Origin: Catellatospora sichuanensis
Lineage (GTDB): Bacteria > Actinomycetota > Actinomycetes > Mycobacteriales > Micromonosporaceae
Assembly: GCF_007483665.1 (NCBI RefSeq)
Contig: NZ_VIQO01000038.1
Span: forward strand, 62,001-126,000
DNA length: 64,000 bases
Direction of reading: 5' to 3'
Under the pieces are notes generated by a model that was not told the origin of the DNA, did not search any database, and saw only the letters and a list, made by a program, of their open reading frames with translations. Below, in pieces: positions 1-64,000 of this stretch (position 1 is its first letter; every line of letters begins with the position of its first letter). A program made the position numbers and the translations under genes.

Positions 1-1
1 G

Positions 2-181
2 GCCGGCGCGTTTCTGCCCGCGGTCGAGCCGGCGGAGCTCGCGTTCGCCGCCGACACCGTCATCCGCCTGGTGGTCAGCCACATCGTGCTGCCGCTGCGG
101 CCGGCCGAGCACACCGCCGACGCACTGGCCGGGCTCGTCGTGCTGCTGCTCGACGCGTCGCGGCGGCACGCGCCCCGCTGA
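2..181 (+). CDS. C-terminal end of a probable TetR-family regulator (partial)
   Basis: The window opens inside this gene; only the last 59 codons are present, ending in TGA. The tail is made of hydrophobic helices (for example FAADTVIRLVVSHIVLPL, then LAGLVVLLLDASRR), as in the ligand-binding and dimerisation helices at the end of TetR-type repressors. The DNA-binding part lies outside the window, so the family is an inference from the helical tail only. The next gene starts about 130 bases downstream on the same strand. Confidence 0.45.
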   Translation, partial: AGAFLPAVEPAELAFAADTVIRLVVSHIVLPLRPAEHTADALAGLVVLLLDASRRHAPR

Positions 182-310
182 CCGCCGACCTGCGCCCAGT
201 CGGGTACACGCCTTGGCGTTTTGTCCATGTTAGGGATACGTCGCCGGTAAACTGAGCCCGACAACTGTGCCCCGGACGGGCTACGCCCCGAACAGGACGG
301 GGGAACGGGT

Positions 311-1459
311 GTGAAGACCTGGCACATGGTGGCGGCGCTGGCCGCCGCGGCCGTGCTCACCCTGACCATCGGGCTGTTCCCGGCCCGCGCGGCAGCCCCG
401 GACGGCTGCCCCCAGGCGGCCTTCGGCTTCACCACCGCCGAACGCGACCGGATGCACGCCGCCGTCGACAAGACGCTCGCCGACGCGAAGGCTCCCGGGA
501 TCACCGCCGGGGTGTTCGTGCCCGGCCGCGGCACCTGGATCTGCGTGATCGGCGTGTCCGATCAGGAGACCGGCCGGGTCATGAACGCCGCCGACCGGTT
601 CCGCGTCGGCAGCATCACCAAGACGTTCGCCGGGACCGTCGTGCTGCAGCTGGTCGACCGCGGGCTCATCGGCCTGGACGAGCCGCTCAGCCGGTACGTC
701 GACTGGCCCGACGGCAACACGATCACGATCCGGCAGCTGCTGAACATGACCGCGGGCGTCTACAACTACACCGAGGACCCGGAGTTCCAGAAGCGCTACC
801 AGGCCGACCCGACGGGGTCCTTCGGGCCGCGCGACGCCCTCGACATCGCCCGCAACCACGAGCCCTACTTCCCGCCGGGCCAGGGCTTCCACTACTCCGA
901 CACCAACTACATCCTGCTCGAGACGGTCGTCGAGCGGGTCACCGGCCGGGCGATCGGCGACCTGATCTCCGAGGACATCGTCGACAAGCTCGGGCTGGCC
1001 TCGACCGGCTACCCGACCACGCCCGCGCTGGAGCCGCCGTACGCACGCGGCTACGACGAGACGCCCGACCCGGGCGACGGGCAGGCGTCGCGTGACGTCA
1101 CCTACTCCAACCCCGGTTACGCCGGGGCCGCCGGGGCGATGGTGTCCAACTTGCGCGACCTGCGCATCTGGGCCGCGGAACTGGCCAACGGCGCGCTGAT
1201 CAGCGAGCGCCTGCAGCGCGAACGGCTGCAGACGGTGCCGCTGGCCCAGGGCGCCGAGGTGTCGTACGGCCTGGGCATCGCCGACTGGGGCGGCTGGCTC
1301 GGTCACAACGGCACCATCCTGGGTTACAACACGGCGATGTTCTACCTGCCGGACACCGGGGCGGTCATCGTGGTCGAGCTCAACCGGTCCTCCCTGGACA
1401 CCGACCATGCGACGCCGCTGTTCGGCGAGCTCGCGAAGATCCTCTACCCGGACCGGTGA
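311..1459 (+). CDS. Serine hydrolase, beta-lactamase / D-Ala-D-Ala carboxypeptidase family
   Basis: A 382-residue exported enzyme of the class C beta-lactamase/DD-peptidase fold. It begins with a cleavable-looking signal peptide (residues 1-29, ending ARAAA). The active-site motifs are visible: SITK at 101-104 (nucleophile Ser101, Lys104), a YxN-type motif at 195-197 that reads YSD instead of YSN, and HNG at 332-334. It probably acts outside the membrane on peptidoglycan peptides or small esters or amides; the substrate cannot be read from sequence. The GTG start follows a purine-rich GGGGGAA stretch. The next gene starts four bases after its stop, so the two may be co-transcribed. Confidence 0.85.
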   Translation: MKTWHMVAALAAAAVLTLTIGLFPARAAAPDGCPQAAFGFTTAERDRMHAAVDKTLADAKAPGITAGVFVPGRGTWICVIGVSDQETGRVMNAADRFRVGSITKTFAGTVVLQLVDRGLIGLDEPLSRYVDWPDGNTITIRQLLNMTAGVYNYTEDPEFQKRYQADPTGSFGPRDALDIARNHEPYFPPGQGFHYSDTNYILLETVVERVTGRAIGDLISEDIVDKLGLASTGYPTTPALEPPYARGYDETPDPGDGQASRDVTYSNPGYAGAAGAMVSNLRDLRIWAAELANGALISERLQRERLQTVPLAQGAEVSYGLGIADWGGWLGHNGTILGYNTAMFYLPDTGAVIVVELNRSSLDTDHATPLFGELAKILYPDR

Positions 1460-1463
1460 CCCC

Positions 1464-2585
1464 GTGTGGCAGTCGTCGCAGGCACCCACCGCGTGGCAGG
1501 CCGTGCCGCTCGACGAGCGCATCGCGTGGGCCCGGCGCAACATGGTGCTCACCGCGCGTGCCGCGGCGCAGCTGCCGCCGATGCACGGGGTGCGGCTGGC
1601 CTGCACCGTCCACCTGGACCTGAAGATCCTGCTGGCGATCGAGGCGTTCGCGCGAGCGGGCGCGCAGGTGGCGGTCGTGCCCGCCAACCCGCACACCACG
1701 CAGTGGGACGTGGTCGGCTGGCTGCACGCGGAAGGCGTGGAGACGGCGTTCACCCGGTTCCCCGACGAGGAGCAGGCGGCCGCGGCGTGCGTGGACTGGG
1801 GGCCGACGCACGCGCTGGAGATGGGCGCGGCGGTGATGACCACGGCCGCGCGGGCCGGATACCCCGGGCTGTCGGCCGGCGTCGAGGTCACCCGCACCGG
1901 CATCGACCGGCTGTTCCGCGTCGAGGTGCGGCACCCGGTGTTCGACCTGGACGCGGTGCCGCTCAAGACGGTCCTGCACAACCGGTTCGCCGTCGGCACC
2001 AGCACCTGGGCCACCCTGACCGCGCGCACCAACGTGACCCTGCACGCCAAGTCGGTGCTGGTGGTCGGCTACGGCGAGGTGGGCGCCGGGCTGGCCCGGA
2101 CGGCACGGGCCGGCGGCGCCCACGTCCTGATCGCCGAGCCCGACCCGTCCCGGCGGGCCGTCGCCTCCTACGAGGGCTACCGCGTCGGCACGGTCGACGA
2201 ACTGATCGCCGACGCCGACGTCCTCGTCACCGCGACCGGCCGCCCCGGTTCGGTCCCCGCCCGGCTGCTCGGCCTGGCCAAAGACGGCTGCATCCTGCTC
2301 AACTCCGGCCACACCGACGACGAGATCGAGGTCGACGCACTCGGCCCCGGCCGCCCCGTCATCCCCCACCTCACCGCCCACCGCTACGGCGACCGCGAGC
2401 TGTTCCTGTTCGCCGGCGGCCGCATCGCCAACCTCGTCGCCGGCGACGGCGACAGCCTCAACGTCTTCGACACCACCGAAGCCCTGATGATCGCCTCCCT
2501 GGCCTGGACCATCACCGAAGGCTCCACCTACCCACCCGGCCTCCACCCCCTCCCCACCACAGCCTGGCGCTCCGCCACCCCCTGA
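1464..2585 (+). CDS. Divergent S-adenosylhomocysteine hydrolase-like NAD-binding protein
   Basis: A 373-residue protein related to adenosylhomocysteinase (SAHH), the NAD-dependent enzyme splitting S-adenosylhomocysteine. Visible family features: an N-terminal CTVHLDLK region matching the SAHH CLHM segment, a PLKTVLHNRFAVG segment matching the KxxxDNxYG lysine region, a Rossmann glycine motif GYGEVG at 202-207, and LNSGHTDDEIEVD near the end, matching the NAGHFDVEI motif. It is clearly shorter than canonical SAHH (usually 430-490 residues) and several active-site residues differ, for example HN where SAHH has DN. A paralogue acting on another nucleoside or thioether is likely. GTG 1464 was chosen because it follows the upstream stop closely; a longer frame opens at 1407. 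Confidence 0.7.
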   Translation: MWQSSQAPTAWQAVPLDERIAWARRNMVLTARAAAQLPPMHGVRLACTVHLDLKILLAIEAFARAGAQVAVVPANPHTTQWDVVGWLHAEGVETAFTRFPDEEQAAAACVDWGPTHALEMGAAVMTTAARAGYPGLSAGVEVTRTGIDRLFRVEVRHPVFDLDAVPLKTVLHNRFAVGTSTWATLTARTNVTLHAKSVLVVGYGEVGAGLARTARAGGAHVLIAEPDPSRRAVASYEGYRVGTVDELIADADVLVTATGRPGSVPARLLGLAKDGCILLNSGHTDDEIEVDALGPGRPVIPHLTAHRYGDRELFLFAGGRIANLVAGDGDSLNVFDTTEALMIASLAWTITEGSTYPPGLHPLPTTAWRSATP

Positions 2586-2593
2586 CGGGGCGG

Positions 2594-2662
2594 CGATCTT
2601 GCGTGGACCGTGGGGATGACACACTCGAAAGCCCCAAAAGGGCAACAGTTCGCGCAAGATCG
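2594..2662. repeat. Intergenic inverted repeat with CGATCTTGCG arms
   Basis: The gap between the SAHH-like gene and aroA holds a perfect 10-base inverted repeat: CGATCTTGCG at 2594-2603 and CGCAAGATCG at 2653-2662. A second inner pair, TGGGG at 2611-2615 and CCCCA at 2632-2636, lies inside. The arms recall the AAGATCG ends of the element at 9530-9599. It may fold as a cruciform or end transcription after the upstream gene; there is no run of T. Confidence 0.55.
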
Positions 2663-2740
2663 TCGCGATCATGCGGCGGGTGATCTCAGAGCGTGGTCAT
2701 GGGGGGTTGGTGAGGTCGGTGGCGGCGCATACTGGCGGCC

Positions 2741-4021
2741 GTGTCTGAGATCTCGCTGCCTTCTGTGATCGCACTGTCGCCGGTGGAGCAGCCGCCGGAC
2801 ACCACGGTGCGGCTGCCTGGCTCCAAGAGCATCACCAACCGGGCGCTGCTGTGCGCGGCGCTCGCCGACGGGACCAGCACGCTGACCGGCGTACTGTTCG
2901 CCGACGACACCCGGGCCATGCTGGGCTCGGTCGCCGCACTGGGTGCGCAGGTCACGGCCGACGAAGCCGCGGCCACGGTGACGGTGCGCGGCACCGACCC
3001 GCGCGCCGCGACCGCGCCGGTGTCGGTGTACGCCGACCAGTCCGGCACCACCTCCCGCTTCCTGCTGCCCGCGCTGGCACTGCGCCCGGCGCGCGGCGTG
3101 CTCGACGGCGACGCCCAGCTGCGCGCCCGCCCGTTCGGCCCGCTGGTCGAGGCGCTGCGCACGCTGGGCGCGCGGGTCGAGGAACCCGCCGAGGCGGGCC
3201 GGCTGCCGCTGGCCGTGTCCGGCCCGGTGCACGGCGGCCGGGTCGCGCTGCCGGGGCACCTGTCCAGCCAGTTCCTGTCCGGACTGCTGATGGCCGGTCC
3301 GCTGATGCGCGACGGGCTGGCTGTGGAGCTGACCTCGCCGCTGGTGTCGGTGCCGTACGTGACCATGACCGCCGCGGTGATGGCCGCGTTCGGCGTGCCC
3401 GCCGACGGGCTGGGTGTCGCCCCGGGCCGCTACCACGCGACGGAGTACGCGATCGAGCCCGACGCGAGCGCCGCCTCGTACTTCCTGGCCGCGGCGGCGA
3501 TCACCGGTGGGCGGATCACCGTGGCCGGGCTGGGCGCGGGCAGCCTGCAGGGCGACGTGCGCTTCGCCGACGTGCTGGAGCGCATGGGCGCGAAGGTGTC
3601 GCGGTCCGCCGACGGCATCACGGTGACCGGTGGCGGCACCCTGCGCGGCGTCGACGTCGACATGGCCGACATCTCCGACACGGCGCAGACCCTGGCCGCG
3701 GTGGCGGTGCACGCCGACGGTCCGACCCGGGTGCGCGGTATCGGCTTCATCCGCGAGAAGGAGACCGACCGGCTGGCCGCGGTCGTCACCGAGCTGCGCC
3801 GGGCCGGCATCGACGCGACCGAGCACGAGGACGGCTTCACCATCCGGCCCGGGCGGCCCGCGCCGACGCGCTTCGACACGTACGGCGACCACCGGATGGC
3901 GATGAGCCTGTCCCTGCTCAGCCTGCGCTCGCCCGGCATCGAGATCGACAACCCCCGGTGCGTCGCGAAGACCTACCCGGATTTCTTCGCCGACCTGTCG
4001 CGGGTCACCGCCCGAGCGTGA
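2741..4021 (+). CDS. aroA: 3-phosphoshikimate 1-carboxyvinyltransferase (EPSP synthase)
   Basis: Catalyses transfer of enolpyruvyl from phosphoenolpyruvate to shikimate-3-phosphate, the sixth step of the shikimate pathway for aromatic amino acids. Its 426 residues match the usual length of bacterial AroA. Diagnostic motifs are seen: LPGSKSITNRAL near residues 25-36 (substrate-binding Lys29, Ser30, Arg34), YADQSGTTSRF, IREKETDRL and YGDHRMAMS. The GTG start fits the family's N-terminus. The aldo/keto reductase gene begins 13 bases after the stop, so the two probably share a transcript although their functions are not obviously linked. Confidence 0.95.
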   Translation: MSEISLPSVIALSPVEQPPDTTVRLPGSKSITNRALLCAALADGTSTLTGVLFADDTRAMLGSVAALGAQVTADEAAATVTVRGTDPRAATAPVSVYADQSGTTSRFLLPALALRPARGVLDGDAQLRARPFGPLVEALRTLGARVEEPAEAGRLPLAVSGPVHGGRVALPGHLSSQFLSGLLMAGPLMRDGLAVELTSPLVSVPYVTMTAAVMAAFGVPADGLGVAPGRYHATEYAIEPDASAASYFLAAAAITGGRITVAGLGAGSLQGDVRFADVLERMGAKVSRSADGITVTGGGTLRGVDVDMADISDTAQTLAAVAVHADGPTRVRGIGFIREKETDRLAAVVTELRRAGIDATEHEDGFTIRPGRPAPTRFDTYGDHRMAMSLSLLSLRSPGIEIDNPRCVAKTYPDFFADLSRVTARA

Positions 4022-4034
4022 AGGATCAAGCGTT

Positions 4035-5012
4035 ATGGAGTACATGAAGCTGGGCCGCACCGGCCTGGACGTGTCCCGGCTGAGCCTGGGCTGCATGAGC
4101 TACGGCGAGCCGGGCCTGGGCAGCCACACCTGGACGCTGCCCGAGGACGAGTCCCGCCCGTTCATCAAGCGCGCGCTGGAGCTCGGGGTCAACTTCTTCG
4201 ACACCGCCAACGTGTACTCGCTGGGCAGCAGTGAGGAGATCCTGGGCCGGGCGCTGCGCGACTTCGCCGACCGCGACGAGGTCGTCATCGCGACCAAGGT
4301 GTGGGGTCCGATGCGCGAGGGACCCAACGGCCGCGGCCTGTCCCGCAAGGCGATCATGACGGAGATCGACCACAGCCTGCGCCGGCTCGGCACCGACTAC
4401 GTCGACCTGTACCAGATCCACCGGTTCGACCCGGCGACGCCGCTGGAGGAGACCCTGGAGGCGCTGCACGACGTGGTCAAGGCGGGCAAGGCGCGCTACC
4501 TCGGCGCGTCCTCGATGTACGCCTGGCAGTTCGCCAAGGCGCTGCACACCGCCGACGCGCACGGCTGGACCCGGTTCGCCACCATGCAGAACCACTACAA
4601 CCTGATCTACCGCGAGGAGGAGCGGGAGATGCTGCCGCTCTGCCTCGACGAGGGCATCGGGGTGATCCCGTGGAGCCCGCTGGCCCGCGGCCGGCTGACC
4701 CGCGAGCCCGACGCCGTCACCGCCCGCACCAAGGACGACGCCTTCGGCGAGGGCCTCTACGCCCCGACCGAGGCGGCCGACGCCGCGGTGGTCGCCGAGG
4801 TCGGCCGGATCGCCCGCGAGCGCGGCGTGCCCCGGGCCCAGATCGCGCTGGCCTGGGTGGCGAGCCGGCCGGGCGTGGTCGCACCGATCGTCGGCGCGAC
4901 GAAACCGCAGCACCTGGAGGACGCGGTGGCCGCATTGGACCTCACGCTGAGCGCGGCCGAGGTGGCCGCGCTGGAGAAGCCCTACGAGCCGCACCGGATC
5001 GCCGGGCAGTGA
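4035..5012 (+). CDS. Aldo/keto reductase
   Basis: NADPH-dependent oxidoreductase with the TIM-barrel aldo/keto reductase fold, 325 residues. The catalytic tetrad is visible: Asp56 (FFDTA), Tyr61 (NVYSLG), Lys88 (IATKVWG) and His129 (LYQIHRF). The late phosphate-binding region PIVGATKPQHLEDA is also present. The N-terminus MEYMKLGRTGLDVSRLSLG is typical of the YajO/Tas-like group acting on small carbonyl compounds; the true substrate is unknown. The ATG start has AAGGA a few bases upstream. Confidence 0.93.
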   Translation: MEYMKLGRTGLDVSRLSLGCMSYGEPGLGSHTWTLPEDESRPFIKRALELGVNFFDTANVYSLGSSEEILGRALRDFADRDEVVIATKVWGPMREGPNGRGLSRKAIMTEIDHSLRRLGTDYVDLYQIHRFDPATPLEETLEALHDVVKAGKARYLGASSMYAWQFAKALHTADAHGWTRFATMQNHYNLIYREEEREMLPLCLDEGIGVIPWSPLARGRLTREPDAVTARTKDDAFGEGLYAPTEAADAAVVAEVGRIARERGVPRAQIALAWVASRPGVVAPIVGATKPQHLEDAVAALDLTLSAAEVAALEKPYEPHRIAGQ

Positions 5013-5104
5013 CACGCGCGGACCGGCGTGCGAACCGGTAGCGTGTGCCCAGCCGTGGCAGGTGCCACACACAGACATGACGGTCGGCGGAGATTCGAGG
5101 ACTC

Positions 5105-5797
5105 GTGAGCGGACAGGTGAAGGACCGGGCCGACAGCGCCCGGCGGGCGAGCAAGGCGGAGCGGCGGGAGGCCCGGGTCGCCGCGGCGCGGGCGGCCAAG
5201 CGCAGGAAGATCCTGTACGGCCTGCTCGGCACGTTCTTCGGCACGATCCTGCTGATCGGTTTCGCCTTCGTGGTGTTCAAGGACGGCGGCGGCGACAACT
5301 CGACGGCCTCGCAGCCCGACGCCTCGGCCAGCGCCGGTGCGAGCCCGGCGGCGGACCCCAACGCCGCCGACCCGAACGCCCCCGCGCCCGACGCGAAGTT
5401 CCCGCCGCTGCCCGCGGGCGCCGACCCCGCGCTGGGCACCAAGCCGGTGGTCACCAAGGGTGCGGGCACGCCGAAGGAGCTGAAGGTCACCATGCTCATC
5501 GAGGGCAAGGGCCCTGCGGTGAAGTCGGGCGAGACCATCCTGGTGAACTACGTGGGCGTCAAGTACGCCACCGGCGAGCAGTTCGACGCGTCCTGGGACA
5601 ACAAGCAGGCCTACCCCGTGCCGATCGGCGCCGGCCAGGTCATCAAGGGCTGGGACCAGGGCCTCGTCGGGGTGAAGGTCGGCAGCCGCGTGCAGCTCGA
5701 CATCCCGTCCGACCTGGCGTACGGCGACGGCCCGGACGCCCGGCTGCCCGGCCCGCTGCGCTTCGTCGTCGACGTGCTCGCGATCCAACCCGCCTGA
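5105..5797 (+). CDS. Membrane-anchored FKBP-type peptidyl-prolyl isomerase
   Basis: A 230-residue protein with a basic N-terminal cytoplasmic stretch rich in Arg and Lys (1-35), one membrane segment at about 36-58, a low-complexity linker rich in Ala, Asp and Pro (60-110), and a C-terminal FKBP domain (about 126-230). Family motifs include FDASWDN, VIKGWDQGLVGVKVGSR and the closing FVVDVLAI strand. It should speed proline isomerisation in proteins folding outside the membrane. The GTG start is preceded by a GA-rich stretch. A strong hairpin terminator follows at 5815-5850. Confidence 0.9.
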   Translation: MSGQVKDRADSARRASKAERREARVAAARAAKRRKILYGLLGTFFGTILLIGFAFVVFKDGGGDNSTASQPDASASAGASPAADPNAADPNAPAPDAKFPPLPAGADPALGTKPVVTKGAGTPKELKVTMLIEGKGPAVKSGETILVNYVGVKYATGEQFDASWDNKQAYPVPIGAGQVIKGWDQGLVGVKVGSRVQLDIPSDLAYGDGPDARLPGPLRFVVDVLAIQPA

Positions 5798-5814
5798 TCC
5801 GCGTCCCTCGCGGC

Positions 5815-5850
5815 ACTCCGCCCCGGCTGCCCTGGCAGCCGGGGCGGAGT
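5815..5850 (+). terminator. Hairpin terminator after the FKBP gene
   Basis: A perfect 17-base inverted repeat (5815-5831 paired with 5834-5850) separated by only CT, starting 18 bases after the FKBP stop codon. It lacks a T run, as is common for actinobacterial intrinsic terminators. Confidence 0.8.
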
Positions 5851-6019
5851 CGTCTGCGGCCACGAGCGCGGCGTCGCGAGCAGCCGAATGCGCAAATCAC
5901 CTCATATCCGCGCCCATCGGGCTATGGTCGAGCAGCGGAACATGGTTCGCCCGGTGCGCCGCCACGCTCGCGGCTCGGCGGCCCGTCCACGTTCCGCGGG
6001 CGGCACGAAGGAGAGGGCG

Positions 6020-6265
6020 ATGGCAACGAGCAAGATCAGCTGGATCACCGCCGGGCTGGTGTCCGCGGCGGCCGCAGGTGTGGGCGCCGTGGTGGCGTAC
6101 CGGCGCCGCCGCACCCAGGCGAACGAGGACAGTTACACGGCACTGGCCGGGCTCAGCTCACACCAGAACGGCAAGCACAAGAAGGAACGGATCCCGCGCA
6201 AGCTCAAGAAGAGCCGCGCGCACGCCGACGCGCTGGCCTCCGGGCACGGCGGCCAGCACTGGTGA
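6020..6265 (+). CDS. Small single-pass membrane protein, function unknown
   Basis: I do not recognise a named family. The 81-residue product has a short polar start, one membrane segment (about residues 7-27, alanine/valine/glycine rich), a YRRRR stop-transfer cluster, then a lysine/arginine-rich cytoplasmic tail ending SGHGGQHW. ATG 6020 was chosen over an upstream in-frame ATG at 5888 because AAGGAGAGG sits directly before it. The gene converges on the DUF1684 gene with only three bases between the stop codons. Confidence 0.7.
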   Translation: MATSKISWITAGLVSAAAAGVGAVVAYRRRRTQANEDSYTALAGLSSHQNGKHKKERIPRKLKKSRAHADALASGHGGQHW

Positions 6266-6268
6266 GGC

Positions 6269-7060
6269 TCAGCGGGGCGTACGCTCCCCCGCCTCCACCG
6301 CGATCGCCAGCAGGTTCTCCGGCGGCGGCAGCGGGCAGGTGCCGTATTCGGTGAACGCGCAGGGCATGTTGACGGCGCGGTTGAAGTCGACGACCACCGC
6401 GCCGTCCACGCCCGGCTCGGCCACCGACAGCGAGCGCGCCCCGCCGTGCGTCGACACGCCGCTGGTCGCGTCGCGGAACAGCACGGACAGGCTGCCGTCA
6501 CCGGCGTCCATGGCGGTCAGCGCCTGCGCCACCCCGTCGACCTCGAAGCGCAGCACGCCGCGGGCGATCTGGTCGTGGGTGAGCCCCGCGATCACCGCGC
6601 CGACGGTGACCGGGCGGGGCGTCTCATAAGCCTCGAAGACCGCGTCCAGCGCCCAGCGTGCGTCGAGCGCGAACGTCGGCACGCCGGTGAAGCCGGTCCG
6701 GGTGGGCGCCCGGGGGTCGCGCACGCGCAGGGCGTACGCCCCGCCGCGTTGGATGATCTCGATGAGCCGGTCGCCGTGGTCGAGTGTGATGCCGGCGCCG
6801 CCCTCGACCGGGCTGAGCACCAGCTCACCCTCGACGGGTTCACCCGCATGGCTGAGCCCGTCGGCGGCCTCGGCCAGCAGCAGCGCGCCGTCGTCGTGCA
6901 CGCTCCAGCGCCCCGGCACGCCGGGCAGCGTGACCCCCTCGGCGGGCAGCCAGTGCAGCGCGGTGAGGCTCAGCCAGCCGTGGGGTTCGCGCAGCTCCTG
7001 CTCGCGGGCGGCACGCCAGGCGTCCCACTCCTCGACCAGCGTCTGGGGGTCGACGGCCAT
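6269..7060 (-). CDS. DUF1684 domain-containing protein
   Basis: 263 residues that match the conserved DUF1684 family. Recognisable parts are WRAAREQELREPHGWLSLT near the N-terminus, a central DxR-containing beta-rich part, and the C-terminal signature DFNRAVNMPCAFTEYG followed by TCPLPPPENLL. The family has no established enzymatic role, and conserved Asn, Cys and Glu residues in the C-terminal block hint at a binding pocket. Start at 7060: GAGGAGG precedes this ATG, whereas the longer frame to 7105 has no such site. Confidence 0.85.
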   Translation of the reverse strand: MAVDPQTLVEEWDAWRAAREQELREPHGWLSLTALHWLPAEGVTLPGVPGRWSVHDDGALLLAEAADGLSHAGEPVEGELVLSPVEGGAGITLDHGDRLIEIIQRGGAYALRVRDPRAPTRTGFTGVPTFALDARWALDAVFEAYETPRPVTVGAVIAGLTHDQIARGVLRFEVDGVAQALTAMDAGDGSLSVLFRDATSGVSTHGGARSLSVAEPGVDGAVVVDFNRAVNMPCAFTEYGTCPLPPPENLLAIAVEAGERTPR

Positions 7061-7214
7061 GTCGTGCCCTCCTCCTCGGCGACGGGGCTCCCGGCAGCCT
7101 GCCACGGCAGCAGCGCTCTCGCAAGATCAGCACAGGTGCCCAACGGGTTCCCCCGAGTGACCAGACCCCCCTCAGCCGAACCGGCCATCCCGGACCCGGG
7201 CCGGACTCTCCTGC

Positions 7215-7285
7215 CGCAACTCTTCGCGAGTCGCGGGGTCATCCCGGCCCGGTGGCCGCAAGTCGTCAAGGGTCGCGCCGGGTGG
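7215..7285. repeat. Dispersed GCAACTCT palindromic element, copy 1
   Basis: In the gap between the rhodanese and DUF1684 genes, GCAACTCTTCGCGAGTCGCGG at its left end is followed about 20 bases later by CGCAAGTCGTCAAGGGTCGC. Both halves match those of the element at 16850-16921 in the same order and spacing, so this is a repeated intergenic element of about 70 bases rather than a chance hairpin. Confidence 0.6.
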
Positions 7286-7295
7286 GCGACCTTGG

Positions 7296-7709
7296 TCAGG
7301 GGGTGGTGGGCAGGCCCGCGACCTGCCAGGCGGCGAAGCCGCCCGCGAGGTCGGTGGCCCGGTGCAGGCCGAGGTCCTGCAGTGCCGCCGCGGCCAGCGA
7401 GGACGTGTAGCCCTCCTGGCAGAACACCACGACCGGCAGGTCGTACCGGTCGGCGACCGGCAGCCGGGCGTCGCTGCGCGGATCGAAGCGCCATTCGAGG
7501 ACGTTGCGTTCGACGATCAGCGCACCGGGGATGCCGCCGTGTGCGGCACGCTGCGCGACGGGCCGGATGTCCACCAACAGGGCACCGTCCCGCTGGGCGG
7601 CTGCAGCCGTCGGCGCGTCGAGGCGGGTCAGCCGCGAGCGCGCCGCGGCGAGGATCTCGTCGATGCCGCGCGAGCCTGCGGGCGCGGTGAGGTCGGCTTG
7701 CACGCTCAC
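7296..7709 (-). CDS. Rhodanese-like sulfurtransferase domain protein
   Basis: A 137-residue single-domain rhodanese. The active-site loop reads VVVFCQEGYTSS, with the catalytic Cys that would carry persulfide sulfur; the CH2A-type motif LLVDIRP and the closing GGFAAWQVAGLP are also present. The GTG start at 7709 overlaps the stop of the upstream dioxygenase gene by four bases (GTGA), a sign of translational coupling; another GTG lies one codon upstream. Coupling to cysteine dioxygenase suggests a role in handling sulfur released from cysteine oxidation. Confidence 0.85.
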   Translation of the reverse strand: MSVQADLTAPAGSRGIDEILAAARSRLTRLDAPTAAAAQRDGALLVDIRPVAQRAAHGGIPGALIVERNVLEWRFDPRSDARLPVADRYDLPVVVFCQEGYTSSLAAAALQDLGLHRATDLAGGFAAWQVAGLPTTP

Positions 7710-8182
7710 CACTGTGCTCCCGCCCGGTCGACGGCCGCCACCAGCAACCGTCCACGCTGGAGCCGGTAGCGGGTCATGGTCGTCAGCTCCGGCCCGTACA
7801 CGTGCACACTGACGGCCGGCACGGGGCCGGCGTTGACGATCTGGTGCACGTGGTGCTCGCCGAACTGGCGGGCCGCCCCCGCGGTCAGCACGCGGCCGGT
7901 GAGCGCGGCCGTGCCGTCGCGCGCCACGGTCACGGTCCGCTCGGTCAGCGCGCCGGAGACCACCACGAACGCGCCCGCGCTGCCGCCGTGGTCGTGCAGG
8001 TCGGTCTCCTGGCCGGGCAGCCAGGTCAGCAGCCACGCCTCGACGCCGGATCCGGCGAGCAGCCGGTGATACCAGCGCTGCGCCGGGTCGAACCGCGGCG
8101 CGACCTCCCAGTCGGCGGGGTTGTCGGCCAGGCGGCGGGCCGTGCTCAGATGGTCGGCCCGAACCCCGGTGGCGACGATCAT
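7706..8182 (-). CDS. Cysteine dioxygenase type I family protein (cupin)
   Basis: Non-haem iron dioxygenase expected to oxidise cysteine to cysteine sulfinic acid. The 158-residue cupin shows the iron-binding histidines in HDH within DLHDHGGSAGAF and in FGEHHVHQIVN, and the SVHVYGPEL strand typical of bacterial CDO-like proteins. It is the first gene of a two-gene operon with the rhodanese; their ends overlap. AGGTGATC provides the ribosome binding site. A palindrome upstream (8198-8218) is a probable operator, which suggests regulation by sulfur or cysteine supply. Confidence 0.85.
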   Translation of the reverse strand: MIVATGVRADHLSTARRLADNPADWEVAPRFDPAQRWYHRLLAGSGVEAWLLTWLPGQETDLHDHGGSAGAFVVVSGALTERTVTVARDGTAALTGRVLTAGAARQFGEHHVHQIVNAGPVPAVSVHVYGPELTTMTRYRLQRGRLLVAAVDRAGAQW

Positions 8183-8197
8183 TCAGATCACCTGCTT

Positions 8198-8218
8198 TTC
8201 CTAGCGGCTTTATAGGAA
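8198..8218 (-). promoter_or_regulatory. TTCCTA-N9-TAGGAA palindrome, operator candidate
   Basis: A perfect 6-base inverted repeat TTCCTA (8198-8203) and TAGGAA (8213-8218) with a 9-base spacer lies 16 bases upstream of the cysteine dioxygenase start, in a locally AT-rich patch. The geometry resembles operators of Rrf2-family regulators such as CymR, which control sulfur genes. That assignment is by shape only. Confidence 0.55.
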
Positions 8219-8253
8219 TTACATCACCAGGTGCGGCCGGGCACAACAGGAAA

Positions 8254-8295
8254 CGCCGGTCCGGATCGTGGCGCGTGCCACGACCCGGACCGGCG
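8254..8295 (-). terminator. Hairpin terminator after the acyl-CoA dehydrogenase gene
   Basis: A 19-base stem (8254-8272 with 8277-8295) with one mismatch and a GCGT loop, placed 17 bases beyond the stop of the minus-strand acyl-CoA dehydrogenase gene. It isolates that gene from the cysteine dioxygenase operon. Confidence 0.8.
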
Positions 8296-8311
8296 TCGGC
8301 GGGAAAGGAGG

Positions 8312-9460
8312 TCAGTCCTTGGCGAGGGACCGGGCGATCACCATGCGCTGGATCTGGTTGGTGCCCTCGACGATCTGCAGCACCTTGGCCTCGCGGAAGT
8401 ACCGCTCGACCGGGTGGTCGGCCACGTAGCCGGCCCCGCCGAGCACCTGCACCGCGTCGGTGGCGACCTGCATGGCCATGTCCGTGGCGAACAGCTTGGT
8501 CTTGGCCGCCTCGATCGAATACGGCAGGCCCGCGTCGCGCAGCCGGGCCGCGTGCAGCATCAGCGCCCGCGCCGCGGAGATCTGCGTCGCCGCGTCGGCC
8601 AGCATGAAGCCCAGGCCCTGCAGGTCGATGATCGGCTTGCCGAACTGCACCCGCTCCCGGGCGTAGCCGACCGCGTAGTCGAGCGCGCCCTGGGCCAGGC
8701 CGATGGCACAGGCGGCGATGCCGAGGCGGCCCGAGTCCAGCGCGCCCATCGCGATCCGGAAGCCCTCGCCCTCGCCGCCGATGAGCCGCTCGGCGGGCAC
8801 CACCGCGTCGTCGAACGCAAGCTGGGCGACCGGCGACGAGCGCAGGCCCATGGTCTTCTCCCGCGCCTGCGGGTGCAGGCCGGGCGTGTCCGCCGGGGCC
8901 AGCAGGCAGGAGATGCCCTTCGGGCCGGGACCGCCGGTGCGGCAGAAGACGTTGTAGAAGTCGGCCACGCCCGCGTGGGTGATCCACGCCTTGGTGCCGC
9001 TCACCCGGTAGGCGTCGCCGTCGCGTACGGCCCTGGTGGTCAGGTTCGCCGCGTCGGACCCGCCGGCGGGCTCGGACAGGCAGTACGCGCCGAGCAGTTC
9101 ACCGCCGATCAGGTCGGGCAGCCAGCGCTCGCGCTGCTCCGCGGTGCCGTGATGGGCCAGCGGGTAGCAGGCGAGGGTGTGCACGCTGACCGTCTCGGCG
9201 ATGGCGACCCAGCGGCTGGCCAGGATCTCCAGCACCTGCAGGTAGACCTCGTACGGCTGCTCCGCGCCGCCGTACTCGGCGGAGTAGGGCAGGCCGAGCA
9301 GGCCGGAGCGGCCCAGCGTGCGGATCAGCTCGCGGGGGAACTCCCCGCGCGCCTCGAAGTCGTCGGCGTGCGGCGCGAGCTCCTTGTCCGCGATCTCGCG
9401 GGTGAGTTCGAGCAGGTCGTGTGCTTCAGGGGTGGGAAGCAGGCGGGTAACGCTGGGCAT
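8312..9460 (-). CDS. Acyl-CoA dehydrogenase
   Basis: FAD-dependent dehydrogenase of 382 residues, the usual family length, introducing a C2-C3 double bond into acyl-CoA thioesters. Motifs seen in order: AYCLSEPAGGSDAANL (flavin and substrate contacts), KAWITHAG, RERVQFGKPI, and VLGGAGYVADHPVERYFREAK, with the C-terminal VEGTNQIQRMVIAR. The expected catalytic base is a Glu near the IVEGTNQ motif. Acyl chain length is not readable. It is transcribed alone and ends at a strong hairpin. Confidence 0.93.
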   Translation of the reverse strand: MPSVTRLLPTPEAHDLLELTREIADKELAPHADDFEARGEFPRELIRTLGRSGLLGLPYSAEYGGAEQPYEVYLQVLEILASRWVAIAETVSVHTLACYPLAHHGTAEQRERWLPDLIGGELLGAYCLSEPAGGSDAANLTTRAVRDGDAYRVSGTKAWITHAGVADFYNVFCRTGGPGPKGISCLLAPADTPGLHPQAREKTMGLRSSPVAQLAFDDAVVPAERLIGGEGEGFRIAMGALDSGRLGIAACAIGLAQGALDYAVGYARERVQFGKPIIDLQGLGFMLADAATQISAARALMLHAARLRDAGLPYSIEAAKTKLFATDMAMQVATDAVQVLGGAGYVADHPVERYFREAKVLQIVEGTNQIQRMVIARSLAKD

Positions 9461-9529
9461 GGAGCCAGCTTAACGGTCGTTAGGTGGTTCCGCCCGGCCG
9501 GTTCTGCTCGGCCGCCCCTGCCGTTCGCG

Positions 9530-9599
9530 GTCAAGATCGGCGTTTCAGGTCGAAAGGTCTGGTCAGACCGAGGTTTTGGCGTGAAACGGCGATCTTGAC
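9530..9599. repeat. Dispersed GATCGGCGTTTC palindromic element, copy 1
   Basis: An 18-base arm at 9530-9547 pairs with 9582-9599 (17 of 18 bases), and the centre holds a further small palindrome, GGTCTGGTCAGACC. The GATCGGCGTTTC arm core is shared with the element at 36776-36836, although the two centres differ. It occupies the gap between the acyl-CoA dehydrogenase and universal stress genes, which diverge, so it is not positioned as a terminator. Confidence 0.6.
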
Positions 9600-9704
9600 G
9601 GAGCAACCTGCACCGGCGGAGCGGCGGGCAGGGGCCGTTTCCGCTCAGGCGGGGGCGGGAAAGGACATAGTGGAGTTGAGCTGAGCTGCGCAGGGAGGCG
9701 GGCC

Positions 9705-10601
9705 ATGAGCATCGGGCTGACCGGGCCGGTGGTGGTGGGCGTGGACGGCTCACCGGCCGCCACGACGGCACTGCGCTGGGCGGCCGACGAGGCAGCGCTG
9801 CGCGAACTGCCCCTGAAGATCGTTTACGTGAGCGAGGATCCCGGGCCCCGGCTCGGCGACGGCGTCGCGGAGGCGGCGCTGTCCTCGGCCGGCCACGGGA
9901 TCACCGAGCACGCGATGACCGAGGTCCGGGCGATGCGGCCGGACATCACGCTCACCTCCGAGGTGCTGCGCGACGACCCGGCACACGGCTTGATCAAGGA
10001 GTCGGAGTCCGCGGCCATGGTGGTCGTCGGCAGCCGCGGGCACGGCGGATTCCACGACCTGATGCTGGGCTCGACGAGCCTGCAGGTGTCGATGCACGCC
10101 CGTTGCGCGGTCGCGGTGGTGCGCCCGCCGACCGCCCCGGAGCAGGCCGGCGTGGGCGCGGTGGGCCGGATCGTGGTCGGCGTCGACGGCTCGCCGCAGT
10201 CGGGCGCCGCGCTGGCGTTCGCCTTCGACGAGGCGCAGCGGCGCGGCTGCGGCGTCACCGCCGTGCACGCGTGGCTGGGACCGATCACCACCGGCGCGGC
10301 GGGCATGCCGTTCGTGTACGACATCGACACGCTGCGCGCCCAGGAGGAATCTGTGCTCGACACGGCCGTGGCGGGCTGGCACGACCGCTATCCGCACGTG
10401 GACCTGGAACGGATCACCATGGAGTCCTCCGCGGCGGCCGCGCTGACGGAGCAGTCCATGGGGGCGTTGCAGGTCGTCGTCGGCTGCCGTGGCCTGGGCG
10501 GGTTCACGGGCCTGCTGCTGGGCTCGGTCAGCCAGGCGCTGATCCACCACGCCGGGTGCCCGGTGGTGGTGGCGCACCTCCGCGCAGGGGCCGACAAATA
10601 A
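9705..10601 (+). CDS. Universal stress protein with two UspA domains
   Basis: 298 residues forming two tandem UspA domains. Each has the ATP-binding signature G-2x-G-9x-G-S/T: GSRGHGGFHDLMLGSTS in the first half and GCRGLGGFTGLLLGSVS in the second, and each starts with VVGVDGS. Tandem Usp proteins of this size are typical of actinobacteria and are often induced by hypoxia or stationary phase. GGGAGG lies before the ATG. It converges on a DUF6328 gene and ends near the hairpin at 10650-10687. Confidence 0.92.
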   Translation: MSIGLTGPVVVGVDGSPAATTALRWAADEAALRELPLKIVYVSEDPGPRLGDGVAEAALSSAGHGITEHAMTEVRAMRPDITLTSEVLRDDPAHGLIKESESAAMVVVGSRGHGGFHDLMLGSTSLQVSMHARCAVAVVRPPTAPEQAGVGAVGRIVVGVDGSPQSGAALAFAFDEAQRRGCGVTAVHAWLGPITTGAAGMPFVYDIDTLRAQEESVLDTAVAGWHDRYPHVDLERITMESSAAAALTEQSMGALQVVVGCRGLGGFTGLLLGSVSQALIHHAGCPVVVAHLRAGADK

Positions 10602-10649
10602 TCGGGCCAAGGGTTGACATGCCGGATATGCCGGTCTAACGTGAGAAGT

Positions 10650-10687
10650 GAAGCCCGACCGATCTCAATTGAGATAAGCCGGGCTTC
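10650..10687. terminator. Bidirectional hairpin terminator
   Basis: GAAGCCCG (10650-10657) pairs with CGGGCTTC (10680-10687), and the interior holds the perfect palindrome ATCTCAATTGAGAT (10662-10675). It lies between two converging genes and can serve both. Confidence 0.7.
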
Positions 10688-10701
10688 CCGTATGTCCGGG
10701 C

Positions 10702-11208
10702 TCAGTCGCCCGGCCGCGACGGTTTGGTGGCCAGCGGCAGCACGTACCAGAGCAGGATGTAGATCAGGGCCATGCCGCCGCCCAGGAAGCCCGCCCAGCG
10801 CACCCCCGCGACCACGTCCACCACCAGGTAGATGGCCAGCACGATCGCGGTCATCTCGAAGAACAGGCCGAACTGCGCCAGCACGTGCGCGGTCCGCACG
10901 ATCTGCGGTTTGCGCCCCTCCCGGAACGACAGCCGGTGGTAGCTGACCGGCGCGATGAGCAGGGACGCGGCGAGCGCACTGCAGATGAACGTGACCACGT
11001 ACAGCACCCGCTCGGTGCCGTTGATCTTCTCGAAGCCCACCGAGAACGGCAGCGTCAGCAGGAACGCGAACAGGATCTGCACGCCGGTCTGCGCCACCCG
11101 CAGCTCCTGCAGCAGCTCCGAGTAGTTGCGATTCCACCGCTCATCGGGATCCTCCCCCGACTCCTGCCGCCTGTCGCCGTCGATGTCAGTCACTGTCGTC
11201 CTCCGCAT
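10702..11208 (-). CDS. DUF6328 family integral membrane protein
   Basis: 168 residues: a charged cytoplasmic start, then YSELLQELRVAQTGVQILFA leading into four predicted membrane segments (around 45-63, 72-92, 108-130 and 137-157). This pattern matches the DUF6328 family of actinobacterial membrane proteins, which have no assigned substrate. No catalytic motif is visible. It stands alone on the minus strand, between the stress protein terminator and the exonuclease gene. Confidence 0.75.
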   Translation of the reverse strand: MRRTTVTDIDGDRRQESGEDPDERWNRNYSELLQELRVAQTGVQILFAFLLTLPFSVGFEKINGTERVLYVVTFICSALAASLLIAPVSYHRLSFREGRKPQIVRTAHVLAQFGLFFEMTAIVLAIYLVVDVVAGVRWAGFLGGGMALIYILLWYVLPLATKPSRPGD

Positions 11209-11260
11209 CCCCAGCGTATGCCCGGTGAAGCGGAGCTCATGCCAACTCGCGCAGCACGAT

Positions 11261-12178
11261 TCAACCGGCGTTGGCCGCCAGGGCGTCGACCAGTCGGCGG
11301 CACGGGCTCGCCAGGTTCCACTGCTCGGCGAGCGCCAGCAGCCGATCCGGGTCGCGCGGCACCGCGGGCAGGGTCAGGTCGTGCTCGGGCAGCTTCAGGT
11401 CGGTGGCCACCCGCACCACCTTCGGCGCGACGGCCAGGTAGTCGGCGGCCGCCTCCAGCTTGGTGCGCAGCCCCGGCGCGAAGTCGGCGGCCGGGTCGGC
11501 CACCGCCGCGACGATGGCGTCCAGGGTGCCGTAGCGCTCGATCAGCCGGGCCGCGGTCTTCTCGCCCACGCCCGCCACGCCGGGCAGGCCGTCGCTCGGG
11601 TCGCCGCGCAGCGCCGCGAAGTCGGCGTAGCCGCCCGCCGGGACGCCGTACTTGGCCAGCACCGCGGCCTCGTCGCAGTCCTCGAGCTTGGCCACGCCGC
11701 GCCCGACATAGAGCAGCCGCACCCCACGCGTATCGTCGACCAGCTGGAACAGGTCACGGTCGCCGGAGACCACCTCGACCGGCGCGGTCTGGGTCGCGGC
11801 GAGCGTGCCGAGCACGTCGTCGGCCTCGTTGCCGTCCACCCCGTAGGCCACGATGCCGAACGCGTCGAGCACCTCCAGCAGCAGGTCGACCTGCGGCACC
11901 AGCTCGTCGGGCACCTCCTCGCCGCCCGCGGGCGCCACCCGGTGCGTCTTGTACGTGCCGATCAGCGCCACCCGCCAGGCAGGCCGCCAGTCGTAGTCCA
12001 GCGCGCACACCAGCCGGTCCGGCCGGCGGCCCTTCACCAGCGTGGTGACCATGTCGAGAAAGCCGCGCACCGCGTTGACCGGGGTGCCGTCCGGGGCCAT
12101 CGCCGCTTTGGCGGGCACGCCGTGGAAGGCGCGGAAGTACAGGCTCGGCGCGTCGATGGCGAGCAGGGGTGCGGTCAT
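11261..12178 (-). CDS. 5'-3' exonuclease (Pol I N-terminal domain homologue)
   Basis: 305 residues corresponding to the flap/5'-3' exonuclease domain found at the start of DNA polymerase I but encoded as a separate protein. Metal-binding acidic motifs are visible: LLAIDAPSLYFRAFHG, GNEADDVLGTLA, VSGDRDLFQLV, and the helix-hairpin-helix region LPGVAGVGEKTAARLI. It should remove RNA primers or 5' flaps in repair. M. tuberculosis has its homologue (Rv2090) at the same place next to helY. The ATG at 12178 gives a typical N-terminus; the frame extends upstream to 12211. Confidence 0.9.
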   Translation of the reverse strand: MTAPLLAIDAPSLYFRAFHGVPAKAAMAPDGTPVNAVRGFLDMVTTLVKGRRPDRLVCALDYDWRPAWRVALIGTYKTHRVAPAGGEEVPDELVPQVDLLLEVLDAFGIVAYGVDGNEADDVLGTLAATQTAPVEVVSGDRDLFQLVDDTRGVRLLYVGRGVAKLEDCDEAAVLAKYGVPAGGYADFAALRGDPSDGLPGVAGVGEKTAARLIERYGTLDAIVAAVADPAADFAPGLRTKLEAAADYLAVAPKVVRVATDLKLPEHDLTLPAVPRDPDRLLALAEQWNLASPCRRLVDALAANAG

Positions 12179-12233
12179 GCTGACAGCCTGCCACAAGGCC
12201 CGGACACCCACCGCGTACGCGGTCCGGGCGCAG

Positions 12234-12264
12234 CTCGCCCGTGCCGCGGGGCGGCACGGGCGAG
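12234..12264 (-). terminator. Hairpin terminator after the MHYT gene
   Basis: A perfect 13-base stem (12234-12246 with 12252-12264) with a CGGGG loop, just beyond the stop of the minus-strand MHYT gene. Confidence 0.75.
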
Positions 12265-12292
12265 TGTCGAGATCAGCAGGAGGAGCGGTCGG

Positions 12293-13141
12293 TCACTTGC
12301 CGCGCGGAGTGAACGCGGTGGGACGGCGCACGGTGCCGCGCTGCTGCCCGATCGCGGCCTCTTCACGGGCGGCCTGCACCCGGTCGAGGTACTCGCGGGC
12401 GGCCATGTCCTCCTTGGTGGGGGCCGCGCCGATCGCGAAGACCAGGCCACCGATCACCAGCAGCACCAGCACGCCGATCGGCACCAGCAGGTTCGCCGCG
12501 GACGTGCCGCCGATCCCGCCGCCCAGCGTCGGCGTGGTCAGCTTCACCGACATCGCGGCCATGCCGGTGTAGTGCATGCCGCACACCGCGACGCCCATCA
12601 GCAGGGCCGCGCCGGCGATGGCCAGCGGCCGGCTCAGCACGACGGTGAACCACAGCGCCACCGTCGCGGCCACCACGGCGATGATCACCGAGGCGGCGAC
12701 CAGGGCCGCGTCGTACGCCACCTCGCCGTTCAGCCGCATCGCGAACATGCCCAGGTAGTGCATGCCCGCCACGCCGACGCCGGTGAAGATGCCACCGAGG
12801 ACGATGCGGCCGACGTTCGGCTTGCCGAACCCGACGATCCGCAGGCCCAGGCCGACCACGACGATCGCGACCAGCGCGCTCAGCGCCGTGCGCGGGGTGT
12901 CGTAGCGGATCTGCGCCCCGGTCACGCTGAAGCCCAGCATGGCCATGAAGTGCATGGCCCAGATCGCCGTGCCGCCGAGCGCCCACGCGGCCAGCACGAT
13001 CCACCAGAACCGCTGCTTGCCGGTGGTAGCGGTACGCATACGGGCGGTACAGATCAGGCCCAGCGACGAGCCGAGGATGGACAGTGCGTACGCCACACCG
13101 GGCGTGACGAGTCCATGGGTGAAGTGATGCACGTCGGCCAC
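12293..13141 (-). CDS. MHYT-domain integral membrane sensor
   Basis: 282 residues with seven predicted membrane helices. It shows the repeated MHYT-type motif, here MHFMAML, MHYLGMF and MHYTGMAAM, thought to bind a metal such as copper and to sense oxygen, CO or NO. No GGDEF, EAL or kinase domain is fused to it, and the protein ends in a short cytoplasmic tail, so it must signal through a partner or act otherwise. GTG 13141 was chosen because AAGGGG lies nine bases before it; an ATG at 13195 gives a longer form with a Cys-containing leader. Confidence 0.82.
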   Translation of the reverse strand: MADVHHFTHGLVTPGVAYALSILGSSLGLICTARMRTATTGKQRFWWIVLAAWALGGTAIWAMHFMAMLGFSVTGAQIRYDTPRTALSALVAIVVVGLGLRIVGFGKPNVGRIVLGGIFTGVGVAGMHYLGMFAMRLNGEVAYDAALVAASVIIAVVAATVALWFTVVLSRPLAIAGAALLMGVAVCGMHYTGMAAMSVKLTTPTLGGGIGGTSAANLLVPIGVLVLLVIGGLVFAIGAAPTKEDMAAREYLDRVQAAREEAAIGQQRGTVRRPTAFTPRGK

Positions 13142-13228
13142 GGCGGTCGACCCCTTCGGCTTGTCATACAGTGAGCGACATTCGCCTTCGTGCATGATCC
13201 CGGAAGAGTGTTTGCGCTGGCAACTCGG

Positions 13229-16006
13229 TCAGACAACCGCAGTATACGCAAGTACGCCTCTATTGACCGCGTCCATCGCCGTCCGCGCGGTCTCACGCAG
13301 CGACGATGGCGCGCCGGTGGCGTCGGCAATCTGTCCGAGAAGATCGATGACCTGTCTCGCCCATCGGACGAAGTCCCCGGCCGGCATGTCGCCGTCCAGG
13401 CTGTGCCCACTGGCGAGCACCTTGGCCAGCGGCTCCCCCTTGGCCCAGCGGTACATCGGCCACACGAAGCCGAGATCGGGCTCCTTGGTCTGCGTCAGGC
13501 CTAGCCGCCGCTCGTCCACGCCCAGCTGGTAGAAGGTGCGCACGGTCGCGTCGACCGCCGCGGCGACCGGGCCGCGCGGCACCGACGCCTGCTCGTCCAC
13601 ATCCCGGCGGGCCTCGTAGAGCACCACGGATACGGCCGCGGCCAGCTCGTGCGGTTCCAGGCCCTCCCACACGCCGGTGCGCAGGCACTCGGCCACCAGC
13701 AGGTCGGCCTCGGTCCAGATGCGCGCCAGCATCCGGCCCGGGGCGGTCACCTCGCCGTCGGCGGCCAGGTAGCCGCGCTCGGTGAGCAGCTCGCAGATGC
13801 GGTCGAAGACGCGTGCCAGCGACCCGGTGCGGTTGCTCACCTTGTCGCGCAGGTTCTCGGTGTCCCGGAACAGCCGCTGCCGCCGCTCCGCCCAGCGGGC
13901 GTGGTCCTCGCGCTCCGGGCAGGCGTGGCACGGGTGCGCCCGCATCGCCTTGCGCAGCGCCAGCAGCTCCCGGTCCTCGTGGCTGCCGTTGCCGCCGCGG
14001 CGGCGCCGCCCGGCGCCCCGGGCGACGTCCAGGTTGCGCAGCGACGAGGCCAGGTCCCGCCGCTCGGCCGGGGCACGGTGGTTGAAGTGGCGCGGCACCC
14101 GCACCCGGCCCACCACCTCGACCGTGCCGGCGAACTCGCCCGCCGAGATGCGCCCGGCCCAGCGGTCCTCGGTCAGCACCACCGGGCGCGGCTCGCCGAA
14201 CCCGCCCACGCCCGGGTCGAGCACGATGGCCAGCCCCGAGTGCTTGCCGGACGGGATCTTGATCACGTCGCCGACCTTGAGCTGCTCCAGCGACTCGACC
14301 GCCGCCGCGCGACGCTCCTGCTGGCTGTTGCGGGTCAGCTGCTTCTCCCGGTCGGCGATGGCCACCCGCAGCGCGAAGTACTCGGCGAAGTCGCCGTGCT
14401 CGCAGGCCAGCTCGGTGTCGTACACCGCCAGCACCTCGTTGTTGCGCTGCACCTGGCGGGCCAGGCCGACCACCGAGCGGTCCGCCTGGAACTGCGCGAA
14501 CGACGACTCCAGCAGGTCGTGGGCGCGTGCCGCACCGACCGAGCCGACCAGGTTGACCGCCATGTTGTACGACGGCCGGAAGCTCGAGCGCAGCGGATAC
14601 GTCCGGGTGGAGGCCAGACCGGCCACGTGGCGCGGATCCACCTCCGGCCCCCAGACGACGACCGCGTGGCCCTCGACGTCGATGCCGCGCCGCCCGGCCC
14701 GCCCGGTGAGCTGCGTGTACTCCCCCGGCGTCAGGTCGACGTGGGCCTCGCCGTTGTACTTGACCAGCCGCTCCAGCACCACGCAGCGGGCCGGCATGTT
14801 GATGCCCAGCGCCAGGGTCTCCGTGGCGAACACGGCCTTGACCAGGCCGCGGACGAACAGCTCCTCGACGACCTCCTTGAACGCCGGCAGCATGCCCGCG
14901 TGGTGGGCGGCCAGGCCCCGCTCCAGCCCGTCCAGCCAGTCCCAGTAGCCCAGTGCGGCCAGGTCCTCGCCGGGGATGTTGGCGATGCGCCGCTCGACCA
15001 CCTCGCGGATCTCGGTGCGCTCCTCGGGCGAGGTCAGCCGCAGTCCCGACTGCAGGCACTGCTGCACGGCGGCATCGCAGCCCGCGCGGCTGAACACGAA
15101 CAGGATCGCCGGCAGCAGCCCTTCGCCGTCGAGCTTGTCGACGATCTCGGGCCGGTTCGGGCCCGGCCCGCGCCGACCGCGACCGCCGCGACCGCGGCGC
15201 ACGTCGACCGCGTCCATCCGGCGGGCCAGCTCCCGGGTCTGCCGCAGCAGCTCAGGGTGCACCTCGTGGGCGCGGGCCGCCTCGGAGTCGTGGAACAGGT
15301 CGTACATGCGCTTGCCGACCAGCATGTGCTGCCACAGCGGCACCGGCCGGTGCTCGCTCACCACGACCTCGGTGCGGCCGCGTACGGTGACCAGCCAGTC
15401 GGCGAACTCCTCGGCATTGGACACGGTCGCCGACAGCGACACCAGCGTGACCGAGGCGGGCAGGTGGATGATGACCTCCTCCCACACCGCGCCCCGGAAC
15501 CGGTCGGCCAGGTAGTGCACCTCGTCCATGACCACGTAGGACAGTCCGGCCAGCGCGGACGAGCCGACGTAGAGCATGTTGCGCAGCACCTCGGTGGTCA
15601 TCACGACCACCGGCGCGTCGCCGTTGATGGAGTTGTCCCCGGTCAGCAGACCGACCTTGTCCGCGCCGTAACGCCGCACCAGGTCGTGGAACTTCTGGTT
15701 GGACAGTGCCTTGATCGGCGTCGTGTAGAAACACTTGCGACCCTGCTGCAGCGCCAGGTGCACGGCGAACTCGCCGACGACCGTCTTGCCCGCGCCGGTC
15801 GGCGCGCACACCAGCACGCCGCTGCCGCGTTCCAGCGCCGCGCACGCGGTCCGCTGGAACGGGTCGAGGGCGAAGCTGAGCCCGGCGGCGAACTCGTCGA
15901 CCAGTGGAGAGGCGGCGGGGGTCTTACGGCCTTCGGCAGGGGTCGCTGGTCGGGCTGTTCCGGCGTCCGACCCGGTGCCGGGTCGCCGCTCGGCGGGGCT
16001 CGTCAT
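13229..16006 (-). CDS. helY: Ski2/Mtr4-like superfamily 2 helicase HelY
   Basis: A 925-residue ATP-dependent RNA/DNA helicase, close to mycobacterial HelY (about 900 residues). Motifs: Walker A CAPTGAGKT near residue 70, the DEVH box in VMDEVHYLADRFRG, SLSATVSNAEEF (motif III), and QLTGRAGRRGID (motif VI). The C-terminal third carries the DSHCT-like domain. An arginine/glycine-rich insert (RRGRGGRGRRG) lies in the middle. M. tuberculosis helY also sits between the exonuclease and the tat/paf genes. The start at 16006 is 54 bases from a divergent HAD gene, so the promoters share this gap. Confidence 0.92.
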   Translation of the reverse strand: MTSPAERRPGTGSDAGTARPATPAEGRKTPAASPLVDEFAAGLSFALDPFQRTACAALERGSGVLVCAPTGAGKTVVGEFAVHLALQQGRKCFYTTPIKALSNQKFHDLVRRYGADKVGLLTGDNSINGDAPVVVMTTEVLRNMLYVGSSALAGLSYVVMDEVHYLADRFRGAVWEEVIIHLPASVTLVSLSATVSNAEEFADWLVTVRGRTEVVVSEHRPVPLWQHMLVGKRMYDLFHDSEAARAHEVHPELLRQTRELARRMDAVDVRRGRGGRGRRGPGPNRPEIVDKLDGEGLLPAILFVFSRAGCDAAVQQCLQSGLRLTSPEERTEIREVVERRIANIPGEDLAALGYWDWLDGLERGLAAHHAGMLPAFKEVVEELFVRGLVKAVFATETLALGINMPARCVVLERLVKYNGEAHVDLTPGEYTQLTGRAGRRGIDVEGHAVVVWGPEVDPRHVAGLASTRTYPLRSSFRPSYNMAVNLVGSVGAARAHDLLESSFAQFQADRSVVGLARQVQRNNEVLAVYDTELACEHGDFAEYFALRVAIADREKQLTRNSQQERRAAAVESLEQLKVGDVIKIPSGKHSGLAIVLDPGVGGFGEPRPVVLTEDRWAGRISAGEFAGTVEVVGRVRVPRHFNHRAPAERRDLASSLRNLDVARGAGRRRRGGNGSHEDRELLALRKAMRAHPCHACPEREDHARWAERRQRLFRDTENLRDKVSNRTGSLARVFDRICELLTERGYLAADGEVTAPGRMLARIWTEADLLVAECLRTGVWEGLEPHELAAAVSVVLYEARRDVDEQASVPRGPVAAAVDATVRTFYQLGVDERRLGLTQTKEPDLGFVWPMYRWAKGEPLAKVLASGHSLDGDMPAGDFVRWARQVIDLLGQIADATGAPSSLRETARTAMDAVNRGVLAYTAVV

Positions 16007-16060
16007 ACCGCAAAGGCTAGGCGAAAGAGGCCAGTCGGCGCAGGTCGGTATCCTGCTGAC

Positions 16061-16813
16061 GTGCCCGAGTCCCCGCCGCCGCCGTACGCCCACCCGGCAC
16101 GGATCGACGGTCACCGTGCCCTCGACGCCGTGTTCTTCGATTTCCACGGCACCCTGGCCACGACCGTGGACCCGGTGGCCTGGGTCAGCGCGGCGGCCGC
16201 CGACTGCGGCGTCACGCTGGACCGTGGCAAGGCCACGGTGCTGGCCGACCGGCTGGCCACGGCAGGTGCGCTGCCGGGCGTGGCGCCCCCGGTGCGGGTG
16301 CCCCCGCAACTGGCCGAGGCGTGGGCCGACCGCGACCTGTACGAGCACGCCCACCGCCACGTGTACACCGGGCTGGCCGCGACCGTGCCCAACGACGTCC
16401 CCGGGCTGTCCGACGCCCTCTACGCGCGCGTACTGACACCGGTCGGCTGGACGCCCTACCCGGACGTGATGGGCACGCTGACGACCCTGCGGGCCGCCGG
16501 GGTGCGCACCGCGGTGGTCAGCAACATCGGCTTCGACCTGCGCCCGCTGCTGGACGCCTGGGGGCTGACCGCGCTGTTCGACGCGCTCGTGCTGTCGTAC
16601 GAGGTGGGCTGCACCAAGCCCGATCCCAAGATCTTCCTGCGGGCCTGCGGCATGCTGTCGGTCGACCCCGAGCGTGTCCTCATGATCGGCGACACCCCCG
16701 CCGACGCCGGCGCGGTCAACGCCGGCTGCGCCGCCCTGGTCGTCCCCGCCGCCTCCCCCGGCCGCCCCAACGGCCTGCACCGCGCCGTCTCCCTGGCCCT
16801 CCCCCGCACCTGA
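16061..16813 (+). CDS. HAD-superfamily hydrolase with DFHGT motif
   Basis: 250 residues with the haloacid dehalogenase fold: motif I FFDFHGTLA (Asp27), motif II VVSNIGF, motif III Lys in CTKPDPKIF, and motif IV MIGDTPADAGA. The second Asp of the usual DxDGT is replaced by His29. This variant occurs in some actinobacterial HAD proteins and removes the normal general acid, so a classical phosphatase activity is less certain. The GTG start lies opposite the helY start. Confidence 0.82.
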   Translation: MPESPPPPYAHPARIDGHRALDAVFFDFHGTLATTVDPVAWVSAAAADCGVTLDRGKATVLADRLATAGALPGVAPPVRVPPQLAEAWADRDLYEHAHRHVYTGLAATVPNDVPGLSDALYARVLTPVGWTPYPDVMGTLTTLRAAGVRTAVVSNIGFDLRPLLDAWGLTALFDALVLSYEVGCTKPDPKIFLRACGMLSVDPERVLMIGDTPADAGAVNAGCAALVVPAASPGRPNGLHRAVSLALPRT

Positions 16814-16849
16814 CCTCTCCCTGCCCCGCCCCCGCGGGGCCCGCTCCCC

Positions 16850-16921
16850 GCAACTCTCGAAGAGTTGTGGCCTCGGGGCACCTCGGAGGCGGCAAGTCTT
16901 CAAGAGTTGCGCCGGGGGTGG
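16850..16921. repeat. Dispersed GCAACTCT palindromic element, copy 2
   Basis: Contains a perfect small hairpin CAACTCT-CGA-AGAGTTG (16851-16867) and then GGCAAGTCTTCAAGAGTTGC before a GC-rich end. Order and sequence parallel the element at 7215-7285. It follows the HAD gene stop by about 35 bases and may also end its transcript. Confidence 0.6.
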
Positions 16922-16987
16922 ATCTTCGTGTTGGCGAGATTGCCTGATTCGGGCTGATTCGGGGTGGGGGGCGCGAAGAATGAGGCC

Positions 16988-18598
16988 ATGCGTGTGGTGG
17001 TGGATCTGACGAAGTGTCAGGGGTACGCGCAGTGTGCGTTCCTGGCTCCCGAGGCGTTCCGGATGGTCGGCGACGAGGCCCTCATGTTCGACCCGGCGCC
17101 GTCGGACGACCAGCGGGTGAAGGTGCTGCGAGCCGCGGCCGCCTGCCCGGTGCAGGCGCTCCAGGTCGACATGGCCGACCTGCCGCAGCCGCCGCCCGCG
17201 GCGACGGTCGTGGCGGCCAAGGGCGACCGGCTGCGCCGTGACGGGCGCATCGTGATCGTCGGGGCGTCACTGGCCGGGCTGAAGGCCGCCGAGCAGCTGC
17301 GCGCCGAGGGGTTCACCGGCACGCTGACGGTGATCGGCGACGAGCCGGAGGAGCCCTACGACCGGCCGCCGCTGTCCAAGCAGGTGCAGACCGGCTTCGT
17401 CGCCTCGGCCGACACCACGCTGCCCCGGCGGCGCGACATCGACGCCGACTGGCGGCTCGGGGTCGCCGCCACCAGCGTGGACCTGGACCACAAGCGCGTC
17501 GTGCTGGCCGACGGCCAGGAGGTCGAGTTCGACCGGCTGCTCGTCGCCACGGGGGTTCGCGCCCGGCCGTGGCCCGTGCCGGAGGAGGCCGCGCTGGACG
17601 GCGTGTTCACCATCCGCACCCGCGGCGACGCCGCCGGGCTGCGCGAGCGGCTGCTGGCGCACCCGCGGCGGGTGCTGGTCGTCGGCTCCGGGTTCACCGG
17701 CTCCGAGATGGCCTCGGTCTGCGTCGAGCTGGGCATCCCGGTCACCGTGGCCGAGGCCGGGCCGGCGCCGCTGGTGGGGGCGCTGGGCGGGGTGATGGGC
17801 CGGATCTCGGCGGGCATCATGCGCGAGCACGGCGTGGACCTGCGTACCCATACCAAGGTGAACTCGCTGCAGGGCGAGGACGGCAAGCTGCGCCGGGCGG
17901 TGCTGTCCGATGGCACCACGATCGAGGTGGACGTGGCCGTGGTCGCCCTCGGTGGCGTCCGCAACGTGGAGTGGCTGGAGAGCGCCGGGCTCGCCGTGGG
18001 CGTGTGGGGTCTGGCCTGCGACGCGGGCTGCCGCGCGTTCACCGCCGCGGGTCTGGTCACCGACGACGTCTTCGTCGCCGGGGACGTGGCCCGCCAGCCG
18101 CAGCCGATGTTCGGCTACCAGTTCCTGGCGATGGAGCACTGGGGCAACGCGGTCACCCAGGCCGAGGTCGCCGCGCACAACATGATCAGCAGCGAGACCG
18201 ACCGCTGGCCGCACCTGGAGATGCCCGCGTTCTGGTCGCTGCAGTTCGGCCACAACATCAAGTCGGTGGGCGTGCCGCCGATCGCCGACCAGATCGCGAT
18301 CACGCAGGGGTCCGTGGAGAGCCGGCAGTTCGTCGCCGCGTACGGCTACAAGGGCCGGGTCGTCGGCGCGGTCAGCTGGAACCAGGGCAAGTGGCTGGAC
18401 TTCTACCAGCAGCTCATCGAGCAGGCGGCACCGTTCCCGCTGCCGTACGACATGACCAACCCGCCGGCCGACCGGGTGCCGGTGCCCGCGGAGTTCCCGG
18501 ATCGAACGTACCCAGGGCGCGAGGCGACCGTCGTGGTCACCGGGCACGACCCCAGCGAGCGCCGGGCCACCCTGGTCCGCCCGTCCCGGCGGCGCTGA
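16988..18598 (+). CDS. Ferredoxin-ferredoxin reductase fusion
   Basis: 536 residues in two parts. Residues 1-65 are a small [3Fe-4S]-type ferredoxin with Cys10, Cys16 and Cys53 in a CxxYxxC...CP pattern, the form used by actinobacterial P450s. From about residue 85 follows an FAD/NAD(P)H reductase of the rubredoxin/ferredoxin reductase family: IVIVGASLAGLKAAEQLR, PPLSKQ, LVVGSGFTGSEMAS, and VFVAGDVARQP. The C-terminal part resembles the reductase C domain. It probably passes electrons from NAD(P)H to the P450 encoded immediately downstream. ATG 16988 was chosen because the product then begins exactly at the ferredoxin domain. Confidence 0.9.
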   Translation: MRVVVDLTKCQGYAQCAFLAPEAFRMVGDEALMFDPAPSDDQRVKVLRAAAACPVQALQVDMADLPQPPPAATVVAAKGDRLRRDGRIVIVGASLAGLKAAEQLRAEGFTGTLTVIGDEPEEPYDRPPLSKQVQTGFVASADTTLPRRRDIDADWRLGVAATSVDLDHKRVVLADGQEVEFDRLLVATGVRARPWPVPEEAALDGVFTIRTRGDAAGLRERLLAHPRRVLVVGSGFTGSEMASVCVELGIPVTVAEAGPAPLVGALGGVMGRISAGIMREHGVDLRTHTKVNSLQGEDGKLRRAVLSDGTTIEVDVAVVALGGVRNVEWLESAGLAVGVWGLACDAGCRAFTAAGLVTDDVFVAGDVARQPQPMFGYQFLAMEHWGNAVTQAEVAAHNMISSETDRWPHLEMPAFWSLQFGHNIKSVGVPPIADQIAITQGSVESRQFVAAYGYKGRVVGAVSWNQGKWLDFYQQLIEQAAPFPLPYDMTNPPADRVPVPAEFPDRTYPGREATVVVTGHDPSERRATLVRPSRRR

Positions 18599-18602
18599 AG
18601 GG

Positions 18603-18639
18603 CCGCCATGAGGCAGGCAGTCCCCGTACCGCATGGCGG
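18603..18639 (+). promoter_or_regulatory. Inverted repeat between reductase fusion and P450 genes
   Basis: CCGCCATG (18603-18610) and CATGGCGG (18632-18639) form an 8-base perfect inverted repeat with a 21-base spacer. It fills most of the 65-base gap between the two genes. It could be an operator or an RNA hairpin tuning P450 expression. Confidence 0.4.
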
Positions 18640-18663
18640 TCACGATCGAAGCGAGGAACCGTC

Positions 18664-19893
18664 ATGACAGAACCCAGCGTGTTCGACGAGATCGTCGACT
18701 TCAACAACCGGGCCAACCCGTGGCCGCTCTACGACAAGCTGCGCACCCAGCCGGTATGGCAGGAGCCCGACGGCACCTTCGTGGTGAGCACCTTCCGGGA
18801 GATCTACGCGCTGTTCCACGACCCGCGGATCAGCTCCGACGCGGCCAACCTGCTGCCGGAGTTCGCCCACAAGGCCGGGCCGCTTTCCGAGGGCGGGGGC
18901 GCGCTGCCGCCCAGCTTCATCCGCACCGACGCGCCGCGCCACGACACGCTGCGCCGTATCGCGATGCGCCAGTTCGGCCCGCCGCACCGCCCGGACCGCA
19001 TCGACAAGCTGACGCCCGCGCTGGAGGCGATCGTCACGCGGCTGATCGACGGCCTCGCCGGCAAGGGCGAGTGCGACCTCGTCGACGACATGGCGTACCC
19101 GTTCCCGGTGGCGGTGATCTGCGAGCTGCTAGGTGTGCCGGAGGAGGACGAGCCGCGCTTCAGCGCCTGGGTCGACCCGATCGTGAACTCGGCGGGCCAG
19201 CCGACGCCCGAGGCCAAGCAGCAGGCCAAGGAGGCGTTCCAGCAGCTGGGCGCGTACATGTTCGAGCTGGCGCAGCGACGGCGGGCGGACCCCGGCGACG
19301 ACATGCTGTCGGGATACGTCACCGACGACGGCCCGGACGGGCAGCTGGAGGGCGGCGACCTGTTCGCGACGCTGGTCCTGCTGCTCATCGCGGGCCACGA
19401 GACGACCGTGAACCTGATCGCCAACGGCTGGCTCACCCTGCAGCGCCATCCGGAGGTGCTGGAGCGGCTGCGCACCGAGCCCGACTTCAGCATCCGCATG
19501 GTCGAGGAACTGCTGCGGTACGAGCCGTCGGTGCACTTCGTGCCCAACCGCATCGCGGTCGCCGACATCGAGATCGCCGGTGCGACGATCAGGAAGGGGC
19601 ACCCGGTGGTGCTGGTGCTGGCGTCGGGCAATCGCGACGGCGAGTGCATCCCGCACGCCGACCGGTTCGACCCGGACCGTGCCGACAACGTGCACCTGGC
19701 CTTCGGCAACGGCGTGCACTACTGCTTCGGCGCCCCGCTGGCCCGGCTCGAGGCCCAGCTCGCGCTGACCCAGCTGGCCAAGCGCCTGCAGAACCCACGT
19801 CTGGTGGCCGACCCGCCGCCGTACCGCCCGAGCCCCGTACTGCGCGGCCCGATCCACCTGCCGGTGGCGTACGACGCCGTACTCCCCGCCTGA
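18664..19893 (+). CDS. Cytochrome P450
   Basis: 409-residue soluble bacterial P450. The I-helix oxygen-activation motif AGHETT starts at 243, the K-helix ExxR is Glu282-Arg285, and the haem-binding loop FGNGVHYCFG has the axial ligand Cys354. Length and motifs fit the CYP107/CYP105-like actinobacterial class. The substrate cannot be deduced. The ferredoxin-reductase fusion encoded directly upstream is its likely electron donor. A perfect GGAAGGGCACC-family hairpin follows the stop. Confidence 0.93.
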   Translation: MTEPSVFDEIVDFNNRANPWPLYDKLRTQPVWQEPDGTFVVSTFREIYALFHDPRISSDAANLLPEFAHKAGPLSEGGGALPPSFIRTDAPRHDTLRRIAMRQFGPPHRPDRIDKLTPALEAIVTRLIDGLAGKGECDLVDDMAYPFPVAVICELLGVPEEDEPRFSAWVDPIVNSAGQPTPEAKQQAKEAFQQLGAYMFELAQRRRADPGDDMLSGYVTDDGPDGQLEGGDLFATLVLLLIAGHETTVNLIANGWLTLQRHPEVLERLRTEPDFSIRMVEELLRYEPSVHFVPNRIAVADIEIAGATIRKGHPVVLVLASGNRDGECIPHADRFDPDRADNVHLAFGNGVHYCFGAPLARLEAQLALTQLAKRLQNPRLVADPPPYRPSPVLRGPIHLPVAYDAVLPA

Positions 19894-19900
19894 ACCCGAA

Positions 19901-19945
19901 GGAAGGGCACCTTCCCATCGCTATGCGATGGGAAGGTGCCCTTCC
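19901..19945. repeat. GGAAGGGCACCTTC palindromic element, copy 1
   Basis: A perfect 21-base inverted repeat (19901-19921 with 19925-19945) with loop TAT, lying between the converging P450 and lipid kinase genes. It can act as a two-way terminator. Three more copies of the family occur at 26153, 26592 and 49530. Confidence 0.85.
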
Positions 19946-19971
19946 CATCGCGCCGCCGCTGCCGTGCCTGG

Positions 19972-20877
19972 TCAGGACAGGAGGTGGACCGCCTGCGGGA
20001 CGGCGGTGACGGTCACCGGCAGCGGGCCGATGCGCTCGCCGTCGGCGTAGCAGACGATGCCCTCGGCGGCGAGCGTGATCTCGCGGGCGCGCAGCGAGCG
20101 CACCTTCGGATGGGTGATGTGGGTGCCCTGGTAGACGCGCGGTTTGATGCGGATCAGGGTGGCCCGGGAGACCGGCTCGGCCCAGACCATGTCGAGCAGG
20201 CCGTCGGTGGCGTCGGCGTCGGGGCAGATGCGCATGCCGCCGCCGTACGCCGCGGTGTTGCCGACGGCCAGCAGCACGGCGTCCAGCACGCTGGTCTGCC
20301 CGTCGACGGTGACCGTGTAGCGGCGGGGCCGCAGCCGGACCAGTTCCAGCAGCACGGCGAGGTCGTAGCGGATCGGGCCGCGGGGCCAGCGCATGCGGTT
20401 GCCGCGCTCGTTGACGATGGCGTCGAAGCCGGCCGCGAGCACCGCGCCGTACCAGCGCACGGTGCCGTCGAGGCAGGTGATGCGGGCCAGGTCCAGCGCC
20501 CGGGTGCGGCCCTCGCGCAGCGCGGCGGCGATGGCGTCCGCGGCCGCGTACAGGTCGGCGGGCAGCCCGGCGCTGGTGGCGAAGTCGTTGCCGGTGCCGG
20601 CGGGGATGACGCCCAGTGGCACGCTGGTGCCGGCCACGGCCTGCTGGACCAGGTGCACGGTGCCGTCGCCGCCCATCGCGACCAGCGCTCCGGCGCCCGC
20701 GGCGACGGCGTCGCGGCAGGCCTGCTCGGCTTCGGCTGCGGTGGGCGCGTCCAGCACGCGCACCGGCCGCCCGGCCGCGCCGAGGCGTTCCAGCACTCCA
20801 GGCAGAGAACCCCGGTGCCGGCCTCTGCCGGCACCGGGGTTCCTCAGCACCACGATCTCGTCGCTCAGCTCGCTCAT
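19972..20877 (-). CDS. Diacylglycerol/lipid kinase family protein
   Basis: 301 residues with the DAGK catalytic domain: the nucleotide-binding loop AMGGDGTVHLV and the GTGNDFATS motif are clear. Proteins of this YegS/BmrU-like group phosphorylate diacylglycerol or related lipids at the membrane. The ATG overlaps by four bases (ATGA) the stop of a small leader-type ORF at 20874-20945, so translation is probably coupled to it. It lies downstream of tatC on the same strand. Confidence 0.9.
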   Translation of the reverse strand: MSELSDEIVVLRNPGAGRGRHRGSLPGVLERLGAAGRPVRVLDAPTAAEAEQACRDAVAAGAGALVAMGGDGTVHLVQQAVAGTSVPLGVIPAGTGNDFATSAGLPADLYAAADAIAAALREGRTRALDLARITCLDGTVRWYGAVLAAGFDAIVNERGNRMRWPRGPIRYDLAVLLELVRLRPRRYTVTVDGQTSVLDAVLLAVGNTAAYGGGMRICPDADATDGLLDMVWAEPVSRATLIRIKPRVYQGTHITHPKVRSLRAREITLAAEGIVCYADGERIGPLPVTVTAVPQAVHLLS

Positions 20878-20945
20878 GCCCGCTCCTCGCTGCGCTCGTC
20901 ACAGGCAGGCACCGAGCTCATGATTCGCTCGCTCAGCTCGCTCAT
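20874..20945 (-). CDS. Small leader ORF of the ERSEE family, upstream of the lipid kinase
   Basis: A 23-codon frame starting MSELSERI and ending CDERSEERA. Its TGA overlaps the ATG of the lipid kinase gene (ATGA). Its end is nearly identical to the leader ORFs at 23650-23766 and 56545-56690. GAGGAG precedes its own ATG. The product has no domain, and the conserved nucleotide block GAGCGCAGCGAGGAG doubles as the ribosome binding site of the downstream gene. Whether the peptide itself matters is unknown. Confidence 0.5.
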   Translation of the reverse strand: MSELSERIMSSVPACDERSEERA

Positions 20946-20981
20946 TCCCGCCACTCCTCGCCGCGGGACGAGCCGCCGCGA

Positions 20982-21902
20982 TCAGGTCATGTCGTCGTAG
21001 CGTCGCTCGATCGGATCCGCGGAGGCGACCGGCGCGACCGCTTCGACGCGCTCGCCGGGCGTGATGCTATCGGTGTCGTAGCCGTCGAGTGAAGACGTCT
21101 CGTCGTCCTCGAGGCCCTCGTAGATCGACTTGCCCCGGTTGCGGCGCTTGTCGTTCAGCATCGACACACCGACGACGATGAAGTACAGCACCGCCATGGC
21201 CAGCGCGAGCGCGCTCATGCCGAACGGGTCCGGCGTGGGCGTGACGATCGCGGCGAACAGGAACATCAGGAAGACGGCCACCCGCCACCAGCCGAGCATC
21301 CGCTTGCCGGTGAGCACACCCGCCACGTTGAGCATCAGCAGGACGAGCGGGAACTCGAACCCGAACCCGAAGAGCATCATGACGCCGGTGACGAAGTCGA
21401 AATACCCGGTCAGGTCGACGTTGATCTCGTAGGTGTCGGACATCTCGAGGAAGAACACGAGGCTCTTCGTCACGACGAAGAAGGCCAGGAACGCGCCCAT
21501 CGCGAACAGCGGCACGGCGATCGCCGTGAACAGGTAGCTGTAGCGCTTCTCGTGCTTGTGCAGGCCGGGGGCGATGAAGGCCCACAGCTGGTAGAGCCAG
21601 ATCGGCGACGCGATGATCAGACCCGCATACAGACCGATCTTCAGCTGCAGCAGGAACGGGTCGACCGGCGACGTCGAGTTGAACTGGCAGATCGCATCGC
21701 CCTTGAAATCGCAGTAGGGCGCGTTGATGAAGTTCTGGATCGGCTCCGCGAAGTACAGGCCGACCATCAGACCCGCGATGATGCCCAGCGAGGCCTTGAA
21801 CAGCCGGCTGCGCAGCTCCCGGATGTGCTCGATGAGTGTCATCGAGCCGTCCGCAGCGCGCTCGCGCTGGGACGGCTCGCGACGTGCCAGGGGGTTCTTC
21901 AC
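20982..21902 (-). CDS. tatC: Twin-arginine translocase subunit TatC
   Basis: 306-residue polytopic membrane protein with six predicted helices, the receptor for twin-arginine signal peptides in Sec-independent export of folded proteins. The start region MTLIEHIRELRSRLFKASL carries the conserved cytoplasmic motif (residues about 21-39), and FGFGFEFPLVLLML and GWWRVAVFLMFLFAAIVTP are typical helices. An extended hydrophilic tail (about 265-306) follows. It lies 22 bases after tatA on the same strand, forming the usual tatAC pair. Confidence 0.96.
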   Translation of the reverse strand: MKNPLARREPSQRERAADGSMTLIEHIRELRSRLFKASLGIIAGLMVGLYFAEPIQNFINAPYCDFKGDAICQFNSTSPVDPFLLQLKIGLYAGLIIASPIWLYQLWAFIAPGLHKHEKRYSYLFTAIAVPLFAMGAFLAFFVVTKSLVFFLEMSDTYEINVDLTGYFDFVTGVMMLFGFGFEFPLVLLMLNVAGVLTGKRMLGWWRVAVFLMFLFAAIVTPTPDPFGMSALALAMAVLYFIVVGVSMLNDKRRNRGKSIYEGLEDDETSSLDGYDTDSITPGERVEAVAPVASADPIERRYDDMT

Positions 21903-21924
21903 GTCTTCAGCCCGGGGAGGGGGT

Positions 21925-22194
21925 TCAGGACTGCTGGCGCTGGACCGGGTCCACGACCGGCTTGGCGGACGGCTGGCCGTCGAGCGGCTGCTGCGCCGTC
22001 ACCTGGGCGTCGGCCTTCTCGGCGGTCGCGTCCTTGGCGTCCTTGCCGTCCTCGGACAGCGCCTTGGTCTCGGCCTTGAAGATGCGCATCGAGCGACCGA
22101 GCGAACGGGCCGCGTCCGGCAGCTTCTTCGAGCCGAAGAGGATCACCAGCACCACCACCACGAGGATGAGGTGCCACGGCTTAAGGGCGCCCAT
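21925..22194 (-). CDS. tatA: Sec-independent translocase protein TatA
   Basis: 89 residues: one N-terminal membrane helix (about 7-21), the [17 protein letters not shown] hinge and amphipathic helix, then a charged tail. It forms the pore ring of the Tat system together with TatC, encoded next. A Glu or Gln residue near the start of the helix, typical for TatB, is absent, so TatA is the better call. Upstream lies a gap before the small coiled-coil protein gene. Confidence 0.95.
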
Positions 22195-22384
22195 GATTGC
22201 TCCAGTCAGAAAGATGAGGGGGTTTAACCAACTTGTTCCGGACTAATGGTACGCGGCCCGGCGGGGTGTGCCCGCAGGTGAAGTGTCGACCATCACCGGA
22301 AGCAGCGTCAACGCGATGTGGGAGGTGCTGCAGATTCCTGCAGCAACGGTTGTGACCAGCGATCGACCGCCCGGTGAACCGGAA

Positions 22385-22651
22385 TCAACCCCGTTTGATC
22401 TTGAGAGAGTCCTTGCTCTCCTTGATCAGGTTGATCCGCTCCTGGGCCAGCTCGGCCCGGACCTTCAGCGAGTCGCCGTGCACCTGCAGCCCTTCGGCCA
22501 CCTTGGCCAGCTCCTGCGCCCGAGCCGCCACGAGCTGCAGCTCGGCTGCCGCCTCCTTGAGCCCCGCCAGGCGCCACAGCAGCACGCGCAGCACCAGCCC
22601 CAGGAACACCAGGCTCAGCAACACCACTGCCACCACGATCCACGCCACCAC
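22385..22651 (-). CDS. Small membrane-anchored coiled-coil protein
   Basis: 88 residues: an N-terminal membrane segment (about 3-27) followed by a long alanine/leucine/glutamate helix with heptad-like spacing (about 28-80), ending in a basic SLKIKRG tail. No family name is recognised. It sits between tatA and pafC on the same strand, so it is probably part of that transcript. A role as a membrane scaffold is only a guess. Confidence 0.65.
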   Translation of the reverse strand: MVAWIVVAVVLLSLVFLGLVLRVLLWRLAGLKEAAAELQLVAARAQELAKVAEGLQVHGDSLKVRAELAQERINLIKESKDSLKIKRG

Positions 22652-22705
22652 GCCAGCAGCCTAACGTGTGCGCCGCGCGGCGCGGACCGCCGTGCCGCGA
22701 TCGAC

Positions 22706-23653
22706 CTACGCGTACGCCGCGAGCGCCTGCACCGCGCTGTCGCGCACCGCCTCGGCCAGCTCCGCCGGGGCCACCACGGCCACCTGCGGGCCCAGCCCGA
22801 GCACGAGCCGACGTGCCCAGTCCATGTCGTTGACGCGCAGCGAGACCAGCCACTCCTCCGGCGTCACCTCGACCACCGACTCGCACGGGTAGTACTCGGT
22901 GATCCAGCGCCCACCCCGGCCCACCCGCAGGGTGACCGTCGGCGAATCCGGATCGGGCTGGAACACGCCCTCCGCGACGTCACCGGACTGCGCCTCGGCC
23001 GGCGGCGCGGCCGGCTCGTCGAGCTCGGTCAGCGCATCGATGCGGTCCACCCGGAACATGCGCACCGCGCCCGCCGAACGGCACCAGGCCTCCAGGTACG
23101 AACGCCCGGACACCGACAGCAGCCGCATCGGGTCCACGATGCGCTCGCTGGACACGTCACGCGCCGCCGAGTAGTAGCTCAACCGCAGCGCGTTGCCGCG
23201 CTCCAGCGCCGAGCGCAGGTCGGCCAGGCGGTCGTCGTTGCCGGGCAGCCGCACCGCAACCGGCGCGTCGATCTCGCCCGCGGCCTGTTCAATCTTCGTC
23301 AGAGCGCGGTGGATCGCGTCGCGGTCCGCCACGCCCGGCGTCTCGGCCAGCATGCGCAGCGCCACCACCAGGGCGGTCGCCTCGTCGGGCGTGAGCCGCA
23401 GCGGCCGGTCGATGCCCGCGTCGTAGGTGATGGTGACCCGGTCCCCGTCGAACGACATGTCGATCAGGTCGCCCGGACCGTAACCCGGCAGACCGCACAC
23501 CCACAGCAGCTCGAGGTCCTCGCGCAGCTGCCGCTCGGACACGCCCAGGTCGGCGGCGGCCTCGACCAGCTCGATGCCCGGCCGGGCCAGCAGGTACGGC
23601 ACCAGGTTCAGCAGCCGGGCGAGCCGGTCGGCGGACGTCTTGGCGCTGCTCAT
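22706..23653 (-). CDS. pafC: WYL-domain transcriptional regulator PafC
   Basis: 315 residues with an N-terminal winged helix-turn-helix (about 8-60), a central WYL domain (about 140-230; here LRLSYYSAARD and YLEAWCRSAGAVRMFRVDRI) and a C-terminal extension domain. With PafB it forms the PafBC complex known in mycobacteria to activate DNA-damage genes independently of LexA. The ATG overlaps the stop of a small leader ORF by ATGA, and that ORF in turn overlaps pafB, so the three are translationally linked. Confidence 0.92.
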   Translation of the reverse strand: MSSAKTSADRLARLLNLVPYLLARPGIELVEAAADLGVSERQLREDLELLWVCGLPGYGPGDLIDMSFDGDRVTITYDAGIDRPLRLTPDEATALVVALRMLAETPGVADRDAIHRALTKIEQAAGEIDAPVAVRLPGNDDRLADLRSALERGNALRLSYYSAARDVSSERIVDPMRLLSVSGRSYLEAWCRSAGAVRMFRVDRIDALTELDEPAAPPAEAQSGDVAEGVFQPDPDSPTVTLRVGRGGRWITEYYPCESVVEVTPEEWLVSLRVNDMDWARRLVLGLGPQVAVVAPAELAEAVRDSAVQALAAYA

Positions 23654-23766
23654 GCCTTCTCCTCGCTGCGCTCGCCGGCGGCACCACCGAGCCCGCTGAC
23701 CCGCTCGCTCATGCCTTCACCCCTCGGCACCGGTCGGGCGCGGTCGCTCATGGAACGCCCGGTCAT
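23650..23766 (-). CDS. Small leader ORF of the ERSEE family between pafB and pafC
   Basis: A frame of 38 codons whose ATG at 23766 overlaps the pafB stop (TGATG) and whose TGA overlaps the pafC start (ATGA). An internal ATG at 23712 gives a 20-residue form, MSERVSGLGGAAGERSEEKA, matching the leader ORFs at 20874 and 56545. The product has no domain. It probably serves to couple translation of the two WYL regulators so they are made in step; a function for the peptide is unproven. Confidence 0.5.
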   Translation of the reverse strand: MTGRSMSDRARPVPRGEGMSERVSGLGGAAGERSEEKA

Positions 23767-24761
23767 CAGGCCACCTCCGCCAGCTCCGCCGGGGCGGTCA
23801 CACCGGCGATCTCGCGCAGCCGGGCGATGGTCGCCTCGCGCACCTCGGCCGGCTCCAGCACCGTCACGTCCGCGCCGTATCCGACCAGCCAGGCGGCGAA
23901 GCCGTCCGCGTCGGCGTAGCGCAGCTCCAGCACGTCGCCCTCGGGGGTCGGGGTGCAGTTGGCCGCCCAGCGGCGCACCCCCGCGGCGCGACCGGGGCGC
24001 ACCAGCACGCGCGTGGTGCGGTTCCGCTCGACCGGTCCGGACCAGCGGGCCACGTAGCTGATGAGATCGAGGTCGGCCGGCGGCTCGAAGGCGCGCTCCT
24101 CGCCGATCTGGCGCACCGGGCCGACGATGCGCGACAGCCGGAAGCAGCGCGGCGCGTCCCGGACGGTGTCGTGGCCGACCACGTACCAGCGGCCGCGCCA
24201 GCAGACCACACCCCACGGCTGCAGGTGCCGGGTGGTGGGCGCGTCGTCCTCGGGCACCCGGTACGGGAAGGTCACCTCGCGACGGGCCCGGGCCGCGCCG
24301 GTGAGCGGCTCGAACGCGGCGTCGACGGCGAGCACCGGCTCGACGCCCAAGGTCGCGTGCGGGTCCACGTCCACGCCGCCGGCCCGCAGCTTCGCCAGGC
24401 CCGAGGTCGCAGCGGCGGCCAGCCCCGCGTGACGCCACAGCCGGGCCGCGACGCCGACCGCGGCGGCCTCGTCGGGCCCGAGCGGGATCGCCGGCAGCGC
24501 GTAGTCGCGCCGGGCGATGCGGTAACCGGGCTCGGTGTCGAAGACGCTGGCGGTGCCGGTCTCCAGGGGCACGCCGAGCGCGCGCAGCTCGGCCTTGTCC
24601 CGCTCGAACTTGCGCTGGAACGCCTCGTGCTCACGGGCGTCGTCGGCGTTGTGCTCGTATCCGGGCACGGTGGCGGCGATCTGCGCGGCGGTCAGGAAGC
24701 GCCGCGTGGACAGCAGACAGATCACAAGGTTGACCAGGCGTTCGGTTCGACTGCGCGACAC
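23766..24761 (-). CDS. pafB: WYL-domain transcriptional regulator PafB
   Basis: 331 residues with the same layout as PafC: winged HTH near the start (RTERLVNLVICLLSTRRFLT), a WYL domain (GRWYVVGHDTVRDAPRCFRL region) and a C-terminal domain. Mycobacterial PafB is about the same length and starts at the equivalent residue, which is why GTG 24761 was chosen over GTG 24770 or the longer frame to 24830. Unlike in M. tuberculosis, pafA does not directly precede it; a plus-strand DUF3866 gene and others lie between. Confidence 0.92.
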   Translation of the reverse strand: MSRSRTERLVNLVICLLSTRRFLTAAQIAATVPGYEHNADDAREHEAFQRKFERDKAELRALGVPLETGTASVFDTEPGYRIARRDYALPAIPLGPDEAAAVGVAARLWRHAGLAAAATSGLAKLRAGGVDVDPHATLGVEPVLAVDAAFEPLTGAARARREVTFPYRVPEDDAPTTRHLQPWGVVCWRGRWYVVGHDTVRDAPRCFRLSRIVGPVRQIGEERAFEPPADLDLISYVARWSGPVERNRTTRVLVRPGRAAGVRRWAANCTPTPEGDVLELRYADADGFAAWLVGYGADVTVLEPAEVREATIARLREIAGVTAPAELAEVA

Positions 24762-25067
24762 GACCGCCACGCTAGCAGCGCGAGCGCTCGAAACGGTAAC
24801 CGGCAAGCGCCTGTTCCCCCACCCGCGCACCGATTGTCCGACACCTGCTCACCCCCCGTCCCCCACCCCACACACCCCGTCACCGATCCGGCCCCAGCGT
24901 CCCCACCCAGTCCAAGATCACCCGACTCGCCAGGCAATCGTGCGTATCTTGACCGCCCATTCGCCCATGTGCCAGGCAAGTCGGGCGATCATGGAGATCC
25001 GGCACGGCGCCGCGAGGCGGGGGCGGTATGACCGGGTGCCGGCGGGCGGGCCGATAGGGTCTGGGGC
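24762..25067. other. Gene-free stretch between pafB and the DUF3866 gene
   Basis: About 306 bases separating two divergent genes. Both promoters must lie here. The only structure seen is the palindromic element at 24916-24990 and a C-rich pyrimidine tract at about 24815-24910. No convincing -35/-10 pair or RNA gene was found. Confidence 0.6.
24916..24990. repeat. Dispersed GACTTGCCTGGCA palindromic element, copy 1
   Basis: A 75-base element. The arm 24916-24936, starting GATCACCCGACT, pairs with 24970-24990 (18 of 21 bases). The loop contains CGTGCGTATCTTG. The copy at 54692-54766 has the same length, arms and loop core. Confidence 0.7.
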
Positions 25068-26150
25068 GTGATTCGGTGGCGGACAGGCACGGTGGAGCGG
25101 CTCGGCCGCAGTTGGCACGGCGCGCAGGAACTCACCGTCGTGCTGGTCGCCCGCACCCCCGACGACCCCGCGTCGGTACGCGCGCTGGCCTACCCCGACC
25201 TGGTCGGACAGCCCGAGGTCGGCGACGAGGTGCTGCTGAACACCAACGCGCTCGCGCTGGGCCTGGGCACCGGCGGCTACGCCATGGTCGTCGCGCTGCC
25301 CCGGCGGCTGCCCGAGGACACTCCGGTGCCGGGCCACATCGTGAAGGCGCGCTACAGCCCGCTGCAGACGATCCGGCTGGCCGCCGACGAGGAGGCCTCA
25401 CCGCACCGCGACGTGCTGGCCGCGGCACAGGACATCGGCGGCATGCCGGTGGTCGTGGCCGACCTCCACTCGGCGCTGCCCGCGATCCTGGCCGGCATCC
25501 ACGCCGAAGCGCCGGCGGCCCGGGTGGCATACCTGCTCACCGACGGCGGGGCGCTGGCCGCGGGCTTCTCCCGCACCCTCGACGCGCTGCGCGACCGGCT
25601 GGCCGGCACCGTCTCGGTCGGGCAGGCCTGGGGCGGCGACCTGGAGGCCGTCAACGTGCACACCGGGCTGCTCGCCGCCCGGCACGTGCTGCATGCCGAC
25701 ATCACCATCCTCAGCCAGGGCCCCGGCAACCTCGGCACGGGCACCACCTGGGGATTCTCCGGCGTCGCGGCTGGTGAGGCGGTCAACGCCACGGCCGCGC
25801 TCGGCGGACGGCCCGTCGGCGCGCTGCGCATCTCCGACGCCGATCCGCGCCCCCGCCACCGCGGCGTGTCGCACCACAGCCTGACCGCGTTCGGCCGGGT
25901 CGCCCTGGCCCCCGCGGACCTGGTGGTCCCGGCGGAACTCCCCGAACCGCTGGCCGCCGCCATCGCCCACGCGCTGGAACCCCTCGCGAGCCGCCACCGC
26001 ATCGTCAAGGTCGCCACCGCCGGCCTCGACGAGGCCCTCCGGGCGTCCCCTGTGAAGCTCTCCACCATGGGCCGCGACCTCGACGGCGACCACGCCTACT
26101 TCCTGGCCTGCGCCGCCGCCGGCCGCCACGCCGCCACCCTCACCACATGA
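25068..26150 (+). CDS. DUF3866 family protein
   Basis: 360 residues matching the actinobacterial DUF3866 family. Features include an early beta-rich part, a VGDEVLLNTNALALGLGTGGYAMV segment region, a VKARYSPLQTIRL block, and a central glycine-rich stretch SQGPGNLGTGTTWGFSG suggesting a nucleotide or phosphate-binding loop. Its function is unknown. In M. tuberculosis and relatives the homologue is also found near pafBC. The GTG start lies at the end of the gap shared with divergent pafB. A direct-repeat element follows its stop. Confidence 0.85.
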   Translation: MIRWRTGTVERLGRSWHGAQELTVVLVARTPDDPASVRALAYPDLVGQPEVGDEVLLNTNALALGLGTGGYAMVVALPRRLPEDTPVPGHIVKARYSPLQTIRLAADEEASPHRDVLAAAQDIGGMPVVVADLHSALPAILAGIHAEAPAARVAYLLTDGGALAAGFSRTLDALRDRLAGTVSVGQAWGGDLEAVNVHTGLLAARHVLHADITILSQGPGNLGTGTTWGFSGVAAGEAVNATAALGGRPVGALRISDADPRPRHRGVSHHSLTAFGRVALAPADLVVPAELPEPLAAAIAHALEPLASRHRIVKVATAGLDEALRASPVKLSTMGRDLDGDHAYFLACAAAGRHAATLTT

Positions 26151-26152
26151 AA

Positions 26153-26200
26153 GGAAGGGCACCTTCTTATCGCTATGCGTAGAGGAAGGGCACCTTCTTA
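26153..26200. repeat. GGAAGGGCACCTTC element, copy 2, with direct half-units
   Basis: Two copies of GGAAGGGCACCTTCTTA start at 26153 and 26184, in the same orientation 31 bases apart. Each unit holds the small palindrome GAAGG-GCA-CCTTC. The other three copies of this family in the window are inverted, so this one appears rearranged. It follows the DUF3866 gene by three bases. Confidence 0.8.
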
Positions 26201-26306
26201 ACCACCGGAGGCGGCTGAGCTGCGCGTTTCAGTGAAGCGCGCGGGGTGGTCTGCGGCGCAGCCCGGGATCAAGCGAGACGCGGGGCGGCAGGCGGCGCTC
26301 CCGGGC

Positions 26307-26513
26307 TCACTTGAGGACGACCAGCGCGATCCAGCCTGCGACGAACAGGCCGAGGATCGCGGCCAGCACCCAGGTCGGCACGGTGTACTCGCCGCGCCGG
26401 TTGGCCGAGATCTCGTTGTAGATCTTGTCCCGGCGGCGCTGGACCCAGTTGCTCCGTACTTCCTCGCCGGTGCGCTCGACCGGTTCGGCCTGCGGCTCGT
26501 GGTGCTCGCTCAT
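26307..26513 (-). CDS. Small C-terminally anchored membrane protein, function unknown
   Basis: 68 residues: an acidic then basic cytoplasmic part (EEVRSNWVQRRRDKIYNEI) and a single membrane helix at the C-terminal end (about 48-66, VLAAILGLFVAGWIALVVL). No family name is recognised. It lies downstream of pafA on the same strand, separated by a hairpin element, so it is probably transcribed on its own. The tail-anchored layout suggests a membrane-attached adaptor. Confidence 0.65.
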   Translation of the reverse strand: MSEHHEPQAEPVERTGEEVRSNWVQRRRDKIYNEISANRRGEYTVPTWVLAAILGLFVAGWIALVVLK

Positions 26514-26591
26514 AGTGCAGCGAGCTTAGCCACGCCACGCCCACACCGACCACCGGCCGCCGATCCCCCTGCTCAGCCGGACGAAACGATA

Positions 26592-26637
26592 GGAAGGGCA
26601 CCTTCTACATCGAAAAACGATAAGAAGGTGCCCTTCC
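26592..26637. repeat. GGAAGGGCACCTTC palindromic element, copy 3
   Basis: Inverted arms 26592-26612 and 26618-26637 with an AAAAA loop and one inserted base in the left arm. It lies directly after pafA and probably ends its transcript. Confidence 0.8.
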
Positions 26638-26662
26638 TTCCCCCGCGGAGCGGGGGGTGGTT

Positions 26663-28024
26663 CTACATGCTGGCGATCAGCCGCTCCACGCGCTCGTCGT
26701 GGGCGCGGAACGGGTCCTTGCACAGCACGGTGCGCTGCGCCTGGTCGTTCAGCTTCAGGTGCACCCAGTCGACGGTGAAGTCGCGACGCTTCTCCTGGGC
26801 GTGCCGGATGAACTCGCCCCGCAGCCGCGCCCGGGTCGTCTGCGGCGGCGTCTCCTTCGCCTCGAACGTGCGCAGGTCGGTCACCACCCGGTCGACCTTG
26901 CCGCGCTTCTCCAGCAGCGGGTAAAGCCCCCGACCGCGGCGCAGGTCGTGGTACGCCAGATCCATCTGCGCCACCCGCGGGCTCGACAGCGGCAGATCGT
27001 GCTTGCGCTGGTACGCCTCGATGACGCGCAGCTTGGTCACCCAGTCGATCTCCCGGCCCACATCGGCCAGGTTGCCCGACTCCACCGCGGTGAGCACCCG
27101 CCCCCACAGATCGATGATCCGCTGCGCGGCCGGGTCGCCGCCGTTGCGCCGGGCCACGAACTCGGTCGCCTTCTCGTGGTAGATCCGCTGGATCTCCAGC
27201 GCACTGGCCTCCTTGCCGCTGGCCAGCCGCACCTTGCGCCGCCCGGTGATGTCGTGCGACACCTCCCGGATCGCCCGGATCGGGTTCTCCAGCGCCAGGT
27301 CGGGCATGGCCACCCCGGTCTCGATCATCCGGAGCACCAGGTCCGCGCTGCCCACCTTCAGCAGCGTGGTGACCTCGTTCATGTTCGAGTCGCCGACGAT
27401 CACATGCAGGCGCCGGTAGCGCTCCGCGTCGGCGTGCGGCTCGTCCCGGGTGTTGATGATCGGCCGGGACCGGGTGGTCGCCGAGGAGACGCCCTCCCAG
27501 ATGTGCTCGGCCCGCTGCGACAGGCAGTAGACCGCCCCTCGGGGCGTCTGCAGCACCTTGCCCGCGCCGCAGATCAGCTGCCGCGTCACCAGGAACGGGA
27601 TCAGCACGTCCGCGAGCCGGCCGAACTCCCCGTGCCGGGACACCAGGTAGTTCTCGTGGCAGCCGTACGAGTTGCCCGCCGAGTCGGTGTTGTTCTTGAA
27701 GAGGTAGATCTCACCCGCGATCCCCTCATCGTGCAGCCGCTTCTCCGCGTCGACGAGCAGACCCTCCAGGATCCGCTCGCCGGCCCGGTCGTGCGCCACC
27801 AGATCGACCACCGAATCGCACTCGGGGGTCGCGTACTCGGGGTGGGAACCGACGTCTAGGTAGAGGCGTGCGCCGTTGCGCAGGAACACATTGCTGGACC
27901 GTCCCCATGAGACGACCCGACGGAAGAGGTAGCGCGCCACCTCATCGGGCGACAGCCGCCGCTGTCCCCGATAGGTGCAGGTGACGCCGTACTCGGTCTC
28001 GAGTCCGAAGATTCGTCGGTCCAT
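26663..28024 (-). CDS. pafA: Pup-protein ligase PafA
   Basis: 453 residues, the usual PafA length. It joins the C-terminal Glu of Pup to lysines of target proteins using ATP. The carboxylate-amine ligase fold is seen in [11 protein letters not shown] at the start, [19 protein letters not shown] (catalytic Asp57), [20 protein letters not shown] and [19 protein letters not shown]. It lacks the extra loop of Dop. Here it stands alone on the minus strand, separated from pafBC by a plus-strand gene and from prcA by a sugar dehydratase gene. Confidence 0.97.
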
Positions 28025-28168
28025 ACACAGACACTAGCCGCCAGAACGCCCAAGGTCACTCTCGTACGGTCTGACGCCGCCGGTGTAATCGCGACGGAAC
28101 CCCACCCACCGCCGCAACCGCAGGTCGCACACGGGTCGCCACGGAACGTGACTTAAACTTTCGTCGTC

Positions 28169-29143
28169 ATGAAACTTCTGGTCACCGGCGGCGCGGGCTT
28201 CATCGGCTCCCACTACGTGCGCACCCGGCTCGCCACGCCCGGCAGCCACGGCCCGCGGATCACCGTGCTCGACCGGCTCACCTACGCCGGCAACCGCGAC
28301 AACCTCGCCCCCGTCGCCGCCGACCCCCGCCTCACCTTCGTCGAAGGCGACATCTGCGACCCGCTCCTGGTCGACGAGCTCGTCGCCGGGCAGGACGCGG
28401 TCGTCCACTTCGCCGCCGAGTCGCACGTCGACCGCTCCATCACCACCGCCGCCGAGTTCGTACGCACCAACATGCTCGGCACCCAGATCCTGCTCGACGC
28501 CGCCGCACGCCACCGCACCGGCCGATTCCTGCACGTCTCCACCGACGAGGTCTACGGCTCGACCGACACCGGCAGCTGGACCGAGGACCAGCCGCTCGCG
28601 CCGCGCTCGCCGTACGCCGCCGCCAAGGCCGGCTCCGACCTGCTCGCGCTGGCCGCATTCACCACCCACTGCCTCGACGTCGTGGTCACCCGTTCGAGCA
28701 ACACCTACGGGCCCTACCAGTACCCCGAGAAGATCATCCCGCGGTTCACCACCAACCTGCTCGACGGGCTGCCCGTGCCGCTCTACGGCGACGGCTCGCA
28801 CCGCCGCGAGTGGCTGCACGTCGACGACCACTGCGCGGGCGTCGACCTGGCGCTGCACCACGGGCGCGCCGGCGAGGTCTACCACCTCGGCGGGCGCGAC
28901 GAGCTCGCCAACAGCGACCTCACCGACCTGCTCCTGACGCTGACCGGCCGCGGCCCGGAACTGGTACGCCACGTCGCCGACCGCCCAGGCCACGACCACC
29001 GGTACGCCCTGGACAGCTCGAAGATCACCGAGGAGCTCGGCTACCGGCCCACGGTGGCGCTCGCCGACGGCCTCGCCGCGACCGTCGCCTGGTATCGCGA
29101 CAACCGCGCCTGGTGGGAGCCACTGATCGCCCGAAACGGCTGA
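28169..29143 (+). CDS. rfbB: dTDP-glucose 4,6-dehydratase-like epimerase/dehydratase
   Basis: 324-residue short-chain dehydrogenase of the extended type. VTGGAGFIGSHY binds NAD. Tyr149 and Lys153 lie in SPYAAAKAGSD, and STDEVYGS and SNTYGPYQYPEKIIPRF match dTDP-glucose 4,6-dehydratase, which makes dTDP-4-keto-6-deoxyglucose for rhamnose and other deoxysugars. No other rfb genes are adjacent. It interrupts the Pup-proteasome cluster on the opposite strand and ends at a hairpin whose stem includes its own stop codon. No clear ribosome binding site precedes the ATG. Confidence 0.88.
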   Translation: MKLLVTGGAGFIGSHYVRTRLATPGSHGPRITVLDRLTYAGNRDNLAPVAADPRLTFVEGDICDPLLVDELVAGQDAVVHFAAESHVDRSITTAAEFVRTNMLGTQILLDAAARHRTGRFLHVSTDEVYGSTDTGSWTEDQPLAPRSPYAAAKAGSDLLALAAFTTHCLDVVVTRSSNTYGPYQYPEKIIPRFTTNLLDGLPVPLYGDGSHRREWLHVDDHCAGVDLALHHGRAGEVYHLGGRDELANSDLTDLLLTLTGRGPELVRHVADRPGHDHRYALDSSKITEELGYRPTVALADGLAATVAWYRDNRAWWEPLIARNG

Positions 29144-29172
29144 CGCCCGTGCCGAAGCGGCACGGGCGTCAG
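29140..29172. terminator. Bidirectional hairpin terminator between rfbB and prcA
   Basis: A perfect 15-base stem (29140-29154 with 29158-29172) with AAG loop. The TGA of the dehydratase gene lies inside the left arm. It sits 23 bases from the end of the convergent prcA gene. Confidence 0.85.
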
Positions 29173-29194
29173 GCCCACTCATCGTCGACCGCGG

Positions 29195-29980
29195 CTACTC
29201 GGCCGTGGGCGTGTCCGGCTTCGGGGCATCGGCCTTGGGCGCGTCGGCCTTCGGTGCCGCCGCCTTGGGCGCGTCCGCCGCAGCCGGGCTCACCAGCGCC
29301 GTCAGCGCCGCGCCCGCCACGCGCCGGAACTTGCGGCCCGGCCGAGCGCGCTCCAGCACCGCGACTTCCAGCTGCTCGGGGGCCAGCGTGCGCGCCGCGC
29401 CGCCCTCGCCGCCGACGCTGCTCAGCGCCTTGACCGCCAGCTTCAGCGCGTCACCGAGGGTGTGCGACTCGCTGTGCTCGGCACGCAGGATGTTGCCGAT
29501 CGCCTCCGCCTGCCCGCCCATCGCCATGAACCCAGGCTCGTCCTGCACCGAGCCGTCGTAGGTCAGCCGGTACAGCTCGTCGTGCTCCGGCGCGGACCCC
29601 ACCTCGGCGACGCAGATCTCCACCTCGTACGGCTTGCCCTGCTCGCTGAAGATCGAGCCAAGGGTCTGCGCGTACGCGCTGGCCAGCGCCCGCCCGGTGA
29701 CGTCCCGGCGGTCGTAGGAGTAACCCCGCAGGTCGGCCATGCGCACGCCGGCGTTGCGGAGGTTCTCGAACTCGTTGTAGCGGCCCACGGCCGCGAACCC
29801 GATCTTGTCATAGATCTCGCTCACCTTGTGCAGCGTGGTGGAGACGTTCTCCGCCACGAACAGCACACCACCGGCGTACGTCAGCACGACCACGCTGCGA
29901 CCGCGGGCGATGCCCTTGCGGGCGTACTCCGAGCGGTCCCGCATGATCTGCTCAGGCGAGGCGTAGAACTGCATGGCCAC
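29195..29980 (-). CDS. prcA: Proteasome subunit alpha
   Basis: 261 residues forming the outer rings of the 20S proteasome, which gate substrate entry and dock the ARC ATPase. The N-terminal gate peptide [20 protein letters not shown] is conserved, and the core is typical. The C-terminus has a low-complexity tail of repeated ADAPK-like units (about 232-261), longer than needed for the fold. It starts 43 bases after prcB on the same strand; pup, the endonuclease gene, prcB and prcA form one likely operon. Confidence 0.97.
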
Positions 29981-30023
29981 GGCGTGTCTTCTCCTTATGG
30001 AGTAACGGGAGAGCGGTTGGGGG

Positions 30024-30866
30024 TCAGGCGCCCGGCTGCAGAGCCCGGGCCGCGATGACGGTCTGGGCCATGGCCGCCGTCTCCTCGTCGGTCAGGCGCT
30101 GCGTGCCCTCTGCGGTCGCGGTCATCACCACGGGGAAGATCTTGCGGATGACGTCGGGGCCACCGGTGGCGGTGTCGTCGTCGGCCGCGTCGAACAGCGC
30201 CTCCACCGCGAGCTGGGCGGCCTCCGCGATGCCCAGACCCTGCTTGTAGCGCTTCTTCAGCGACGACTTCGCGAACAGCGAACCGGAGCCGATCGCGTCG
30301 TAGCCGCCGTGCTCCTCGTACAGGCCGCCGGCGATGTCGAAGCTGAAGATGCGCCCGACCTTGCCGGGCGTCTTCGCGTCGAGGTCGAACCCGGCGAACA
30401 GCGGGATCACGGCCAGCCCCTGCATGGCCGCGCCGAGGTTCTGCCGGATCATCGTGGCCAGCCGGTTGGCCTTGCCGTCGAGCGAGAGCATCGCGCCCTC
30501 GATCTTCTCGTAGTGCTGCAGCTCCACCTGGAACAGCCGCATCAGCTCGATACCGACGCCGGCCGTGCCCGCGATGCCGATCAGCGAGTACGGGTCGGCG
30601 GGGTGCACCTTCTCGATGTCGCGGCTCGCGATGAGATTGCCCATGGTGGCGCGGCGGTCGCCGGCCATCACCACGCCCTCGTTCGTGCTGATCGCGACGA
30701 TCGTGGTGGCGTGCGGGGCCAGGTCGGCGTTCATGCCTGCCGGCAGAGTGCGTCGGCCGGGCAGCATCTCCGGCGCGACCTGGGTCAGGAAGTCCGTGAA
30801 AGACGACGTTCCCGGCGTGGTGAAACTAGCTGGTAGACGCCCGGGTGAACCAAGACCAGCTGACAC
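30024..30866 (-). CDS. prcB: Proteasome subunit beta
   Basis: 280-residue precursor of the catalytic beta subunit. The propeptide is removed before Thr54 (DLAPHA | TTIVAIS), freeing the N-terminal threonine nucleophile; Lys and Asp partners follow in the usual spacing. The start is decided by AAGGAG placed just before GTG 30866, and the product then begins [15 protein letters not shown] like other PrcB proteins. This start lies inside the 3' end of the endonuclease VII-like gene, an 82-base overlap in a different frame. Confidence 0.95.
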
Positions 30867-31456
30867 GCTGTCTCCTTCAGATACTCGATCGCCCTGGCAA
30901 GGGACTGCTCGTTGTCTTTGAACTGTCCAAGACCGCCGTTGCAGTTGAAACACAGGATGCCACGTACGTTACCGAATTCATGGTCATGGTCAACGTGCTC
31001 GGGGTCCGGTGCGCCGCAGATGGCGCACACACCACCCTGCCACGCGAGCCGCGCCTCGAAATCCTCCTGCGTCATGCCGTAACGACGCTTGAGGTGGTAC
31101 TGACGCGTACTACCGTGATGCTTCTCCTTCGTCTCCACGCCTCGCCGGTTGTGGCATTCGAGGCAGTAGGAGTGCAAGCCGCTGGCTTTGGTCCGAGTCT
31201 TGGCGAACTCAGCGATCGGTTTGACCTGAGCACAGTCCGGACACCACTTGGCACCCTCGGGCACCTCATGGTCAGCCTTCTTCTGAGGAGCGACACCTTT
31301 GGCCCGACGGTAGCCCTCTAGCCGAGTGCGTGTGCACGACCGGCAGTAGTAGCTGCGACCGTCGGGACGGCTCTTGTTGCTGTAGAACTGGCTGCTCGAG
31401 AGCATCCGTTCGCACTGAGGACACTTCTTCTTCGTATCATCCGGCGAAACGGACAT
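30785..31456 (-). CDS. HNH protein of the recombination endonuclease VII type
   Basis: 223 residues. Two N-terminal zinc-ribbon-like repeats (CPQC...CRSC at about 12-42 and CPDC...CLEC at about 72-101) precede a C-terminal endonuclease VII/HNH domain: [19 protein letters not shown] then [18 protein letters not shown]. The HDH catalytic histidines and the zinc cysteines are intact, so a nuclease activity is possible. It starts 6 bases after the pup stop and overlaps prcB by 82 bases, so it is part of the proteasome operon. Its role there is unknown; it could be a domesticated mobile nuclease or a regulator. Confidence 0.88.
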
Positions 31457-31462
31457 ATGGGA

Positions 31463-31675
31463 CTATTCCCCGCCTTTCTGGACATAGCCCCTAATGAATT
31501 CCTCGGCGTTCTCCTCGAGGACGGCGTCGATCTCGTCGAGGATGTCGTCGACGTCCTCGCCGATCTGCTCGACGCGCTCGGCAACCTCGGGGTTCACCTC
31601 GGGCGCGACCGACTCGGCTTCCTGCTCGTTCCGAGAGCGGCCCGACTGTGACTGTCCACCGTCCTGCGTGGCCAT
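31463..31675 (-). CDS. pup: Prokaryotic ubiquitin-like protein Pup
   Basis: 70 residues, mostly disordered and acidic, with the helical ARC-binding region in the middle (VEQIGEDVDDILDEIDAVL) and the C-terminal ligation tail YVQKGGE. It ends in Glu rather than Gln, so it can be attached by PafA without prior deamidation by Dop. It opens the pup, endonuclease, prcB, prcA operon; dop lies 61 bases upstream on the same strand and may be co-transcribed. Confidence 0.97.
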   Translation of the reverse strand: MATQDGGQSQSGRSRNEQEAESVAPEVNPEVAERVEQIGEDVDDILDEIDAVLEENAEEFIRGYVQKGGE

Positions 31676-31736
31676 CTGCGCCTCCCTGACGTCGCCTGTG
31701 GGCCTTAAACGTAGCGCGCGGGACCGACTAAAGCGA

Positions 31737-33254
31737 TCACCCGGCGGTGATCACTTCAAGAAGATCCTTTGCGCTGGGGCAACGGTCGAAGAGCGCGCCG
31801 ACGTGTGTCTTCGTGCCGCGCTCGGGCTCCATCATGGGCACCCTGACCAGGGCCTCGCGGCCGACGTCGAAGATGACCGAGTCCCAGCTCGCGGCGACCA
31901 CTTCGGACGCGTACTTGGCCAGGCAGCGACCGCGGAAGTACGCCCGCGTGTCGTCCGGCGGCTCGGTCATCGCGGCGCGGGTCGACTCGGGGTCCAGCAG
32001 CGTCTTCATCGCGCCGCGGGCCACCAGGCGGTGGTAGAGGCCCTTCTCCGGGCGTACGTCGCTGTACTGCAGGTCGACCAGCTGGAGCTTGGACGACGCC
32101 CAGCCGAGGTTCTCCCGCTCGCGGTAGCCCTCGAGCAGGCGCAGCTTGGCCACCCAGTCCAGCTCGTCGGCGAGTTTCATCGGGTCGTCGCCGAGGCGGG
32201 TCAGCACGCTCTCCCAGCGGTCGAGCACGTCGCGGGTCTGGGCGTCGGTGTCGGACCCGGTGCGCGACTCGACGAAGGCGTGGGCCCGCTCGTAGAACGC
32301 CCACTGCAGGTCGAGCGCGGTGAGCCGGCGGCCGTCGCGCAGCCGCATGGTGTGCTTGAGGCTCGGGTCGTGGCTGACCGCGCGCAGCTCGGCGACGGGG
32401 TCGGCGATGCCGAGGTCGGCGGTGAGCGCCTTCTCCTCGATCATGGTGAGGATGAGCGCGCTGGTGCCGACCTTGAGGTAGGTCGAGATCTCGGACAGGT
32501 TCGCGTCACCGATGATCACGTGCAGGCGGCGGTACTTGTCGGCGTCGGCGTGCGGCTCGTCGCGGGTGTTGATGATGGGCCGCTTCAGCGTGGTCTCCAG
32601 GCCCACCTCGACCTCGAAGAAGTCGGCGCGCTGGGTGATCTGGAAACCGGCCTGGCTGCCGTCCTGGCCGATGCCGACCCGGCCGGCCCCGCAGAAGATC
32701 TGCCGCGTCACGAAGAACGGGGTCAGGTAGGTGACGATGTCCGCGAAGGGGGTCTGCCGGCGCATGAGGTAGTTCTCGTGCGCGCCGTACGAGGCGCCCT
32801 TGTTGTCGGTGTTGTTCTTGTAGAGGTGGATCGGGTGGCTGCCCGGGATGGTCGCGGCACGGCGCGCGCCCTCGGCCATGACCTGCTCGCCGGCCTTGTC
32901 CCAGCGCACCACGTCCAGCGGGTTGGTCACCTCGGGGGTCGAGTACTCCGGGTGGGCGTGGTCGACGTAGAGCCGGGCGCCGTTGGTCAGGATGACGTTG
33001 GCCAGGCCCAGGTCCTCGTCGGCGAGCGCCTCCGCCGGGTCGTACGCCGCACCGGTGTAGCTGAATCCCCGCGCGTCGCGCAGCGGCGACTCCTCCTCGT
33101 AGTCCCAGCGGGCACGGCCGCCGCGGGCGAGTTCGGGGCGGGCCCCGTAGGCGTTCACGACCTGGGACGAGGTCACCATCGGGTTGGCCCCGGGCTGTCC
33201 CGGTACGGAGATCCCGTACTCGACCTCGGTACCCATGATCCGCCGCACGCTCAT
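31737..33254 (-). CDS. dop: Pup deamidase/depupylase Dop
   Basis: 505-residue PafA paralogue that removes Pup from tagged proteins. It shares [32 protein letters not shown] (catalytic Asp98), [15 protein letters not shown] and [19 protein letters not shown] with PafA. It contains the extra Dop loop (about residues 46-80, [20 protein letters not shown]) that distinguishes it from PafA. Because Pup here already ends in Glu, only the depupylating activity should be required. The ATG 33254 start gives [10 protein letters not shown], as in other Dop proteins; the frame extends upstream without similarity. Confidence 0.95.
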
Positions 33255-33437
33255 GCAACGAAGCCTCTCACACCCTGACCGGTGAGACGAGGAGAGCATC
33301 CGTGTTCGGGCCAGCCTGGGAGGTTCAGCGCCTTTCGTACACCCGCATGCCGACCTGCGATCGCGGCGCTCCCGCGCGCGGCGGCGACCGGGATAGCATC
33401 CCCGTTCTGACCCGGCGCTGCGATGAAGGACGGTGCG

Positions 33438-34394
33438 ATGACCCCTCCGGTGCTGTCTGTCGTGATCCCCATGTACAACGAGCAGGAGGTGCTGCCCCTG
33501 CTCATCGCCCGGCTGCGCCCGCTGCTGGACGACGCCGGGCTGGACTACGAGGTCGTGGCGGTGGACGACGGCAGCTCGGACGACACCGCGCCGATGCTGC
33601 TGCTGGCCTGCCGGGAGTGGCCGCGGCTGCGGGTGGTGCGGCTGCGGCGCAACAGCGGCCACCAGGCGGCGCTGACCGCGGGCCTGCACCGGGCGCGGGG
33701 CGAGTACGTGGCGAGCATCGACGCGGACCTGCAGGACCCGCCGGAGAAGATCCTGGAGATGCTGGCGCTGGCGCGGGCCGAGTCGCTGGACATCGTGTAC
33801 GGCGTGCGCGACGACCGGTCCACGGACACGGCTTTCAAGCGGCAGACCGCGCAGGCCTACTACCGGGTGATGCGCCGGCTGGTCGGTAAGAAGGTGCCGC
33901 CCAACGCGGGCGACTTCCGGCTGCTGAGCCGGGCGGCGGTGGAGGCGCTGCGGGCGATGCCGGAGCGCCAGCCGGTGTACCGGCTGCTGGTGCCGTGGCT
34001 GGGTTTCCCGAGCGGCGAGGTCCCGTACCGGCGGGAGGTGCGGGCGGCGGGCAGCACGAAGTACCCGCTGAGCAAGATGATCAAGCTGGCGTTCGACAGC
34101 GTCACGAACTTCTCCGCGGCTCCGCTGCGCCTGGCGACCTGGTCGGGGCTGGTGAGCTTCCTCGTGTGCTTCGTGCTCGGCTGCTACAGCGTGGTGCGGT
34201 TCGCGATGGGCGAGACGGTCAGCGGCTGGACGTCGCTGTTCACCGCGATCCTGTTCCTGGGCGGGGTGCAGCTGCTGTGCCTGGGCCTGCTGGGCGAGTA
34301 CATGGGCCGGCTGTACGCGGAGGTCAAGGGCCGCCCGACGTACATCGTCGGGTACGACTCGGCCGAGGCGGCCGAGCCGGTCCCCGCGCGCTGA
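33438..34394 (+). CDS. Family 2 glycosyltransferase, polyprenyl-phosphate sugar transferase type
   Basis: 318 residues with a GT2 catalytic domain: [27 protein letters not shown] (nucleotide binding), [11 protein letters not shown] (the DxD metal site) and Q-x-x-RW-like QPVYRL. Two C-terminal membrane helices (about 232-255 and 268-292) mark it as a GtrB/ArnC-like enzyme that loads sugar onto a polyprenyl phosphate carrier. GAAGGA before ATG 33438 favours this start over ATG 33423. It lies between dop and arc on the opposite strand and ends at a hairpin. Confidence 0.88.
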
Positions 34395-34412
34395 CCGGGG
34401 ACCTCAGACGGC

Positions 34413-34446
34413 GATGGCGCCCGCCCCCTGAGGGGCGGGCGCCATC
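34413..34446. terminator. Bidirectional hairpin terminator between the GT2 gene and arc
   Basis: A perfect 15-base stem (34413-34427 with 34432-34446), loop CTGA, followed by TTCG. It is placed between the stops of two converging genes. Confidence 0.85.
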
Positions 34447-34459
34447 TTCGATCCTGCGG

Positions 34460-36226
34460 TCAGAGGTACTGACCGGTGTTGCTGGCGGTCTCGATCGACC
34501 GGCCCGACTCGGTGCCCTTGCCTCCGGAGACCAGGGTGCGGATGTACACGATCCGCTCGCCCTTCTTGCCGGAGATGCGTGCCCAGTCGTCGGGGTTGGT
34601 GGTGTTCGGCAGGTCCTCGTTCTCGCGGAACTCGTCGAGGCAGGCGTCGAGCAGGTGCTGCAGCCGCAGCCCCTTCTTGCCCGAGGACAGGAACTCCTTG
34701 ATCGCCATCTTCTTGCCGCGGTCCACGATGTTCTGGATCATGGCGCCGGAGTTGAAGTCCTTGAAGTACAGGACCTCCTTGTCACCGTTGGCGTAGGTGA
34801 CCTCCAGGAAGCGGTTCTCCTCGGTCTCCGAGTACATCCGCAGCACCACCGAGTTGATCATCGCGTGCACGCACGCCTCGGCGGAACCACCGTGCTCGGC
34901 CAGGTCGTCCGGGGACAACGGCAGGCCGGTCAGGATGTACTTGCTGAAGATGTCCTTGGCCGCTTCGGCGTCCGGACGCTCGATCTTGATTTTGACGTCG
35001 AGCCGGCCCGGACGCAGGATCGCCGGGTCGATCATGTCCTCGCGGTTCGAGGCGCCGATGATGATGACGTTCTCCAGGCCCTCGACACCGTCGATCTCGC
35101 TGAGCAGCTGGGGAACGATGGTGTTCTCCACGTCCGAGGAGACACCCGAGCCACGGGTACGGAAGATCGAGTCCATCTCGTCGAAGAACACGATCACCGG
35201 CGTGCCTTCCGAGGCCTTCTCCCGGGCCCGCTGGAAGATCAGCCGGATGTGCCGCTCCGTCTCACCGACGTACTTGTTGAGCAGCTCCGGACCCTTGATG
35301 TTGAGGAAGTAGCTGGTCTTCTTCTCCTCGCCGCGCCGCTCGGCGATCTTCTTGGCCAGCGAGTTCGCGACCGCCTTGGCGATCAGCGTCTTGCCGCAGC
35401 CGGGAGGACCGTAGAGCAGCACGCCCTTCGGCGGGCGCAGCTGGTGCTCGCGGAACAGCTCCGCGTGCAGGAAGGGCAGCTCCACGGCGTCGCGGATCTG
35501 CTCGATCTGGGACACCAGGCCGCCGATGTCGTGGTAGTCGACGTCCGGCACCTCCTCCAGAACCAGGTCCTCGACCTCGCTCTTCGGGATGCGCTCATAG
35601 GCGTACGCGGACCGGGGTTCGATCATGAGGGAGTCGCCGGTCTTCAGCGCACCACCGATCAGGCCCTCCGCCAGGAGGACGATCCGCTCCTCGTCGGCGT
35701 GCGAGACGACCAGTGCACGGTCGCCCCCGTCGAGGATCTCCTTGAGGGTCACCACCTCGCCGGCCCGCTCGAAGCCGAGCGCGTCGACGATGTTGAGGGC
35801 GTCGTTGAGAAGCACCTCCTGTCCCCGTTGCAGCGCGTCGACGTCCAACGACGGCGACACTGCCACTCTCAGCTTGCGACCGCCCGTGAAGACGTCCACC
35901 GTGCCGTCCTCGTGCCGCGTGAGGAAGACGCCGTACCCGCTGGGCGGTTGCGCCAGCCGGTCGATCTCCTCCTTGAGCGTCACGATCTGGGCGCGTGCCT
36001 CCTTGAGGGTGGCCACCAATCGCTCGTTGTTCTCCGTGAGCCGCGACAGCTGGGCCTGGGTCGCGGCGAGCCGCTCCTCCAGTTGCCTCACATGCCGCGG
36101 GCTCTCACTCAACTTGCGCCGCAACAGGGCGAGCTCCTCTTGCAGGAACGCGACCTGAGTGGAGAGATCGTTGGCTTCCTTCTCCCACCGCGCGGCGCGC
36201 GCATCCGCGTCGTCGCTCTTTGCCAC
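34460..36226 (-). CDS. arc: Proteasome-associated AAA ATPase ARC/Mpa
   Basis: 588 residues. An N-terminal coiled coil (about 10-95) captures Pup, two OB-type domains follow, and a single AAA module carries Walker A GPPGCGKT, Walker [13 protein letters not shown] and the [17 protein letters not shown] second-region arginines. The C-terminus GQYL has the penultimate Tyr that opens the alpha-ring gate. It unfolds pupylated proteins into the 20S core. The GTG start has GGAGG six bases upstream. A ferredoxin gene diverges from it. Confidence 0.97.
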
Positions 36227-36420
36227 GTCCCACCTCCCCGGGGGTGTCCTCCCGCCGGTCCTACCTCGTTCGGCCGACGTTTAGGGTGCTCCTAACACTA
36301 GCGGCTGATCGCCTCAGTTGAACCCTCCCGACACCCCCGTACCCAGAACTGGATCGAGAATCTGCCCTGTCGGCCGACCTCCCCCGGATCCGCGCGGAGC
36401 GGGACGCTAGGGTCGGACAC

Positions 36421-36705
36421 GTGAGTGAGCTGAGGGTGCGAGTGGATCAGGACCTCTGTACGGGCGACGGCCTGTGCGTGCAGTACGCCCCCGAGGTGTT
36501 CGAGTTCGACGTCGACGGCCTCGCGTACGTGAAGGGCGACGACGGGGAGCTGCAGCTCAGCCCGGGTGCGACCGTCGAGATCCCGGCCCATCTGCGCCTT
36601 GAGGTCATCGATGCCGCCCAGGAGTGTCCCGGCGAGTGCATCCACATCCAGCGCACCCATGACGGGGAACCCCTGTCCGAGGAAGAACGCGCCACCCTGC
36701 GCTGA
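36421..36705 (+). CDS. Small [3Fe-4S]/[4Fe-4S] ferredoxin
   Basis: 94 residues. Iron-sulfur ligands sit at Cys13 and Cys19 in CTGDGLC and in the CPGEC motif near residue 68-72; the CxxDxxC arrangement puts Asp where a fourth Cys would be. The tail is charged. It resembles the small ferredoxins next to Mpa in other actinobacteria, and its electron partner is unknown. GTG start; the divergent gap from arc contains TTAGG-N5-CCTAA at 36281-36295. Confidence 0.85.
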   Translation: MSELRVRVDQDLCTGDGLCVQYAPEVFEFDVDGLAYVKGDDGELQLSPGATVEIPAHLRLEVIDAAQECPGECIHIQRTHDGEPLSEEERATLR

Positions 36706-36775
36706 CCTTCCCGCGTCCCACCATCCGGACACCCGGGACCCCGCCGCCACCGCACCGCCCCACGGGCGTGTCCAT

Positions 36776-36836
36776 GATCGGCGTTTCGTGGCAGAAAGTG
36801 CAGTCTGACCGGACTTTCTGCCACGAAACAGCGATC
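36776..36836. repeat. Dispersed GATCGGCGTTTC palindromic element, copy 2
   Basis: Arms 36776-36799 and 36813-36836 pair at 22 of 24 bases around a 13-base centre. The GATCGGCGTTTC arm core is shared with 9530-9599. It lies between the converging ferredoxin gene and the next minus-strand gene, so it may end both. Confidence 0.7.
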
Positions 36837-36886
36837 TCAGCCGCGAGGGCCGCCATCCGAGCCGCGACCACGGCGAGGGTGGGCCG

Positions 36887-37447
36887 TCAGAGCATGGGGC
36901 GGCCGGCGAGGGACGCCACGAGCTGGGCGAACTCCTCCAGGCGGGCGATCTGACCGGAACCTCCGTCTTCGAGCGTTTTGCCGAAGCGGAGCGCGTCCTG
37001 GCGGACGACGTGCTGCGGGTCGTCCAGCGGGTGGCCGTTGCTGGACTCGTCCAACGAGCTGAGCAGCAGGTACACGTCTACGCTGTCGACGCGCAGGTGG
37101 TTGCCGGCGGTGCGGCTGAGCCGCCGGCGGCAGCCCACCTCGGTGATGACCGAGAGCGGGACCACCCGCAGCGACGAGATCATCGAACCCGCGGGACCGT
37201 CCCCCGGCGCCGTGTCCTCGCCGTGCCACAGCAGCAGCCGGGAGCCGTCGCAGACGACGACCTCCTGCCACACGCCGTTGAACTCGTTGACGAAACGCTC
37301 CAGCGTGAACCCGAGCACCTGGGTGCCGCGCAGGACGCCCTCCAGGGCGTCCAGCGCGACCTCCGGATCACGCAGGTAGGCCCGGGCCGCGCTGTCCAGG
37401 TCCGGGTACGGCGACCAGTCGGGGAACACGGCCGGGGGCACGTTCAC
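36887..37447 (-). CDS. Conserved hypothetical protein downstream of trmI
   Basis: Not recognised. 186 residues of mixed alpha/beta composition, without signal peptide or membrane segment. Conspicuous parts are FPDWSPYPDLDSAARAYL at the start and VGCRRRLSRTAGNHLRVDSV in the middle; a C-terminal helix ends SLAGRPML. AGGAGAG eight bases before GTG 37447 fixes the start. It begins 12 bases after trmI on the same strand, so it is very likely co-transcribed with it. Confidence 0.75.
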   Translation of the reverse strand: MNVPPAVFPDWSPYPDLDSAARAYLRDPEVALDALEGVLRGTQVLGFTLERFVNEFNGVWQEVVVCDGSRLLLWHGEDTAPGDGPAGSMISSLRVVPLSVITEVGCRRRLSRTAGNHLRVDSVDVYLLLSSLDESSNGHPLDDPQHVVRQDALRFGKTLEDGGSGQIARLEEFAQLVASLAGRPML

Positions 37448-37458
37448 GGGTGTCTCTC

Positions 37459-38424
<966 letters not shown>

Positions 38425-38442
38425 TCAGGTTCCTGTCTCACG

Positions 38443-39603
38443 TCAGTTTGCGGCTTTGAGCGCCGCGGGGTCGAGCACCTGCACCACGTCCATGACGGTG
38501 AGCACGCCCACCACATTCTCCCCGTCGACCACGAGGTAAGGAGTGGCCGGGTCCCCCCGCAAGAGCTTGATCACGTCCGCACCGCGGGCGCCCGAGGGGA
38601 TGGTGGCCACCGCGTCGATGGCTCTGGCCAGCGTCTCCACCGTGATCCAGGGCCGGCGCTGCTCCGGCACGGCCGCCGCGGCCTCCGGCACGACCAGCGC
38701 GATCAGTCGCCCGTCCGGGTCGGTCACGCCCAGCACCGGGGCCGTGTGCCCGGCCTCGACCGCACGCCGGGTCGCCTCGGCCAGCGAGGTGCCGCTGGGC
38801 ACCGTGAACAGCGGCCGGGCCAGGCGCACCGGGTCGACCAGGGGGTAGCGCGAGCGCACCCGGGCGGTCATCACCGCGCCCGCCGCGCCCTGCCAGATGC
38901 TGAACGCGACGAACAGGCCGAACAGCACCCCGACCAGCTGATACCAGCCGGTGAAGTAGAGCCACACCGAGATCAGCACGGTGGCCACCGCGACGACCCG
39001 GCCCGACCAGCCCGCGACCAGCAGGCCCGCGTCGCGGTCGCCCTTGAGGCCCCAGACCACGGCCCGCAGCGCCCGGCCGCCGTCCAGCGGCCAGCCGGGC
39101 AGCGCGTTGTAGATCGCGACGATGATGTTGCACAGCGCGAGCTGGAAGGCGATCTGGTCGAAGATGGTGCCGTTGGGCAGCAGCACCGTGGCGATCACCG
39201 AGCCGATGCCGAGCAGCGCGGACACGGCGGGCCCGGCCAGCGCGGTGGCCAGTTCGACGCCGGGGCGCGGGGAGTCGTGGTCGAACTCGGTGTAGCCGCC
39301 GAGCAGGTCCAGGGTGATGCCCTTGACGCCGATGCCGTAGTGGCGGGCCGTCAGCGCGTGGCCGAGTTCGTGTAACAACACCGACAGCAGCAGGCAGGCC
39401 ACGAAGCCGAGTCCGGCCAGGTAACGCGCCGCGCCCTCCAGGTGGAGTGTCTCGCCCAGACGGTCGGCGTACCAGACGGTGATCAGCACCGACATGATCA
39501 CCCAGGAGACGCTCAGACGCAGCGGAAAGCCGAGGATGCGGCCGACCTGGAAGCCGGATTTCCGCTCGCTACGCGAAGCGGACTTGGGTGTCGAATCGGT
39601 CAC
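38443..39603 (-). CDS. Site-2 protease (M50 metalloprotease) with CBS domains
   Basis: 386 residues. An intramembrane zinc protease with HELGH at 78-82 and the second motif NALPGWPLDGGRAL, among about six membrane helices (20-240). The C-terminal 150 residues are a CBS pair, expected to bind adenosine ligands and control activity. It probably cleaves membrane-bound anti-sigma or regulatory proteins, or acts in membrane stress. It diverges from the RecB-like nuclease gene. Confidence 0.92.
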   Translation of the reverse strand: MTDSTPKSASRSERKSGFQVGRILGFPLRLSVSWVIMSVLITVWYADRLGETLHLEGAARYLAGLGFVACLLLSVLLHELGHALTARHYGIGVKGITLDLLGGYTEFDHDSPRPGVELATALAGPAVSALLGIGSVIATVLLPNGTIFDQIAFQLALCNIIVAIYNALPGWPLDGGRALRAVVWGLKGDRDAGLLVAGWSGRVVAVATVLISVWLYFTGWYQLVGVLFGLFVAFSIWQGAAGAVMTARVRSRYPLVDPVRLARPLFTVPSGTSLAEATRRAVEAGHTAPVLGVTDPDGRLIALVVPEAAAAVPEQRRPWITVETLARAIDAVATIPSGARGADVIKLLRGDPATPYLVVDGENVVGVLTVMDVVQVLDPAALKAAN

Positions 39604-39681
39604 GACGTCGTCTCCATCGTGACCATGCTATGTCGTGCGGCGAGCTCGGCCCCGTCGTACCGCTCCCCTAACCTGTGGGTC

Positions 39682-40566
39682 ATGACCGAGCAGGCACGTC
39701 TCCCCCTCCCCTCGCTGTCGCCGTCCCGTGCGGCCGACTTCAAGACCTGTCCCCTGCTCTACCGGTTCCGCAGCATCGACCGCATCCCCGAGCAGCCCAC
39801 CCCCGAGCAGGTGCGCGGCACGCTGGTGCACGCGGTGCTGGAGAAGTTGTTCGACTCCCCCGCGGCGCAGCGCACCCGGCCGGTCGCGGACGAGATGGTC
39901 ACGCCGCAGTGGGAGCGGCTGGTCGAGGAGCAGCCCGAGCTGGCGACCCTGTTCGACGCCGAGGAGTCGATGAGCCGCGAGGAGTTCCTGTCCTCGGCCA
40001 CCGACCTGCTCGGCGGCTACTTCGCCGTGGAGGACCCGCGCCGGCTGGAGCCGGCCGAGCGCGAGCAGCTCATCGAGGCCGTGCTCGGTGCCGAGGGCGA
40101 GCAGCAGCTGCTGATCCGCGGCTACATCGACCGGCTCGACGTGTCGCCCGACGGCGCGATCCGGGTGGTGGACTACAAGACCGGCGGCGCCCCGCGCGAG
40201 GCGTTCGAGGCGCGGGCGCTGTTCCAGCTGAAGTTCTACGCGCTGGTGCTGTGGCGCACCCGGGGCGTGGTGCCGCGGGTGCTGCGGCTGCTCTACCTCA
40301 AGGACGCCGAGGTGTGCGACTACACCCCGGACGCCGAGGAGCTGACCCGGTTCGAGAAGACGCTGTTCGCGCTGTGGAAGGCGATCGAGACCGCGACCGC
40401 CGCGCAGGACTTCCGGCCCAAGCCCAGCAAGCTGTGCGCGTGGTGCAGCCACCAGCAGCGCTGCCCGGAGTTCGGGGGCACCATGCCGCCGTTCCCGCAG
40501 CAGGTGACGGTGCAGACGGTGGACAGCCGGCAGGCCCGCCTGACCGCGGCCCAGCCCGAGGGGTGA
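39682..40566 (+). CDS. RecB-family PD-(D/E)XK exonuclease
   Basis: 294 residues with the nuclease motifs IRGYIDRLDVSPDG and VVDYKTG (catalytic Asp and Lys). Four cysteines (DFKTCPLLYRF and CAWCSHQQRC) fit the iron-sulfur cluster that staples AddB/RecB-type nuclease domains. It is the stand-alone Cas4-like form found beside the Pup genes in actinobacteria (M. tuberculosis Rv2119). It probably processes DNA ends. The histidine kinase gene begins 22 bases after its stop. Confidence 0.9.
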   Translation: MTEQARLPLPSLSPSRAADFKTCPLLYRFRSIDRIPEQPTPEQVRGTLVHAVLEKLFDSPAAQRTRPVADEMVTPQWERLVEEQPELATLFDAEESMSREEFLSSATDLLGGYFAVEDPRRLEPAEREQLIEAVLGAEGEQQLLIRGYIDRLDVSPDGAIRVVDYKTGGAPREAFEARALFQLKFYALVLWRTRGVVPRVLRLLYLKDAEVCDYTPDAEELTRFEKTLFALWKAIETATAAQDFRPKPSKLCAWCSHQQRCPEFGGTMPPFPQQVTVQTVDSRQARLTAAQPEG

Positions 40567-40588
40567 GCCGGCAGGGTAGCCTGCCCGC

Positions 40589-41893
40589 GTGCCCCTCACC
40601 CCCCTGACGCAGCACCTGAGCTGGTGGAAGCCCGCCTGGTGGACGCCGCTGCGCGCGGACTCCGCGCTGGCCGCCGGGCTGTTCGGGGTCCAGCTGATGC
40701 TGGCGTACGCCGAGCCGGGCTGGGGGTTGCGGGTCGACCTGACCACGCTGCTGTGGAGCGCGGTCACCCTGCTGCCGGTCGTGGTACGCCGCACGCACCT
40801 GTGGCTGGGCATTGCGGCGACCGCCGCGTTCACCGCGATCGGCCTGCTGTGGCCCGAGTCGCTGCTGGGCGGTCAGGGCGTCGCGCTGTGGGTGCTGGCG
40901 TACACGGCCGCCGCCCACCAGCGGTGGTGGCGGGCGGTGCTGGCCACGCTGGCGCTGTGGCTGGTCAACGACCTGATGTGGGTGTGGGCGTACCAGCAGG
41001 ACGTGATGGTCGCCTCCGCCGGCACGGAGCTGGTCACCATGTCCGCGGGGATGGTCATCAACCTCGTGGTGATGGTGATCACCTTCTTGATCGGACGCAC
41101 CGTGCGGGCGCGGCGGGAGGCCGCGACGGCGCTGGCCGAGCGGGCCCTGGCGGCCGAGGCCAACCAGCAGGCGCTCGCCGAGCAGGCCGTCGCCGAGGAG
41201 CGCCGGCGTATCGCCCGGGAGCTGCACGACGTGGTGGCCCACCACGTCAGCGTGATCGGCGTGATGTCCACCGGCGCGCGGCGCATGCTGCACCGCGACC
41301 CGGCCGCCGCCGACGAGGCCCTCGCGACCATCGAGCAGACCAGCCGCACCACGCTGCGCGAGCTGCGCCGGCTGCTGTTCGTGCTGCGCTCGGAGGGCGC
41401 CCCGGGCGACGACGCGGACGGGCGCAGCCCGCAGCCGAGCCTGTCCGCGCTGCGCTCACTGGTCGAGCAGGTGTGCGAGGCAGGGCTGTCCACCTCGCTG
41501 CGGGTCGACGGCGAGCTCGGCGAGGTGGACCCGGGCGTGGCGCTCACGGTGTACCGCATCGTGCAGGAGGCGCTGACCAACGCCCTCAAGCACGCCGGAC
41601 CGGCGCGGGCCGAGGTACGGCTGACGGTGAACGGCCGGCTGCTGACGATCGAGGTGTTCGACACCGGCCGGGGACCGTACGCGCGTACCCTCTCCGCAGA
41701 CGGGATCACGATCGGCGCGGTCACCGGCCACGGACTGCTCGGCATGCGCGAGCGCGTCGCGGTGTACGGCGGCACCCTGCGCACCGGGCCCCGTCCCGGC
41801 GGCGGGTTCCGGGTGCACGCGCGGATCCCCATCGAACAGGCAGGGACGGCCGGCGCGGCCGTCCCCGAGGCGGAAGCGGAGGTCCCAGGGTGA
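40589..41893 (+). CDS. Sensor histidine kinase (NarL-type two-component system)
   Basis: 434 residues. About five membrane helices (residues 20-170) form the sensor, without a large extracellular domain. Then comes the HisKA_3 dimerisation box ERRRIARELHDVVAHHV with the phosphorylated His, and a HATPase domain with VQEALTNALKHA and GHGLLGMRERV. It should phosphorylate the response regulator encoded 13 bases downstream. The ABC exporters that follow are the likely targets. GTG start. Confidence 0.92.
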   Translation: MPLTPLTQHLSWWKPAWWTPLRADSALAAGLFGVQLMLAYAEPGWGLRVDLTTLLWSAVTLLPVVVRRTHLWLGIAATAAFTAIGLLWPESLLGGQGVALWVLAYTAAAHQRWWRAVLATLALWLVNDLMWVWAYQQDVMVASAGTELVTMSAGMVINLVVMVITFLIGRTVRARREAATALAERALAAEANQQALAEQAVAEERRRIARELHDVVAHHVSVIGVMSTGARRMLHRDPAAADEALATIEQTSRTTLRELRRLLFVLRSEGAPGDDADGRSPQPSLSALRSLVEQVCEAGLSTSLRVDGELGEVDPGVALTVYRIVQEALTNALKHAGPARAEVRLTVNGRLLTIEVFDTGRGPYARTLSADGITIGAVTGHGLLGMRERVAVYGGTLRTGPRPGGGFRVHARIPIEQAGTAGAAVPEAEAEVPG

Positions 41894-41906
41894 CGGTGGT
41901 CGCATC

Positions 41907-42578
41907 GTGAAGCCGATCCGGGTGCTGCTCGCCGACGACCAGCCGCTGCTGCGCAGCGGTTTCCGCATGGTGCTGGGCGCCGAGCCCGATCTCGACATCG
42001 TCGGCGAGGCCGCCGACGGCGCGGAGGCCGTGGACCTGGCCCGGCGGCTGCTGCCCGACGTGGTGCTGATGGACGTACGCATGCCGCGCCGCGACGGGGT
42101 GGCCGCCACCCGCGACATCACCGCGGCGAAGCTGCCGGTGCACGTGCTCATCCTGACCACGTTCGACCTGGACGACTACGTGGTCGGCGCGCTGCGCGCC
42201 GGGGCCAGCGGCTTCCTGGCCAAGGACGTGCCGGCCGAGGAACTGGTGGCCGCGATCCGCACCGTCGCCGCGGGCGAGGCCGTGGTCGCGCCGCGCATCC
42301 TGCGCCGGTTGCTGGACCGCTTCGCCGGGCTGCTGCCCGACCCGGACGCGACCGTGCCGCACTCGCTGGGCACGCTGACCGAGCGCGAGCGCGAGGTGCT
42401 GGTGCACGTGGCCCGCGGACTGTCCAATGCCGAGATCGCGCGGGCGCTGACGGTGAGCGAGACCACGGTCAAGACGCACGTCGGGCACATGCTGACCAAG
42501 CTGGGACTACGCGACCGGGTGCAGGCCGTGGTGCTGGCGTACGAGACGGGCCTGGTACGACCCGGCTCTACTACCTGA
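41907..42578 (+). CDS. LuxR/NarL-family response regulator
   Basis: 223 residues. The receiver domain (1-120) has the acidic pair DD at 11-12 (LLADDQPLL), the phosphorylation Asp in VVLMDVRMPRRDG, and the conserved Thr and Lys (ILTTFD, LAKDVP). The C-terminal LuxR helix-turn-helix is LTEREREVLVHVARGLSNAE. It is paired with the upstream kinase and probably regulates the adjacent ABC genes. A GA-rich stretch follows the stop. Confidence 0.93.
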   Translation: MKPIRVLLADDQPLLRSGFRMVLGAEPDLDIVGEAADGAEAVDLARRLLPDVVLMDVRMPRRDGVAATRDITAAKLPVHVLILTTFDLDDYVVGALRAGASGFLAKDVPAEELVAAIRTVAAGEAVVAPRILRRLLDRFAGLLPDPDATVPHSLGTLTEREREVLVHVARGLSNAEIARALTVSETTVKTHVGHMLTKLGLRDRVQAVVLAYETGLVRPGSTT

Positions 42579-42651
42579 GGAGGAGCCCGCCGCCCGGAAG
42601 ACCGTCCCGAGGTCTGAGGGAGGGGTGGACAGGCGCTGACAGCCTGTGGGC

Positions 42652-43434
42652 ATGACTTCTCCGGTAACCGACACGCCCGTCACGGGTGCTGGCGCCGCGG
42701 CCCGCGCGGCTGATCTTTGGAAGGTGTACGGCTCGGGCGAGGCGCAGGTGATCGCCCTGCGCGGGGTGAGCGTCGAGCTCGAACGCGGCCGGTTCACGGC
42801 CATCATGGGCCCGTCCGGCAGCGGCAAGTCGACCCTGATGCACTGCATGGCGGGCCTGGACTCGGCCACCCGCGGCCAGCTCGCCATCGGCGACACGGCA
42901 CTGAACGGGCTCGGCGACGCGGGCCTGACCCGGCTGCGCCGGGAGAAGGTGGGCTTCATCTTCCAGCAGTTCAACCTGCTGCCGACGCTGACCGCGGAGG
43001 AGAACATCCTGCTCCCGCTGGCCATCGCCGGGCGCAAGCCCGACCCGCAGTGGTTCAAGACCGTCATCGACACGGTGGCGCTGGGCGACCGGCTGCACCA
43101 CCGCCCCAGCCAGCTCTCCGGCGGCCAGCAGCAGCGCGTCGCCTGCGCCCGCGCGCTGGTGTCGCAGCCCGAGGTCATCTTCGCCGACGAGCCGACCGGC
43201 AACCTGGACAGCCGCTCCGGCGCCGAGATCCTGACCTTCCTGCGCCGCAGCGTCACCGAGCACGGCCAGACCATCGTCATGGTCACCCACGACGCGAACG
43301 CCGCGAGCTACGCCGACCGCGTCATCTTCCTCGCCGACGGCCAGATCGTCGACGAGCTGCTCGAGCCGACGGCGGACGCGGTGCTGGACCGCATCAAGCG
43401 CCTGGACGTCGTGGGCACGGGGGCCACGGAATGA
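42652..43434 (+). CDS. ABC transporter ATP-binding protein (MacB/LolD type), first copy
   Basis: 260 residues. Walker A GPSGSGKST, signature LSGGQQQR and Walker B VIFADEPTGNLDS are all present, as is the LolD/MacB-type RREKVGFIFQQFNLLPTLT region. It overlaps the following permease gene by four bases (ATGA). It is very similar throughout to the ATPase at 46182-46970, a tandem duplicate. GTG 42646 is an alternative start two codons upstream. Confidence 0.92.
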   Translation: MTSPVTDTPVTGAGAAARAADLWKVYGSGEAQVIALRGVSVELERGRFTAIMGPSGSGKSTLMHCMAGLDSATRGQLAIGDTALNGLGDAGLTRLRREKVGFIFQQFNLLPTLTAEENILLPLAIAGRKPDPQWFKTVIDTVALGDRLHHRPSQLSGGQQQRVACARALVSQPEVIFADEPTGNLDSRSGAEILTFLRRSVTEHGQTIVMVTHDANAASYADRVIFLADGQIVDELLEPTADAVLDRIKRLDVVGTGATE

Positions 43435-45983
43435 TCAAGGCCAGCCTCCGCGGCCTGCTGCAGCGCAAACTGCGCCTGTCGCTGGCCGTCTTCGCCATCG
43501 TGCTGTCGGTGGCGTTCCTGTCCGGCAGCCTGGTGCTGTCGGACACCCTGAACGCGCGGTTCACCGCCCTGTTCAGCACCATCAACCAGAACGTGTCGGT
43601 GGTGGTGCAGGCGAAAGACCCGCAGGCGGTCGAGCCCGCCCGGCTGACCGACGCGCAGCTGCGCGCCCTGTCCGAGGTCGACGGCGTCAAGGCCTTCTCG
43701 CCGGACGTCAGCGCCCAGGGTGTGATCCCGTTCCGGGGCACCGACGGCGAGCCGGTCAGCGCCGACGCGGCGCTCGGCTTCGGCGTGGACGGCAAGGACG
43801 ACCCGCTGGGCCTGGTCGAGCTGCGCGAGGGCCGCTGGCCCACCGCCGAGGGCGAGGTGGCGATCACCGCGCACACCGCCGAGCTGGCCAAGGTCAAGCG
43901 CGGCGACCAGCTGAAGGTGTACCTGCCGGTGCTCAACGAGCCGCGCTCGTTCACCGTCGTCGGCGTGGCCGGCTACTCCGGCGGCCGCGACAGCCTCGCC
44001 GGCGAGGTCGTGGTCATGTTCCAGCAGGCGTTCGCGCAGCAGACCTTCTACGGTGCGACGGGCCTGTACGGGGGCGCGTCGTTCGCCGCCGAGGACGGCG
44101 TCAGCGACGACGTGCTCAAGCAGCGGATCGTCGAGCAGCTGCCGGACGGGTTCAAGGCGCTGACCGGCCAGGAGAGCAGCGAGGAGCAGTCGGCGCAGGT
44201 CGGCGTGCTGTTCGACGTGTTCAAGTACATCCTGATCGGGTTCGCGGTGGTCGCGGGCGTGGTCGGCGTCTTCCTGATCTTCAACACGTTCAACATCATC
44301 GTCGCGCAGCGCACCCGCGAGCTGGCGCTGCTGCGGGCGCTGGGCGCCGGGTGGGGCCAGGTCGCCGGCTCGGTGCTGCTGGAGGCGCTGATCGTCAGCC
44401 TGGTCGGCGCGACAGTGGGCCTCGCGGCCGGCATCGGCGTCGCCGCGGCGGGCGAGGCGGCGATCACCAGCGAGGTGGCGCTGCCCAGTGCCGGGCTGGT
44501 CGTCGCGCCGCTCACGGTGATCCTGGCGTACCTGCTGGGTGTCGTGGTGACGCTGGTGGCCGCGTTCGTGCCCGCGGTGCGGGCCTCGTCGGTGCCGCCG
44601 GTGGCCGCGATGCGCGACGTGGTGCGCCCGGACAAGTCGCTGACCGCGCTGTCGATCGTGGGCGCGGTGTTCGCGCTGCCGGGCATCGGCCTGGTGCTGC
44701 TCGGCGCGTTCGCGGATCTCGGCGGCACCGCGTTCCTGGTGCTGCTCGGCGGCGCGGTGCTGGTGTTCATCGGGGCGCTGCTGCTGTCGCCACTGCTCGC
44801 CCGCCCGATCGTGCGGGGGCTCGGCGCGCTGATCGGCCGGGGTTCGGCGGGCAACCTCGGGGTACGCAACGCGGCGCGCAACCCGCGCCGCACCGCCGTC
44901 ACCGCCGCCGCGATCATCATCGGCGTCACCGTGATCGGCATGACCGCGACCGTGGTCCAGTCCTTCAAGACCAGCCTGGAGGACATCATGGGCGAGAACA
45001 TCGGCGTGGAGGTGATGATCCAGGCGAGCGTCACCGCCGCGCCCGACGGTCGCCAGGGCTTCAACCCGAAGGCGCTGGAGCAGGTGCGTGCCATTCCGGG
45101 CGTGAAGGAGGCCGCGGCCTGGCACTTCGACGCGCTCGGGGTGAGCGTCGCCGGGCAGCCGCAGGCGTTCGGCATCTTCGCCACCGACGTCGGCCAGGCG
45201 GCGCGCATGTTCCCGATCGACGCGACCGACGGCACGATCCGCACCCTGGCCGCGCAGGAGCTGGTGCTCGACGACAACATCGCCGAGACGCTCAAGCTCA
45301 AGGCGGGTGACCGGACTCCGGTGGCGATCGGCGGGGTGACCCGCGACTACACCGTGGTCGGCGTGTACCAGGCGACACCGATCATCCAGGGCATCCTGGT
45401 CGGCGAGGCCGCGGTCGCGGACTTCCCCGGGCCGCTGGCGTTCCAGGGCTTCGTCTCGCTGAACGACGGCGTCGACGCGGCCCCGGTGGTCGAGCGGATC
45501 GAAACGATCATGAAGGACTACCCGGGTGTGCAGGTCGGCGACCGGCAGTCCTACGTCGACCAGGCCACCGCCAGCTACGACTTCCTGCTGATCGCGGTGC
45601 AGATCCTGCTGCTGGTGGCCCTGGTCATCGCGCTGCTGGGCATCCTGAACACGCTGGTGCTCAGCATCGTCGAGCGCACCCGCGAGCTGGGCCTGGTCCG
45701 CGCGGTGGGGCTGAGCCGGTCGGGCCTGGTCTGGATGGTCACCGTCGAGTCGGTGCTGATCACGGTGTTCGGCGTCCTCCTCGGGCTGGCTCTCGGGGTC
45801 GGCCTCGGGGCCGCGTTCACCAAGGCGCTGATGACGCTGGAGTTCGCGACGGTCATCGCGATCCCGTGGCTGGAGCTGGGGCAGTACCTCCTGGCCGCGG
45901 TCGTGGCCGGGGTGCTGGCGGCGGTCATCCCGGCGCGCATGGCGGCCCGGCTCAACGTGCTGGACGCCATCTCGTACGAGTGA
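43431..45983 (+). CDS. ABC transporter permease with two FtsX-type modules, first copy
   Basis: 850 residues. An N-terminal membrane helix leads into a large extracellular MacB-PCD-like domain (about 50-250), three helices, a second such unit and three or four final helices, each with the FtsX pattern (QRTRELALLRALG and VERTRELGLVRAVGLS). Such mechanotransmission exporters move lipoproteins, peptides or antibiotics or act as signal modules. The start overlaps the ATPase stop. A strong hairpin follows at 45989-46020. Confidence 0.92.
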   Translation: MIKASLRGLLQRKLRLSLAVFAIVLSVAFLSGSLVLSDTLNARFTALFSTINQNVSVVVQAKDPQAVEPARLTDAQLRALSEVDGVKAFSPDVSAQGVIPFRGTDGEPVSADAALGFGVDGKDDPLGLVELREGRWPTAEGEVAITAHTAELAKVKRGDQLKVYLPVLNEPRSFTVVGVAGYSGGRDSLAGEVVVMFQQAFAQQTFYGATGLYGGASFAAEDGVSDDVLKQRIVEQLPDGFKALTGQESSEEQSAQVGVLFDVFKYILIGFAVVAGVVGVFLIFNTFNIIVAQRTRELALLRALGAGWGQVAGSVLLEALIVSLVGATVGLAAGIGVAAAGEAAITSEVALPSAGLVVAPLTVILAYLLGVVVTLVAAFVPAVRASSVPPVAAMRDVVRPDKSLTALSIVGAVFALPGIGLVLLGAFADLGGTAFLVLLGGAVLVFIGALLLSPLLARPIVRGLGALIGRGSAGNLGVRNAARNPRRTAVTAAAIIIGVTVIGMTATVVQSFKTSLEDIMGENIGVEVMIQASVTAAPDGRQGFNPKALEQVRAIPGVKEAAAWHFDALGVSVAGQPQAFGIFATDVGQAARMFPIDATDGTIRTLAAQELVLDDNIAETLKLKAGDRTPVAIGGVTRDYTVVGVYQATPIIQGILVGEAAVADFPGPLAFQGFVSLNDGVDAAPVVERIETIMKDYPGVQVGDRQSYVDQATASYDFLLIAVQILLLVALVIALLGILNTLVLSIVERTRELGLVRAVGLSRSGLVWMVTVESVLITVFGVLLGLALGVGLGAAFTKALMTLEFATVIAIPWLELGQYLLAAVVAGVLAAVIPARMAARLNVLDAISYE

Positions 45984-45988
45984 GCGCC

Positions 45989-46020
45989 CGCCCGGGTCAG
46001 GGTCGCCCCTGACCCGGGCG
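45989..46020 (+). terminator. Hairpin terminator after the first ABC exporter
   Basis: A perfect 14-base stem (45989-46002 with 46007-46020) with TCGC loop, starting five bases after the permease stop. Confidence 0.85.
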
Positions 46021-46143
46021 TGGGGCCTTCCCCGTGTGCGGAAGCCCGGGGACGCTCACCCCGCGGGCCGAGGTCCGCGAGGTCTTTCCCGCCGACGATG
46101 AGTACACCGGCCGGTCGCGTGCCCCCGCCTTGGCTTCGCGGCC

Positions 46144-46168
46144 GGCCGGTCCATGTCGCCGACCGGCC
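46144..46168 (+). promoter_or_regulatory. Hairpin upstream of the second ABC ATPase gene
   Basis: GGCCGGTC (46144-46151) and GACCGGCC (46161-46168) can pair around a 9-base loop 14 bases before the start codon. It lies in the 160-base gap that must hold the promoter of the second exporter. It could be an operator or a leader RNA fold. Confidence 0.35.
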
Positions 46169-46181
46169 GAGGGAAGAACTC

Positions 46182-46970
46182 ATGACAACAGCAGCCCCGC
46201 CCCTGATCCGCCAGCGCGTGGAGACCTCCGCGGCCCGCGCGTCCCAGGTATGGAAGGTCTACGGCACCGGCGAGGCGCAGGTGGTCGCCCTGCGCGGGGT
46301 CGACGTCGAGCTCGAGCGCGGCCGCTTCACCGCCATCATGGGCCCGTCCGGCTCCGGCAAGTCCACCCTCATGCACTGCCTCGCGGGCCTGGACTCGGTC
46401 AGCCGCGGCCAGGTGTTCGTCGGCGACACCGAGGTCACCGGCCTCAACGACGCCGGGCTGACCCGGCTGCGCCGCGAGAAGATCGGCTTCATCTTCCAGC
46501 AGTTCAACCTGCTGCCGACGCTGACCGCGCAGGAGAACATCCTGCTCCCGCTGGCCATCGCCGGGCGCAAGCCCGACCAGGAGTGGTTCAGGACCGTCAT
46601 CGACACGGTGGGCCTGGGCGACCGGCTCGGCCACCGCCCGAACCAGCTCTCCGGCGGCCAGCAGCAGCGCGTCGCCTGCGCCCGCGCGCTCGTCTCCCGG
46701 CCTGAGGTCGTCTTCGCCGACGAGCCCACCGGCAACCTGGACAGCCGTTCCGGCGCCGAGGTGCTGGGCTTCCTGCGCCGCAGCGTCACCGAGTACGGCC
46801 AGACCATCGTCATGGTCACCCACGACGCCGTGGCCGCGTCCTACGCCGACCGGGTCATCTTCCTGGCCGACGGGCAGATCGTCGCGGAGCTGACCGGGCC
46901 CACCCCGGAGCGGGTGCTGGACACCCTGAAGAGCCTGGACCGCCCCGCGCAGCTCGGGACCGAACTCTGA
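46182..46970 (+). CDS. ABC transporter ATP-binding protein, second copy
   Basis: 262 residues with Walker A GPSGSGKST, signature LSGGQQQR and Walker B VVFADEPTGNLDS. Most of the sequence is identical to the copy at 42652-43434; differences concentrate at both ends. GGGAAGAA precedes ATG 46182, and the frame runs upstream to 46020 without similarity to the family. It overlaps the permease start by one base (TGATG). Confidence 0.92.
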   Translation: MTTAAPPLIRQRVETSAARASQVWKVYGTGEAQVVALRGVDVELERGRFTAIMGPSGSGKSTLMHCLAGLDSVSRGQVFVGDTEVTGLNDAGLTRLRREKIGFIFQQFNLLPTLTAQENILLPLAIAGRKPDQEWFRTVIDTVGLGDRLGHRPNQLSGGQQQRVACARALVSRPEVVFADEPTGNLDSRSGAEVLGFLRRSVTEYGQTIVMVTHDAVAASYADRVIFLADGQIVAELTGPTPERVLDTLKSLDRPAQLGTEL

Positions 46971-49513
46971 TGCTGCGCGCCACCCTGAAGAGCCTGCTCG
47001 CCCGCAAGCTGCGCCTGGTCCTGTCGGGCCTGGCCGTGCTGCTCGGCGTGATGTTCGTGTCCGGCTCGTTCGTGCTGACCGACGCGCTGGGCCGCTCGTT
47101 CGACAACATGTTCTCCTCCGCCATGGCCGAGACCGACGTGCTGGTCACCGCCCGCCCGGCGATCGACGTGTCCGAGCTGGAGGGCGAGTCGGTGCCCGGC
47201 ATGCTGGCCGCCGCCGACCGCGACGCCGTGGCCGCGGTGCCCGGCGTCGCCGAGGTCGTCGGCGTGGTGCAGGCCGACGGCGCCCGCGTGATCGGCACGG
47301 ACGGCAAGGTCGTCGCCTCGTTCGGCCCGCCGCGCTTCGGCGCGAACTGGACCGGCGAGACCGGCGGCCTGGAGCTGCGCGAGGGCCGTGGGCCGACCGC
47401 CGCCGACGAGATCGCGATCAACGTGACCCTGGCCGAGCTGAGCAAGCTCAAGGTCGGCGACCGGGTCGGCGTGCTCACCACCAAACCCAAGCAGCTGTTC
47501 ACGCTGGTCGGCGTCTTCGGCTACGAGGGCGGCCTGCCCGGCCAGGGACCCGTGCACGAGGTCCGGTTCACCGAGCCGGTGGCCCAGGAGCTGATGCTGG
47601 GCGCGCCGGGCGCGTACACCAGTCTCGACGTGACCGCCGCACCCGGCACCGACCCCGCCGCCCTGCGCGATGCGATCAAGTCGCGGCTCGGCGACAGGTA
47701 CGTCGTGCAGACCGGGCAGGAGGCCGCCGCGGCCATCGCGGGCGACTTCAAGACGATCCTGTCGCTGTTCAACAACATCCTGCTGGGCTTCGCCGGAGTG
47801 GCGCTGTTCGTCGGCACCTTCCTCATCCTCAACACCTTCTCGATCATCGTGGCGCAGCGGACCAGGGAACTGGCGCTCAGCCGGGCGCTGGGCGCGAGCC
47901 GCCGCCAGGTGATCGGCTCGGTTCTGGTCGAAGCCCTGGCCATCGGCCTGCTCGCCTCGGTCCTGGGCCTGGCCGCGGGTGTCGGTGTCGGCGCGCTGCT
48001 GGCGAAGTTCGCCGCCGACTTCAGCAGCATCGTGCTGGCCTCCATCGGCGTGCCGCTCGCCGCGGTGATCAGCGCGTTCGCCGTCGGCATCGGCGTGACG
48101 GTGGTCGCCGCGCTGCTGCCCGCGCTGCGCGCCTCCCGGGTGCCCCCGGTCGCCGCATTGCAGGAGGTCGCCACCCCGGACCGCCCGCTGACCAGGCTGA
48201 CGGTCAGCGGCGCCGTGATCGGCGCACTGGGCGCGGGCGCGATCGCGTTCGGCCTCGCCACGAGCGGCGACGCGGTGATGTGGCTGCTGCTGGGCGGGGT
48301 GCTCGCCACGTTCATCGGGGTGTCGCTGCTGAGCCCGGTGCTGGCCCGCCCGGTGGTGTCGGTGCTCGGCAGGTTGTTCTCGTGGTCGGTGCCGGGACGG
48401 CTGGGCCGGCTCAACTCCGGGCGCAATCCCCGTCGCACCGCGATCACCGCGGCCGCGCTGATGGTCGGCGTGGCCCTGATCACCGGCGTGAACACCACGA
48501 TCTCCTCGGCCGACCGCAGCCTGCGCGGGGATGCCGAGACCGGCTTCCAGGCCGACCTGATCATCTCGGGTCAGGAGTCGCCGGGCGTGCTGCCGACGTT
48601 CGACGAGGCGCTGCTGCCGCGGATGCGGGCGGTGCCCGGCATCGGCACGGTCACCGCCGAGTACAACGACCAGGCCCTGATCAACGAGGAGCCGAGCTGG
48701 GCGGCCGCGGTGACCGACCTGCCGGCCGTCGTGCGGGACCTGTCCCTGGTGACCGTCGCGGGCTCATTGGCCCAGCCGGGGCCGGGCGAGGTCGTCGTCG
48801 ACGACCAGAACGCGACCGAGGCCGGGTTGACGGTCGGCAGCACGGTCACCGTGAAGCTGCCCAAGGGCGAGCCGGCGTCCTACCGGATCAGCGGCGTCTA
48901 CCAGCGGGTGCCGTTCTACGGCGGCTTCATCTTCGGCACCGACGTGGTGCCGGGGATGCGCTTCCCGCAGCCGTCGTTCGCCTACGTCCGGCTCGCCGAC
49001 GGCGCGGACGCCGCGGCGGCCCGCACAGGGCTGGAGGCGCTGCTGGTCGACAGCCCGGAGATGCTGGTCGAGGACAAGCAGCAGTATCTGGACCGGGAAC
49101 TGGGCGAGGGCGCGCAGCTGCTCCTCATGATCCAGATTCTGCTGGGCCTGGCCATCGTCATCGCGGTGCTGGGCGTCATCAACACCCTGGCGCTGTCGGT
49201 GCTGGAGCGCACCCGCGAACTGGGCCTGCTGCGGGCCATCGGGCTGAGCCGGGCGGCGACCATGCGCATGATCACCGTCGAGGCCGTGGTGATCACCTTG
49301 TTCGGCGTGCTGCTCGGCGTGGCCGTCGGCGTCGGACTCGGCGCGGCCGTGGTCCAGGGCCTGGCCGACGAGGGCCTGAAGACCCTCGCCGTGCCGTGGA
49401 ACGCCATCGGCCTCTACCTGGCCGCCGGTGTGGCCCTGGGCGTCCTCGCCGCCATCCTGCCCGCCATCCGCGCCTCCCGCATCAACGTCCTCACCGCCAT
49501 CGCCCACGAGTAA
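46970..49513 (+). CDS. ABC transporter permease with two FtsX-type modules, second copy
   Basis: 847 residues with the same layout as the permease at 43431: helix, large outer domain, helices, repeated once. FtsX signatures are QRTRELALSRALGASR and LERTRELGLLRAIGLSR. The outer domains are much less alike than the ATPases, so the two exporters probably handle different ligands. It partners with the ATPase encoded directly upstream. A GGAAGGGCACC-family hairpin follows 16 bases after its stop. Confidence 0.92.
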   Translation: MLRATLKSLLARKLRLVLSGLAVLLGVMFVSGSFVLTDALGRSFDNMFSSAMAETDVLVTARPAIDVSELEGESVPGMLAAADRDAVAAVPGVAEVVGVVQADGARVIGTDGKVVASFGPPRFGANWTGETGGLELREGRGPTAADEIAINVTLAELSKLKVGDRVGVLTTKPKQLFTLVGVFGYEGGLPGQGPVHEVRFTEPVAQELMLGAPGAYTSLDVTAAPGTDPAALRDAIKSRLGDRYVVQTGQEAAAAIAGDFKTILSLFNNILLGFAGVALFVGTFLILNTFSIIVAQRTRELALSRALGASRRQVIGSVLVEALAIGLLASVLGLAAGVGVGALLAKFAADFSSIVLASIGVPLAAVISAFAVGIGVTVVAALLPALRASRVPPVAALQEVATPDRPLTRLTVSGAVIGALGAGAIAFGLATSGDAVMWLLLGGVLATFIGVSLLSPVLARPVVSVLGRLFSWSVPGRLGRLNSGRNPRRTAITAAALMVGVALITGVNTTISSADRSLRGDAETGFQADLIISGQESPGVLPTFDEALLPRMRAVPGIGTVTAEYNDQALINEEPSWAAAVTDLPAVVRDLSLVTVAGSLAQPGPGEVVVDDQNATEAGLTVGSTVTVKLPKGEPASYRISGVYQRVPFYGGFIFGTDVVPGMRFPQPSFAYVRLADGADAAAARTGLEALLVDSPEMLVEDKQQYLDRELGEGAQLLLMIQILLGLAIVIAVLGVINTLALSVLERTRELGLLRAIGLSRAATMRMITVEAVVITLFGVLLGVAVGVGLGAAVVQGLADEGLKTLAVPWNAIGLYLAAGVALGVLAAILPAIRASRINVLTAIAHE

Positions 49514-49529
49514 CGGAACTCAGGACAAA

Positions 49530-49575
49530 GGAAGGGCACCTTCTTAACGCTCCGCGTTATAGAAGGTGCCCTTCT
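49530..49575. repeat. GGAAGGGCACCTTC palindromic element, copy 4
   Basis: Arms GGAAGGGCACCTTCTTAACGC (49530-49550) and the reverse from GCGTTATAGAAGGTGCCC (from 49554) pair with one extra base and a TCC loop. Position suggests it ends the ABC transcript. Confidence 0.82.
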
Positions 49576-49696
49576 TAACGCCTAACCACGTCTGACCGGC
49601 GCGTTCTTCTGCGGCTCGGCGCCGGCCGAGGACGGCGGGGAGGCGGGGGACCGGATGCGGCGCGGGCCGTTCGGGCGGAACGACCCCGAAGCAATT

Positions 49697-49726
49697 GCCA
49701 AGAAGTCTTTGCAAAGATATGTTGGC
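49697..49726 (+). promoter_or_regulatory. 30-base imperfect palindrome, operator of the ArsR-like gene
   Basis: A perfect 12-base core, TCTTTGCAAAGA (49706-49717), lies inside GCCAA...TTGGC ends (49697-49701 and 49722-49726), with 12 of 15 base pairs matching in each half. It overlaps the start region of the regulator gene, so autorepression is likely. Confidence 0.6.
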
Positions 49727-49730
49727 GGTC

Positions 49731-50297
49731 ATGGCCGCTGAACGCATCACCCTCGACCCGCGAACCCTGCGCGGGCTCGCCCACCCCTTGCGCGTGCGCC
49801 TGCTGGGGCTGCTGCGCGAGCGCGGACCCTCCACCGCCACCCTGCTCGCCGCCCAGCTCGGCCTGTCCAGTGCCGCAACCAGTTACCACCTGCGCCAGCT
49901 GGCCCTCTACGGCTTCGTGACCGACGAACCGGCCCGCGGCAACGCCCGTGAACGCTGGTGGCGCGCGGCACACCGCGGCACGACCGTGGACCACGTCGAT
50001 CCGGAATCCTTCGGCGACTTCGAGGCCTACCTGCGCGCCGTGGCCGCCCAATACGCCGCCCGCGTCGACCGCGCCCTCGACGAGTACGCCACCCGCCCCC
50101 CGCAGTGGCAGCGCGTCGGCACCATCAGCGACTGGGCCGGGCAACTCACCCCCGAGGAGACGAAGGAACTGCAGGCCGAGCTGTTCGCGTTGTTCGAGCG
50201 CTACCGGCGCTTCGACCTCGACGCTCCCGCGCCCGAGGGCACCGCCCGCGTCCACGTGCAGTTCCAGGTGCTGCCGTTCCCCGAGGAGACGCCGTGA
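49731..50297 (+). CDS. ArsR/HTH_20-type winged-helix transcriptional regulator
   Basis: 188 residues. The N-terminal winged helix-turn-helix (about 8-75) reads LRGLAHPLRVRLLGLLRERG, then GLSSAATSYHLRQLALYGFV. The C-terminal half is a helical domain found in the family of regulators encoded with MFS exporters. No metal-binding Cys is seen. The start is uncertain: ATG 49719 lies inside the operator palindrome, and ATG 49731 is preferred. It overlaps the MFS gene start by four bases (GTGA), so it probably controls that exporter. Confidence 0.85.
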   Translation: MAAERITLDPRTLRGLAHPLRVRLLGLLRERGPSTATLLAAQLGLSSAATSYHLRQLALYGFVTDEPARGNARERWWRAAHRGTTVDHVDPESFGDFEAYLRAVAAQYAARVDRALDEYATRPPQWQRVGTISDWAGQLTPEETKELQAELFALFERYRRFDLDAPAPEGTARVHVQFQVLPFPEETP

Positions 50298-51619
50298 AAG
50301 GCCTGGTCGGCCTGCTGATCGCGGGCACCGTCTCGAAGGTCGGCAGCGTGCTGACGTTCCTGGCCATTCCCTGGCTGGTGCTGGTCACCACGGGCAGCCC
50401 GTCCCGGATGGGCCTGGCGGCGGCGGCCGAGCTGCTGCCGTACGTCCTGATCGGACCGCTCGGCGCGCCCCTGGTCGACCGGATCGGCCCGCGCCGGGTG
50501 TCCATCGTCGCCGACCTGGCCAGCGCCGCGGTGATGGCGGCCGTGGCGTTCGGGCAGCGCGGCGGATTCGGCGTGCTGCTGGTGCTGCTCGTGCTCGCCG
50601 GGGCGCTCCGCGGGCTCGGCGACTGCGCCAAGCGGGTGCTGCTGCCCTCGACCATCGCGGCGTCCGGGGTGGACATGACCCGCGCCACCACCGTCTACGA
50701 CGGGGCGAACCGGCTGGCCGGGCTGCTCGGCGCGGCCCTGGGCGGGGTGCTGATCGCCGCGGTCGGCGCACCGCGCACGGTGCTGCTCGACGGCGTCTCG
50801 TTCGTCGTGTGCGCGGTGCTGGTGGCGGCCCTCGTGCCCGCCCGCACCACGGACACTCCCGCCGACGCTCCGCCACCGGAGCCGTACCTGGCCGCGCTGC
50901 GCGGCGGCGTGGACTTCATCCGCGGCAACCGGCTGATGCTGGGCATCCTGGCCATGCTGTTCGTGACCAACCTGGCCGACCAGGCCAACGCGGCGGTGTT
51001 CGTGCCGGTCTGGGTCGACGAGGTGCTCGGCTCGCCGGAGGCGCTGGGCTGGGTGAGCGCCGCATTCGGACTCGGCGCGGTGCTGGGCAACCTGGTCTTC
51101 ACCGCGCTCGCGCCACGCGCGCCACGCTACGCCGTGTTCACCATCGGGTTCCTGATCGGCGGCTCGCCCCGGCTGGCCGTGATGGCACTGTCCGACAGCC
51201 TGACGCTGGTGCTGGCCGCAGCATTCGTGTCCGGGCTGGCGATGGCCGCGGTCAACCCGATCCTCGCCGCGACCATGTTCGAGCGGGTGCCCGCGCACCT
51301 GCAGGCCCGGGTGCTCAGCCTGTCCAACGCGATCGGGTTCGCGGGCATCCCGCTGGGCAGCCTGCTCGGCGGCTGGGCGGTGGAGCACATCGGACTGACC
51401 TCGGCTCTGCTGGTCTTCGGCGCGTGCTACCTCGGCGCGACGCTGCTGCCCGTACTCTCGCCCGGCCTCTGGCGGCAGCTGGACCGCCTCCCGGCAGCCC
51501 CGCCTGCGCCCCACCCACGCGACAGGCGGCCTGCCGGGTCTGTGTCCGCCGCGGGCACGGCGGCCACAGATCCGCATTCCGCTCAGGACACGCTCAGCGC
51601 AAGCGCCCCCAGCGGGTGA
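50294..51619 (+). CDS. MFS transporter (enterobactin/macrolide exporter-like)
   Basis: 441 residues with about 12 membrane helices. The start GLLIAGTVSKVGSVLTFLAIP and the loop motif LIGPLGAPLVDRIGPRRV between helices 2 and 3 are typical of the MFS efflux group that includes MefA and EntS. A polar C-terminal tail follows. GTG 50294 overlaps the upstream regulator stop, indicating co-translation and regulation by it. Its 3' end overlaps the convergent MFS gene by 26 bases. Confidence 0.9.
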   Translation: MKGLVGLLIAGTVSKVGSVLTFLAIPWLVLVTTGSPSRMGLAAAAELLPYVLIGPLGAPLVDRIGPRRVSIVADLASAAVMAAVAFGQRGGFGVLLVLLVLAGALRGLGDCAKRVLLPSTIAASGVDMTRATTVYDGANRLAGLLGAALGGVLIAAVGAPRTVLLDGVSFVVCAVLVAALVPARTTDTPADAPPPEPYLAALRGGVDFIRGNRLMLGILAMLFVTNLADQANAAVFVPVWVDEVLGSPEALGWVSAAFGLGAVLGNLVFTALAPRAPRYAVFTIGFLIGGSPRLAVMALSDSLTLVLAAAFVSGLAMAAVNPILAATMFERVPAHLQARVLSLSNAIGFAGIPLGSLLGGWAVEHIGLTSALLVFGACYLGATLLPVLSPGLWRQLDRLPAAPPAPHPRDRRPAGSVSAAGTAATDPHSAQDTLSASAPSG

Positions 51620-52820
51620 GGAGCGCGAGCAACCCGGCCCCGCACAGGATGGCCGGCGGCGCGAGCAGGAACCCGGCCGTCGCGCCCCAGCCCTGGACGA
51701 CCGTGCCGGCCACGGCCGCGCCCGCGCCGCTGCCCACCGCGAACGCGGTCGCGATCCAGGCGAACGCCTCGACCGCGGTGCCCGGTGGTGCGACCCGGTC
51801 GACGACCAGGAAGATGCCGGTGAGCGCGGGCGGCAGCCACAGCCCGGTGACGACCAGCGCCAGCCCGGTCAGCGGCAGCGACAGGGTGAGCGCCAGCGGC
51901 AGGTAGCTCGCGGCCAGCAGGACCACGACACCCGCCAGCCGCCCCGCTGGGTTCGCGGAGACCAGCCGGGAGAAGGCCAGGCCGCCCGCCAGCGCTCCGA
52001 CCGCCTGGGCGGCAAGCAGCCAGCCACCCCAGGACGGACGACCCGCCGCGGCCGCGTACTCGGCGACCGCGACGGTCGTCGCGCCGATGCCGAACCCGAT
52101 GAGCACGGTGGCGGCCAGGATCTGGAGCAGGCGGCCGGAGCGCAGCGGCCCGCTCCAGTGCCGCGCCGCGGATACCGAGCGCAGGCGGCGCACCGCGGGC
52201 GCGGTGGTGTAGAGCGCGGTGCCCGCCAGTTGCACGGCCGCGGTGGCGAGCAGCCCGGCCGGCGGACCGCCGAGAGCCACCGCCGCCATGGTCAGCAGCG
52301 GCCCCACGATGAAGATGAGTTCCTGCGCGGTGACGTCGAGGGTGTAGGCCGTCGGCACCAGCCGCTCGCCGACGACGTCCCGCCACAGGGCGCGCATGCA
52401 CGCCCCGAACGGTGGCGCGCCGAGCCCCGCGAAGGCTGCGGACGCCGCGGCCACGGGCGGCGCGGGAAGCAGGGCGAGCACCGCGAACGCGATGGTGGAG
52501 ACGGCGGCCGCGACCCACAGCGGCGGCCCCTGCCGGCCGCGGTCGGCGAGGCGGGCCACCAGTGGCTGACCGACGGCGCTGCCGGCGGTGTACGCGCCGA
52601 CGACGACTCCGGCCCAGCCCAGGGACATGGACTCGTGCGCGGCCAGCAGCAGGGCCAGTGGCGCGGACCCCAGCGGCAGGCGGCCGAGCACGCTAGCGCC
52701 GAGGATGCGCGGCACCTGCGCGGAGCGCAACACGGACAGAAACGCCGACGAGGCCGTGGCGGACTCGCGGCGGACGGACGGGCTTTCGGGCACGGTGACG
52801 GTGGACGGTTCGACGGACAC
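51594..52820 (-). CDS. MFS transporter, second type
   Basis: 408 residues with about 12 membrane helices. The A-type loop LVARLADRGRQGPPLWVA lies between helices 2 and 3. GTG 52820 was chosen because AGGGGAGC precedes it closely; the frame extends upstream to GTG 52892 without a good ribosome site. The start region lies about 280 bases from the FAD monooxygenase on the opposite strand, and the paired operators there may act on both. Confidence 0.85.
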   Translation of the reverse strand: MSVEPSTVTVPESPSVRRESATASSAFLSVLRSAQVPRILGASVLGRLPLGSAPLALLLAAHESMSLGWAGVVVGAYTAGSAVGQPLVARLADRGRQGPPLWVAAAVSTIAFAVLALLPAPPVAAASAAFAGLGAPPFGACMRALWRDVVGERLVPTAYTLDVTAQELIFIVGPLLTMAAVALGGPPAGLLATAAVQLAGTALYTTAPAVRRLRSVSAARHWSGPLRSGRLLQILAATVLIGFGIGATTVAVAEYAAAAGRPSWGGWLLAAQAVGALAGGLAFSRLVSANPAGRLAGVVVLLAASYLPLALTLSLPLTGLALVVTGLWLPPALTGIFLVVDRVAPPGTAVEAFAWIATAFAVGSGAGAAVAGTVVQGWGATAGFLLAPPAILCGAGLLALLTRWGRLR

Positions 52821-52872
52821 GGCAAGGGCTCCCCTGAGACGAGGCGGACGGATTCGCGAAGGGCGTGAACCG

Positions 52873-52974
52873 TCAGGGAGCGAGGTCACCACGCTCGTGA
52901 TCGTTGCCGTAGAGCGGCAGATCAGGCATGACCCACCGGGTGTACGCGGCGGTGAGCGCGTCCAGTGTGGTCAC
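52873..52974 (-). CDS. Possible 33-residue peptide ORF
   Basis: A short GTG-started frame encoding MTTLDALTAAYTRWVM followed by PDLPLYGNDHERGDLAP. GC-rich third positions (about three quarters) are compatible with coding. It lies just upstream of the MFS gene and points away from the monooxygenase operators. No ribosome site is convincing, though a leaderless start near TAACCT is possible. No Cys is present and no known peptide family is recognised. Confidence 0.35.
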   Translation of the reverse strand: MTTLDALTAAYTRWVMPDLPLYGNDHERGDLAP

Positions 52975-53030
52975 CCGTCGCAGGTTAGCAGAAGAGATCG
53001 GCGCACGGTGATGGGTCGACCGGGCGTTCT

Positions 53031-53075
53031 GTCAACCAAGGTTGACGCCTTCGCGTAATGTCAACTACGGTTGAC
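53031..53075. promoter_or_regulatory. Paired GTCAAC-N4-GTTGAC operators
   Basis: Two near-perfect 16-base palindromes: GTCAACCAAGGTTGAC at 53031-53046 and GTCAACTACGGTTGAC at 53060-53075, with centres 29 bases apart. They lie just upstream of the FAD monooxygenase start at 53101. The layout fits a TetR- or MarR-type repressor. No such regulator gene is adjacent. Confidence 0.7.
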
Positions 53076-53100
53076 AACAACGATCGAGGGGAGGCCGGCG

Positions 53101-54693
53101 ATGGACGCCGACGTGGTGATCTCCGGGGGCGGCCCGACCGGGCTGATGCTCGCCGCCGAGCTGCGCCTGGGCGGGGTGAGCGTGGTGGTGCTGGAACGCC
53201 GCACCGAGCCCGACCCCGTGCCGCGCGCCAACGGCCTGGTCGGCCAGGTCGTCACCGTGCTGTACCGGCGCGGGCTCTACCGCGCCCTGGCCCGCCACGA
53301 CCACGGCCCCAGGGCCCTGGTCCAGCGCTGGTTCACCGGGGCGTACGGCGACCGGCCACGCCCCGTGCGCGGCTTCTCGCACGCCGGATTCCGGCTCGAC
53401 CTGCGCCGCCTGCGTGACACGAACCCCCTGCACGTGCTCGCGGTGCCGCAGCGCCGGATGGAGGAGACGTTCGAGGTACACGCCCGCGCACTGGGCGCGG
53501 ACGTCCGGCGTGGACACACGTGCGCCGGCCTGACCCAGGACGGCGACGGCGTGACCGTCGAGGTCGACGGCCCCGACGGCCGATACCGGCTCCGGGCGGC
53601 GTACCTCGTCGGCTGCGACGGCTCGCACAGCGCCGTACGCAAGGCCGCCGGGATCGGCTTCCCCGGCGAGACCAGCCGCGAGGTCGTCATCCGGATGGCG
53701 CACGTGGTGCTGCCCCGTGCCGCGCTCACCCCCGCCGGGGCGCTGCGCGCCGCCGACGGCACCGTGTACCGGCCCTACCAGCTGCACCGTACGGCGCACG
53801 GGGCGTTCTCGTTCGCCTCGTTCATCCCCGGCGTGCATGTGCTGAGCACCCACGAGTGGGATGCGGAGGCACCCGGCGAGCAGGTGCCGATGTCCGTCGC
53901 CGAGGCCCGGGCGAGCCTGTCCCGGGTGGTCGGCGCCGACATCCCGGTCGCGGACCCGCCCGCCGAAGGCCGCCCGTGGATCCTGCGCCGGCTCACCGAC
54001 CGCAACAACCGGCTGGCCGACCCGTACCGCGCGGGCCGGGCGTTCGTGGTGGGCGACGCCGCGCACGTGTTCGCCGGGTTCGGCGGGTCCAATCTCAACC
54101 TCGGCCTGCAGGACGCGGTCAATCTGGCCTGGAAGCTGGCCCTGGTCGCCCGCGGCCAGGCCCCTGACAGCCTGCTCGACACCTACCAGTCGGAACGTGT
54201 GCCGCAGGCCCGGCAGGCCCTGGACCGCACCCGGGAGCAGGCCGAGCTGATGGCCCCCGGCGACGAGGTGACCGCCCGGCGGGAGGCGTACGCGGCGCGG
54301 CTGCGCGAACCCGGGTTCCTGCGCGAGGTCGCCGACGCCGTCGCGGGCCTGGATCTGCCGTACCCGATGGCCGATGGTCGTCCCCTGCTCGGGCGGATGT
54401 CGCCCGACCTGCGGCTGATGCACCACGGTCGGCGCATCCGCCTCGCATCACTGCAGCGCACCGCCCGCCCGCTGCTGCTCGACCTCACCGGCGGCCCGGC
54501 CCTCGCCGCCGCGGCCGCCCCCTGGCGCGACCGCGTCGACCTGGTCGCGGCCCGCCCGCGCGATCCCGGCACTCCCCCGGCGCTCCTGATCCGCCCCGAC
54601 GGCTACATCGCCTGGGTCAGTCCCGCCCCCGACGACCCCACCGGCCTCCCCGACGCCCTCACCACCTGGTTCGGCCCGCCCAACACACCATGA
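53101..54693 (+). CDS. FAD-dependent aromatic monooxygenase (PheA/TfdB/Rox-like)
   Basis: 530 residues of the group A flavin monooxygenases that hydroxylate phenols, polyketides or rifamycins. It has the dinucleotide fold GGGPTGLMLAAELR (residues 9-22), the DG motif LVGCDGSHSAVRKAAG, and the GD motif VVGDAAHVFAGFGG (Asp319). The C-terminal thioredoxin-like domain (about 430-530) is present but lacks an obvious catalytic CxxC. GGGGAGG precedes the ATG. Two GTCAAC palindromes lie just upstream, so it is probably induced by its substrate. Confidence 0.88.
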   Translation: MDADVVISGGGPTGLMLAAELRLGGVSVVVLERRTEPDPVPRANGLVGQVVTVLYRRGLYRALARHDHGPRALVQRWFTGAYGDRPRPVRGFSHAGFRLDLRRLRDTNPLHVLAVPQRRMEETFEVHARALGADVRRGHTCAGLTQDGDGVTVEVDGPDGRYRLRAAYLVGCDGSHSAVRKAAGIGFPGETSREVVIRMAHVVLPRAALTPAGALRAADGTVYRPYQLHRTAHGAFSFASFIPGVHVLSTHEWDAEAPGEQVPMSVAEARASLSRVVGADIPVADPPAEGRPWILRRLTDRNNRLADPYRAGRAFVVGDAAHVFAGFGGSNLNLGLQDAVNLAWKLALVARGQAPDSLLDTYQSERVPQARQALDRTREQAELMAPGDEVTARREAYAARLREPGFLREVADAVAGLDLPYPMADGRPLLGRMSPDLRLMHHGRRIRLASLQRTARPLLLDLTGGPALAAAAAPWRDRVDLVAARPRDPGTPPALLIRPDGYIAWVSPAPDDPTGLPDALTTWFGPPNTP

Positions 54694-54766
54694 TCGCTCG
54701 ACTTGCCTGGCACCCGTGCGTATCTTGGGCACGCTTTCCCACAGGTGCCAGGCAAGTCCGATGACC
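54692..54766. repeat. Dispersed GACTTGCCTGGCA palindromic element, copy 2
   Basis: A 75-base element with a 14-base perfect inner stem (GACTTGCCTGGCAC at 54700-54713, paired with 54745-54758) and weaker outer pairing. Its loop holds CGTGCGTATCTTG, as in the copy at 24916-24990. It overlaps the last base or two of the monooxygenase gene, whose stop it may help to end. Confidence 0.75.
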
Positions 54767-54866
54767 TTGACGGCCGCACGCGGGCCGCGGGCTCGGTCGA
54801 CGGCGCACCGGGCTCCGGCACTCGCTCAGGCATTCGCGTAGGCGGCCCCGCGGGCCGGGAGCCGGG

Positions 54867-55832
54867 TCAGCGACGCAGTACGGCGTAGACGTCCTCGGGG
54901 GTGAGGATGCCGAGGACGTCGTTCCCGTCGCGGACCGCGACCCAGCCGGTTTCGCCCTCCAGCAGCGCGGCGAGCGCGTCGCGCAGCGAGCCGTCCACCG
55001 GCACCGACGGGGCCTCGTGGTCGCCGTCGGGCAGCGGGCGCAGGCCTTCACGCGGGATCGGGGTGACCGCCAGCAGCTTAATGCCGCGGTCCGCGCCGAC
55101 GAACTCGGCGACGAACGTGTTCGCCGGCTTCGACAGCACCTCGGCCGGGGGCGCGAACTGCTCCAGCTGGCCGCCCTCGGACAACACCGCGATCCGGTCG
55201 CCGAGCCGCACCGCCTCGTCGACGTCGTGGGTGACGAAGACGATGGTCTTGCGGACCGTCTGCTGCAGGCGCAGGAACTCGTCCTGCAGCCGCCCGCGCA
55301 CGATCGGGTCGACGGCCGAGAACGGCTCGTCCATCAGCAGCACCACCGGGTCGGCGGCCAAGGCCCGGGCCACCCCGACGCGCTGGCGCTGCCCGCCGGA
55401 CAGCTCGTGCGGATAACGGTCGGCGTAGCGGGCCGGGTCGAGGCCGACCAGGTCCAGCAGCTCCGCGGTGCGCTCGGCGACCTGCCCCTTGGGCCAGCCG
55501 AGCAGCTTCGGCACGGTGCCGACGTTGTCGCGTACGGTCTGGTGCGGGAACAGGCCCACGTTCTGGATGACGTATCCGATGCGCCGCCGCAGCGCGATCG
55601 GGTCCACCGCGGTGATCTCGTCGTCGCCGAGCCACATCCGCCCGCCCGACGGCTCGATCAGCCGGTTGATCATCCGCAGGATGGTGGACTTGCCGCAGCC
55701 CGACGGCCCGACCAGCACGGTCAGCTCGCCGGCGGGCAGCTCCAGACTCAGCTCGCGGACCGCGACCGTGCCGCCGTCGTACTGCTTGCGTACGCCCTCC
55801 AACCTGATCGACACCGCAGCGGTACGGTTCAC
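54867..55832 (-). CDS. Glycine betaine/choline-type ABC importer ATPase
   Basis: 321 residues with Walker A GPSGCGKST, signature LSGGQRQR, Walker B VVLLMDEPFSAVD and H-loop VTHDVDEAV. The C-terminal part (about 240-321) holds a CBS-type module, common in OpuA/ProV ATPases and used in osmotic or nucleotide sensing. It matches the two permeases on the opposite strand. Its GTG start is only two bases from the divergent permease ATG, leaving no room for untranslated leaders of the usual length. Confidence 0.9.
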   Translation of the reverse strand: MNRTAAVSIRLEGVRKQYDGGTVAVRELSLELPAGELTVLVGPSGCGKSTILRMINRLIEPSGGRMWLGDDEITAVDPIALRRRIGYVIQNVGLFPHQTVRDNVGTVPKLLGWPKGQVAERTAELLDLVGLDPARYADRYPHELSGGQRQRVGVARALAADPVVLLMDEPFSAVDPIVRGRLQDEFLRLQQTVRKTIVFVTHDVDEAVRLGDRIAVLSEGGQLEQFAPPAEVLSKPANTFVAEFVGADRGIKLLAVTPIPREGLRPLPDGDHEAPSVPVDGSLRDALAALLEGETGWVAVRDGNDVLGILTPEDVYAVLRR

Positions 55833-55834
55833 CT

Positions 55835-56548
55835 ATGCCCTCCAAGGTCAACGACGCCGTGCTCGGCCTGGGCGCACCGGGCGACGATCCGCGCAACCCC
55901 TGGTTCTCCTGGAGCTACGTCAGCCAGAACACCGACACCCTGCTCGCCGCGCTACGCGAACACCTCATGCTGACCTTAGTCGCCGTGGCACTGGCGACGG
56001 TGATCGCGATCCCGCTGGCGATCCTGGCGTACCGCGTCGGCGCGCTGTCCGGGCCGATCCTCGGTTTCACCGGTGTGCTCTACACCGTCCCCTCGCTCGC
56101 GCTGTTCGCGTTCCTCGCGCCGTTCACGGGCATCGTCCAGCCCACCGCCGTGCTGATCGGACTGACGATGTACGCGCTGCTCACCATCGTGCGCAACACG
56201 TTGACCGCACTGCGCCAGGTGCCCGCCGACGTGCTCGACAGCGCCCGCGGCATGGGCTACGGCAGGCGCGCCATGCTGTGGCGCATCGAGCTGCCGCTGG
56301 CGCTGCCCGGCATCATGACCGGCCTGCGCATCGCCACGGTCTCCACGGTGGCGCTGGTCACGGTCGGCGAGATCGCCGGCTGGGGCGGCCTCGGCGAACT
56401 GATCATCGGCGGCTTCAACAGCAACTACTACCGTCCGCAGATCATGACGGCGACGCTGCTCTGCGTGGCCCTCGCCCTGGTCCTCGACCTGGTCCTGCTC
56501 GCCGTGGGCCGCGTCATCATGCCCTGGACCCGGCGGAGGACCGCATGA
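55835..56548 (+). CDS. Glycine betaine/choline-type ABC importer permease 1
   Basis: 237 residues with about five or six membrane helices. The permease loop EAA-like motif is seen in DVLDSARGMGYGRRAMLWRI. NPWFSWSYVSQN near the start is typical of OpuAB/ProW-like permeases. No ribosome binding site precedes ATG 55835; TACGGT seven bases upstream could be a -10 box giving a leaderless mRNA. Its TGA overlaps the first of two small leader ORFs (ATGA) that separate it from the second permease. Confidence 0.88.
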   Translation: MPSKVNDAVLGLGAPGDDPRNPWFSWSYVSQNTDTLLAALREHLMLTLVAVALATVIAIPLAILAYRVGALSGPILGFTGVLYTVPSLALFAFLAPFTGIVQPTAVLIGLTMYALLTIVRNTLTALRQVPADVLDSARGMGYGRRAMLWRIELPLALPGIMTGLRIATVSTVALVTVGEIAGWGGLGELIIGGFNSNYYRPQIMTATLLCVALALVLDLVLLAVGRVIMPWTRRRTA

Positions 56549-56619
56549 GCGAGCGTAAGCGAGCGAATCAGGGGCCTACCACCCATGCCGCCGACGAGCG
56601 CAGCGAGGAGAAGGCATGA
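56545..56619 (+). CDS. Small leader ORF of the ERSEE family, unit 1
   Basis: A 24-codon frame, MSERKRANQGPTT...DERSEEKA, starting inside the stop of permease 1 (ATGA) and ending inside the start of unit 2 (ATGA). Identical in sequence to unit 2, 71 bases downstream. The 15-base block GAGCGCAGCGAGGAG near its end is the ribosome binding site for the next ORF. It may simply carry coupling between the two permeases; the peptide's role is unknown. Confidence 0.5.
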   Translation: MSERKRANQGPTTHAADERSEEKA

Positions 56620-56686
56620 GCGAGCGTAAGCGAGCGAATCAGGGGCCTACCACCCATGCCGCCGACGAGCGCAGCGAGGAGAAGGC
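56545..56686 (+). repeat. Perfect tandem duplication of a 71-base unit
   Basis: Two copies of a 71-base unit (56545-56615 and 56616-56686) lie head to tail between the permease genes. Each begins ATGAGCGAGCGTAAGCGAGC and ends GGAGAAGGC before the next ATGA. The unit length is not a multiple of three, but each copy still places its stop over the next start. Confidence 0.9.
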
Positions 56687-56690
56687 ATGA
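56616..56690 (+). CDS. Small leader ORF of the ERSEE family, unit 2
   Basis: Second copy of the 24-codon frame. It begins inside the stop of unit 1 and its TGA overlaps the ATG of permease 2. Together the chain permease 1, unit 1, unit 2, permease 2 is linked through three consecutive ATGA overlaps, so ribosomes could pass from one permease to the other without release. Confidence 0.5.
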   Translation: MSERKRANQGPTTHAADERSEEKA

Positions 56691-57412
56691 GCGTGATCGA
56701 CGACGCGATCGTCTGGCTGAACGATCCGCTGAACTGGACCAATCCGGACGGGATCATCTCGCGCACGGGGGAGCACCTGTGGATCTCCGCGGCCGCGGTG
56801 GCCCTGGGCTGCGCGGTCGCCTGGCCGCTGGGCGTGTGGATGGGGCACGTCGGCCGCGGCGGCGCCGCGGTGGTGACGGTGACCAACCTCAGCCGCGCCG
56901 TGCCCACGGTCGCGCTGCTCACCATCTTCCCGCTCACCGCGATCGGCTTCGGCCCGAAGGCGATCATCCTGGCGCTGTCCCTGTTCGCGATCCCGCCACT
57001 GCTGGCCAACGCCTACCTGGGCGTGCGTGAGGTCGATCCGGAGGTGCGCGACGCGGGCCGGGGCATGGGCCTGTCCGCCTGGCAGCTGCTGCGCAAGGTC
57101 GAGCTGCCGCTCGCGGTGCCGTATCTGGCCAACGGGTTCCGCATCGCCGCGGTGCAGGTCGTGGCGACCGCCACCCTGGCGGCGTTCGTCAACGGCGGCG
57201 GCCTCGGCATGATCATCAGCCGGGGCTTCGGGCTGGGCCTGGCCTCGGGAGGCGGCCAGGTGCTGGCCGGCGGCATGCTGGTGGCGCTGCTCTGCCTGAC
57301 CATCGAGGGTGTGCTCGCCCTCATCGAGAAGGCGCTGCTGCCGAAGTCGCTGCGCCGCGTCAAGCACCGTCCCCCGGCTTCGGTCGCCGACGCGCTGCCC
57401 GCCGGATCCTGA
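56687..57412 (+). CDS. Glycine betaine/choline-type ABC importer permease 2
   Basis: 241 residues with about six membrane helices. The coupling loop EVRDAGRGMGLSAWQLLRKV is the typical EAA motif; GRGGAAVVTVTNLSRAVPTV is typical of the family. It pairs with permease 1. GAGGAG in the upstream repeat is the ribosome site for ATG 56687. A convergent HAD gene ends 26 bases after its stop, without a hairpin. Confidence 0.88.
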   Translation: MSVIDDAIVWLNDPLNWTNPDGIISRTGEHLWISAAAVALGCAVAWPLGVWMGHVGRGGAAVVTVTNLSRAVPTVALLTIFPLTAIGFGPKAIILALSLFAIPPLLANAYLGVREVDPEVRDAGRGMGLSAWQLLRKVELPLAVPYLANGFRIAAVQVVATATLAAFVNGGGLGMIISRGFGLGLASGGGQVLAGGMLVALLCLTIEGVLALIEKALLPKSLRRVKHRPPASVADALPAGS

Positions 57413-57438
57413 ACGACCGTTGCGCGCCCGGGGCCGTT

Positions 57439-57843
57439 TCAGAGCAGGCCGCGGTCGCGCAGCAGCTCGAAAAGCCGGTTGTTGTCGCAGAACAGCACGC
57501 TGTCGATCCCGGCGGCCGTGCCGCCCGCGACGTAGACCGGCTTGTCGTCGACGAACAGGCATTCGTCGGGCGTACGCCCGATCTCGGCCAGGGCCCGCTC
57601 GAAGAACGCCCGCTGCGGCTTCAGAAAACCTATCTCGTACGACACCAGCACCCCGCTGATGCCGGGCCGCCCGCCCAGCAGCTCACGGATCACAGCCGCG
57701 CGGCGCGGGCTCTGATTGGTGACCAGGTACACGCCGTCGACCGCGAGCCGGGGCAGCACGGCCAGCAACTCCTCGTTGGGATCGAGGCTGCCCGCGGGCA
57801 CCAGCAGCACGCCGTCCACGTCGAGCAGCAGCGTCGTCACCAC
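57439..57843 (-). CDS. Small HAD-family hydrolase
   Basis: 134 residues, a minimal HAD domain without a large cap. LLLDVDGVLLVP (Asp8, Asp10), LVTNQSP (motif II), GFLKPQ (Lys) and CLFVDDKPV (motif IV) are present, so a phosphatase activity is plausible. It stands on the minus strand between the permeases and the binding protein of the importer, so it separates that operon. Confidence 0.8.
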   Translation of the reverse strand: MVTTLLLDVDGVLLVPAGSLDPNEELLAVLPRLAVDGVYLVTNQSPRRAAVIRELLGGRPGISGVLVSYEIGFLKPQRAFFERALAEIGRTPDECLFVDDKPVYVAGGTAAGIDSVLFCDNNRLFELLRDRGLL

Positions 57844-58059
57844 GCGACCAGCCTAGGCCCGCGCAGGTCGCACCCCGCATGACGTCGATCACCCGGGGTT
57901 TCCACGCCAAGCCGCTGACCTGCGGATGTGAACGGTTTGCGAATTGTCAGGCGCGGGTAGGCGAGCGCGGTTCACGAATTCATCGCAAGGATGTCTCAGG
58001 TACGCGGTAAGAAAGACCTTTGCACATTATTTCGCAGTGAAGACGACGGAAGGCTGAAT

Positions 58060-59064
58060 ATGGCAACGCACACCCGGAGGGCGTCCGTCCTCCTGCTGGC
58101 CGGTGTCACCGCGGCGGCGTTCGCGCTGACCGGCTGCGGGCAGGCCGGTTCCTCGGGCACGGAGGCACCGGCCACCGCCTCGGGCGCCGGCTGCGCGCCG
58201 GTCGCCGGCGACCAGCTCGTGGTCCTCGACGATGACAAGCACCTGCAGAACACCGACAACGTCGTCGCCGTCGCCAACGCCAAGCGGGCCACCCCCGCAC
58301 TGCTCGCGGCCGTGGACAAGGTCGCGGCGGCGCTGGACACCCCGAAGCTGATCGCGCTGAACAAGGCGGTCGAGGTCGAGCGCAAGACCTCCGAGGTCGC
58401 GGCGCAGGAGTTCGCGGCGCAGGCGGGCCTGACCACCGGCCTGTCCGGCGGCACCGGCCCGGTGGTGGTCGGCGCGGCGAACTTCCCCGAGAGCAAGACC
58501 CTCGCCGAGCTGTACAAGATCGCGCTGAACGCGGCGGGCTTCCAGGCCACCGTGCAGGTCTCGGGCAACCGCGAGCTCTACGAGCCGGCCTTGGAGCGCG
58601 GCGAGCTGACGGTGTTCCCCGAGTACGCCGCGACCCTCACCGAGTTCCTGAACCAGAAGCAGAACGGCAAGGACGCCGCAGCCAAGGCCAGCGGTGACCT
58701 CAACGCCACCGTGGCGGCCCTGAAGGAGCTGGCCACCAAGGCCGGGCTGACCGTGGGCACGCCGTCGGCCGCCGCGGACCAGAACGCGTACGCGGTGACC
58801 AAGGCGTTCGCCGACCAGCACCAGGTGAAGACGCTGTCGGACTTCGCGGCGAAGTGCTCCGGCCAGGCCACCGTGCTGGCCGGTCCGCCGGAGTGCCCGC
58901 AGCGCTCGTTCTGCAAGCCGGGCCTGGAGAAGACCTACGGCATCACGTTCGGCTCGTTCCAGCAGGCCGACGCCGGCGGCCCGCAGAGCAAGACCGCGGT
59001 GACCACCGGCAAGGCCACCCTCGGCATGGTCTTCTCGTCCGACGGCAGCCTCGCCACCAACTGA
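58060..59064 (+). CDS. Glycine betaine-type substrate-binding lipoprotein, apparently permuted
   Basis: 334 residues with a lipoprotein signal (LTGC, Cys26). It delivers betaine, choline or a related compound to the importer encoded just upstream. The domain order is unusual. LVVLDDDKHLQNTDNVV and the helix pair that follow, which normally end an OpuAC-type protein, come first (about 50-125). Then GPVVVGAANFPESKTLAEL, the usual beginning, follows, and the product ends FSSDGSLATN, the point just before that C-terminal block in normal relatives. GGAAGG precedes ATG 58060. Confidence 0.85.
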   Translation: MATHTRRASVLLLAGVTAAAFALTGCGQAGSSGTEAPATASGAGCAPVAGDQLVVLDDDKHLQNTDNVVAVANAKRATPALLAAVDKVAAALDTPKLIALNKAVEVERKTSEVAAQEFAAQAGLTTGLSGGTGPVVVGAANFPESKTLAELYKIALNAAGFQATVQVSGNRELYEPALERGELTVFPEYAATLTEFLNQKQNGKDAAAKASGDLNATVAALKELATKAGLTVGTPSAAADQNAYAVTKAFADQHQVKTLSDFAAKCSGQATVLAGPPECPQRSFCKPGLEKTYGITFGSFQQADAGGPQSKTAVTTGKATLGMVFSSDGSLATN

Positions 59065-59083
59065 CCCACCGCACCACCTCGGC

Positions 59084-59113
59084 GGCGGCCCGGTCCACCT
59101 GGACCGGGCCGCC
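59084..59113 (+). terminator. Hairpin terminator after the binding-protein gene
   Basis: A perfect 13-base stem (59084-59096 with 59101-59113) with ACCT loop, 20 bases after the stop codon. Confidence 0.85.
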
Positions 59114-59125
59114 CTTCGCCGCGTC

Positions 59126-59180
59126 GATCATGAACTTATGGCACGGCTCGACGGCATGTCACGGCCACAACTTCATGATC
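59126..59180. repeat. Palindromic element with GATCATGAACTT arms
   Basis: Arms 59126-59142 and 59164-59180 pair at 15 of 17 bases around a 21-base centre. No second copy was found in the window, but the shape and intergenic place match the other palindromic elements. Confidence 0.55.
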
Positions 59181-59220
59181 ACTATCGGCGGGACGGTGGC
59201 GCGCGGCTCGGTGGGCGGGC

Positions 59221-59871
59221 TCAGCCGAACCGGAACAGGCGGCCGCCCGGGCCGAGCGGTGGCGGTACGGCGGTGAGCAGGTGCACGCCGACCGAGAACA
59301 GCACGTCGTCCGGGGCGTGGAAGGCCGTCTCGGCGAAGCCGGCCTCGGCGAACCACGTCCGGATCGACGGGGTCAGGTCGGGGGCACGCCGGGTCCGCGT
59401 CCAGATCACGGTCGCGCCGGATGCGCACAGCCGCGGCAGCGCGGCGACGGTGCGCCGCACCTCGGCGTCGCCCATGTTGCCGAAGACCCCCGCGAACAGC
59501 ACCAGGTCGGCCGGGACGGCGTCGGCATAGGACTCGAGCAGTCCGGCGTCCGCACAGGTCGCCGTGACGGCCACACCGAGGCGGTCGGCCTCCGCCTGCG
59601 CCACCGCGGTGTTGCGGCTGTCGTACTCGATCAGCGTCGCGCGCACCCGGGACGCGTCGGGCCGACGGGCCAGCACCCCGAGCAGGTCCCGTCCCTGGCC
59701 CGCACATGCGCTGACCACGGTCAGCACCGGCTCCGGACGCTCGTCCAGCCAGCTGTCGACGTGGTCCTGCACCAGCCGCAAGCGGCGCGACAGCGGCGAA
59801 TCCGGGTCGGTGTACGGCTGGTGCCAGTCATACCAGTCCTTCGTGGCGCTCACAGGCGACCAATCTGCCAC
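59221..59871 (-). CDS. Class I SAM-dependent methyltransferase
   Basis: 216 residues. The Rossmann SAM-binding loop VVSACAGQGRDLLGVL, an acidic partner in LIEYDSRN, and DAGLLESYADAVPADLVLFAG are present. The N-terminus TKDWYDWHQPYTDPDSPLSR matches a small group of actinobacterial methyltransferases of unknown target. GTG 59871 is the first start; another GTG at 59853 is possible. Confidence 0.82.
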   Translation of the reverse strand: MADWSPVSATKDWYDWHQPYTDPDSPLSRRLRLVQDHVDSWLDERPEPVLTVVSACAGQGRDLLGVLARRPDASRVRATLIEYDSRNTAVAQAEADRLGVAVTATCADAGLLESYADAVPADLVLFAGVFGNMGDAEVRRTVAALPRLCASGATVIWTRTRRAPDLTPSIRTWFAEAGFAETAFHAPDDVLFSVGVHLLTAVPPPLGPGGRLFRFG

Positions 59872-59947
59872 GACCGCCCGGTTTCGGGGAGCCCGAGTGC
59901 TGCCGTTGCGGCATGATCAGTGCTCTCCCAGCCCCGGGCCCGGGGCG

Positions 59948-60598
59948 TCAGAGCGCCGCGGCGGCCAGCGCGGCGAGGGTGACGCCCGCAAGGGTGGTCA
60001 GCAGGGTCAGGCCGGTCATCGGCTTCAGCGAGACCGCGTTGGGCACGCCGACCACGCGGGTGCCCGCGGCCAGCGCGCTGGCCACGCCGGTAGGCGAGTC
60101 CTCGATCACCAGGCAGTCGGCGGGCTCGACGTTCAGCAGTTTCGCCGCGCGCAGGTAGGGGTCCGGGTGCGGCTTGGTGAACGCGACCTCGTCGCCGCAG
60201 ACCACGGCGTCGAAGTTGTGCCTGCCGAGGGTGTCCAGGGCCACCTCGACGCACCGCCGGTTGGTCGAGGTCACCAGGGCCGTGGGCAGGCCCGCGGCGC
60301 GTACCTCGTGCAGCAGCTCCTGCGCGCCGGGCCGCCAGACCAGGTCGGTGGCGAACAGCCCGGCGACCCGGTCGTAGATCCAGGCCGCGCTGACGGCGGC
60401 GTCACGCCAGGGCTGGCCGATGCCCTCGTGGAACAGCAGCATCGACTCGTCGACGGAGCGCCCGACCATGTTCAGCCGTACCTCGACCGAGATCTCCGCG
60501 CCGTAGTCGCGGGCCAGCTCCTCGATGGCGACGTCCCACAGCGGCTCGCTGTCGAACAGGGTTCCGTCCATGTCGAAGAGCACTGCCGCCGGAGTCAT
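59948..60598 (-). CDS. HAD-family phosphatase (beta-phosphoglucomutase-like)
   Basis: 216 residues with LFDMDGTLFDSEPLW (Asp9, Asp11), an alpha-helical cap, LVTSTNRRCVEVAL (motif II), AFTKPHPDPYL (Lys) and VIEDSPTGVASALAAG (motif IV). This is the subfamily I cap type acting on sugar or nucleotide phosphates. A 16-base palindrome, GCCCCGGGCCCGGGGC at 59931-59946, lies directly after its stop and could form a weak terminator. Confidence 0.9.
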   Translation of the reverse strand: MTPAAVLFDMDGTLFDSEPLWDVAIEELARDYGAEISVEVRLNMVGRSVDESMLLFHEGIGQPWRDAAVSAAWIYDRVAGLFATDLVWRPGAQELLHEVRAAGLPTALVTSTNRRCVEVALDTLGRHNFDAVVCGDEVAFTKPHPDPYLRAAKLLNVEPADCLVIEDSPTGVASALAAGTRVVGVPNAVSLKPMTGLTLLTTLAGVTLAALAAAAL

Positions 60599-60666
60599 GC
60601 CACGATCATCCCCGGCCGCGGCCGGGACCGCCGCCGACCGTGGCTGACATCACGCCGGATCGGGGT

Positions 60667-61548
60667 TCACCAGGCCGGAATGCCCTTGCCCTTGCTGCCC
60701 TTGACCGACTTTTTCAGCGTCTTGGTGCCGGTCCACACCGCGCAGCGCACCCGGTGGTCGCCGGCCGCCCAGTTCTCCTCGGTGGCCGGCCAGGCGATGA
60801 CCCCCAGGCCGGCCGCCTGCGCCCGGCTGATCCCGATATACGGGGCGACGGCGTCCCGGCACTGCCGGAACAGCGCGTTCCACTCCCGATCCGACTCCGG
60901 GTAGGGCACCCCGCTCTCGGCCCGCAGGAACCCGGCGTACTCGGCGTTGTGCGCGGTGGCGCAGGGCACCTCGCGCATCCAGTCGATGCGCCGGCCCTGG
61001 GCCGCCGGCGCCTCGGCGCAGCCGACCACGAGCCCCTCCCAGAACCCGTCCTTGAGGCTGCCGGCCCGCGTGATGAAGTGCCCGTCCTTGTCGACGATGC
61101 CCACCTCGATCAGGTCGCAGCGGAACCAGCGGGCGCCGCCCTCCCACGCCGCCTCTCCCGGCAGGGTCAGGCGCAGCTCCAGGCGGCCCTCCCACCACGG
61201 CCGGCCCAGGTACGCCGCCGCTTTGGTGTCGCATTCGGTGTATGCGGCCGCCAGGTGCTCGGGTCCCGGCTTCTCGTCGCCAGGGAAGGCGCCGACGTGC
61301 GCCACCTCGGCGTAGTGGATCCGGTCGCACGTCACGGCGGGACCCGTGCTGCCCCCGGCCTCCGCGGGGCGGGTGTCGAGGCACCTGCCCACCGACGGCA
61401 GGTAGCCCGTCGCCTGCGCCACCGGCGGCCAGTCGTCGGTCAGCCGCCCGTCGGCCCCGGGCGGCAGGTCAGGGCTGACACAGCCCGCCAGCACGACGTT
61501 CAGCAGCATCGCGGCCGGCATCAGGCCGGCCGTCAGGCGTCCTCGCAT
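60667..61548 (-). CDS. Septum-formation-like lipoprotein
   Basis: 293 residues with a lipoprotein signal ending LAGC (Cys23). The mature part has two cysteine-bearing repeats of the Septum_form type (VGRCLDT...VTCDRIHYAEVAHVG and VGCAEAP...VPCATAHNAEYAGF), each with a Cys-His pattern, and a C-terminal segment VRCAVWTG followed by a basic tail. Related actinobacterial proteins are annotated as septum formation family, but direct evidence of a cell-division role is thin. GGAGGACGGGCG before ATG 61548 decides the start. Confidence 0.78.
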   Translation of the reverse strand: MRGRLTAGLMPAAMLLNVVLAGCVSPDLPPGADGRLTDDWPPVAQATGYLPSVGRCLDTRPAEAGGSTGPAVTCDRIHYAEVAHVGAFPGDEKPGPEHLAAAYTECDTKAAAYLGRPWWEGRLELRLTLPGEAAWEGGARWFRCDLIEVGIVDKDGHFITRAGSLKDGFWEGLVVGCAEAPAAQGRRIDWMREVPCATAHNAEYAGFLRAESGVPYPESDREWNALFRQCRDAVAPYIGISRAQAAGLGVIAWPATEENWAAGDHRVRCAVWTGTKTLKKSVKGSKGKGIPAW

Positions 61549-61713
61549 CGCCCGTCCTCCCCGTTGGTCGACTGCGTCGCAGCGTAGACAACCCGCCGGG
61601 GCGGCGGATCGGCCTAACAGCCGATCATGGGATTGCCGCGCGGCGTGGTGTCGGAGGCGGCGGATACGGTGTGGCCGAAGCGCTCCCCTCCCGCGAGAGA
61701 AGGCCCCTTCCCC

Positions 61714-63138
61714 ATGCCCGCTGAGACCACCTACCTCGAACTGTCCGAAGCCGACGGCGGCTCGCACAAGTTCTACGAGGTCGTCGTCGACGACACCGAA
61801 CTGACCATCCGCTACGGACGGATCGGCGACGCCGGAGCGACGACGAAGAGCACGTTCGCCGACAACGCGAAGGCGCGCGCCGCCGCCGCGAAGAAGATCG
61901 GCGAGAAGGTGCGCAAGGGATACGCCCCCGCGGTGCCGGGCGCGCGGGGCAAGCGCGCGGTGTCGCGGCGCGCCATCGTCAGCACCCGCTCGACCGCGAA
62001 GACCGCGCCGGTGCTGTGGCGCTACCGCTCGGGCACGTCCGCGTTCGGCATCTTCGTCGACAGCAAGGTCTGCATGGTCGGCAACGAGGCCGGCGTGATC
62101 ACCACGCTGACCCACGGCGCCGAGGTGGTGCAGCAGTTCAAGCTGCCCGACGGAGTCAAGTGCATCGTCGCCGACGACGCCTGGCTCTACGCCGGCTGCG
62201 ACGACGGCAACGTCTACGACCTGTCCGGCAAGGTGCCGCGGCTGGCGTACCGGATCGCGCCCGACATCGACATCTACTGGCTCGACATCCACGACGGCGT
62301 GCTCGGCGTGTCCGACGCGGGCGGCGGCGTGGCCGCGATCGACCACGAGGACGAGTTCCTGTGGCGGCGCAAGAGCACCGGCTCGTCGGGCTGGATGGTC
62401 CGCTGCGACGCCGACGCCGTGCACCACGGCCACTCCGGCGGTGTGACCAGCTACGACTGGCGCACGGGTGAGCAGCGCTGGCACCAGAGCACCGGCGCGG
62501 TGCTGTTCGGCTGGCAGGAGGAGCACACGCTGTACGCGGGCACCTCCACCCGCAAGGTCGTCGAGTTGGGCAAGGACGGCTCGCCCCGACGCGAATACCA
62601 GTGCGACGCCCCCGTGTTCTCCTGCGCGACCAGCCCCGACGGCAGCTACGTCTTCGCCGGTGACAACAGCTCCTCGGTGTACTGCTTCGACAGCTCCGGC
62701 AACCGGCTGTGGAAGCTCGGCACCGGCTGCGGCTCGGCGTACTCGATGCAGTACCACGACGAGCGGCTCTACATCGTGACCACGGACGGCTCGCTGGCCT
62801 GCATCGACGCGACCGAGTCGGCGATCCGCGCGGCCGAGGGCGGTTCCGTGCCCGTCGTCGTCGACGTCAAGGCGCCGCGCATGGAGGCCGTCGCCGCGTC
62901 CACCACGGTCGAGGTCGTCACCGCCGAGGCGGGCGGCGACGGCATCGTGCTGGAGTGTTTCGAGGAGGGCGGCCGGCTGCGGGTGCGCGTGGTGTCCGAG
63001 GGCTACCAGCAGTCGTGGCAGGTGCAGTTCCCCAAGGGCATCCGCGAGGCCGGCGCGCGATACGTCGTGTCCGAGGTGCGCCAGGCCAGCCGGGGCGGCT
63101 TCTACCGCGCCTTCGGCGAGATCCGCCGCCTGGCGTAG
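61714..63138 (+). CDS. WGR-domain protein fused to a beta-propeller
   Basis: 474 residues. An N-terminal WGR domain (about 5-75; YGRIGDAGATTKSTF) is the fold known from PARP-type DNA-damage enzymes and bacterial regulators. Then follow about six or seven PQQ/WD-like repeats (125-390; for example YVFAGDNSSSVYCFDSSGN), and a C-terminal beta-rich domain with SWQVQFPKGIREAGARYVV. No enzyme motif is visible; it may bind nucleic acid or protein. The ATG start has GAGAAGG about 12 bases before it. A hairpin follows its stop. Confidence 0.82.
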   Translation: MPAETTYLELSEADGGSHKFYEVVVDDTELTIRYGRIGDAGATTKSTFADNAKARAAAAKKIGEKVRKGYAPAVPGARGKRAVSRRAIVSTRSTAKTAPVLWRYRSGTSAFGIFVDSKVCMVGNEAGVITTLTHGAEVVQQFKLPDGVKCIVADDAWLYAGCDDGNVYDLSGKVPRLAYRIAPDIDIYWLDIHDGVLGVSDAGGGVAAIDHEDEFLWRRKSTGSSGWMVRCDADAVHHGHSGGVTSYDWRTGEQRWHQSTGAVLFGWQEEHTLYAGTSTRKVVELGKDGSPRREYQCDAPVFSCATSPDGSYVFAGDNSSSVYCFDSSGNRLWKLGTGCGSAYSMQYHDERLYIVTTDGSLACIDATESAIRAAEGGSVPVVVDVKAPRMEAVAASTTVEVVTAEAGGDGIVLECFEEGGRLRVRVVSEGYQQSWQVQFPKGIREAGARYVVSEVRQASRGGFYRAFGEIRRLA

Positions 63139-63149
63139 CCCTTCAGTCT

Positions 63150-63190
63150 CCCGCCGCCGCGTCCGGGTGCCACCGGAACGCGGCGGCGGG
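63150..63190 (+). terminator. Hairpin terminator after the WGR gene
   Basis: A 13-base stem (63150-63162 with 63178-63190) extended inside by CCGG pairs, starting 12 bases after the stop codon. Confidence 0.8.
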
Positions 63191-63305
63191 CATCACCGGC
63201 TCCGGTGCCGGGGCGCGAGCAGGGCCGAGGCGGCACCTAGCGAAACCACCGGATCTTCACGATCTCACCACCGCCGGGGCCGGGACGGCTCCGTACCATC
63301 GGCGG

Positions 63306-63698
63306 ATGCCCCGCACCGACTGGACCCGCCGCCTGCTCGCCCTCGCCGCGGCCGCCGCGGTCCTGGTCATCGCCCTGCTCATCCGGGCTGCCGCGGACGG
63401 GCCGCTCGAGCAGCACTCCGGCACCGCGCTGTACGCCTCGATGATCTACGCCGGGGTCTTCTTCCTGTGGCCGCGCACGACTCCCCTGGTCGCGGGCGCG
63501 CTCGCGACCGCGTTCTGCTGGCTGGTCGAGCTGTCGCAGCTGACCGGCGTGCCCGCGTACCTCTCGGAGCGCTCCCTGCTGGCCCGGCTGGCGCTCGGCG
63601 TCGCCTACGACCCGCTGGACATGCTCTGGTATCCGGTCGGGGTGCTGCCGCTGGTGGCGGTGCACCTGCTCCTGCGTCAGCGGCGGGCGACCGCGTGA
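63306..63698 (+). CDS. DUF2809 domain-containing membrane protein
   Basis: 130 residues with four predicted membrane helices. The signature ELSQLTGVPAYL and LGVAYDPLDMLWYPVGV in the last part match the DUF2809 family, which has no known function. GGCGG lies just before the ATG. A long palindromic element follows about 20 bases after the stop. Confidence 0.85.
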   Translation: MPRTDWTRRLLALAAAAAVLVIALLIRAAADGPLEQHSGTALYASMIYAGVFFLWPRTTPLVAGALATAFCWLVELSQLTGVPAYLSERSLLARLALGVAYDPLDMLWYPVGVLPLVAVHLLLRQRRATA

Positions 63699-63717
63699 CC
63701 CCCGTCAGCCCACGCCG

Positions 63718-63816
63718 CCCGACCCCCGTTTTCCATGGACGTTGGCCTATCCCATCGAGAATGATCTACGATTTTTCGACGAGATAGGCCAACGTCTATC
63801 AAAGGGGGGTCGGGGT
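63718..63816. repeat. Long palindromic element after the DUF2809 gene
   Basis: The perfect stem GACGTTGGCCTATC (63738-63751) pairs with 63783-63796. Outer arms from about 63718 and to 63816 also pair partly (CCCCGACCCCC against GGGGGGTCGGGG). The total is about 100 bases, between two converging genes. Confidence 0.7.
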
Positions 63817-63818
63817 GG

Positions 63819-64000
63819 TCAGGACACCGATCCGCGCGGCACCACCCAGCGCGTCTGCAGGCCGGACACCGCGGCTATGTGGTCGAAGTCGGAGTCGTAG
63901 TGCAGCACGATGGCGCCGTAGTGCTCGGCGATCGCCGCGGTCAGGATGTCGGGGCAGCCCGCGGCGCGGTGCTGGCTGCGCCGGGCCAGCATCGCCTGGA
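63819..64000 (-). CDS. PIN-domain protein, C-terminal part (VapC-like toxin)
   Basis: The window ends inside this minus-strand gene; the last 59 codons are present. They read HRAAGCPDILTAAIAEHYGA, then a YDSDFDHIA segment and the end WVVPRGSVS. Both conserved acidic positions of the PIN fold (Asp in PDIL and Asp in YDSDFD) are visible, as in VapC ribonuclease toxins of toxin-antitoxin pairs. The antitoxin and the first half of the toxin would lie beyond the window. Confidence 0.75.
   Translation of the reverse strand, partial: QAMLARRSQHRAAGCPDILTAAIAEHYGAIVLHYDSDFDHIAAVSGLQTRWVVPRGSVS

Follow-up and report, generated by a model that had tools for sequence, protein, structure and literature searches.

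A circularly permuted OpuAC-fold lipoprotein of an ABC importer in Catellatospora sichuanensis and its permuted relatives in the Actinomycetota

The window, that is the whole stretch of 64,000 nucleotides of Catellatospora sichuanensis DNA analysed here, contains a gene for a predicted lipoprotein in which the two parts of an OpuAC domain follow each other in swapped order. It raises the question of whether this protein is a circular permutation or a truncated domain with something added, and, if permuted, how such an order arose and what the protein binds. The gene (58060..59064, forward strand) runs from an ATG at 58060, preceded by GGAAGG at 58048-58053, six bases 5' of the start codon, to a stop codon at 59062-59064, and encodes 334 amino acids. 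Residues 1-26 (58060..58137) were recognised by eye as a hydrophobic lipoprotein signal peptide followed by a lipobox ending in ALTGC, with processing predicted at Cys26, a residue that is invariant in the 41 proteins of alignment A1.

Order of the OpuAC blocks and predicted fold

OpuAC (PF04069) was the sole Pfam family found in the binding protein, with a score of 116.1 bits against a gathering cut-off of 21.2, and it was found in two stretches that are not colinear with the profile. Residues 52-120 (58213..58419; 120213-120419 in genome coordinates) match profile positions 187-256 and come ahead of residues 134-332 (58459..59055; 120459-121055 in the genome), which match positions 2-184. 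Between them, a new Gly/Ser-rich linker of residues 121-133 (58420..58458) leads from the old C-terminus to the old N-terminus. We infer that the moved block comprises the last strand of lobe II, hinge strand 2 and the C-terminal helices of lobe I, and that residues 134-332 comprise the N-terminal part of lobe I, hinge strand 1 and most of lobe II.

Each block was recognisable by itself. Scored alone, the N-terminal 133 residues gave 35.1 bits (E 1.4e-8; profile 187-256) and the remaining 201 residues 89.2 bits (E 4.2e-25; profile 2-184), so that both lie far beyond chance. Rotation in silico, with residues 134-334 placed before residues 46-133, restored a single continuous domain match in which positions 1-276 cover profile 2-256 at 130.9 bits. 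A sequence search of the PDB gave the same picture, the native order matching each of 4nd9, 5teu and 5uve in two pieces and the rotated order matching each in one piece with a better E-value (from 4.7e-12 to 2.3e-15 for 4nd9); the single stretch of the rotated protein extended over 10-279 on 4nd9 and 1-286 on 4wep. Identity to four normal-order actinobacterial relatives (L172-L175) was 43-52% in the moved block and 51-55% in the rest of the protein, and the moved block was also 45% identical to another normal protein, L124. A circular permutation and not a truncation, as claimed by an earlier sequence-only reading of this DNA, is confirmed at the sequence level by the profile order, the rotation and the blockwise identity to the same normal-order relatives. 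This order is referred to below as type A.

Two details of that reading concerned the ends of the chain. The moved block had been described as following the lipobox directly; the swapped order stands, but a low-confidence tail and a CAPVAGDQ segment intervene after Cys26. The C-terminus had been placed exactly at the normal junction, and this agrees with the sequences of L172-L175, which go from SSDG via a few residues into LVVLTDD or similar; in 231 of 232 aligned type A proteins the chain ends 0-4 residues beyond the end of the profile match, and in the remaining one five residues beyond it.

It is barely conceivable that the N-terminal block is instead a separate domain added before a full normal domain, or that a truncated domain carries an unrelated extension. 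Pfam's best stretch does span only residues 134-332, as such a protein would show, but the N-terminal block alone significantly matches exactly the profile positions that are missing downstream (187-256), no second copy of the moved block was matched further along the chain, the alignment of normal-order PDB chains leaves out their last part, and rotation both raises and unites the score. The part that follows the N-terminal block lacks the C-terminal block, and is therefore not a full normal-order domain behind a separate N-terminal one. Truncation and an added N-terminal domain were both ruled out on the profile pieces, the rotation and the structural alignment.

The structure prediction that had been proposed as a check returned a confident AlphaFold fold for the permuted protein (mean pLDDT 83.7, pTM 0.74; pLDDT below 50 for residues 1-41), and a two-lobed fold of the cluster F type is predicted from this model. 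Normal-order binding domains from the PDB align only to model residues ~131-334, and do so by their own first ~200 residues only. No end-to-end match to a solved structure was seen among Foldseek's best 1000 chains after re-alignment, and none of the best 50 of 1103 matches had a query TM-score above 0.46, a result that is no proof of a new topology. A permuted pair does not superpose in a sequential structural alignment, and the identity of the whole-chain fold is therefore read from the pieces together with the model. A breakpoint that cuts the second hinge and leaves one crossover was also considered and rejected: the break lies about 13 residues before the second linker position, so both hinges should remain. 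The available excerpt of the EgtU paper places N339, Y341 and Y443 in two interdomain linkers.

Gene neighbourhood and distribution

The gene adjoins the other components expected of an ABC importer, namely a ProV-like ATPase (54867..55832, reverse strand; 312.9 bits with TIGR01186, below its cut-off of 326.6) and two permeases of the BPD_transp_1 family (55835..56548 and 56687..57412, both forward). Taken from their listed start codons, the divergent frames of the ATPase and permease 1 (54867-55840) are separated by only two bases. A HAD-like hydrolase (57439..57843, reverse strand) stands between permease 2 and the binding protein and is probably outside the transport system. It was found at the same place in L006, L007, L011 and L065, all from Catellatospora, and was absent from three other fetched Catellatospora loci, and its presence sets the C. 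sichuanensis locus apart from most relatives. Of the 87 type A loci of at least 5 kb (at least two of them duplicates), 85 have the ATPase and both permeases beside the binding protein gene, and the remaining two, L047 and L067, begin too near it; the ATPase and permease match labels come in another order in 10 of these 85. These 85 loci have the ATPase in divergent orientation, unlike the loci of two further permuted orders described below, types B (eight loci) and C (two loci), where the same four genes all point in one direction.

A search for other proteins with the swapped order, which had also been suggested from the sequence, showed that, inside its own clade, this order is no exception. 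Scanning one genome per species, we kept the best 80 of 139 relatives, corresponding to 79 distinct loci (L006-L084), and all 79 had the type A order when compared with a profile built from 11 normal-order proteins. Type A loci were found in Catellatospora, Micromonospora, Dactylosporangium, Asanoa, Geodermatophilus, Blastococcus, Actinotalea and others. Protein searches gave 2182 significant matches with the native and 4019 with the rotated sequence; among the 129 proteins (P0001-P0129) drawn from the best 120 of each, 128 were of type A and one was a partial record. At least 14 of 61 genomes of the order carry both type A pieces swapped, and at least four carry a different swap. Among 394 genomes of the class, 21 matched alignment A1 at 1e-75, 17 over both blocks and four over the second block only, the latter being L172-L175, the nearest normal-order relatives. 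Among 396 genomes of the phylum, 36 matched at 1e-40, and the whole type A length was matched in only two. Type A is found mainly within the class to which C. sichuanensis belongs and is not common at the phylum level.

One type A locus, L096, has the binding protein split into two overlapping frames of 229 and 179 amino acids (4734-5793), a decayed gene or a sequencing error. Such a split is what would be expected if the permuted protein were a neutral or decaying variant and not a working binding protein, yet that appears very unlikely in view of the wide retention of the protein, the conserved operon, the pocket residues Y189, N242 and R282, all three invariant among the 232 aligned type A proteins, and the lack of a strong normal-order OpuAC gene in the C. 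sichuanensis genome, where the other three OpuAC matches are weak and barely above the cut-off (23.6-25.8 bits).

Further breakpoints and the cysteine pair

Two additional breakpoints (types B and C) were found in the same subfamily. The model of a type B protein (P0130) aligns end to end with Bacillus subtilis OpuAC (2b4l) and thus shares its topology. From 410 classified proteins, removal of seven duplicates and of one protein with more than 25% gaps left 402, and for INDEPENDENCE the pieces were set on common profile columns irrespective of order. In a first tree of 89 representatives (39 normal, 32 type A, 16 type B and two type C; LG+G4), type A without L171 formed one clade (96.9/100), a first type B group (B1, Modestobacter and others) was sister to normal-order L105 (96.6/96), a second (B2) was sister to normal-order L135 (92.1/98), and the two type C proteins formed a clade of their own (95.4/95) whose position was weakly supported. 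L171, a type A protein, grouped with normal-order L172-L175 in this maximum likelihood tree (82.2/93); monophyly of type A including L171 was not rejected (AU p 0.405). A second tree of 94 rows, with one normal gene present twice and L088 and L171 left out (Q.pfam+R5), kept these relations, placed L172-L175 as the sister of type A (97.4/100) and added a third type B group (B3; L183 and L185) beside normal-order L145 (98.6/100).

A single origin of all permuted forms was rejected by the AU test (p 3e-31, deltaL 406), as were B1+B2 (5.8e-5) and B1+B2+C (1.8e-4). For the union of B2 and B3 the two tests disagreed, AU rejecting it (0.0048) and SH not (p 0.267), and B1+B3 (AU p 7e-38) and all type B together were rejected by both tests. 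Few iterations went into the search of the constrained trees, and the likelihood differences may therefore be somewhat too large. One ancient permutation, passed on to every permuted member before breakpoints shifted or the order reverted, would fit with the placement of the new ends inside lobe II by every permutation type, with the recurrence of type B at the same place, and with B2 and B3 being close together and their union not rejected by SH. Such a history is nonetheless highly improbable, given the rejected tree and the nesting of the permuted groups beside normal-order sisters of their own (A with L172-L175, B1 with L105, B2 with L135, B3 with L145), and the AU tests rule out the permuted forms as one inherited group. 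Separate permutations are therefore preferred, and on these sequences it seems safe to count at least four (A, B1, B2/B3 and C) and probably five.

L088 may represent a sixth event, on a long branch. At this locus (5145-7073, forward strand) an OpuAC domain of type B order is fused to a PF01471 peptidoglycan-binding and a PF01522 polysaccharide deacetylase domain, and the 11 kb fetched gave no match to the ATPase or permeases of the present operon. No fused tandem, or duplicated, intermediate was present among the classified loci. Tandem pairs of separate normal-order OpuAC genes occur in related genomes (G041:C7 68008-69863, G041:C13 81066-82894 and G018:C1 84094-85881), and such neighbouring copies could be the starting point of a permutation by duplication.

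Two cysteines accompany the type A order. Cys45 (58192..58194) lies at the new N-terminus of the folded domain and Cys266 (58855..58857), its proposed partner, in the loop that follows the lobe II helix LSDF(A); both are invariant in the 41 proteins of alignment A1. The pair was counted in 234 type A sequences, which represent 228 distinct versions of the region compared: both cysteines occur in 229 and neither in two, no sequence has a single one, and in the other three the start could not be placed. The two that lack the pair (L073 and L089) group together (96.5/100) as the sister clade of the remaining type A proteins and are hence basal. The Cys266 loop has no cysteine in any of 40 normal, 129 type B and two type C proteins compared, and none of the 40 normal proteins has one just before LVVL. 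The simplest reading, suggestive only, is that the permutation came first and the cysteine pair later; L171 has both cysteines but is a poorly placed long branch. A Cys45-Cys266 disulphide is inferred from co-occurrence, which is weak evidence for a bond because the pair amounts to essentially one gain on the tree. The other pair, Cys279 and Cys285 in CPQRSFC (58894..58914), is common to 28 of the 40 normal-order proteins.

Ligand pocket, proposed mechanism and known systems

Pocket positions were transferred from EgtUC by sequence alignment. Asn replaces EgtUC Y341 in all 232 aligned type A proteins, and Asp stands at the Y443 position in 230 of them; the F293 position is Tyr and the R379 position Arg in all 232, and the Y419 position is Phe in 209. 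The four-aromatic cage of the cluster F-III binders (A. fulgidus ProX, OpuBC, OpuCC and EgtU) is therefore incomplete, two of its four positions being Asn and Asp. Tyr occupies both the Y341 and Y443 positions in seven OpuC-like normal proteins, and the four nearest normal proteins (L172-L175) already have Asn and Asp there, so that the change in the pocket preceded the permutation. The score with the NCBIfam OsmF equivalog NF049931 was 63.9 bits against a curated cut-off of 400.

The sequence-only reading had implied a betaine, choline or carnitine ligand, and the pocket residues give no support to this class. The operon type and the family names would suit a glycine betaine, choline or carnitine binder of an osmoprotectant transport system, as annotated, but two of the four cage aromatics are replaced almost throughout type A, and Mycobacterium tuberculosis ProX, also reported to be without the cage, binds polyphenols (20-70 uM) but neither betaine nor choline nor carnitine, according to the available part of that study (PMC5894108). 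On these two grounds the betaine/choline ligand and the osmoprotectant label appear doubtful for the type A protein, and the annotated function is considered unlikely.

The block order, the blockwise homology, the gene context and the recurrence of permuted orders are established from the sequences, and we hold with considerable confidence the overall reading of a permuted OpuAC-fold substrate-binding protein of a four-gene ABC importer, with a putative cysteine staple acquired later, a presumably non-classical ligand and repeated permutations in the subfamily. The permutation would have arisen by tandem duplication followed by loss of the outer parts. The chain now opens with the old C-terminal block, reaches the old N-terminus through a short new linker and stops in the segment where the moved block once began. 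With both hinge strands kept, the protein should still close on its ligand in the manner of a Venus flytrap, and both chain ends, hence the membrane tether, would sit on lobe II instead of lobe I. The later Cys45-Cys266 disulphide would pin the new N-terminal strand to lobe II, and the ligand, presumably not a classical quaternary ammonium compound, would be delivered to the neighbouring permeases.

More tentatively, and with rather less than even confidence, the cage-less ProX subfamily may be a hotspot of permutation, with at least five independent events at three breakpoints in the Actinomycetota, one of them used three times to give the topology of B. subtilis OpuAC, and with the tether moved from lobe I to lobe II. 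If so, selection may have acted on the attachment site of the lipid anchor, and the type A permutation would have been followed by a stabilising disulphide. The natural permutations found in the literature concern distant or single families, whereas here normal and permuted members are ~45-70% identical and share one operon type, and the change of order apparently recurred, which offers a natural test of the tolerance of a binding protein to re-wiring. How a tether on lobe II instead of lobe I affects docking, closing and uptake, whether the change is neutral or selected, and what follows a permutation are all testable in such a system. For annotation, linear profiles cut permuted proteins in two, and the osmoprotectant assignment is doubtful.

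Among open-access titles and abstracts, the matches listed included the CPSARST and TpMglB-2 papers, and none dealt with this actinobacterial permuted group, which is weak evidence of absence. The closest normal-order systems are the actinobacterial ProX-type proteins L172-L175, which belong to the same subfamily (50-53% identity over order-free columns) and have the same residues at the two lost cage positions and the same CP..xxC pair, but differ in their linear order and in having no cysteine in the Cys266 loop or before LVVL. M. tuberculosis ProX resembles this subfamily in the absence of the cage, and no permutation is mentioned in the available part of its description (PMC5894108). OsmF/YehZ and Archaeoglobus fulgidus ProX (4wep and 1sw1) are OpuAC-family proteins that match over the whole length after rotation and are themselves linear; glycine betaine is the ligand of A. 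fulgidus ProX, and the contacts listed in the available text include four Tyr (PMC10087775). B. subtilis OpuAC also binds glycine betaine and has been described as related to ProX proteins by circular permutation (PMC2395249, as excerpted). Trp side chains contact its ligand (PMC9732360, in the accessible portion), and its breakpoint would be other than that of type A. The closest published parallel appears to be TpMglB-2 of Treponema, which the accessible text describes as a natural permuted glucose-binding lipoprotein with relatives in other bacteria, a proposed 'Cluster Bc', and for which its authors also raised a link with membrane tethering (PMC4990184). TpMglB-2 belongs to a different fold cluster (type I/B) and, going by the same text, its permutation needs a fourth crossover, whereas type A seems to keep both original hinges.
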